The position numbers and the translations under genes were made by a program. Source: Lachnospiraceae bacterium (GTDB lineage Bacteria; Bacillota; Clostridia; Lachnospirales; Lachnospiraceae). From it: 32,258 nucleotides of DNA. Shown piece after piece: positions 1-32,258 of this stretch. The notes below the pieces were generated by a model. That model had not been told where the DNA came from. It ran no database searches and was given only the letters and a program-made list of their open reading frames with translations. Positions within the stretch are counted from its first letter, which is position 1. The number at the start of each line of letters is the position of its first letter. The stretch covers positions 1 to 32,258 of the forward strand of contig JAILKH010000190.1 in assembly GCA_024693925.1 (NCBI GenBank), in the 5' to 3' direction.

Positions 1-161
1 ACTTCGAGTGAGTTAGCGCTCGAAGAACTTCGAGAAAGTTTGTGCTTGAAGAACTTCGAGTGAGTTAGCGCTCGAAGAACTTCGAGTGAGTTTGTGCTTG
101 AAGAACTTCGAGTGAGTTTGTGCTTGAAGAACTTCGAGTGAGTTAGCGCTCGAAGTTCTTC
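1..161. repeat. 26-bp tandem repeat with hairpin potential
   Basis: Six consecutive 26-bp units start at 1, 27, 53, 79, 105 and 131. Each begins ACTTCGAG and carries a near-palindrome, CTTCGAG, a 10-nt loop, then CTCGAAG or CTTGAAG. Two main loop types alternate irregularly (TGAGTTAGCG and TGAGTTTGTG). In units with the CTTGAAG arm, the C-to-T change still allows a G-U pair, so the stem is kept at RNA level. The last copy extends to a perfect 13-bp inverted repeat (126-138 with 149-161). The array may continue left of the window. No coding frame is evident. Function is unknown. Confidence 0.85.
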
Positions 162-207
162 ATATCATATAGCTGTCGCAGCCGGCTACGGCAAACATTT
201 TTATGCA

Positions 208-241
208 ATAAAAAACCCCCGAAACGTTGATATTTCGGGGA
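208..241 (-). terminator. Rho-independent terminator after tRNA-Met
   Basis: Read on the minus strand, an 8-bp stem CCCCGAAA / TTTCGGGG with an 8-nt loop is followed directly by a run of T. It lies about 30 bases downstream of the tRNA-Met 3' end and fits termination of that transcript. Confidence 0.85.
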
Positions 242-271
242 TTCCTTGGATTTGAAACGATAATAAAAAAA

Positions 272-345
272 TAGCGAGGAAGAGACTTGAACTCTTAACC
301 TCCCGGGTATGAACCGGACGCTCTAGCCAGTTGAGCCACCTCGCC
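272..345 (-). tRNA. tRNA-Met (CAT), elongator type
   Basis: The minus strand folds into a 74-nt cloverleaf. The acceptor stem starts GGCGAGG and pairs with CCTCGCT, with one G-U at the first pair; the discriminator is A and no CCA is encoded. The anticodon loop is TTCATAC, closed by TCCGG/CCGGG. The G1 start and overall resemblance to Firmicutes elongator tRNA-Met argue against the initiator (which usually starts CGCGGGG) and against tRNA-Ile2 with a modified CAT anticodon. It has its own promoter and terminator. Confidence 0.9.
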
Positions 346-375
346 ATTTACCGAGCTTTTCCAGCCCGCTTTGCT

Positions 376-405
376 ATTATACTAACCTTTCATGTATATT
401 GTCAA
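376..405 (-). promoter_or_regulatory. Sigma-A promoter of tRNA-Met
   Basis: On the minus strand a perfect TTGACA (405-400) and a perfect TATAAT (381-376) are separated by 18 bases. Transcription would start near 369, about 24 bases upstream of the mature tRNA 5' end. Confidence 0.8.
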
Positions 406-712
406 GAATAAATTTAAATTTATCTCCTAAATGATATTTTTATTTAAATTATAACTTTTAATTATCTTCGTTACGTTATATAATTAATAAGTGATTTGTT
501 ATTTATTTGATATAAATCAGCCCATATATAATATTATATGAACGGATCGGTAATGATCATGTCATATTTGGGTTTACATTTATATGGTGATTTTATTGAA
601 ATATAGAAGTTACCGGTGCTTATTGGTGTTAAATAAGCATATGGAAACAATAAATCGGCACAAGAGCCTGTCAGTATAATGACATCTCTTATCAAATGAT
701 GGAGGTACAGAT
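406..712. other. AT-rich intergenic region before the lipoprotein gene
   Basis: This stretch separates the divergent tRNA-Met and the lipoprotein gene. It is very AT-rich and I see no credible gene in it. A TATAAT at 675-680 lies 33 bases before the ATG at 713 and could be the -10 of the lipoprotein promoter, but no good -35 sits at the right distance. GGAGG at 701-705 is the ribosome binding site. Confidence 0.5.
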
Positions 713-2146
713 ATGAAGAAATATGCCGTATTATTAGCATCAGGTCTTATGTGTATGAGTCTGTCAGCTTGTCAGGGTACGGAGTTTGATCCCGCTGCTG
801 TAGAGAATATGACACGTACGATAGAAGATGTAACATCATCTGTTAATGATATGCAAGTGTATATTGGAGATATTCAGGCTGCAGTTGAAGAAGGTATCAA
901 CAGCACAAATGCTGTTATGGAGTGGTATAAGACCGATGCCTGGGCAAATAATCCCTGGATAAGTACACCTGTTACAGAGGAAGAGGTTGAGAATCTTATC
1001 AAGAAGGGACAGGAAGAGGTAAATTCATATCTTGGTGAGAATGCAACTTATGATATTATCAGCCAGTCTGATGTTGATTTTTTCAATGAATATTTTGCAG
1101 ATCCTTCGGCTAACGGTTTTCTTTTGAGTACATATGAGAGTCCCGAGGCTTGTGATATTTATCAGGTTCTTAAACGTGATGAAGATATAATAAAGAAACT
1201 TGGTGTTGATGAAAGAGATGTTAAAGGCTCGGAAAACCTTGTTGGAAGAATATCCGAAACGGATGTTGACAAGGTACTTACGGAACATCTTGGAATAACC
1301 AATGAGCAGCTTAAGAATCCGATTGTTTTTTCTAAAGGGGTGGGACAGAAATATTTATATCTTGGTGAAAAGCTTGATTGTAAAGATCTTGTATGTAATG
1401 GAGGTTTTTATTATAACAATCTTTATGTGATAATGATGAATGCCAAGGGGGCAAATGAACCCTTTGCACTTACTGCATTATCGAAACTTGATGATGGAAG
1501 TATAAGGATACATATGAATTACTGGAGTGAAGACATGAGTAAGGTTAATTGGGACGGATCCTTTATTTATGATCTGTATGATCTTATGCAGACTACTGAC
1601 CTTCAGAAGATCATAAGTATACCCGGGATGGATGGAGATATTTCTCTCGGTACGGTGATAGATGCTGCTTCATCTATGGGCATATCCGGTGAGGATATAA
1701 TTGCGGCTTCAAAGCTTGTATCGGATGTTAAGGATAAAGCTAAGACATATATGCAGGAATTTGATGGATATCGGGTATATTACAGTAATCTGGATCCCAA
1801 AGCGGTAGAAGAGTTTGTTGTATCTCAGATAGATGTAACTTCCGGGGATTATATGACGGCGGAAGGTATCGGCATAGGTGCAACCTTGGACGAAGTAAAG
1901 AAAGTTTACGGAGATGGTCTTGAGGCTAAGTTCTCGGGCGGAATGAAGCAACTTTTTTATAATAACGGAAAATATGATATGGTTTTTATCCTTGATAAAG
2001 CCGGTGAAGTGGAAGAGATGATTATTTCATTAGTTGAAGAAGAACCGGTATCATCTGAGACAGTTAAGGAAGAGAAGGAAGAATCGGAGATTAGGGAAGA
2101 ACAGAAACAACAGGAAGAAAGAACACCCGGAAAAAAAGGTAAGTAA
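713..2146 (+). CDS. Putative lipoprotein of unknown function
   Basis: The 477-residue product starts with a lipoprotein signal peptide: MKK, a hydrophobic stretch, then the lipobox LSAC with the acylated Cys at residue 20. The mature protein should sit on the outer face of the membrane. Residues 25-60 look helical and coiled-coil prone. Near residues 385-440 is a compact segment (GIGIGATLDEVKKVYG followed by a predicted beta hairpin) resembling small secreted-protein modules that compare adjacent strands, but I cannot name a family. The last 35 residues are a low-complexity Glu/Lys/Gln tail ending in GKKGK. The start is supported by GGAGG 8 bases upstream. ispF follows 12 bases after the stop and may be cotranscribed. 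Function cannot be assigned from sequence alone. Confidence 0.8.
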   Translation: MKKYAVLLASGLMCMSLSACQGTEFDPAAVENMTRTIEDVTSSVNDMQVYIGDIQAAVEEGINSTNAVMEWYKTDAWANNPWISTPVTEEEVENLIKKGQEEVNSYLGENATYDIISQSDVDFFNEYFADPSANGFLLSTYESPEACDIYQVLKRDEDIIKKLGVDERDVKGSENLVGRISETDVDKVLTEHLGITNEQLKNPIVFSKGVGQKYLYLGEKLDCKDLVCNGGFYYNNLYVIMMNAKGANEPFALTALSKLDDGSIRIHMNYWSEDMSKVNWDGSFIYDLYDLMQTTDLQKIISIPGMDGDISLGTVIDAASSMGISGEDIIAASKLVSDVKDKAKTYMQEFDGYRVYYSNLDPKAVEEFVVSQIDVTSGDYMTAEGIGIGATLDEVKKVYGDGLEAKFSGGMKQLFYNNGKYDMVFILDKAGEVEEMIISLVEEEPVSSETVKEEKEESEIREEQKQQEERTPGKKGK

Positions 2147-2158
2147 CGGAGATAAAAA

Positions 2159-2716
2159 ATGCGTGTTGGAATGGGATATGATGTCCATCGGTTAGTGAAG
2201 GACAGAGATCTGATAATTGGGGGAGTTAAAATCCCTTATGAGAAAGGACTATTAGGACATTCGGATGCGGATGTCCTATTGCATGCTATAATGGATGCAT
2301 TATTGGGAGCTGCGGCCCTGGGAGATATAGGTAAGCATTTTCCGGATACGGACGAAAAGTATAAAGGAGCTGACAGTGTTAAACTATTGAAAGCAGTAGG
2401 AGATATGCTGGAAGATAATCATTATATAATTGATAATATTGATGCTACCATAATCGCTCAAAGACCTAAGATGCGTCCTTATATAGATGATATGCGTAAA
2501 GTTATAGCCGATACTCTTCAAATAGAATTATCGCAGGTAAATGTTAAAGCAACAACGGAAGAAGGACTTGGTTTTACAGGAAACGGAGAAGGAATATCTT
2601 CTCAGGCCATATGTATGTTGAGTACGGTAAAAGATCTGATAGGGCGGGATATGGATCCTTTTGCATCCGGATGTCCGGGATGTAACGGTTGTACTGCCAA
2701 CATACAGGATTCGTGA
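2159..2716 (+). CDS. ispF: 2-C-methyl-D-erythritol 2,4-cyclodiphosphate synthase
   Basis: IspF converts CDP-ME 2-phosphate to methylerythritol cyclodiphosphate with release of CMP, in the non-mevalonate isoprenoid pathway of the cytoplasm. Visible motifs are GYDVHR with zinc ligands D8 and H10, LGHSDAD with the third zinc ligand H42, the FPDTD loop, and the [11 protein letters not shown] segment that closes the CMP site. The core ends near residue 155, the usual family length. Here about 30 extra residues follow, carrying a Cys cluster CPGCNGC at 172-178 (CxxCxxC). This tail is not part of the known catalytic fold and could bind metal or be redox-active; that is inference. The start has a purine-rich AACGGAG upstream. 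cysE follows 40 bases downstream. Confidence 0.95.
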
Positions 2717-2756
2717 TTTTTAAGTTATAAACAGGTATTGAAATCGGAACAATATA

Positions 2757-3428
2757 ATGGGAATCATAAAAAATATAAAAGAAGAAATAAATGTGATACG
2801 GGAAAGAGATCCTGCAATTCATTCGTCGATGGAAGTCTTTTTGTATCCAAGCTTTCGTGTAATGCTTCATTACAGGTTGGCACACAAGCTATACCTAAAG
2901 AAGCATTATTTTCTTGCAAGGTATATTTCACAGCGTGCTGTGAGAAAGACCGGAATAGAAATACATCCGGGGGCAAAGATAGGCAGTGGTTTCTTTATCG
3001 ATCATGGAAGCGGTGTTATTATAGGTGAAACTGCTATAATCGGAAATAATGTTACTCTTTATCAGGGCGTTACTCTGGGAGGAACGGGCAAGGAGACCGG
3101 TAAGCGTCATCCTACCCTTGAAGATAATGTAATGGTTTCGGCAGGAGCCAAGGTCCTCGGCTCGTTCACAATAGGAAAGAATTCCAAAATAGGTGCCGGC
3201 TCGGTGGTGCTTGAGGAGGTGCCGCCTAATTGTACTGTGGTTGGAGTTCCGGGGCGTATAGTTAAAAGGGATAATGAAAGCATTCCCCGGGAGAGTATGG
3301 ATCAGATACATCTTCCGGATCCCATTAAGGAAGATATACAGAATCTGCAGCATGCAAATTCCGAACTTACAAACAGACTGCTGGATATGGAAAAAGAAAT
3401 AAAATTGCTTAAAAAGGAGACAATATGA
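2757..3428 (+). CDS. cysE: Serine O-acetyltransferase
   Basis: CysE acetylates L-serine with acetyl-CoA to give O-acetylserine, the first committed step of cysteine synthesis. The 223-residue protein has a short helical N-terminal region (1-65), then a left-handed beta-helix of hexapeptide repeats (about 70-180). The hallmark IDHGSGVIIGET contains the catalytic pair D82/H83. A helical, coiled-coil-like tail (about 190-223) ends the protein. It matches the shorter Firmicutes/EpsC-like class rather than the roughly 270-residue enterobacterial enzyme. The ATG at 2757 has only a weak ribosome binding site (CGGAAC), so translation may be coupled or modest. The stop overlaps the cysS start by 4 bases (ATGA), placing cysteine synthesis and cysteine charging in one coupled unit. 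Confidence 0.94.
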   Translation: MGIIKNIKEEINVIRERDPAIHSSMEVFLYPSFRVMLHYRLAHKLYLKKHYFLARYISQRAVRKTGIEIHPGAKIGSGFFIDHGSGVIIGETAIIGNNVTLYQGVTLGGTGKETGKRHPTLEDNVMVSAGAKVLGSFTIGKNSKIGAGSVVLEEVPPNCTVVGVPGRIVKRDNESIPRESMDQIHLPDPIKEDIQNLQHANSELTNRLLDMEKEIKLLKKETI

Positions 3429-4822
3429 AGCTTTATAATTCATTAACGAAAAATGTTGAAGAGTTTGTACCTAATGAACCCGGTAAGGTAGCCATGTATA
3501 CTTGTGGTCCTACAGTGTATCATTTTGCACATATCGGCAACTTAAGGAGTTATATATGTGAAGATATACTGGAAAAAATCTTAAGATATTCGGGATATGA
3601 TGTTAAGAGGGTAATGAATATAACGGATGTGGGTCATCTTGCTTCAGATGCCGATACCGGAGAAGACAAGATGCTTAAGGGTGCAAAGCGTGAACATAAA
3701 TCGGTAATGGAAATAGCGAAGTACTATACAGATGCATTTTTCTCGGATTGTGCAAAGCTTAATATAAAAATGCCGGACGTTGTTGAGCCGGCAACCAATT
3801 GTATTCCGGAATTCATAAATATGATAGAAGGCCTTCTGGAAAAGGGATATGCATATAAGGCAGGAGAGAATGTGTATTTTGATACTTCGAAATTGAAGAA
3901 TTATTATGTTTTCGGAAATCAGAATGAAGATGAATTAAAGGTTGGCGTCAGAGATGATGTTACAGAGGATACAAATAAAAGGAATAAGAATGATTTTGTA
4001 TTATGGTTTACAAAATCGAAATTTGAGGATCAGGCCCTTAAATGGGAAAGTCCCTGGGGAGTAGGTTATCCGGGATGGCATATAGAGTGCTCCTGTATAG
4101 GAATGAAGCATCTGGGGGAAAGGATGGATATTCATTGCGGCGGCGTGGATAATATGTTTCCTCATCATACAAATGAGATAGCCCAGAGTGAGTCCTTTAT
4201 GGGGCATAAATGGTGTAATTACTGGTTCCATGTGCATCATCTTAATGATGAAAGCGGTAAAATGAGTAAGAGTAAGGGAGAATTTCTCACGGTATCATTA
4301 CTGGAGGAAAAAGGATATGATCCTGTTGTATACAGGATGTTTGCATTACAGTCACATTACCGTAAGCCTTTAACCTTCTCTTATGAGACGCTTGATCAAA
4401 CCGTAACAACCTATAAAAAACTCAGGAATCGTATCAGTGCCGTGCAGGCAGAAGGCGCGGTAGATGATAATGCGGTAAGAGAATGGCATGACAAATTTGC
4501 CGAAGCTGTAGGTAATGATTGTAATACGGCAATGGGACTGACTTTATTGTATGATGTTTTAAAATCAGAACTTAACGGTAATACAAAATTAAAGGTAATT
4601 GAGGATTATGACAGAGTTCTGTCTCTTAATCTTCTTAAAAAAGAAGAGGAAGGGACCGTAGATGAAGAACTTCGGGCCTATGTGGAGGCAAAGATCGCAG
4701 AACGGGCAGATGCCAAGAAGGCCAGAGATTTTGCGAAAGCGGATGCTATAAGGGATGAATTATTGAGTAAAGGTATAGTTATAAAGGATACCCGTGAAGG
4801 TGTGGTTTGGAGCAAAGAATAA
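3425..4822 (+). CDS. cysS: Cysteinyl-tRNA synthetase
   Basis: This class I synthetase attaches cysteine to tRNA-Cys using ATP. The 465-residue length is standard. The first zinc-binding Cys is C27 in YTCGPTVY, followed by the HIGN signature at 36-39. Further zinc ligands lie in WHIECSC and HHTNEIAQ, and KMSKS is at 279-283. The C-terminal region (about 390-465) is the helical anticodon-binding domain, with the usual segment around RDFAKADAIRDEL. The start overlaps the cysE stop by 4 bases and the next gene begins at the base after the stop codon, so cysE, cysS and mrnC should be translationally coupled. This order is conserved in Bacillus and Clostridia. Confidence 0.97.
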   Translation: MKLYNSLTKNVEEFVPNEPGKVAMYTCGPTVYHFAHIGNLRSYICEDILEKILRYSGYDVKRVMNITDVGHLASDADTGEDKMLKGAKREHKSVMEIAKYYTDAFFSDCAKLNIKMPDVVEPATNCIPEFINMIEGLLEKGYAYKAGENVYFDTSKLKNYYVFGNQNEDELKVGVRDDVTEDTNKRNKNDFVLWFTKSKFEDQALKWESPWGVGYPGWHIECSCIGMKHLGERMDIHCGGVDNMFPHHTNEIAQSESFMGHKWCNYWFHVHHLNDESGKMSKSKGEFLTVSLLEEKGYDPVVYRMFALQSHYRKPLTFSYETLDQTVTTYKKLRNRISAVQAEGAVDDNAVREWHDKFAEAVGNDCNTAMGLTLLYDVLKSELNGNTKLKVIEDYDRVLSLNLLKKEEEGTVDEELRAYVEAKIAERADAKKARDFAKADAIRDELLSKGIVIKDTREGVVWSKE

Positions 4823-5284
4823 ATGGAAACCGGTATTCTTGGAAGTATTAAGAAAGAATTTGGACTTAAAGAAGTAAGGGTTAATGAGTATTCACCTTTA
4901 ACTCTTGCATTTATCGGAGATTGTGTATTTGATCTTGTGGTCAAGACCGTTGTGGTTGAAACCGCCAACTGCCCCGCAAATGTGCTGCATAAAAGAACAA
5001 GTAATATTGTAAAGGCAAATTCACAATCGCGTATGGCACAGTGGTTTGTTGAAAATGATATCCTTTCCCCGGAAGAGCTTTCCGTCTTTAAACGGGGAAG
5101 GAATGCAAAATCAAATACTATGGCCAAGAATTCCTCGGTAGGAGATTATCGCAGAGCTACCGGGGTTGAGGCATTAATAGGATATTTATATTTAAATGAC
5201 AGATGTGAAAGAATTGTTGAACTTATTAAATTGGGAATGAACGTGACTTTAGAGAAGGACTCTCATAAACAAACCGCTAAATAA
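4823..5284 (+). CDS. mrnC: Mini-ribonuclease III
   Basis: Mini-III is a dsRNA-specific nuclease made of an RNase III catalytic domain without a dsRNA-binding domain; in Bacillus subtilis it matures the ends of 23S rRNA. The 153-residue product shows SPLTLAFIGDCVFD with the catalytic Asp at 33, the family-typical RGRNAKSNT stretch, and the second acidic patch in GVEALIGYLYL. The ATG directly abuts the cysS stop codon, so translation relies on coupling. Position between cysS and rlmB matches the standard Firmicutes order, which supports the call. Confidence 0.93.
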   Translation: METGILGSIKKEFGLKEVRVNEYSPLTLAFIGDCVFDLVVKTVVVETANCPANVLHKRTSNIVKANSQSRMAQWFVENDILSPEELSVFKRGRNAKSNTMAKNSSVGDYRRATGVEALIGYLYLNDRCERIVELIKLGMNVTLEKDSHKQTAK

Positions 5285-5296
5285 CAGAGGTGTGAA

Positions 5297-6040
5297 ATGG
5301 CATACGAAGAAAGTTATATAGAAGGAAGAAATTCGGTTATAGAGGCTTTGAGAGCGGGAAGACCGGTGGACAGATTGTATATTCTGGACGGCTGTCAGGA
5401 CGGTCCCATATCTACCATAAAAAGAGAAGCCAGGAAGAATGATATAATCATAAAATATGTTGAAAAAGACAGACTTGACCAGATGAGCACCACCGGGCAT
5501 CATCAGGGGGTTATAGCTCAAACCGCTGCTTATGAGTATGCGGAGGTTGAAGATATCCTAAAGAATGCCCGGGATAAGGGGGAAGATCCCTTTGTATTTC
5601 TTCTTGATAATATAGTTGACCCCCATAATTTAGGGGCGATAATAAGAACTGCAAATCTTTGCGGAGCACATGGTGTGATCATACCGAAGAACAGGGCGGT
5701 CGGACTTACGGCCACCGTGGCAAGAACCTCGGCCGGTGCCCTTAATTATACACCGGTAGCCAAAGTCACTAATCTTAGCAAGACCATAGAGGAACTGAAA
5801 AAAGAAGGGCTGTGGTTCGTATGTGCGGATATGGACGGAGAGGTTATGTATGATCATAATCTTACCGGACCGATAGGCTTGGTCATTGGCGCAGAAGGGG
5901 AAGGAGTTTCAAGACTTGTCAGGGAAAAATGTGATTATATAGCATCTATCCCTATGAAGGGTGACATTGATTCGCTTAATGCTTCGGTAGCGGCAGGTGT
6001 TCTTGCCTATGAAATAGTCCGTCAGCGTTTAAAGGCATAA
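5297..6040 (+). CDS. rlmB: 23S rRNA (guanosine-2'-O-)-methyltransferase, TrmH/SpoU family
   Basis: A SPOUT-fold enzyme predicted to methylate the 2'-OH of G2251 (E. coli numbering) in 23S rRNA with S-adenosylmethionine. The N-terminal substrate-binding domain (about 5-75) starts with the typical EGRNSVIEAL. The trefoil-knot catalytic domain carries the three SpoU motifs: DPHNLGAIIRTA, GLVIGAEGEGVS, and DSLNASVAAGVLAYE. The length of 247 residues is normal. It begins 12 bases after mrnC, with an AGAGGTG ribosome binding site. The substrate nucleotide is inferred from the family; other TrmH paralogues have a similar sequence, but the neighbours favour RlmB. Confidence 0.93.
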   Translation: MAYEESYIEGRNSVIEALRAGRPVDRLYILDGCQDGPISTIKREARKNDIIIKYVEKDRLDQMSTTGHHQGVIAQTAAYEYAEVEDILKNARDKGEDPFVFLLDNIVDPHNLGAIIRTANLCGAHGVIIPKNRAVGLTATVARTSAGALNYTPVAKVTNLSKTIEELKKEGLWFVCADMDGEVMYDHNLTGPIGLVIGAEGEGVSRLVREKCDYIASIPMKGDIDSLNASVAAGVLAYEIVRQRLKA

Positions 6041-6060
6041 TGATCCGGGGTTCTAAAGTT

Positions 6061-6089
6061 TTGACATAACAATTGCTGCAGGGTACTAT
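6061..6089 (+). promoter_or_regulatory. Predicted sigma-A promoter of sigH
   Basis: TTGACA (6061-6066) and TACTAT (6084-6089) are separated by exactly 17 bases. The predicted start near 6096 leaves only about 5 bases before the ATG at 6101, so the AGAGG ribosome binding site (6091-6095) would not be in that transcript. Either the mRNA is leaderless, initiation is further upstream than predicted, or the match is fortuitous and sigH is read from the upstream operon. Confidence 0.6.
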
Positions 6090-6100
6090 AAGAGGAAATT

Positions 6101-6730
6101 ATGATTGTAAATGAAAAATATAAAGATTTTTCCGATATTGAATTAATTGAAAAAATACGGGAAGGTCAGAGAGACGTAACCGAATATATAATGGAAAAAT
6201 ATAAGGATCTTGTTAAGATTAAAGCAAGGTCCATGTTTATTTTGGGAGCTGATAACGATGACCTTATACAGGAGGGTATGATAGGGCTTTTTAAGGCGAT
6301 ACGTGATTATGATATAGGCAGAGATGCCAGCTTCTATACCTTCGCGGAGCTCTGTATTTCAAGACAGATATATACTGCGGTTCAGGCCTCCAGAAGGCAG
6401 AAGCATATACCTCTTAATGATTATATTTCTCTATACAGAAGCATATCCGACAATGCGGATGATGAAAAATATCTTATAGATTCATTACAGTCATTAGAGG
6501 ATAAGAGTCCTGAGGATGTATTGATAGATAAGGAGAATGTGGATATTTTGGAACAAAAGATCGAGGAGAGTCTGTCCGCATTTGAAAAGCAGGTACTGGA
6601 TCTGTACATAACCGGAATATCTTACGTAGAAATAGCAAGGATATTGGGAAAGGATGAAAAGTCAACGGATAATGCGCTTTCCCGCCTGAAAACAAAGATC
6701 AGAAAGATAGTACGTGAAAATAATAAGTGA
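6101..6730 (+). CDS. sigH: RNA polymerase sigma factor SigH (Spo0H) type
   Basis: A 209-residue sigma-70 family factor. Region 2 spans about residues 20-105 and includes DDLIQEGMIGLFKAIRDYD (core binding and -10 recognition) and the SigH-like stretch FAELCISRQIYTAV followed by RRQKHIPLN. Region 4 is a helix-turn-helix around YVEIARILG and KSTDNALSRLK. In Bacillus SigH drives transition-state, competence and sporulation genes. Position after rlmB matches the Bacillus order, although the NYN-domain gene yacP that usually lies between them is missing. Downstream rpmG-secE-nusG are also absent; a tRNA and the type VII locus follow instead. The regulon in this organism is unknown. Confidence 0.92.
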   Translation: MIVNEKYKDFSDIELIEKIREGQRDVTEYIMEKYKDLVKIKARSMFILGADNDDLIQEGMIGLFKAIRDYDIGRDASFYTFAELCISRQIYTAVQASRRQKHIPLNDYISLYRSISDNADDEKYLIDSLQSLEDKSPEDVLIDKENVDILEQKIEESLSAFEKQVLDLYITGISYVEIARILGKDEKSTDNALSRLKTKIRKIVRENNK

Positions 6731-6804
6731 AGCTGTAAATAATAAGTTATAAAAACAGATTCATACAAAAATATAAAAATGTTCATACAAAAATAAAAAA
6801 AAGA

Positions 6805-6833
6805 TTGACTATGTAAGAAAATAAATATATACT
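6805..6833 (+). promoter_or_regulatory. Sigma-A promoter of tRNA-Thr
   Basis: TTGACT (6805-6810) and TATACT (6828-6833) have a 17-base spacer, with transcription predicted from about 6840, just before the tRNA. A direct repeat of TTCATACAAAAATA (6760-6773 and 6782-6795, 22 bases apart) lies just upstream in an A-rich tract, which may act as an UP-like element. Confidence 0.75.
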
Positions 6834-6850
6834 GTTTAGGTATTTGATTT

Positions 6851-6923
<73 letters not shown>

Positions 6924-6928
6924 GAGTT

Positions 6929-6975
6929 AAAACCCTCGTAAGGTGTTGCGAAACACTTTGTCGAGGGTTTTTTTG
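6929..6975 (+). terminator. Rho-independent terminator after tRNA-Thr
   Basis: The outer stem AACCCTCG (6931-6938) pairs with CGAGGGTT (6962-6969), with a second small hairpin, GTGTT/AACAC, nested inside, and a run of T follows to 6974. It separates the tRNA from the type VII locus. Confidence 0.85.
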
Positions 6976-7237
6976 ATTTTATAGTATTGAAATTTATTTG
7001 TCTGCTTTTCACAAAATTCAAATGGATAATTTTGTTATAATATGACAAATCGATCCGGAAATATAAAAAAGATATTTACAGTGGTTTATGAATATGTTAT
7101 TGTACATATCGCAAGTTGATTACATATGATTACGTTTCGGAATTAATTATTCTTGACATTATCGTCAGATTATCAAAGTTAATTAAATTAAATAGTTATA
7201 TATTTCTTGTACAGTGCAAAGAGTTGGAAAGGGCATT
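6976..7237 (+). promoter_or_regulatory. Upstream region of the type VII secretion locus
   Basis: This AT-rich stretch must hold the promoter of the secretion operon. A perfect TTGACA is at 7153-7158, but no good -10 lies 16-18 bases downstream. A TATAAT at 7036-7041 lacks a matching -35. Control by another sigma factor or an activator is possible. GGAAAGGG (7226-7233) is the ribosome binding site of the motor gene. I see no small gene here. Confidence 0.4.
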
Positions 7238-10200
7238 ATGCATATAGTTATTCAGATCTGCAATTCTGATGCATTGGAGGAGTTTGTTTATTCCGCATAT
7301 AATGCGGAAGGTTCGAAAATTATCAGGGATATACGGCTTCCGGGTGACAGGTTTAATATCACATCCGACTCAGAGGTATCACTGTCCATATCATTACAGG
7401 GATTAACCTTAAGAGAAAATAACTCCAATGTATTCTTTATAAATAATAACAAATCACAAACCTGTGAAAGTATTATCACCAAAGATTCCCTGTATAAGCT
7501 CATAACGAAAAATAAGGAAGAGCTTAATATGTATATTTTCTTCGGAAACGAAGATGGTATGCGTTTCTATGAGATGAAAAGAGGCCGTCCGGTATCCCTG
7601 GGAAGAAGTTTAGGTAATTTGATAAGTTGTCCGGAACGGGAAGATCTATCCGGTACACATTTAATCTTTCTGGCAACGGAAGAAGGGGGCAGACTTAATG
7701 TAAAAGGAAGGAGTGGATGTTATTTAAATGACCGTTATGTAGGATATATGGAATCCGTAGCTGTTAAATTCGGAGATGTTATAAGAGTCCTGGGCCTAAA
7801 GATAGTATGGATGGATAATTGTATAGGTATATTGAAGTTATATATGAAAAATAAGGCTTTACCGTCAAGGGAGCTTTGTCTTGTAAGGCTTAAGGAGTAT
7901 ACAGATACTGAGGAAATATATATACGGGAGGCGAAGAAGGATAACGGTTATTTTTATCCGGTACAGAGAAATAAGGTAATGCCGGATGAATCGGAAATTG
8001 AACTGGATTCACCGCCGGCAAAAAAAGAAATAAAAAAACCATCATTGATCATGAGTGTAGGTCCTGCACTTACAATGGCAATACCTATGAGTCTTGGCTA
8101 TGGATTATATATATATGCTGCCGGTAGGATGGGGACAGGGAAAATAGCTATATATATGTATACAGGTCTCGTCACGGCTTTTGCTTCGGCTATCCTGGGA
8201 GCACTGTGGGCTATACTGAATTTAAGGAACAACAGAATACGGATGGTTTCGGAAGAAGCCCTCAGACAAAAATCCTATTCCGATTATATAAAAAGCAGTG
8301 AAAAACTCATATATGATAAATTCAGATATAATACCAATGCATATTTAAGGAATTATCCCTCTGCAAAAGAAATGCTGACATCCGTAAATATGTCCGGTTT
8401 ATGGAACCGTAGAAAGGGTGATTCCGATCTGTATGTTTATCGGCTGGGGTTGGGGCAGCAGCCTTTTAAAGTGAGTATTAAGGTTCCCAGAGAGAAGTTT
8501 CAAACAATACCGGATGAACTGTGCGGGCTGCCCATGACCCTGAAGAAAAAATATTCAATGCTCAGTGATGTTCCGGTATGTATAGATATATCGGAAGATA
8601 CTTTTATCGGTCTGGTGGCTGAGAAAAGTAATAATCTTGCAGACTTGTTTATAAGCTTATCTATGCAGATCGCAGCTTCAACGGATGCATATCTTATTAA
8701 ATTCATTTTTATCTTTTCAAATAATATTATTCCTGAGGAAATAGTGGAATATATGCATTGGTTACCGCATTTACAGGGTGATGATGAACATTATGTATGT
8801 ATAGATTCCGAGAGGATAGATGAACTGTTATGCGGTATTGAACAGATAATTTCAGATGCGGAGGAATCCGGAAAAAGAATACTTATCTTTACCGATGACA
8901 GGCAGAGGGTAACTCTAAAATTGTTGGAATATGAAAATGTAAGTATTTTTTTGTTTGCAAATGATTACCGGGATCTGCCCGGGGAGTGTGATCTGCTGAT
9001 TCAGAATGACAGTTCCTTTAAAGGACTTATCAACTTGAGAAAAGGAGGTGAGAGAAAGGAGATAAGATTTGATCATTATAGTGAAGCGGAGGTGTACGAT
9101 CAGGTAAGAAAGCTTTCGTCATTGCGACTGAAAAAAGCCTCAATAAAGAAGCCTATTCCATCAAAGGTAACTTTACCTATGTTGTTTAATGTGGATTTTA
9201 TCACCACGGAATTTATCCTTGAGGGCTGGAAGGAAAATACTCCCCTGAACAGTCTGAGGGCTCCAATAGGTATGGGAGAGGATGGAAGGATCATATTTCT
9301 TGATATTCATGAAAAGGCACATGGCCCACATGGTCTTATAGCGGGAATGACCGGAAGCGGTAAGAGTGAAATGTTGCAGACTTTTATTTTATCATTGGCG
9401 ATCAGGTATTCTCCGGAGCAGATAGGTTTTTTCCTTATTGATTATAAAGGCGGGGGAATGGCAAATATGTTTGGTAAACTGCCTCATTTGCTGGGAAGTA
9501 TATCCAACCTGTCGGGAAATATGATCCATAGAGCGCTGGTTGCAATACGAAGTGAGAATGTCAGAAGGCAGAGACTGTTTCTTAAGGCAGGGGTTAATTC
9601 TATAAGAGATTATTCCCTTCTTTATGAGAACAGAAGGGTGACGGAACCCCTTGTGCATATTCTTATAATTGTAGATGAGTTTGCCGAATTAAAAAAAGAA
9701 GAACCGGATTTTATGAAGGAACTGATCAGTGTGGCTCAGGTGGGAAGAAGTCTTGGAGTGCATCTTATTCTGTCCACCCAGAAACCTGCCGGGACGGTTG
9801 ATGAGAAGATATTTGCAAATTCAAGATTCAGAATATGTTTGAGAGTACAGGATAAGCAGGATAGTAATGATATGCTGCACAGACCGGATGCCGCTTATAT
9901 AGCAAATCCGGGAAGGGCTTACCTTCAGGTGGGGAATGATGAGTTATTTGATGTATTTCAGGTGGGATATACCATGGAAAAGTACAGGAAGGAGGTCAAC
10001 AGTGAGCCGGAGATTTTTTGGCTGGATAAATACCGGAGAAGGAAGAAGTTATGTTTAATAAATGATGATTCTAAAGGGATCCGTAACCGGGATGATACGG
10101 AAAGCCCGGTCACTCATTTTTCCGGGATCATGGAAATGCTGTGTGAGAGTAACGAAAGAGTAAATCTCCCGGTGATCAGCGGACTTTGGCTGCCGCCCCT

Positions 10201-11704
10201 TCCTAAAAGGATTGTTTTAAAAGCGGCTGCTAAAGCGGCAGGAGGAATTGAAAAATATGATGTAGTAGCAGGACGCTATGATGCTCCGGCTAAACAGGAG
10301 CAGGGAGATTATCTGTTTAATCCCATAAGAAACGGTCATCATGTGATCATTGGAAGTTCCCAGAGCGGCAAGAGTACCTTCCTGCAGACTGTTATTTATG
10401 AGTATATTTATAACCTGACGGCAAGTGATATTAATATTTATATTGTAGATTACAGTAATGGTTTACTGTCCTGTTTTAAGGAAAGTAATTTAGTGGGCGG
10501 ATATATTGATGAAGAACATAAAGACAGGCTTGAGAATCTTTTCTGTATGCTGGACGAGGAGATGAATATAAGGAGAAATGCTTATAACGGAGTCAGTTTT
10601 ATCCAGAAGGTAGAGGAGGAAGAGAATGCGGCTATTGTTCTTGTAATAGATAATTACGGCAGCTTCAGAGATAAAAATGAAATGAGATATGACAATGAGC
10701 TGCAGAAATTGGTCAAATCCGGAGAAAGCTATGGAATTTATGTTGTTATAACAGGTGCCTCCATTGGTAGTGCGGATATACCGGTAAGATTATTTGAAAA
10801 TTGCAGAACCGGGATTAGCCTTTTGTTAAATGATAAATATCAATATTCTGAATGTATGCGTCAGATCCGGTTGCCTATTTTGCCGGATGAGGGTATCCGC
10901 GGAAGAGGGCTTGTAAGGCTGGAGGATGATGTTCTGGAATTTCAGACGGTTTTATGTTGTGACGGAAATGACAATGAAAGATATAAAAAGATACAGGAAA
11001 ATATCAGAGAGCGTAACGGAAGTCCCGGAATAAAAAGAGCAAAACAGGTTCCGTTTATACCTGACGAACCGGTACTTTCGGAACTTGATGATAGTATCGA
11101 TACCGATACTTTGAAGGATTATGATATTCCTTTTGGATATGAATTGCAGAGTGCAAGGGTGTGGTGTTTGCCCTTTGATAAGGCGAGGATCATATGTGTT
11201 GCGGGAAAGGCGGGCAGCGGACGAACAAATTCCTGCAGTATTGTTGAATACTATTGTAAGAAAAGGAATATTAAACTGTTTAAAGCCGGATCGCTCCCCA
11301 AAATGTGTGAGATCCTGAAGCGGGAAGAGACCGGATTGCTGATCTGTGATGATTATTCCGGATTGCTGGGGGATTTCTATGAAAAAAATTATGATAAAGA
11401 AATTGAAGAAAGTCTGATGGATCTGATGGATAATAAGGAGGGTATTAAGGTATTTATCACTTTATTAAATTCGGATCATAAGAGACTTGCGGGAAGACGG
11501 GCATATGATCTTCTAAGGGAGGTTTGTCTTGGATTATATTTGGGCGGGGGCCTTGATGCTCAGAATATATTTGATTATACATATTTGAGTTTTACGGAGC
11601 AGAACAGGGTAAAGCCTGTAGGTACGGCAACGGTTCTTAAGAAAAAAAAGATTGCTTATGCGGGAGATATCATTACTCCTTTGTATGAGAGGTTAATGGA
11701 TTGA
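7238..11704 (+). CDS. essC: Type VII secretion motor ATPase, EssC/YukB family
   Basis: EssC is the membrane-bound FtsK/SpoIIIE-type motor of T7SSb and binds substrates through its ATPase domains. From the ATG at 7238 the protein has 1488 residues, the usual length. Residues 1-215 form two FHA-like domains. Two membrane helices lie at about 272-296 and 302-327. Three ATPase domains follow. D1 has GMTGSGKS (K709) and a Walker B with D813-E814. D2 has GSSQSGKS (K1045), but its Walker B reads VIDNYG, without the catalytic Glu. D3 has GKAGSGRT, with Arg (1329) replacing the P-loop Lys. An active D1 with degenerate D2/D3 is the known pattern in EccC/EssC. A GTG at 7214 is an alternative start, but GGAAAGGG just before 7238 favours the ATG. 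Confidence 0.95.
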   Translation: MHIVIQICNSDALEEFVYSAYNAEGSKIIRDIRLPGDRFNITSDSEVSLSISLQGLTLRENNSNVFFINNNKSQTCESIITKDSLYKLITKNKEELNMYIFFGNEDGMRFYEMKRGRPVSLGRSLGNLISCPEREDLSGTHLIFLATEEGGRLNVKGRSGCYLNDRYVGYMESVAVKFGDVIRVLGLKIVWMDNCIGILKLYMKNKALPSRELCLVRLKEYTDTEEIYIREAKKDNGYFYPVQRNKVMPDESEIELDSPPAKKEIKKPSLIMSVGPALTMAIPMSLGYGLYIYAAGRMGTGKIAIYMYTGLVTAFASAILGALWAILNLRNNRIRMVSEEALRQKSYSDYIKSSEKLIYDKFRYNTNAYLRNYPSAKEMLTSVNMSGLWNRRKGDSDLYVYRLGLGQQPFKVSIKVPREKFQTIPDELCGLPMTLKKKYSMLSDVPVCIDISEDTFIGLVAEKSNNLADLFISLSMQIAASTDAYLIKFIFIFSNNIIPEEIVEYMHWLPHLQGDDEHYVCIDSERIDELLCGIEQIISDAEESGKRILIFTDDRQRVTLKLLEYENVSIFLFANDYRDLPGECDLLIQNDSSFKGLINLRKGGERKEIRFDHYSEAEVYDQVRKLSSLRLKKASIKKPIPSKVTLPMLFNVDFITTEFILEGWKENTPLNSLRAPIGMGEDGRIIFLDIHEKAHGPHGLIAGMTGSGKSEMLQTFILSLAIRYSPEQIGFFLIDYKGGGMANMFGKLPHLLGSISNLSGNMIHRALVAIRSENVRRQRLFLKAGVNSIRDYSLLYENRRVTEPLVHILIIVDEFAELKKEEPDFMKELISVAQVGRSLGVHLILSTQKPAGTVDEKIFANSRFRICLRVQDKQDSNDMLHRPDAAYIANPGRAYLQVGNDELFDVFQVGYTMEKYRKEVNSEPEIFWLDKYRRRKKLCLINDDSKGIRNRDDTESPVTHFSGIMEMLCESNERVNLPVISGLWLPPLPKRIVLKAAAKAAGGIEKYDVVAGRYDAPAKQEQGDYLFNPIRNGHHVIIGSSQSGKSTFLQTVIYEYIYNLTASDINIYIVDYSNGLLSCFKESNLVGGYIDEEHKDRLENLFCMLDEEMNIRRNAYNGVSFIQKVEEEENAAIVLVIDNYGSFRDKNEMRYDNELQKLVKSGESYGIYVVITGASIGSADIPVRLFENCRTGISLLLNDKYQYSECMRQIRLPILPDEGIRGRGLVRLEDDVLEFQTVLCCDGNDNERYKKIQENIRERNGSPGIKRAKQVPFIPDEPVLSELDDSIDTDTLKDYDIPFGYELQSARVWCLPFDKARIICVAGKAGSGRTNSCSIVEYYCKKRNIKLFKAGSLPKMCEILKREETGLLICDDYSGLLGDFYEKNYDKEIEESLMDLMDNKEGIKVFITLLNSDHKRLAGRRAYDLLREVCLGLYLGGGLDAQNIFDYTYLSFTEQNRVKPVGTATVLKKKKIAYAGDIITPLYERLMD

Positions 11705-11783
11705 GGCTTTGGAAGGGATTATTTAAAAAGGTCATCACCAACAGAGAAAGTTTGGTAAGAATTGAAAACAGAGGCAGAAGGAT

Positions 11784-12065
11784 TTGATCATAATAGAGGT
11801 TTATGCAGTTGAATTGGAAGAAAGAATAGAGCTGGAGGTTGATGAAAATATAACAGGGTTACAGTTGTGTGAATGTTTATCCGGAATATTTAAGCGCAAA
11901 GATACCGGGATTTTGATATGCAGGGATCCCTACGGTGCGCTAAGAGAAGAGGTGACACTTGCCGGATACGGCCTGGTAACCGGAACATTACTTATATACA
12001 GTTTTGTTAAACCGGTAAAGAAAATACCGGGAATGATCAAAAGAAAAGCAGATAAGGGAGGATAA
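11784..12065 (+). CDS. YukD/EsaB-like ubiquitin-fold protein
   Basis: A 93-residue protein starting with TTG (11784), preceded by GGCAGAAGGA; no ATG is available nearby in frame. The beginning IIIEVYAVELEERIELEVDE alternates hydrophobic and polar residues as in a ubiquitin-like beta hairpin, followed by a helix and further strands (GTLLIYSF). Size and position next to the motor and WXG100 genes fit YukD/EsaB, small ubiquitin-like components of T7SSb that act in secretion or its regulation. Identity is low by eye, so context carries much of the call. A basic tail (KKIPGMIKRKADKGG) follows the domain. The next gene starts 3 bases later. Confidence 0.72.
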   Translation: MIIIEVYAVELEERIELEVDENITGLQLCECLSGIFKRKDTGILICRDPYGALREEVTLAGYGLVTGTLLIYSFVKPVKKIPGMIKRKADKGG

Positions 12066-12068
12066 AAT

Positions 12069-12368
12069 ATGGAGGCTATTAATGCAATATATGTACGAAT
12101 GAGTTCTCTGCTTACGGAATTAGGAATGGTATGTGCTCAGTTGTATAAAGAGACAGATATTCTTACGGATAAGCTTAAATATCTGGGGATATCCTGGGAG
12201 GGAGCAGCTTATGATGAGTATGCAAGAGTACTTATGGCGGACCTTATGATGATGAGTATGACGGTAGCTAACATGAATAAGATGTACAGGTCCCTGCATT
12301 TTGCCCTGACGGAATATCAAAGGACGGAAATGTATGTATTTGATGCTATCGGGAGGATTGTGGTATGA
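12069..12368 (+). CDS. WXG100-superfamily small helical protein
   Basis: A 99-residue, almost entirely helical protein with the hairpin motif SWEGAAYDEY near the middle (about residues 43-52). This is the WXG turn between two helices. The C-terminus lacks a clear YxxxD/E secretion signal, ending instead in a hydrophobic FDAIGRIVV. The first helix contains two Cys-free heptads and the second is Met-rich (LMMMSMTVANMNKM), suggesting a buried interface with a partner. It overlaps the next gene by 4 bases (ATGA), so the two are probably made in equal amounts and may pair as a heterodimer, as many WXG100 or LXG-chaperone pairs do. GGGAGGA is the ribosome binding site. Confidence 0.78.
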   Translation: MEAINAIYVRMSSLLTELGMVCAQLYKETDILTDKLKYLGISWEGAAYDEYARVLMADLMMMSMTVANMNKMYRSLHFALTEYQRTEMYVFDAIGRIVV

Positions 12369-12673
12369 GATCAAAAACGGAAATAGATATTGAGTTTAAA
12401 AGAGCCATGGAACAGGCTGAGGAGCTGGAGGAGTTATCGGTATTGCTCTGTAATATATGTAATGTGAAATTTGACGGAACTTTATCACTGTTATCTAAGT
12501 CCTGGCAGGGACAGAATGCAGTGGATTATGTTAAAAAAACCGGGAAACTTAAAAATAATATCTATAATTCTGCGGAAATCCTTAAAGATACGGCGGATAT
12601 GATAAGAAGAACCGCATCTTTGATATATTCCGCAGAGATGGCGGCAGTCAGTTTATGCGGCGTAAGATGGTAG
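12365..12673 (+). CDS. WXG100-superfamily small helical protein, partner of the preceding gene
   Basis: A 102-residue helical protein with SWQGQNA at about residues 46-52, the WXG turn. The first helix contains three Cys residues (LLCNICN plus one near the end), unusual for this family. No YxxxD/E signal is visible after the second helix; the protein ends SLCGVRW. The start codon overlaps the stop of the preceding WXG gene, implying coupled translation and a likely heterodimer. It may be a secreted partner, or a cytoplasmic adaptor for the lipase-fold protein encoded downstream. Both roles are inferred from context only. Confidence 0.76.
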   Translation: MRSKTEIDIEFKRAMEQAEELEELSVLLCNICNVKFDGTLSLLSKSWQGQNAVDYVKKTGKLKNNIYNSAEILKDTADMIRRTASLIYSAEMAAVSLCGVRW

Positions 12674-12701
12674 TTAACAATATAATAATAGGAGGAAAGA
12701 A

Positions 12702-13001
12702 ATGGCATTTTTTCAGGTAACGGCAGCAGAACTTCGTAAGAAGGCAGAACAATTGAAGGGATTAAATAATCGATTCAAGACAGGAACGGACAGTCTTGAA
12801 ACCACCGAACAGGCTCTTAAGTCTATGTGGGAGGGGGAGGCAAACGATGTTTTTCATCAGGCATTTACCCGGGATAAGGGGCAAATGGACCGTTTTTACC
12901 AGGCTATAGAGCGTTACATTGAGGCGCTGCTTATAATTGCGGCTAAATATGAGGAAGCCGAGAACAGGAATATAGCAACGGCTCAGACAAGAACCTACTG
13001 A
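12702..13001 (+). CDS. WXG100 protein, EsxA-like
   Basis: A canonical 99-residue WXG100 protein. Helix 1 runs from about residue 8 to 40, the turn motif MWEGEAND is at 42-49, and helix 2 follows. YEEAE near residues 85-89 fits the bipartite YxxxD/E secretion signal that pairs with the WXG turn. Such proteins dimerise as antiparallel four-helix bundles, are exported through EssC and can be needed for secretion of other substrates. The start has a strong AGGAGG ribosome binding site. It is separated from the preceding gene by 28 bases. Confidence 0.92.
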   Translation: MAFFQVTAAELRKKAEQLKGLNNRFKTGTDSLETTEQALKSMWEGEANDVFHQAFTRDKGQMDRFYQAIERYIEALLIIAAKYEEAENRNIATAQTRTY

Positions 13002-13091
13002 TGATTCAACAGAAATAAATAAGATTATATTAACAGAAACAAAACCAGTTGCAATATGCGGGTATTGGTAAGTGGATAAAAGGAGGAATAT

Positions 13092-13409
13092 ATGGCAAGC
13101 GGAATTTTGAAAGTCACACCGGAGAAGCTTGTAGAGGCTTCTACCGAATTTAGTACAACAGGAAAAACGATCAGATCTCTTACTCAGGAAATGAATGAGA
13201 TCATAAACAGTTTAAAATCCGTCTGGATGGGGGAAGCAGCCTCAGGTTATGCGGCAAAATTTGCTGAGTTGTCCGACGACATTGAAAGGATCAACCGGAT
13301 GATACAGGAGCACGTTTCTGATCTTTTGGAAATCTCAAGAGAATATCAGACTGCGGAAGATTCAAATACAGAGCAGAGTCAGTCACTGGTTACAGAGGTT
13401 GTTTCGTAA
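13092..13409 (+). CDS. WXG100 protein, second EsxA-like paralogue
   Basis: A 105-residue WXG100 protein with VWMGEAA at about residues 43-49 and YQTAE near 90-94, fitting YxxxD/E. It resembles the 12702 gene product in length and layout but is divergent in sequence, so this is an old duplication or a heterodimer partner. A strong AAGGAGG ribosome binding site precedes it, and 90 bases separate it from the previous gene. I see neither a promoter nor a terminator in that gap. The tail after the signal is Ser/Thr/Gln-rich (SNTEQSQSLVTEVVS). Confidence 0.92.
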   Translation: MASGILKVTPEKLVEASTEFSTTGKTIRSLTQEMNEIINSLKSVWMGEAASGYAAKFAELSDDIERINRMIQEHVSDLLEISREYQTAEDSNTEQSQSLVTEVVS

Positions 13410-13421
13410 GGAGAAGGTTTT

Positions 13422-14792
13422 ATGGCTGTCGGATATAAAAATCTAATAATGATTGATAATTCTAAGTCTGTGGGAAAGGCAAATTTCAGCCTGTGTAAAG
13501 AAACTGCGAAATATATATGCAGAAACTCAAATCCTAAGGATTCCTTCAGTATTGCGATCTTTGGGGAAAAGTTTGACAGTTTAACCGAATATGTTCAGGA
13601 TAAAGAGCTTCTTATAAGTACGGTCGATGGGATTGAAACGGCTGACAGAGATACTTTTATTACAGACAATCTGGTTGAAATCATTAATGAATGGGATGAA
13701 AGTGATGTGGCATGCAGAAATATAATCCTGTTTACGGATGGAGAAGAATCAGAATCCGTGTTGCATGCAAATGAGGAGCTTTATTATCTTCTGCAAAAGT
13801 CGGGCTATCCGGTATATGTTATTCAGAGTGTGGAAAAAAAGGATATTCCTCCGGCAAAAAATCTGTCTGCGATAGCTACTTTAAGTAACGGGAAATTATT
13901 ACTTACGGAGTTTGAAGGCTCCGAAGCCGGTTCCGAGATCACATTGGGAAACAATATATTGGAGGCTATTGAGGAAAGAAGAGAGAAGGATGAGAACTTA
14001 AAGGAAAATGAAAGCCGGGAAACCACCGATAATATGGCGGTACAGGAAGATATTTCCGAAGAAGACGGAGAAGAAACTTCGCAGGAAGTTAAAAAAGAGA
14101 CTGCGGGTGAAGCCGCCTTAGAAACTCAAACCCTGTATATTGAAAATGAAAATGACAGGGCTTTGGCCGTTAATGATAACGAGGCTTCCGCTCTTTTGAC
14201 GGCGGAGAACAAGCCGATCATACGAAATAAGGAGGGTGAAGGAGGAGGTATTAATTTAAGTCTGATATTTCCTGTTTTGGGACTTGTTATTGCGGTGGTA
14301 TTTGCATATGTCATTCATAGATTTACAAAAACCGATAATAAAAAAGAGAAAAGGGAAAGAAGATTTATTGCCGATATGGTTGAAGAAACCGGGCATGAAG
14401 CGAAAGTTGCGGAAAATGCCGAGGAGTACGATCTTCTTACCTGTAAGATGGAGGAGGATTTCGGTGCGACTTTGATATTGGAACCTAAAGATGGAGCAAA
14501 GGATATAGTACTTGAGGATTGTTCCGATCCTACAAGGTTATACAGGGCAGTGTGTGAGGATTGCCTTATAGTAGGCAGAATGGAAAATGTATGTGATATA
14601 GTTATCGACCGGGATGATTCAATATCCGCAAGGCACTGTGAGTTAAGTGTAAAGGGTGATAACTGGTATGTCAGGGATTTGCATTCTTCCAACGGTACTA
14701 AAGTAAATGCTAAGAAAGTATTTCAGGAATTGCTGTTAAAAAACGGAGATATATTGCAGCTTGGTAAGTCTGCATTACAGGTTAGGATATGA
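13422..14792 (+). CDS. Membrane protein with vWA and FHA domains, probable T7SS component
   Basis: A 456-residue protein of unusual layout. Residues 1-190 form a von Willebrand A domain with an intact MIDAS: D12-S14-S16 in IDNSKS, and FTDGEES with D106. An acidic, disordered linker spans about 190-270. A single hydrophobic helix at about 278-298 is followed by a strongly basic stretch (KKEKRERR), which predicts a cytoplasmic C-terminus. The C-terminal FHA domain (about 377-456) contains GRMENVCD, SARHCEL and HSSNGTKVN, the phosphothreonine-binding set. The N-terminus has no signal peptide, so how the vWA domain is placed across the membrane is unclear. It lies 12 bases after a WXG100 gene and overlaps the lipase gene by 4 bases. 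I infer a structural or regulatory role in the secretion machine, possibly in place of EssB. Confidence 0.85.
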   Translation: MAVGYKNLIMIDNSKSVGKANFSLCKETAKYICRNSNPKDSFSIAIFGEKFDSLTEYVQDKELLISTVDGIETADRDTFITDNLVEIINEWDESDVACRNIILFTDGEESESVLHANEELYYLLQKSGYPVYVIQSVEKKDIPPAKNLSAIATLSNGKLLLTEFEGSEAGSEITLGNNILEAIEERREKDENLKENESRETTDNMAVQEDISEEDGEETSQEVKKETAGEAALETQTLYIENENDRALAVNDNEASALLTAENKPIIRNKEGEGGGINLSLIFPVLGLVIAVVFAYVIHRFTKTDNKKEKRERRFIADMVEETGHEAKVAENAEEYDLLTCKMEEDFGATLILEPKDGAKDIVLEDCSDPTRLYRAVCEDCLIVGRMENVCDIVIDRDDSISARHCELSVKGDNWYVRDLHSSNGTKVNAKKVFQELLLKNGDILQLGKSALQVRI

Positions 14793-16132
14793 TGGATTTA
14801 AGTGAAAAAGAATTATTACTGCTTTCCAATTATCTGTATATTGATGAGTGTACCGGGTACGGTACTATAAAGGATACTCTTGACCATTGTCGGGATAACA
14901 AAGGAAACATAGATACAGATAAGGTTGCGGGGCTTGGTATCGGCGGTTGTATGAGCAGTGAAGAGTGTGCGGATATCCTGGGAGAAATGGATGGATGCAG
15001 AGATGAATTTAAGGATCTAAATGCTGTCAGAAGTATAGATAAGGGCGGTATAAGAGCCGTGTGTTTTGAATATCCCGGAGAAAAAAACAAGGCAGTTGTG
15101 GTTTTTAGAGGAACCGGCGGTGCTTATGATGCCTGGGCAGATAATTTGAGAGGCGAATATAAAACAGATACCGATATGCAGAAACTGGCTGACGATTTTG
15201 TGCGATATGACTGTGGGGTATATGATAATATTGTGGTAAGCGGTCATTCAAAGGGTGGAAATATGGCACAGTATGTTACAGTTACCAACCGGGACCGGGT
15301 ACAAAGGTGTGCATCCTTTGACGGACAGGGACTTTCGGACAGTGCTCTTAAATCGTATGAAAGTCAGCTTAAAGATGCTTCCTACAGAATAAGTTCAATA
15401 TCCGGCGATAAGGATTATGTTAATATTTTGCTTAATCCCATCGCCCTAAAAAGGGTTTATGTAAAAACGGGAGTGAAGGCTGCAGGGCTTGCAGATATTG
15501 CAGTGGCTCTTCACAGTTCCTATGTTTTATATAAGAGTTGTGAATTTGACGGGGAGGGAAATATTACAAATCTTAGCCGTCAAAACCCTCTGTTAAGCGG
15601 GATACGAAAAAAGATCGCAGAATTCGTTAAGGACATTGACAGGCTTCCTAAGGAAGGGAATGTAAAGGTAAGTGAAATGCTGGCGGCGATTGTTGCCTCC
15701 GGCCTCGGCAATGATGTTAGCGATCCGGTTAAAAAGGAAAAGATAAAGGAGGCATATTCGGAGCTTTGCGATTACGGGGCATCCCTTATAGGAATTAATA
15801 CGGATACGGAATACGAAACGGTGGTACCGGTAACGGATTTTGTTTATGCAGATGTAACCGGTCTTAGGAAGGTTGTGAATATGCTTGAGGAAATGAGTAA
15901 GGAATTAAAGGAGATTACCGGAAGATTACAGGATATAAGAACTACAATAAATTATAAGGCAGCTTCCAGGCTGGCGGTGGAAACAATAATCCGGAAACAG
16001 GAAAATAAACTTTCCGGATTTGCAGAAACAATGACGGGCTTTGAAGAGATACTGGGTGAGATATCTAATTTGTATGCTGACTGCGAGAACAGGATATGTG
16101 ATAATATCCTCTGCATTAATTTTGGGGGCTGA
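14789..16132 (+). CDS. Lipase-fold protein (Mbeg1/DUF2974-like), probable T7SS effector
   Basis: A 447-residue protein. The N-terminal 300 residues form an alpha/beta-hydrolase domain: VVFRGTGG (oxyanion region), the nucleophile elbow GHSKGGN with Ser154, a candidate acid in SGDKDYVN, and a His in VALHSSYV. This resembles the Mbeg1-like/DUF2974 group and class 3 lipases. The last 100 residues are helical with a break at INYKAAS, which resembles a degenerate WXG turn, and end with YADCE at 429-433, matching YxxxD/E. Catalytic domain first and targeting domain last is the layout known for the S. aureus secreted lipase TslA. No signal peptide is present. Phospholipase activity is inferred. The ATG overlaps the preceding stop; a second ATG is at 14792. 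Confidence 0.82.
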   Translation: MMDLSEKELLLLSNYLYIDECTGYGTIKDTLDHCRDNKGNIDTDKVAGLGIGGCMSSEECADILGEMDGCRDEFKDLNAVRSIDKGGIRAVCFEYPGEKNKAVVVFRGTGGAYDAWADNLRGEYKTDTDMQKLADDFVRYDCGVYDNIVVSGHSKGGNMAQYVTVTNRDRVQRCASFDGQGLSDSALKSYESQLKDASYRISSISGDKDYVNILLNPIALKRVYVKTGVKAAGLADIAVALHSSYVLYKSCEFDGEGNITNLSRQNPLLSGIRKKIAEFVKDIDRLPKEGNVKVSEMLAAIVASGLGNDVSDPVKKEKIKEAYSELCDYGASLIGINTDTEYETVVPVTDFVYADVTGLRKVVNMLEEMSKELKEITGRLQDIRTTINYKAASRLAVETIIRKQENKLSGFAETMTGFEEILGEISNLYADCENRICDNILCINFGG

Positions 16133-16133
16133 C

Positions 16134-16661
16134 TTATTCAAAATCATAACCATGGGCAGTAAGAAAACGGGAAAACATTTCATCAAAGGAGTGTTCCACG
16201 GATTTGTCCAGTGTAAATATGGAAAGGGTAAGGGCGGTGGTACAGGTTAATGTACTGCCGTCATATTTAATATTAACATTTAAGGAACGGATATCGGAAC
16301 TTTTTAAGGTTGTATCGATTCCCGCCAGGAATTTATTGATGTTTTCCTGAGGCATGCATAAATTTACTTTAAGGGAAAGAGGAGTTTTTTTTCCTTTTAT
16401 ACATTCAAAACAGAAGCTTTTCATATTCTCCCACCGGACCAATGTATCTGAAAAGATTCGTCCGGCTTTTTGAGCCTCATCCTTTAATATACTAAGTTCA
16501 TCTTCTGTGTAGAATTCTTTATTGATGTGTCCGTCGATGGTGTAGGTATTACCGGTAACGATAACAGCCTCCAAAAGAAGAAAACTGTTGAAAACCGTTT
16601 CTTTATCCGATAGAAGACCACTCATAAAAGATCCTGTGTTTTTAATGGTAAATAAACGCAT
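16134..16661 (-). CDS. DUF5721-like conserved protein
   Basis: A 175-residue protein without signal peptide or membrane helix. The pattern (short start LFTIKN, SFMSGLLSDKETVFNSFLL, TIDGHINKEFY, a central segment with IKGKKTPLSLKV, then LNVNIKYDGSTLTCTTAL and a C-terminal FLTAHGYDFE) agrees with what I recall of DUF5721, a family of unknown function common in Lachnospiraceae. It is convergent with the lipase gene, with one base between the stop codons and no terminator. It lies in the same orientation as DUF1294 and argG, 61 bases downstream of the former, so it may belong to that transcript. No biochemical role can be proposed. Confidence 0.8.
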   Translation of the reverse strand: MRLFTIKNTGSFMSGLLSDKETVFNSFLLLEAVIVTGNTYTIDGHINKEFYTEDELSILKDEAQKAGRIFSDTLVRWENMKSFCFECIKGKKTPLSLKVNLCMPQENINKFLAGIDTTLKSSDIRSLNVNIKYDGSTLTCTTALTLSIFTLDKSVEHSFDEMFSRFLTAHGYDFE

Positions 16662-16722
16662 ATTTTATCCTTTTTTAATAGAAGCTTGTCCGGATGAAGT
16701 GTAAAGAACAGATCATTTAGGT

Positions 16723-17031
16723 TTACATAATCTTGAAATCGATAGGGATCGCAAACAGAGCAAGAAGAACCAGCAGTATTTGTACTCCCAATATAACCGG
16801 CATTCCGATCACAAAAGTCATCTTTTGGGTTTTGTGTCGAAAAAGATACATACCCAGCAGACAGCCGATACTGCCTCCAAAGACCGCTATTGTAAACAAG
16901 GTTGCTTCGGGGGTTCGGAAGTACTGCCGTTTGGCCTTCTGCTTATCAACAAAAAAATAGATAAGTCCAAGAAGATTGACAAATATTAAATAAATACCTA
17001 TTAGCATTTTGACGTTTCTTAAATCGATCAA
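16723..17031 (-). CDS. DUF1294 family small membrane protein
   Basis: A small membrane protein of 102 residues from a TTG start at 17031, or 94 from the ATG at 17007. The TTG has AAGGAG six bases upstream, whereas the ATG has no good ribosome binding site, so I chose the TTG. Features are a first membrane helix, the DUF1294 signature (DKQKAK, then RTPEATLF, then a GGSIGCLLGMYLFRHKTQK block) and a second and third hydrophobic segment ending near the C-terminus. Family function is not established. It lies between argG and the DUF5721-like gene, in the same direction. Confidence 0.88.
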   Translation of the reverse strand: MIDLRNVKMLIGIYLIFVNLLGLIYFFVDKQKAKRQYFRTPEATLFTIAVFGGSIGCLLGMYLFRHKTQKMTFVIGMPVILGVQILLVLLALFAIPIDFKIM

Positions 17032-17055
17032 GGGCAACTCCTTTATTTTACAGAG

Positions 17056-17086
17056 AATCCCCCTTCCTGAAAATGGGAGGGGGATT
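17056..17086 (-). terminator. Hairpin after argG, partial terminator or processing site
   Basis: A 12-bp inverted repeat with one G-U pair (17056-17067 with 17075-17086) and a 7-nt loop lies 22 bases after the argG stop. On the minus strand no T run follows, so it may attenuate or stabilise the argG mRNA 3' end rather than terminate fully, letting some transcription reach DUF1294. Confidence 0.55.
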
Positions 17087-17107
17087 GAGATCCGGTTTAT
17101 ATTAAGA

Positions 17108-18328
17108 TCAGTTGTTTTTCTCAACTTCCTGCATCTTAAGAGCACGAACTTTGCTGGAAAGTCCGAAGAGATTGATAAATCCTTCCGCATCATGATGATC
17201 GTAAAGATCTCCGGTTGTAAAGCTTGCGATGCTTTCGTTGTAGAGAGAGTAGGGAGAAGTTGTTCCGGCCTTAATGATATTGCCTTTATAAAGTTTGAAT
17301 TTAACTTCGCCCGTAACATATTTCTGAGTCGATTCTATAAATGCCTGAACAGCCTCGCGAAGAGGAGTGAACCACTTTCCTTCATATACTATCTGGGCAA
17401 ATTTATTTCCCATATCCTGTTTCAGAGCATAGGTATCACGATCAAGAATAAGTTCTTCAAGCTGCTGATGAGCTTCGTAAAGAATTGTTCCGCCGGGAGT
17501 TTCGTATACGCCACGGCTCTTCATACCTACAACACGGTTCTCGACGATATCAACGATCCCTACGCCATGTTTGCCGCCAAGACGGTTGAGCTCGGCGATG
17601 ATCCCGGATACCTTCATTTCTTTACCGTTAACCGATTTGGGAACTCCTGCTTCAAAGGTCATGGTTACGTACTCGCCTTCATCGGGAGCCTTCTCGGGAG
17701 TAGTTCCAAGAACCAGAAGATGATCATAATTGGGCTCGTTGGCGGGATCCTCAAGTTCCAGTCCTTCGTGACTTATATGCCATAAATTACGATCGCGGGA
17801 ATAACTTGAATCTGCGGAGAAAGGAAGATTAATGCCATGGGCACGGCAGTATTCGATCTCTTCTTCACGGGAATTCATTGTCCATTTCTCATTTCTCCAG
17901 GCAGCTATTATCTTAAGATCCGGAGCAAGAGCCTTGATTCCGAGTTCAAATCTTATTTGATCGTTACCCTTACCGGTAGCGCCATGGCAGATAGCGGTGG
18001 CTCCCTCTTTACGTGCTATTTCCACCAGCTTCTTGGCAATAACCGGCCGTGCCATTGAAGTGCCGAGAAGATATTTGTTTTCATATACTGCATGTGCCTT
18101 AACGCAGGGCATAATGAAATCATCACAGAATTCATCCGTAAGATCTTCGATATAAAGCTTGGAAGCACCTGAGGAAAGGGCTCTCTCTTCAAGTCCGTCA
18201 AGCTCCTCTGCCTGTCCGCAGTTACCGCATACACAGATAACTTCGTAGTCGAAATTCTCCTTGAGCCAGGGAATAAGTGCACTTGTGTCAAGTCCGCCCG
18301 AATAGGCAAGTATAACTTTTTCTTTCAT
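17108..18328 (-). CDS. argG: Argininosuccinate synthase
   Basis: ArgG joins citrulline and aspartate using ATP to give argininosuccinate, the penultimate step of arginine synthesis. The 406-residue protein has the PP-loop motif AYSGGLDTS (8-16), the GHGATGKGNDQIRFE-type citrulline/ATP loop (here CHGATGKGNDQIRFE), and the SADSSYSRDRNLW and IVENRVVGMKSRG blocks of the synthase domain. Length is normal. AGGAGG lies about 10 bases upstream of the ATG. argH is not next to it. It is transcribed away from the GNAT-argJBD unit, and a palindrome at 18505-18518 could serve both directions. Confidence 0.97.
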   Translation of the reverse strand: MKEKVILAYSGGLDTSALIPWLKENFDYEVICVCGNCGQAEELDGLEERALSSGASKLYIEDLTDEFCDDFIMPCVKAHAVYENKYLLGTSMARPVIAKKLVEIARKEGATAICHGATGKGNDQIRFELGIKALAPDLKIIAAWRNEKWTMNSREEEIEYCRAHGINLPFSADSSYSRDRNLWHISHEGLELEDPANEPNYDHLLVLGTTPEKAPDEGEYVTMTFEAGVPKSVNGKEMKVSGIIAELNRLGGKHGVGIVDIVENRVVGMKSRGVYETPGGTILYEAHQQLEELILDRDTYALKQDMGNKFAQIVYEGKWFTPLREAVQAFIESTQKYVTGEVKFKLYKGNIIKAGTTSPYSLYNESIASFTTGDLYDHHDAEGFINLFGLSSKVRALKMQEVEKNN

Positions 18329-18483
18329 AAATATAAACCTCCTGATAGCTTGGCTTTAATATGTAATTTATATTTCGGTTATGCTTTAGTTTAAGCAAAA
18401 TCAAGGATACAACAATTAAGAGATAAATGCAAGAGTATTATGCATAAAAAAACAAACTTTATTTATTAAATCCTAAAATTTCG

Positions 18484-18539
18484 TTGCATATTATTCGCCA
18501 TCGCTGTATAATTATACACTATCCGGACCGTGATGTATA
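18484..18539. promoter_or_regulatory. Putative bidirectional promoter and arginine operator
   Basis: A perfect 14-bp palindrome, TGTATAATTATACA (18505-18518), contains a TATAAT on each strand. On the plus strand TTGCAT (18484-18489) lies 17 bases before TATAAT (18507-18512). On the minus strand TATACA (18539-18534) lies 17 bases before TATAAT (18516-18511). Transcripts would run toward the GNAT-arg genes and toward argG. The palindrome also resembles an ARG box (TGAATA-N-TATTCA type) with one change per half, and another TGTATAA lies at 18534-18540, 29 bases or about three helical turns away. Repression by an ArgR-type regulator is inferred. Confidence 0.55.
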
Positions 18540-18610
18540 AAATCATCATAGTATGGCGTAACATTTTATTTAAACTGCCATTGATTTAACGGACAGAAAG
18601 TTATGTAATT

Positions 18611-18748
18611 ATAAAAGGACCGAAGGCATAAAAGGCCCGAAGGAATAAAAGGTCCGAAGGCATAAAAGGCCCGAAGGAATAAAAGGACCGGAGTAGTATA
18701 AGGCCCGGAGGAATAAAAGGACCGGAGGAATAAAAGGACAGGAGGAGA
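18611..18748 (+). repeat. 17-bp tandem repeats with Shine-Dalgarno-like cores
   Basis: About eight units of roughly 17 bp follow the pattern ATAAAAGGNCCGAAGGN, starting at 18611, 18628, 18645, 18662, 18679, 18698, 18713 and 18730. Units five and six are 19 and 15 bp long; the rest are 17. The bases before CCGAAGG alternate between A, C and T, and the later units change GAAGG to GGAGG. The last unit supplies the AGGAGGAG ribosome binding site of the GNAT gene. The array lies in the 5' leader predicted from the 18484 promoter. Confidence 0.85.
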
Positions 18749-18754
18749 AATGTT

Positions 18755-19198
18755 ATGATCAGAACGATGAATATTGATGACTATGATCAGGTAAGAGACC
18801 TTTGGATGTGTATTAAAGGCTTTGCCATAAGAAGTATAGATGATTCCAGAGAAGGGGTTGATCATTTTTTAAAGAGAAATCCCACAACCTCTGTTGTGGC
18901 AGAAGCTGACGGCAGAATAATAGGAAGTATCCTGTGCGGGCATGACGGGCGAAGAGGATGTTTTTATCATGTATGTGTGCATCCGGATCACAGAAGAAAA
19001 GGGATAGGAAAGCAGATGGTGGTGTTTGCCATGAATGCTCTTAAAGAAGAGCATATTAATAAGGTAAGCCTTATTGCTTTTACTCAGAATGATATAGGCA
19101 ATGTTTTTTGGAAAACTATCGGCTGGACTAAGAGGGAAGATCTGAATTATTATGATTTTACCCTGAATGAAGAAAATATCGTAAGATTTAATGAGTAA
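18755..19198 (+). CDS. GNAT family N-acetyltransferase, YpeA-like
   Basis: A 147-residue GNAT protein. The acetyl-CoA-binding motif A is clear: HVCVHPDHRRKGIGKQMV at about 82-99, with the RRKGIG pyrophosphate loop. The GRIIGSILCGHDGRRG strand-loop and a C-terminal FWKTIGW strand are typical. The closest likeness I recall is E. coli YpeA, whose substrate is not well defined. It lies just upstream of argJ, so a role as N-acetylglutamate synthase priming the ornithine cycle is possible, but many YpeA-like proteins have other substrates. Its ribosome binding site is the last copy of an SD-like repeat array. An internal promoter for argJ follows the stop. Confidence 0.85.
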   Translation: MIRTMNIDDYDQVRDLWMCIKGFAIRSIDDSREGVDHFLKRNPTTSVVAEADGRIIGSILCGHDGRRGCFYHVCVHPDHRRKGIGKQMVVFAMNALKEEHINKVSLIAFTQNDIGNVFWKTIGWTKREDLNYYDFTLNEENIVRFNE

Positions 19199-19204
19199 AT
19201 GCCC

Positions 19205-19233
19205 TTGATTTTATGTGCGTACTTAAATAAAAT
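19205..19233 (+). promoter_or_regulatory. Predicted promoter of argJBD
   Basis: TTGATT (19205-19210) and TAAAAT (19228-19233) have a 17-base spacer, giving a start near 19240 and a leader of about 70 bases before argJ. A TTATACA half-site (19254-19260), the same half as in the palindrome at 18505, lies just downstream and could be an ArgR site. Confidence 0.5.
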
Positions 19234-19309
19234 CATATAAGCGTTATATAATTTTATACATATTATGCATTCAATATGGAAGTAATATAAAAGTATCGGA
19301 GGTTGTATC

Positions 19310-20533
19310 ATGGAAGTGATCTTAGGTGGTGTAACTGCAGCCGAAGGTTTTATGGCCGCAAGCTGCGAGGCAAATATAAAATATGAGGGAAGAACCGATA
19401 TGGCAATGGTTTTCAGCAAAGAGCCATGTGTGGTAGCGGGGACCTTTACAAGTAATAAAGTTAAGGCGGCTTGTGTTAAATGGGATCAAAATATCAATGC
19501 TTCCGGGAAACCTATGCATGCGGTGGTGATCAATTCGGGGATAGCCAATGCCTGTACCGGAAAGGAAGGCTTTGATGCCTGCGAAGCTACGGCTAAGGCA
19601 GTAGAAGAGACCCTTAAGGTTCCTTATGATACGGTAGCGGTTGCATCGACGGGAGTGATAGGAATGCAATTGCCGGTGGAAAAGCTCAGGAACGGTGTAA
19701 TAAAGATGGCTCCCCTGCTTGAAGGAAGTATTGAAGCCGGTACCCTTGCCAGTAAAGCTATAATGACTACCGATACCGTAAATAAGGAAGTTGCGGTAAC
19801 TTTTAATATAGGAAACCGTAAGGTAACCCTTGGAGGAATGAGTAAGGGCTCCGGTATGATACATCCCAATATGTGTACCATGCTTGCTTTTCTTACCTCC
19901 GATATTGCCATAGATAAGGCTCTTATGCAGGAGGCTTTGAGTGAAATCGTGAAGGATACCTTTAATATGATCTCGGTAGACGGTGATACTTCCACCAATG
20001 ATACCCTGCTGCTTATGGCCAATGGTCTTGCCGGTAATGAAAGGATAGTTGATAAGGGTGAAGCATACGGCATATTTAAGGAAGCTTTGTTTTATGTATG
20101 TAAAGCTCTGGCAATGAAGATGGCAAAGGATGGGGAAGGAGCCTCTAAACTGTTCACCGCCAGGGTAGTAAATGCAAGATCAAAGGAAGATGCAAGAGTT
20201 CTTGCAAGATCGGTCATAAGCTCCAATTTAAGTAAAGCGGCGATCTTTGGCTGTGATGCCAATTTCGGACGTTTCCTTTGTGCCATGGGATATTCCGGAA
20301 TTGATTTTGACCAGGAGGATGTTGAGCTGTTTTTTGAAAGCAGGGCCGGAAGGCTTGAAGTCTTTAAGTATGGTGTTCCCCTTGATTTTGACGAAGAGGA
20401 AGCATTAAAAATACTAAAATGCGATGAAGTTACCATTTATATAGATATGCATGAAGGGGACAAGGAAGCAACGGCTTGGGGTTGTGATCTGACCTATGAT
20501 TATGTTAAGATAAATGCTGATTACAGAAGCTAG
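19310..20533 (+). CDS. argJ: Glutamate N-acetyltransferase / ornithine acetyltransferase
   Basis: ArgJ transfers the acetyl group from N-acetylornithine to glutamate, recycling acetyl groups in arginine synthesis; some members also use acetyl-CoA. The 407-residue precursor is expected to cut itself before Thr190 in HPNMCTMLAF, giving alpha and beta chains with Thr as nucleophile. The residue before the cut is Cys rather than the common Ala. Other family blocks are GGMSKGSGMIHPN, SVDGDTSTNDTLLLMANG, and NFGRFLCAMGYS near the C-terminus. GGAGGT precedes the ATG. argB follows 26 bases after the stop (to the preferred ATG); argC, normally needed between ArgB and ArgD, is absent here. Confidence 0.97.
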   Translation: MEVILGGVTAAEGFMAASCEANIKYEGRTDMAMVFSKEPCVVAGTFTSNKVKAACVKWDQNINASGKPMHAVVINSGIANACTGKEGFDACEATAKAVEETLKVPYDTVAVASTGVIGMQLPVEKLRNGVIKMAPLLEGSIEAGTLASKAIMTTDTVNKEVAVTFNIGNRKVTLGGMSKGSGMIHPNMCTMLAFLTSDIAIDKALMQEALSEIVKDTFNMISVDGDTSTNDTLLLMANGLAGNERIVDKGEAYGIFKEALFYVCKALAMKMAKDGEGASKLFTARVVNARSKEDARVLARSVISSNLSKAAIFGCDANFGRFLCAMGYSGIDFDQEDVELFFESRAGRLEVFKYGVPLDFDEEEALKILKCDEVTIYIDMHEGDKEATAWGCDLTYDYVKINADYRS

Positions 20534-20559
20534 GATCATAAATGAAGGAAGGCGAAAAG

Positions 20560-21465
20560 ATGTCAGTTACACAAGAAGAATATATGGAAAAATATTATAA
20601 AAAGGCGGAGGTGCTTATTGAAGCACTTCCTTATATAAGAAAGTTTAACCGTAAAGTCATAGTGGTTAAGTACGGCGGAAGCGCAATGACGGATGAGAAG
20701 CTTAAAAGGAGTGTTATAGAGGATGTCACCTTACTTAAGCTGGTAGGCTTTAAACCCATTGTGGTACACGGCGGAGGTAAGGATATAAGTGCCTGGGTAA
20801 AGAAGGTTGGCAAGGAAGCTCAGTTCATAAACGGTTTAAGGGTTACCGATGCAGAGACTATGGAAATAGCGGAAATGGTTCTTGGCAAGGTTAATAAGCA
20901 GCTGGTTGCCATGGTTCAGGGCCTGGGAGTAAAAGCAGTGGGTATTTCCGGTAAGGACGGAGGACTGCTTACGGTTGAGAAGAAATATTCCGAGGGTAAA
21001 GATATAGGATTTGTGGGAAACATAACCCGGGTGGATACGAAGATACTTGATGATCTTTTGGAGGATGATTTTCTTCCGATAGTTTCTCCTATAGGTCTTG
21101 ATAATAAATATGATACTTATAATATCAATGCGGATGATGCGGCATGTGCCATAGCAAAGGCTATGAATGCCGATAAGCTTGCTTTTCTTACAGATATTGA
21201 AGGAGTCTATAAAGATCCTGCGGATAAGTCTACCTTCATATCAAGATTAACCGTTTCCGAGGCCAATGACCTGATAGAAGAAGGATATATAGGCGGGGGT
21301 ATGCTTCCGAAGCTTAACAATTGTACCGATGCCATCGTAAACGGGGTAAACAGGGTACATATCCTTGACGGAAGAAAACCTCATACATTATTGCTTGAGA
21401 TATTTACCAAAGAAGGTATAGGAACCATGTTCTTCAGGGATGAAGACAAGGAAACCGTAATGTAA
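20560..21465 (+). CDS. argB: Acetylglutamate kinase
   Basis: ArgB phosphorylates N-acetylglutamate with ATP. The 301-residue product has VVKYGGSAM (phosphate-binding loop), [10 protein letters not shown] (substrate), [10 protein letters not shown], and [15 protein letters not shown] followed by FLTDIEGVY. The N-terminal helix before VVKYGGS ([20 protein letters not shown]) matches the extra helix that lets hexameric acetylglutamate kinases be inhibited by arginine, so feedback control is likely. I chose the ATG at 20560 because AAGGAAGG lies 7 bases before it; an in-frame ATG at 20542 is an alternative adding six residues. Confidence 0.96.
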
Positions 21466-21527
21466 TGATATAGATCAGAAATGATAATTATATTTATAAA
21501 GTCATAAAAGGTGGTGTAACACTTATC

Positions 21528-22733
21528 ATGAAATCAATGAATGAATATATTAATGAAGCAGAGGAGGTTCTGCTTCATACCTATAATCGTTATCCGGTGG
21601 TATTTGACCATGGTGAGGGCGTAAAACTCTATGATCTTAACGGAAAGGAGTATCTTGATTTCTGTGCGGGGATCGCGGTATTTGCTCTTGGATATGGAAA
21701 TGAAGAGTATAATAATGCTCTTAAGGCTCAGGTTGATAAACTTATCCATACATCAAATCTGTTTTATTCCGTTCCGGCCATCAATGCCGCACAGGCTCTT
21801 ACCGGGGTATCCGGTATGGACAGGGTATTCTTCACCAACAGCGGGGCGGAAGCGATAGAGGGAGCGATAAAATCTGCCAGAAAATATGCTTTTACCAAAG
21901 ACGGGAATACGGATCATGAAATAATAGCAATGAATAAATCCTTTCACGGACGTACTATGGGAGCGCTTTCCGTAACCGGAAAGAAGCAGTACAGAGAACC
22001 CTTCTATCCTATGATAGGAAATATAAAATATGCTGATTTTAATGATTTTGAAAGTGTTCTCTCACAGGTGACCGATAAGACCTGTGCGATCATAATGGAA
22101 ACCATTCAGGGAGAAGGCGGGATATATCCTGCCAAGGATAGTTTCTTAAAAGATGTACGTAAGTTATGTGACGAGAAGGACATCCTGCTTATACTTGATG
22201 AGATCCAATGCGGAATGGGCAGGAGCGGAAATATGTTTGCTTATGAAGCCTATGGTATAAAACCTGATATTCTGACGGTGGCAAAAGCAGTAGGCTGCGG
22301 GGTTCCGGTGGGAGCCTTTATGATGAGCCAGAGGGTGGCGGATAAAGCCCTCGTACCGGGGGATCATGGTACCACCTATGGCGGAAATCCTCTTGTGTGT
22401 GCTGCGGTATGTGAGGTACTGCGTCAGTTTGAGGAAAGAGATATCCTTAAGAATGTAAACGAGACGGGAGCATATTTATACGAAAAATTAGAGATGCTTA
22501 TGGGTGAATATGATTGTATTACAGCTCACAGGGGCCGCGGGCTTATCCAGGGAATAGAGCTTGATCCCAATAAGAAGAAAGCTTCACAGGTATGTAAAAA
22601 TGCTATTGAGAGCGGACTTATCATTATAACCGCCGGCAGCGATATAATCAGATTTATCCCGCCTCTTATCATAAGCAAAGAAGATATAGATAACATGATC
22701 GTTCTTCTTAAGCAGGCTCTTGAGAGGGATTAA
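21528..22733 (+). CDS. argD: Acetylornithine aminotransferase
   Basis: A class III PLP aminotransferase that converts N-acetylglutamate semialdehyde and glutamate to N-acetylornithine and 2-oxoglutarate. The 401-residue protein has NSGAEAIEGAIK (PLP phosphate region), the FHGRTMGALSVTGK block, LDEIQCGMGRSG (PLP ring Asp), and the Schiff-base lysine K253 in LTVAKAVGCG. Length and blocks are those of ArgD rather than GABA aminotransferase, and the arg neighbours agree. AAGGTGGTG lies about 10 bases upstream. The solute-binding protein gene starts 3 bases after the stop, suggesting readthrough into a non-arginine gene. Confidence 0.95.
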   Translation: MKSMNEYINEAEEVLLHTYNRYPVVFDHGEGVKLYDLNGKEYLDFCAGIAVFALGYGNEEYNNALKAQVDKLIHTSNLFYSVPAINAAQALTGVSGMDRVFFTNSGAEAIEGAIKSARKYAFTKDGNTDHEIIAMNKSFHGRTMGALSVTGKKQYREPFYPMIGNIKYADFNDFESVLSQVTDKTCAIIMETIQGEGGIYPAKDSFLKDVRKLCDEKDILLILDEIQCGMGRSGNMFAYEAYGIKPDILTVAKAVGCGVPVGAFMMSQRVADKALVPGDHGTTYGGNPLVCAAVCEVLRQFEERDILKNVNETGAYLYEKLEMLMGEYDCITAHRGRGLIQGIELDPNKKKASQVCKNAIESGLIIITAGSDIIRFIPPLIISKEDIDNMIVLLKQALERD

Positions 22734-22736
22734 TAT

Positions 22737-24359
22737 ATGAAGAAAATGATAAGTGTGATCATTGCTCTGACATTTGTTGCGGCAATGATCATTCTCACAA
22801 TCGGGATAAAAGATCCTTTATATCTGGGGCAGGAAGGAACGGGGGAAAATACAGCTTCCGTGACTGAAGCAAACAGCCCGGGGAACGTTAAGAATCTCCA
22901 AACGGTTAAAGATGATGATACCCTGATCTTATGGTATGCGGATGATAAGCTTACGGATTATGTAACGGATACCGCATTGGCTTACAGAAGTGAAACGGGG
23001 ATCAAGGTTAAACCGGTGCTTGTAAGCGGCGTGGATCTGCTTGAGAATATAAATCATGCTTCAGTATATGAAGGTGAAGAAGAAAATGGTGAAATACTTT
23101 TGGCACCGGATCTGTATATAACCACCCATGATAATCTTATGAAAGCATATTATGCGGGACTGGCAAGTGAAATTACGGATCCCCTTAAAGTCATTAATGC
23201 CATAAATTATCCGCAGACTTCCCTGCATGCCATAAGCTGTGCAGGTAAATATGTGGGATATCCTCTGTATTATGAAACCAATTTCCTTCTGTATAATAAA
23301 ACTTATATGGCTAATATCGCTAAGCAGAATATCGGAGAAGGATCATCGGAAATGTTTCAGGATCCGGAGGTAAGTGAAGAGCCGGAGATTGATGAAAACA
23401 ATACACAAAGTTCAAATGGTATAACAGTTGTAAATAATATTTCGGGCGAGGGTGAAGACACAGTTTCCGAAAATGAGGTTTATTATGAAGATGAGGGGCC
23501 CATGGGAAATGAAGATGTGGCGGCGGATCCCGAGGTTCTTGAGAAACTCTCGACCATGATCCCTTCTACCATTGATGATATTCTAACTTTTGCAAATAAT
23601 TATGATGCACCGGAAGAGGTGGAGTCTATATTTAAATGGGATGTTTCCGATATTTTTTATAATTATTTCTTTGTGGGAAATTATATGGATGTGGGAGGCG
23701 AAGACGGAGATGATAATTCCTTCTTCAATATATACAATCAGCAGGCAGTTGACTGTCTGAAGGTATACCAGAATATAAATCAGTTCTTCTCCATAGATTC
23801 CAAGGCCGTAACCTATGAAGGTATTCTTAGGGAATTTATTGAGGGAAAGACAGTCTTTACCGTGGCTACCACAGATGCAATAGCCATGATTAGAGAAGCG
23901 AAAAAGAACGGTGAATTTAATTTCGATTACGGAGTTGCCCTGCTTCCGGATATTAGTTCCACCCTTAAAGCAAGAGGTTTATCGGAGACTTCCACTATTG
24001 TAATTAACGGATATTCGGGTAATAGGGAAAAGGCTAATGATTTTGCCGAATACATGTCTTATACGAAGGCAGATTCGGTATATAAAAAAGCCGGAAGGAT
24101 ATCCTGCCTTAAGAATATTGTCTATGAAGATGAGGAAATATCAAAGGTTATGCAGGAATATGAGAAATCGGTTCCCATGCCTAAGATGATCGAGGCGGGT
24201 AATTACTGGGTACAGCTGGAAATTGCTTTTACGAAGGTATGGAACGGAGAGGATCCGGATGTGACTCTTAAGGAGCTTAATGATACCATGGTACAGCAGA
24301 TTGACGAGCTTGAGCAGCATGTTTTGACGCAGGAATCCATAAAGATCGGAATAGATTGA
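22737..24359 (+). CDS. Extracellular solute-binding protein, family 1-like, membrane anchored
   Basis: A 540-residue secreted protein. A basic start (MKK) and a 20-residue hydrophobic stretch form a signal or anchor without the lipobox Cys usual for Gram-positive binding proteins. LILWYADDKLTDYV, then VGYPLYYETNFLLYNK (about residue 180), is the pattern of ABC-transporter family 1 binding proteins. An acidic, Ser/Asn-rich segment of about 70 residues (200-270) looks inserted between lobes and is probably disordered. The C-terminal half (SIDSKAVTYEGILREF, FVEG-like GKTVFTVATTDAIAM, NGYSGNREKANDFAEYM) fits the second lobe. No permease or ATPase gene is adjacent. It could be a sensor or partner of a distant transporter. 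Ligand unknown. Confidence 0.8.
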   Translation: MKKMISVIIALTFVAAMIILTIGIKDPLYLGQEGTGENTASVTEANSPGNVKNLQTVKDDDTLILWYADDKLTDYVTDTALAYRSETGIKVKPVLVSGVDLLENINHASVYEGEEENGEILLAPDLYITTHDNLMKAYYAGLASEITDPLKVINAINYPQTSLHAISCAGKYVGYPLYYETNFLLYNKTYMANIAKQNIGEGSSEMFQDPEVSEEPEIDENNTQSSNGITVVNNISGEGEDTVSENEVYYEDEGPMGNEDVAADPEVLEKLSTMIPSTIDDILTFANNYDAPEEVESIFKWDVSDIFYNYFFVGNYMDVGGEDGDDNSFFNIYNQQAVDCLKVYQNINQFFSIDSKAVTYEGILREFIEGKTVFTVATTDAIAMIREAKKNGEFNFDYGVALLPDISSTLKARGLSETSTIVINGYSGNREKANDFAEYMSYTKADSVYKKAGRISCLKNIVYEDEEISKVMQEYEKSVPMPKMIEAGNYWVQLEIAFTKVWNGEDPDVTLKELNDTMVQQIDELEQHVLTQESIKIGID

Positions 24360-24389
24360 TGATAAAGTTCACAATTTGAACACTTTTTC

Positions 24390-24419
24390 TTCACTTTTTT
24401 CTCACCGCTAAAATATAAA
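24390..24419 (+). promoter_or_regulatory. Predicted promoter of the HtrA protease gene
   Basis: TTCACT (24390-24395) and TATAAA (24414-24419) have an 18-base spacer and lie in the 154-base gap before htrA. An imperfect inverted repeat, GTTCA/TGAAC, sits just upstream (24367-24380). No terminator for the preceding gene is seen. Confidence 0.4.
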
Positions 24420-24513
24420 ATAAACACAGATTAAAGATAAGATATAAATATAAAAGCAAAAGGTAAATATTTAATTCGGTGTTAAAAAGGGTGAGATAAA
24501 GGAGGAATAGATT

Positions 24514-26034
24514 ATGTATGAATATTATGATTATGAAAACAAAGTTATTCCGGATGAGCAGGAAAGAATAAGAGCTCAGATGAAGGAAAGGGCGGAGAAG
24601 GAAAAGAAGGAAAAGAAAAAGGAAAAGCGTAATAAATGGTTTGCCTGTGTTTTATATGCGGTTATCTTCGGAGTTATTGCAGGCGGGGTTTTCCAGGGAG
24701 TAAATATTGCAGGTGATTATGTCAGAAACAAGACAGGACTTAATGCCGATAGTAATACGGAAAATAAAGATACCTTAAGCCAGAGACAGGAAACCCTTAA
24801 AGCTTCGGACAGCGAGGCTGGAACCGAAGTAAAGTCGGAGAAGAAGGCGTCGGTTAATAAATCCACCGCGTTAACTTCTGTAAGTGCAACAGGTCCAATG
24901 GATGTATCAACGGTGGCGGTAAATGTTATGCCTTCCATCGTTTCCATAACCAATAAGGGCGTTCAGGAAGTAAGATCCTTATTCGGACATGGAATACAGG
25001 AATATGAAAGTGTCAGTGCAGGTTCCGGGATCATAATAGGAGAAAATGATGAAGAATTGTTACTTGTAACCAATAACCATGTTGTGGAAGGTGCCAATGA
25101 ACTGTCGGTAAGTTTTATAGATGATGAGGTAGTTGCCGCAACGGTAAAGGGAACGGATTCCGATAACGACCTGGCTGTAATAGCTGTTAAATTGTCCGAT
25201 ATAAAGGACAGTACAATGGACAAGATATCAATAGCAACCATGGGCAACTCAGATGATCTTATCATCGGCCAGCAGGTAGTTGCAATAGGTAATGCATTAG
25301 GTTACGGTCAGTCGGTTACTACCGGAATAATAAGCGCTCTGGAGAGAGAGGTTGAAATAGATAATCTTGCAAGTAAGCTTATACAGACGGATGCAGCTAT
25401 CAACCCCGGTAACAGCGGCGGTGCTCTGCTTAATATGAAGGGTGAGGTTGTAGGTATCAATTCGGCCAAGTTTGCTTCTTCGGAGATAGAAGGAATGGGT
25501 TATGCGATCCCTATTTCTTACGCAACACCTATAATAGAAGAGCTTATGAATCGTAAGACAAGAGAGCTTGTTGATAAAGATGATGCAAGTTATCTGGGAA
25601 TCTCGGGTGTATCGGTAACAGAGGATGTATCGAATTCTTACGGAATTCCCGAGGGTGTATATGTATCCGAGGTTGCCGAAAACGGTCCTGCACAAGAGGG
25701 CGGTATCGAGAAGGGGGATGTTATCTGCAAGTTTGACGGAATAACAGTTTCCTCAATGACTGAAATAAAGGAACAGCTTAATTACTATAAGGCCGGTGAA
25801 GAGGTTGATATAGTTGTAAAGAGAGCGGATGGTACCGAATACAAGGATGTTAAGATCAAGGTAACACTGGGTAAGAAATCCGAGAGTGAGCTGGCAAATG
25901 AAGAAAGTACTGAAAAAGAGAATAATGACGGTAACAACAATAGCAATAACAATAGCAATAACAATAACGGATTCTATGGTAACGGTAATGGAAACGGAAT
26001 ATATATAGATCCTTTCTCAATATTCGGATATTAG
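24514..26034 (+). CDS. HtrA/DegP-like membrane-anchored serine protease
   Basis: A 506-residue protease of the Gram-positive HtrA type. A cytoplasmic, Lys/Glu-rich N-terminus (residues 20-40) precedes one membrane helix (about 41-66), then a Ser/Thr-rich linker to about 125. The trypsin-like domain has the triad H189 (TNNHVVEG), D219 (DNDLAVIA) and S301 (NPGNSGGAL). A PDZ domain spans about 365-455 (GVYVSEVAENGPAQEGGIEKGDVI). The last 50 residues are an Asn/Gly-rich tail with repeated SNNN units, atypical for the family and probably disordered. HtrA proteases degrade misfolded proteins at the outer face of the membrane and are usually induced by envelope stress. AAAGGAGGA is the ribosome binding site. 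Confidence 0.95.
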   Translation: MYEYYDYENKVIPDEQERIRAQMKERAEKEKKEKKKEKRNKWFACVLYAVIFGVIAGGVFQGVNIAGDYVRNKTGLNADSNTENKDTLSQRQETLKASDSEAGTEVKSEKKASVNKSTALTSVSATGPMDVSTVAVNVMPSIVSITNKGVQEVRSLFGHGIQEYESVSAGSGIIIGENDEELLLVTNNHVVEGANELSVSFIDDEVVAATVKGTDSDNDLAVIAVKLSDIKDSTMDKISIATMGNSDDLIIGQQVVAIGNALGYGQSVTTGIISALEREVEIDNLASKLIQTDAAINPGNSGGALLNMKGEVVGINSAKFASSEIEGMGYAIPISYATPIIEELMNRKTRELVDKDDASYLGISGVSVTEDVSNSYGIPEGVYVSEVAENGPAQEGGIEKGDVICKFDGITVSSMTEIKEQLNYYKAGEEVDIVVKRADGTEYKDVKIKVTLGKKSESELANEESTEKENNDGNNNSNNNSNNNNGFYGNGNGNGIYIDPFSIFGY

Positions 26035-26047
26035 AAATAATTAGTCG

Positions 26048-26076
26048 TTTACATAGCTCCCAATACATTTTATAAT
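26048..26076 (+). promoter_or_regulatory. Sigma-A promoter upstream of the pseudokinase-FHA gene
   Basis: TTTACA (26048-26053) and a perfect TATAAT (26071-26076) with a 17-base spacer follow the htrA stop by 13 bases. Transcription would start near 26083, just before the hairpin at 26092. Confidence 0.7.
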
Positions 26077-26091
26077 TATATAAGTCTGACT

Positions 26092-26118
26092 AAACGGGCG
26101 TCCTTTGGACGCTCGTTT
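26092..26118 (+). terminator. Strong hairpin in the 5' leader, possible attenuator
   Basis: A 12-bp stem with one G-U pair, AAACGGGCGTCC with GGACGCTCGTTT, has a 3-nt loop. It could end the htrA transcript, but only a weak T-rich stretch (TTTGAGTT) follows, and a good promoter lies upstream of it. It may therefore be the 5' hairpin of the next mRNA or a shared attenuator. Confidence 0.55.
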
Positions 26119-26181
26119 GAGTTAGATAAAATCATACGAAAATAATGATTTGCATATTTATTGGAACGGACAGGTGCGGAT

Positions 26182-28272
26182 ATGGGATTAAATCAGATAA
26201 ATCTTACCGAAGAGATCAGTATACCGAAGGGAAATTTTGATTTTGTATATGAGGCTACGCATAATGAACGGCTCTATCTTGAATGTCTTTATGCCGAGCA
26301 GCATATGTTGACGGATTATGATGAGTGTCTTAAGGGACTTCGTAAATCTCTTGATATGCTGGGAATAGAGATCGAGAAGTGTAAAAGAGCACAGAAAAAT
26401 GAGGTTACGCCCCAAGAGGCTCTTCGAAGTATTTTTATTGATCTTAAAAGACTTAAAGGTGGCCGGGGAGACCGTCGAAGAGCCACTAAGAGAAATTTCT
26501 TTATCCGTCATATGATAGATTTTGAGAAACAGGAACTTGAGGTATATACCAGTGATCAGATCCGGAAATTTATTGATGAGTATAGAGAAATATATCCTTA
26601 CGGTATAAAAAATCACGAACTTAAAAATACCGATATGAAATCCGTGGCAAATGATTTCTATAACAGATGCTCGGTGCCTTTTCGGGAAAAGGGATGTGCC
26701 AAAGCTTCGGATTGTGCTAATCTTATAAGATTATTTCATGGACTTTTGTGCTTTATCAATTATGTTGATGAGCCCTATGATCCCGATCTTACACCTTATG
26801 AAGATTATTATCCGATCCCTGCGGAATATTATGATGAATTGGATCTTCTTGGAGGTTCCAATTACAGGATTTATGTTTCCGGTGACGGCAGCAGATATTT
26901 TATGTTCAAGCGCAAGGATATAGAATATATGGATATTCTGGATCCGGATATATACCGGGAACGTCTGTGGGAGCTTGAAAAGATGCAGGAATTATGGAGA
27001 CGTCTTGCAACCCTTCCCGATTATAAACCTTATGAGGAGGTCGAAACAGGTACCTATGATCATCGCAGAAAGGTATTTGAATTCGTTTCCAGACCCCGTG
27101 CACTTTCCGAGCGTGTAATTAAGGAAATGAAGAAGAAGGGACAGCGGGAAGAGCTGGTAAGAGGACTGATCCGAATGCTTAAGCTGATGTTTGGATCGGA
27201 GCCCCCGCTTACTCATCTGAGCATTAATCCCGGAAATATATATGTATGCGAAAATGAAGGAGTTTATATACCTTATATAGTTGATTTTGATGAAAAAAGT
27301 ATACTTCTTAAGAAGCGGGAATATCCCGCGAGGGGAAGGGTTGAGGATTATTTCAACAGCATGGACAAGTTGAAATTTATAGCTCCCGAAATAAGGAATA
27401 ATCCCGATACCATACCTGAGAATACAAGGGCGGCAGGAATGTATTCTCTTGGCAAGATCATAAAATATATATACGGATCCGATGAAAATAAGGTTAAATC
27501 ATATGTGGAGGAACTTACGGTAAAGAATCCGGCTAAAAGGATGTCTATAGAAAGAGCGGGTATTTCCTTTGATGAAGAGGTTGTTTATTTTGAACCCACA
27601 ACAACAATAAATCTGGATTTTCTCACGGAATTCAGATTGCTGATTTTTTCTCCCTATAAGGGGTTTGAGAATTATCATATAAGCGATACGGTTTCCATAG
27701 GAAGGATGTACAGTTCATCCGGAAAGGATATTAAGGTAGATTCACCCATTGTATCAAGGACTCACGGGAGATTTGCAAAGACAGAAGGCGGTTTTGAATA
27801 CAGCGATATGCTGAGTACAAACGGTACCTTTATTAACGGCAGTCTTTTCAGCGTGCCGAGAAACGGTATTAAGCATCCCCATAAGCTTGAAATCGGAGAT
27901 ATTCTTAAGATAGATAATCCCGATTTTAAGAATACCCATAGAAATGCCGTGTTCATGTTTGTTTTAAGAACTTCGCAGATATTAATGCAGCAGCATGAGA
28001 TATTGCTGGAAGAGGATATGGATATCCTTGTCGGAAGAGAGCAGGGAGATATCATTCTTGCAAATAACAGGGTTTCGAAACAGCATGCAAGGTTTGTTAT
28101 GAAGGAAGGGATAGTATATATACAGGATATGAACAGCACTAACGGGGTTTTTGTTAACGGAAAACGTATAGATTCCCTTACGGCACTAAATAATATGGAT
28201 TCGGTCCGTATAGAAGACTATATATTTATTCTTGTAAATAATAAAATTTATTATTATTCTGAAAGGTTTTGA
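26182..28272 (+). CDS. Pseudokinase-like protein with two C-terminal FHA domains
   Basis: A 696-residue cytoplasmic protein with no membrane helix. Residues 1-230 are novel, mostly helical and rich in charged residues. Residues 230-460 resemble a degraded Ser/Thr kinase: THLSINPGN (about 344-352) is in the place of the HRD-x-K-x-x-N catalytic loop but lacks the Asp, VDFDE (367-371) corresponds to DFG, and FIAPE to the APE motif; no clear glycine loop is seen. Two FHA domains follow at about 486-570 (GRMYSSSGKD, RTHGRF, STNGTFING) and 606-690 (VGREQGD, SKQHARF, STNGVFVNG), each with the Ser/His and STNG residues that bind phosphothreonine. The ATG at 26182 has AGGTG upstream; an in-frame TTG at 26161 lacks one. 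It may connect to the T7SS, whose EssB is also a pseudokinase; that is inference. Confidence 0.82.
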   Translation: MGLNQINLTEEISIPKGNFDFVYEATHNERLYLECLYAEQHMLTDYDECLKGLRKSLDMLGIEIEKCKRAQKNEVTPQEALRSIFIDLKRLKGGRGDRRRATKRNFFIRHMIDFEKQELEVYTSDQIRKFIDEYREIYPYGIKNHELKNTDMKSVANDFYNRCSVPFREKGCAKASDCANLIRLFHGLLCFINYVDEPYDPDLTPYEDYYPIPAEYYDELDLLGGSNYRIYVSGDGSRYFMFKRKDIEYMDILDPDIYRERLWELEKMQELWRRLATLPDYKPYEEVETGTYDHRRKVFEFVSRPRALSERVIKEMKKKGQREELVRGLIRMLKLMFGSEPPLTHLSINPGNIYVCENEGVYIPYIVDFDEKSILLKKREYPARGRVEDYFNSMDKLKFIAPEIRNNPDTIPENTRAAGMYSLGKIIKYIYGSDENKVKSYVEELTVKNPAKRMSIERAGISFDEEVVYFEPTTTINLDFLTEFRLLIFSPYKGFENYHISDTVSIGRMYSSSGKDIKVDSPIVSRTHGRFAKTEGGFEYSDMLSTNGTFINGSLFSVPRNGIKHPHKLEIGDILKIDNPDFKNTHRNAVFMFVLRTSQILMQQHEILLEEDMDILVGREQGDIILANNRVSKQHARFVMKEGIVYIQDMNSTNGVFVNGKRIDSLTALNNMDSVRIEDYIFILVNNKIYYYSERF

Positions 28273-28337
28273 CTTTAAACCCGAAGAAAACTGTGGTAAA
28301 ATGTTCAATGCATAGGGGCCTGCACAGGGAGGCTATA

Positions 28338-29168
28338 TTGAAGAAATACACATTGAAGGTTATATCACTTATGATCCTTTCTTCTGCTTTGTTACTTGTG
28401 GCGGGTTGTGCTACAGACGAGGCAGTCATATTACCGGATAGGGAAGTAATTATTTCACAGGAAACCATTAGTAATGAGGAATCTGACAGGGATGGAGTGA
28501 TCCCGCAAGAGGATAACGGGACCGGCAGTATTGTTCCGCAAAATAAGGATAACGGTGCCGGAAATACTGATGTGCTAAATAAGGATAACGGTGCCGGAAA
28601 TTCTGATACGCAAAATAAGGATAACGATGCCGGTAGAACCGGTTTTGGTGAAGAAGATGATTATTCTGCCATAAGCAGGGTTACTGTCTATGTCTGTGGG
28701 GCTGTTGTGAATCCCGGAGTCTATACCCTGGACCCGGAAGCCAGGATAGTAGATGCGGTAGAAATGGCAGGCGGAATGAATGAAGAGGCAGATCCCGATT
28801 ATATTAACCAGGCGCTTTTGTTAACGGACGGAACCAGGATATATATTCCCACAAGGTCTGAAACTTCCGAATTATCACCGCTTAAAGAATATGGACAGGC
28901 ATCGGTAAACCCAGGTGCAGGGGGAGTGCCCGGTAAGCAGGTTTTAAGTTCGCAGGGGCAGGATGAAAATTCTGCAGGGATTGTAAATATCAACACCGGT
29001 TCTTTGCAGGAGCTTATGACTTTGCCGGGAATAGGGGAAGCCAAGGCGGGACTTATAATCGAATATCGTGAAAGTAACGGCGGCTTTGCAAGGATAGAAG
29101 ATATAATGAAGATCAACGGGATCAAGGAAGGTATGTTTAATAAGATAAAAGACAGGATCAGTATTTAA
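28338..29168 (+). CDS. ComEA-like helix-hairpin-helix DNA-binding lipoprotein
   Basis: From a TTG start at 28338 (AGGGAGG five bases upstream) the product has 276 residues. A lipoprotein signal ends in LVAGC with the lipid-bearing Cys at 24, whereas most ComEA proteins are held by an N-terminal membrane helix. A disordered linker contains three 12-residue repeats (NKDNGAGN-type, about 69-104). An SLBB domain follows (VTVYVCGAVVNPGVYTLDPE, about 120-175), then a second linker. The C-terminal tandem helix-hairpin-helix domain (INTGSLQELMTLPGIGEAKA, about 215-276) binds DNA without sequence specificity. In competent bacteria ComEA takes up DNA at the cell surface. ComEC is not in the window. Confidence 0.9.
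   Translation: MKKYTLKVISLMILSSALLLVAGCATDEAVILPDREVIISQETISNEESDRDGVIPQEDNGTGSIVPQNKDNGAGNTDVLNKDNGAGNSDTQNKDNDAGRTGFGEEDDYSAISRVTVYVCGAVVNPGVYTLDPEARIVDAVEMAGGMNEEADPDYINQALLLTDGTRIYIPTRSETSELSPLKEYGQASVNPGAGGVPGKQVLSSQGQDENSAGIVNINTGSLQELMTLPGIGEAKAGLIIEYRESNGGFARIEDIMKINGIKEGMFNKIKDRISI
28542..28649 (+). repeat. 36-bp in-frame tandem repeat in the comEA-like gene
   Basis: Three 36-bp units start at 28542, 28578 and 28614, each beginning AATAAGGATAACG. They encode the 12-residue linker repeats NKDNGAGNTDVL, NKDNGAGNSDTQ and NKDNDAGRTGFG. Unit length is a multiple of three, so copy number can change without a frameshift. Confidence 0.85.
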
Positions 29169-29179
29169 GGGGGAAAAGT

Positions 29180-29878
29180 ATGAAGCGGGTATTGGTAGTT
29201 GATGATGAGAAGATCATTGTAAAGGGTTTCGTATTTGCTATTCAAAATGAGGATACGGAAGTTGACGCTGCCTATGATGGGGAGGAAGCTCTTGAGATGA
29301 TCAGGAATAAGGAATACGATATTGTGTTTCTGGATGTTATGCTGCCGAAGCTTGACGGCTTTGAGGTATGTAAAAAAGTAAGAGAATTTTCTTCGGTTCC
29401 CATAATCATGGTTACAGCGAAAAATGATGATTCCGATAAGATAGCGGGACTTAATTTCGGGGCGGATGATTATATTACCAAGCCCTTTAATATCGGAGAA
29501 GTTAAGGCCAGAATGGAAGCAATATTAAGAAGGACCGGTTCTAAGAAGAATAAGCCGGCTAAGGTCACTGTACCGGATCAGGTTCTTGAGATCAGTGATA
29601 TGAGACTTGAGAGAAACAATAAGCGTTTGTATATAAACAATAAAGAAGTAAATATTACAGTCAAGGAATTTGAAGTACTGGATCTGCTTGCAAGTAATGC
29701 GGGGAAGGTATACAGCAGGGAAAAACTGCTGGAGATAATATGGGGCCTGGATTATCCCGGGGGTTCAAGAACGGTTGATGTACATGTCAGAAGGTTAAGG
29801 GAAAAGATAGAAGAGGAGCCGAGTGAGCCAAAGTATGTTCAAACAAAATGGGGTGTCGGGTATTATTTCCGCGGTTAG
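29180..29878 (+). CDS. OmpR/PhoB-family response regulator
   Basis: A 232-residue two-component regulator. The receiver domain (1-120) has the acidic pocket D8-D9, the phosphoacceptor D52 in FLDVMLPK, the switch Thr in MVTAKND, and the Lys of TKPF. The winged-helix DNA-binding domain (about 133-232) has the typical KEFEVLDLLASNAGKVYSRE, GGSRTVDVHVRRLREKI and WGVGYYF pattern. GGGGGAAAAG is the ribosome binding site. It lies 11 bases after the ComEA-like gene, and the histidine kinase start overlaps its end by 44 bases, so the pair is coupled. Target genes are unknown. Confidence 0.95.
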   Translation: MKRVLVVDDEKIIVKGFVFAIQNEDTEVDAAYDGEEALEMIRNKEYDIVFLDVMLPKLDGFEVCKKVREFSSVPIIMVTAKNDDSDKIAGLNFGADDYITKPFNIGEVKARMEAILRRTGSKKNKPAKVTVPDQVLEISDMRLERNNKRLYINNKEVNITVKEFEVLDLLASNAGKVYSREKLLEIIWGLDYPGGSRTVDVHVRRLREKIEEEPSEPKYVQTKWGVGYYFRG

Positions 29879-32258
29879 GGGAAAGTTTAACAGAATTAAG
29901 CTGTTCAGGAGCCTGGGGGTACGTATATTTTTGATCATATGTATCGTAGGTATCGTACCCGCGGCTATATTACGTAATATACTTTTAAACAGTTATGAAA
30001 CAAGAGCCATATCAGTGAGAAAGGGTGAAATTCAGAATCAGTGTATGATCCTGGCCGATCATCTTGTTACCTATGGATATTTAACAGATCAGTCTTCCGA
30101 AGTAGTTAATGCTGAACTGGAACAATTCTCATCTCTATATAATGGTCGTATTATGATCATTGACGGTAATCTTAAGATAATCAAGGATACTTATTCCATT
30201 AGTCAGGGCAAGATAATGATATCGGAAGAAATATTGCGCTGCTTTGACAAAGATACCATTTCAAAACATGATAAGATAAACCAATATATTGAATTTACCA
30301 CACCGATAACGGATCATGAAACCGGAACCGTACTTGGTGTTATTCTTACGAGCATTTCTACCGAAAGTATAGCCAAGACGATAGAGATAATGAGTCGACA
30401 GGCATACATTTTCGAAATAATTATTTCGGTTATTATCATAAGTTTTTCGTTTTTTGTATCCATAAGTCTTATTAAACCCTTCAGGGATATAAATACTGCG
30501 ATAATTCAGGTGGAGGAAGGCTTTACGGAAGAGAAGATATCGGTTCCCGTATATAATGAAACGGAATCCATTGCGGCTTCTTTTAATAAACTTACGGAGA
30601 AGATGAACACACTTGAATCCTCTCGTCAGGAATTTGTTTCCAATGTCTCTCATGAATTAAAAACCCCCATTACCTCCGTTAAGGTGCTTGCCGATTCTTT
30701 ATTGTCCCAGGATAATGTGCCGGTAGAAATATACCGGGAGTTTATGGAGGACATCACCAATGAGATAGATCGTGAGGATAAGATCATTAACGATCTTCTG
30801 TCGCTGGTTAAGCTGGATAAGCAGGCGGGAAGTCTTATGAATATTTCCGTTGTTGATATAAACAGTATGATCGAGGACATAATAAAGAGAGTTCGTCCCA
30901 TAGCGGACAGGGCAAAGGTTGAACTTATTCTTGAAAGTATACGCCCGGTAAGTGCGGAGATTGATGAGATAAAGCTTTCCCTGGCTATAATGAATGTGAT
31001 AGAGAACGGAATTAAATATAATAAAGAAAACGGATGGGTGAAGGTTAGTGTAGACGCCGATGCCCAGTTCTTTACGGTTATAATTTCGGATTGCGGTATC
31101 GGTATCCCTCAGGATTCACTGGCTCACATATATGAAAGATTTTATCGCGTGGACAAATCCCACTCAAGAGAGATAGGGGGTACCGGTCTTGGACTTGCCA
31201 TTACAAGAAATACCGTTCTTATGCATGACGGAGCTATCAAGGTTGAAAGCAGTGAGGGAGTAGGAACCACTTTTACCATAAAGATACCTAAAAATCACGT
31301 GACAGTCGTTCCCAAACCGGATACAGTTTCCGGGAAAAGTAAAAAGCCGAGGGTCTCCAAGGCAATAAAAAATGTTATGATGGTCTTTCTGATTTCCGGG
31401 CTGATTTTTGGCCTTTCCGGATGTGCTCATAACAAAGAAAATTCGGTCGCCGCTTCGGAGAATGTTTACAGTATTTATTATCCGGTGAAAGAAAACAGAG
31501 GTGTGAAGCCGGTAAAGAAGGAATTATTAAGTCAAAACAGTGATGAGATCATTAATGAACTCCTTGATCTTATGTCGGATCAGCCCGGAGATTATGAACT
31601 TAAACCTACCATTCCGGAGGATGTTCCGGTTTATTCCGTGAGCTTAAATGAAGGTTTGCTGGTTCTTGATTTTGGCTCTGAGTATTATAAGATAACCGGC
31701 CGGGAAGAAATCCTAAGGCGGGCGGCTATTGTAAGAACCCTTGACCAGTGTTCGGAGATAAAGGAGATATCTTTTACCGTTGAGGGTTCTCCGTTAAATG
31801 ATTCCGGTGGGAACCCTGTGGGAATGATGACCGCCGATATGTTCATTGACAATGCGGGGGATGAGATAAATTCCTATGAGCGTATTAAGCTGGTACTTTA
31901 TTATGCCAATGAGGAGGGAGACAGACTTATTAAAACCACGGAAGCCATTGCGTATAATTCAAATATTTCCATGGAGAAGATAGTAAGCGAACGAGTGCTG
32001 TCCGGGCCTTTGTCATATGGAGTATTTCCGGTTACAAATCCTGAAGTGAAGCTCCTAAGTGTTTCTACTAAGGACGGAGTGTGTTATGTAAACTTAAGTA
32101 AGGAGTTCCTTACTAAGAAGGGTAAGCTTTCCGATGAAGTAGTATTATATTCTTTTGTTAATTCCCTGACCGAGCTTCCAAATGTTAATAAGGTACAATT
32201 TATGATAGATTCGGAAACCGAGATTTCTTTTGGAGATCATACTTATTTGGATGAACCC
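29835..32258 (+). CDS. Sensor histidine kinase fused in frame to a lipoprotein-like GerMN module (3' end outside window)
   Basis: The frame is open from the ATG at 29835 to the window end (808 codons). Residues 1-470 form a standard sensor kinase: membrane helix 1 (about 27-50), a sensor domain, helix 2 (about 188-213), HAMP, the H box NVSHELKTP with H273, the N box NVIENGIKYN, and the G boxes DCGIGIP and GGTGLGLAI. The kinase should end after IKIPKNH near residue 495. The same frame continues through KKPRVSKAIKN into MMVFLISGLIFGLSGCA, a perfect lipoprotein signal with lipobox Cys530, then two GerMN domains (about 560-690 and 695-808). GerMN modules occur in sporulation GerM and in LpqB-type envelope lipoproteins. 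Either one three-helix protein is made, or an internal ATG (31377) also starts a separate lipoprotein. The start overlaps the regulator gene and has only a weak ribosome binding site. Confidence 0.88.
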   Translation, partial: MFKQNGVSGIISAVRGKFNRIKLFRSLGVRIFLIICIVGIVPAAILRNILLNSYETRAISVRKGEIQNQCMILADHLVTYGYLTDQSSEVVNAELEQFSSLYNGRIMIIDGNLKIIKDTYSISQGKIMISEEILRCFDKDTISKHDKINQYIEFTTPITDHETGTVLGVILTSISTESIAKTIEIMSRQAYIFEIIISVIIISFSFFVSISLIKPFRDINTAIIQVEEGFTEEKISVPVYNETESIAASFNKLTEKMNTLESSRQEFVSNVSHELKTPITSVKVLADSLLSQDNVPVEIYREFMEDITNEIDREDKIINDLLSLVKLDKQAGSLMNISVVDINSMIEDIIKRVRPIADRAKVELILESIRPVSAEIDEIKLSLAIMNVIENGIKYNKENGWVKVSVDADAQFFTVIISDCGIGIPQDSLAHIYERFYRVDKSHSREIGGTGLGLAITRNTVLMHDGAIKVESSEGVGTTFTIKIPKNHVTVVPKPDTVSGKSKKPRVSKAIKNVMMVFLISGLIFGLSGCAHNKENSVAASENVYSIYYPVKENRGVKPVKKELLSQNSDEIINELLDLMSDQPGDYELKPTIPEDVPVYSVSLNEGLLVLDFGSEYYKITGREEILRRAAIVRTLDQCSEIKEISFTVEGSPLNDSGGNPVGMMTADMFIDNAGDEINSYERIKLVLYYANEEGDRLIKTTEAIAYNSNISMEKIVSERVLSGPLSYGVFPVTNPEVKLLSVSTKDGVCYVNLSKEFLTKKGKLSDEVVLYSFVNSLTELPNVNKVQFMIDSETEISFGDHTYLDEP

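Follow-up and report, generated by a model that had tools for sequence, protein, structure and literature searches.

The stretch of DNA analyzed here, a contig of 32,258 nucleotides that we call the window, contained a histidine kinase frame that ran without a stop codon into a GerMN lipoprotein. The kinase and the GerMN protein were encoded by separate, neighboring genes in every relative that was classified. We read the fusion either as a variant of the widespread regulator-kinase-GerMN trio that is confined to one lineage or as an assembly indel, and it is not an established new architecture. We consider the chances of a real fusion, counting cut and uncut chains together, to be about even. 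The explanation that we favor, tentatively and at clearly less than even chances, is that the window sequence is correct and that a lineage-specific fusion yields a chain that is cut at its lipobox into a kinase and a GerMN lipoprotein.

The window is one complete contig (C136) of a draft genome whose kin are Lachnospiraceae; the draft consists of 201 contigs and 3.05 Mb and is 98% complete. The contig end at 32258 cuts the GerMN C terminus, and the fused frame was still open at this point. The features that bear on the junction were as follows.

28269 to 29168, plus strand: ComEA-like protein (SLBB and helix-hairpin-helix), the 5' neighbor; HHH_3 at E 1.5e-17, TIGR00426 at 62.1 bits versus a cut-off of 53.1
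29180 to 29878, plus strand: OmpR-family response regulator; Response_reg at E 1.4e-31, Trans_reg_C at E 7.9e-28
29823 to 31292, plus strand: histidine kinase part; possible starts GTG 29823, ATG 29835 and GTG 29853
about 29919 to 29969 and about 30408 to 30458, plus strand: kinase membrane helices, from hydrophobicity
about 30621 to 30821, plus strand: HisKA, E 2.5e-14
about 30963 to 31295, plus strand: HATPase_c, E 9e-26
31293 to 31358, plus strand: in-frame linker from kinase to lipoprotein, basic toward its end; in the nearest relatives, the end of the kinase gene is overlapped by the start of GerMN here
31340 to 31342, plus strand: TAA stop, kinase frame +2, close to the end point of the nearest relatives' kinases
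31359 to 31424, plus strand: third hydrophobic helix or lipoprotein signal with lipobox LSGC; Cys codon at 31422 to 31424
31473 to 31796, plus strand: GerMN (Germane, PF10646) domain 1, from Pfam and AlphaFold2
31896 to 32216, plus strand: GerMN (Germane, PF10646) domain 2, from Pfam and AlphaFold2

The first-pass annotation had described a kinase and a lipoprotein with no stop between them, a third hydrophobic helix with a lipobox at Cys530, and two GerMN domains, and each of these features was recovered. The frame from 29823 to 32258 comprised 812 codons and no stop. All of the plus-strand stops within 31255 to 31424 were in the other two frames, namely, at 31261, 31279, 31300, 31366, 31378, 31390, and 31402 in frame +1 and at 31289 and 31340 in frame +2. 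The chain had hydrophobic segments at residues 33 to 49, 196 to 212, and 518 to 534 (numbered from GTG 29823), and the last of these ended in LSGC, whose Cys is residue 530 when counted from ATG 29835. The N-terminal part was a sensor histidine kinase, with HisKA and HATPase_c matches above their cut-offs and membrane helices. The C-terminal part had the sequence features of a bacterial lipoprotein, a hydrophobic signal with a lipobox ending in Cys (VMMVFLISGLIFGLSGC). Across 40 aligned rows, the lipobox Cys column was conserved to 90% or more.

Germane (PF10646) matched the fused chain in two stretches (E 3.4e-34; 118.3 bits versus a curated cut-off of 23). An AlphaFold2 model of 31287 to 32258, which took in the linker and the GerMN part without the kinase, placed a helix over 31359 to 31415 followed by two well-predicted GerMN domains (mean pLDDT, 87.6; pTM, 0.51). 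The two Germane stretches in the fused frame were the sole ones in the assembly; hence, a separate GerMN copy that might substitute for the fused one was not found.

The kinase start codon in the window is uncertain, with 29823, 29835, and 29853 as candidates. In a survey of kinase starts in 80 loci, including the window (L112 was left out), seven loci (L033, L048, L053, L060, L061, L082, and L083) lacked any ATG, GTG, or TTG in the stretch of the kinase frame that runs from the preceding in-frame stop to about the first membrane helix, and their kinase start overlaps the regulator end. Because such codons were lacking in that stretch, a rare start codon may serve the kinase in these seven loci. 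In several sisters, an ATG was located 5 bases before the regulator stop, and the window has GCG at that position.

A junction script was applied to 106 loci (80 from a genome-contig scan and 26 from a genus search), and 104 were classified; L098 and L110, which had no GerMN match, were outside the classification. The first-pass annotation had stated that a separate GerMN gene commonly lies next to the kinase and had suggested looking for the same fusion in related genomes. The former was seen in all of the classified relatives, and the latter was seen in none of them: 0 of the 103 classified loci other than the window had a fused kinase-GerMN frame. In these 103 loci, the GerMN gene was in the kinase frame behind the stop in 24 cases, in frame +1 in 53, and in frame +2 in 26. 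Kinase and GerMN were likewise separate in 64 of 64 other loci in a second set (65 loci with the window), which overlaps the first because some genomes are common to both collections, and one further locus (L184) was not fused. Relatives that all carry two genes had been proposed as grounds for rejecting the fusion. This pattern held in all of the classified loci, but it cannot tell a lineage-specific fusion from an error.

Wider searches gave the same picture. The junction query matched strongly (E 1e-46 or better) in 26 of the 37 genomes of the genus, and a stop-free span from kinase to GerMN was found only in the window. In the order (392 genomes searched) and in the class (148 genomes searched, at E up to 1e-20), each kinase-to-GerMN span among the matches listed, apart from that of the window, had at least one stop. 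The class search also returned rows with open frames of 481 to 485 amino acids (G461, G462, and G489). Six genomes from the order search with reported open frames of 847 to 900 amino acids (G384, G106, G074, G135, G065, and G085) and one from the class search with 858 amino acids (G533) were considered as further fusions and rejected, as direct reading showed separate genes; in those seven cases, the reported lengths seem to run across the stop. Thus, the classified loci did not provide the one or more additional genomes that would make the kinase-GerMN fusion a class. An exact 23-base linker pattern had no match in viral contigs, a literature search on GerMN and histidine kinases yielded no such fusion in titles or the starts of abstracts, and a search for fused kinase-lipoprotein polyproteins found nothing.

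The ten nearest relatives in the tree set had kinases that were 76 to 84% identical to that of the window. In all ten, the GerMN gene started in frame +1 before the kinase stop, with an overlap of roughly 20 to 38 bases. Because kinase and GerMN overlap in different frames in these relatives, a net indel is needed for the fusion. An 84-base linker was still open in 1,865 of 5,000 dinucleotide shuffles, and since a linker of such composition often stays open, one indel is enough. With the kinase stop no longer in frame, an open linker is not a rare chance event; the striking part is the contrast with the relatives.

A chimera or a foreign GerMN part was rejected, as the kinase tree and the GerMN tree each put the window and its ten nearest relatives together in a single clade (11 rows, 100/99). 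The kinase tree additionally joined the window to four of the ten (96/95), and the GerMN tree had no resolution there. The window was 84% identical in kinase and 67% identical in GerMN to both L033 and L035, which were 83% and 74% identical to each other, respectively. These identities hinted at faster GerMN evolution after the fusion, and this idea was also rejected, as none of 16 relative-rate comparisons gave a significant excess for GerMN. The same was true of all 16 comparisons for the kinase, and the lowest p across the tests was 0.30. That neither half showed an excess of change is compatible with continued use of both.

The strongest alternative to a real fusion, which we rate about as likely as the favored explanation, is an error in the assembled bases or a minority variant that became fixed in the consensus. 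Here, a small indel around 31290 to 31340 would have joined two genes of an ordinary, separate trio that in the organism would still overlap in different frames, like those of its nearest relatives. The retention of two genes in all of the classified relatives fits this explanation, as do the ten nearest kinases, whose ends overlap a GerMN gene in frame +1 and from which the window is off by a net indel. The frame +2 stop at 31340, close to where the relatives' kinases end, fits it too. The setting points the same way: this is a single draft assembly of many contigs, the contig ends about 0.9 kb past the junction, and a relative's ComEC matched the assembly in part only. Most of these observations also count against a real fusion.

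On the other side, a standard GerMN start was missing in every frame at the place that corresponds to the start in the nearest relatives. The stretch from 31285 to 31376 had just two ATG, GTG, or TTG codons, an in-frame GTG at 31299 and an ATG at 31372 in frame +1; the in-frame ATGs that come next (31377 and 31380) fall within the hydrophobic core. The GerMN start of the ten nearest relatives was upstream of a basic stretch, in several cases behind a purine-rich sequence. Judging from its letters, the window offers no good start for a separate GerMN, and for that reason an assembly error must also account for the missing start. Furthermore, no frame break was visible in 23 other window proteins, as judged by Pfam coverage, although two of them lacked any match and coverage was partial for several others.

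If the bases are correct, the favored explanation proceeds as follows. A small indel in the kinase-GerMN overlap would have joined the last two proteins of the trio, so that a ribosome finishing the kinase must run on into GerMN and make one chain. The positive-inside rule predicts the orientation of a basic linker followed by a hydrophobic helix; the linker and the third hydrophobic segment would insert with the C-terminal side outside. Lipidation and cleavage are predicted because the lipobox is intact, with Lgt and signal peptidase II acting at LSGC/Cys530. One product would be the kinase, ending in a short membrane tail at its C terminus, and the other would be a GerMN lipoprotein anchored in the membrane; the ancestral partners would thus be restored in 1:1 amounts. 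GerMN would then tune the kinase from outside, an idea modeled on LpqB and MtrB. Cytochrome b/c1 of Bradyrhizobium is a bacterial precedent for a precursor that is cut by signal peptidase. Provided that the fusion is real, a precursor cut by the lipoprotein signal peptidase into the ancestral pair appears to be the most likely outcome.

Against this explanation, the lipoprotein nature of GerMN was not clear for every relative. A crude lipobox pattern was present in 62 of 78 GerMN heads; in L176 and L184, inspection by eye showed no Cys behind the hydrophobic start of GerMN.

A fusion that is real but uncut, in which a kinase with a third membrane helix carries a tethered extracellular GerMN pair as an intramolecular sensor or brake, has the open frame, the domains, and the helices in its favor just as the cleaved precursor does. 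However, the LSGC motif and its conserved Cys are intact, so cleavage is expected, and the tethered form was found in no classified relative. We regard the uncut, three-helix kinase as unlikely and as less likely than the cleaved precursor. Internal initiation at GTG 31299, ATG 31377, or ATG 31380, which would make most of the GerMN protein with some fused chain besides, is more doubtful still: in-frame start codons are present and an AAGG precedes ATG 31377, but the 14 bases between them are a long spacing, a start at 31377 or 31380 would give a signal sequence without its basic region, no ribosome-site-like sequence was seen by eye ahead of GTG 31299, and ribosomes on the kinase would read through regardless.

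The gene context of the pair was examined in the relatives. Kinase and GerMN genes were neighbors in every classified relative, and in the relatives inspected, the regulator, kinase, and GerMN genes were flanked by comEA and comEC, with comEC identified directly behind GerMN by Pfam in L035 and L041. The Pfam gene order in L041 was a trypsin-like protease with PDZ domains, the ComEA-like protein, kinase, GerMN, a ComEC-like competence protein, and DNA polymerase III delta; a ComEC-like competence protein was likewise located 3' of GerMN in L035. In the distant genomes L173 to L177, a ComEA-like open reading frame preceded regulator, kinase, and GerMN, as judged from sequence. The comEA/comEC setting is not universal. 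L172 (G384) had a kinase-GerMN pair without an adjoining regulator or ComEA reading frame and with a DegV-like reading frame (by sequence) just 5' of it, and the script found no regulator just 5' of the kinase in 5 of 80 loci (L081, L085, L091, L094, and L097). Because ComEC of L035 gave only partial matches in the window's assembly, confined to its C-terminal third, the comEC gene expected 3' of GerMN is probably absent from the assembly.

Two other regions of the window were recorded. Positions 7214 to 16132 encode, consecutively, an FtsK/SpoIIIE-type ATPase (1,496 amino acids), WXG100, VWA-FHA, and Mbeg1-like proteins and look like a type VII-like secretion cluster. Directly 5' of the comEA-like gene, 26161 to 28272 encode a 703-amino-acid protein with two FHA stretches in its C-terminal part and no Pfam match in its N-terminal part.

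The closest known arrangement is the regulator-kinase-GerMN trio of Lachnospiraceae and other Clostridia, which has the same domains and, in L035 and L041, the same gene order. The difference is that the trio uses two genes for kinase and GerMN, overlapping in different frames in the nearest kin, whereas the window has one frame. In Actinobacteria, LpqB carries GerMN and has a specific domain besides it. LpqB, a lipoprotein encoded with MtrAB in mycobacteria, is described in passages of two reports as modulating the kinase MtrB (PMC5487470, PMC13189361). The MtrAB-LpqB operon likewise combines a regulator, a sensor kinase, and a lipoprotein, but LpqB is a separate gene, unlike GerMN in the window. 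Matches in the fused chain at E values up to 0.1 were to Germane, HATPase_c, HisKA, and a subthreshold HATPase_c_2, and none was to the LpqB-specific domain in this chain, whose C terminus is cut by the contig end. The NCBIfam scores for MtrB (187.2 versus a cut-off of 450) and MtrA (216.7 versus 300) were below both cut-offs, which indicates that the window system is not MtrAB itself.

At the family level, the catalytic part best resembled WalK (248.1 bits) and PnpS (239.8 bits). The former is far short of the WalK cut-off of 725, and YycF scored 247 versus 340, so the pair did not qualify as WalRK (YycFG); the latter is far under the equivalog cut-off of 400 for the PnpRS kinase. Solved GerMN proteins with similar sequences are the putative lipoprotein 5j7r (E 4.3e-10) and the spore protein GerM 6gzb (E 4.7e-7), both solved without a kinase.

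The location of the trio between comEA-like and comEC-like genes suggests a tie of envelope signaling to DNA-uptake genes. If the fusion is real, it would represent a bacterial precursor of an unusual kind, with its lipobox inside the chain, and, as a fusion of neighboring partners, it would be natural evidence that the GerMN lipoprotein and the kinase act together. Were the chain left uncut, the accessory lipoprotein of a three-component system would be a domain of the kinase itself. The main interest of the window is this hint that GerMN and the kinase act together, and with or without a real fusion, the neighboring kinase and GerMN genes in the relatives represent a testable partner pair.
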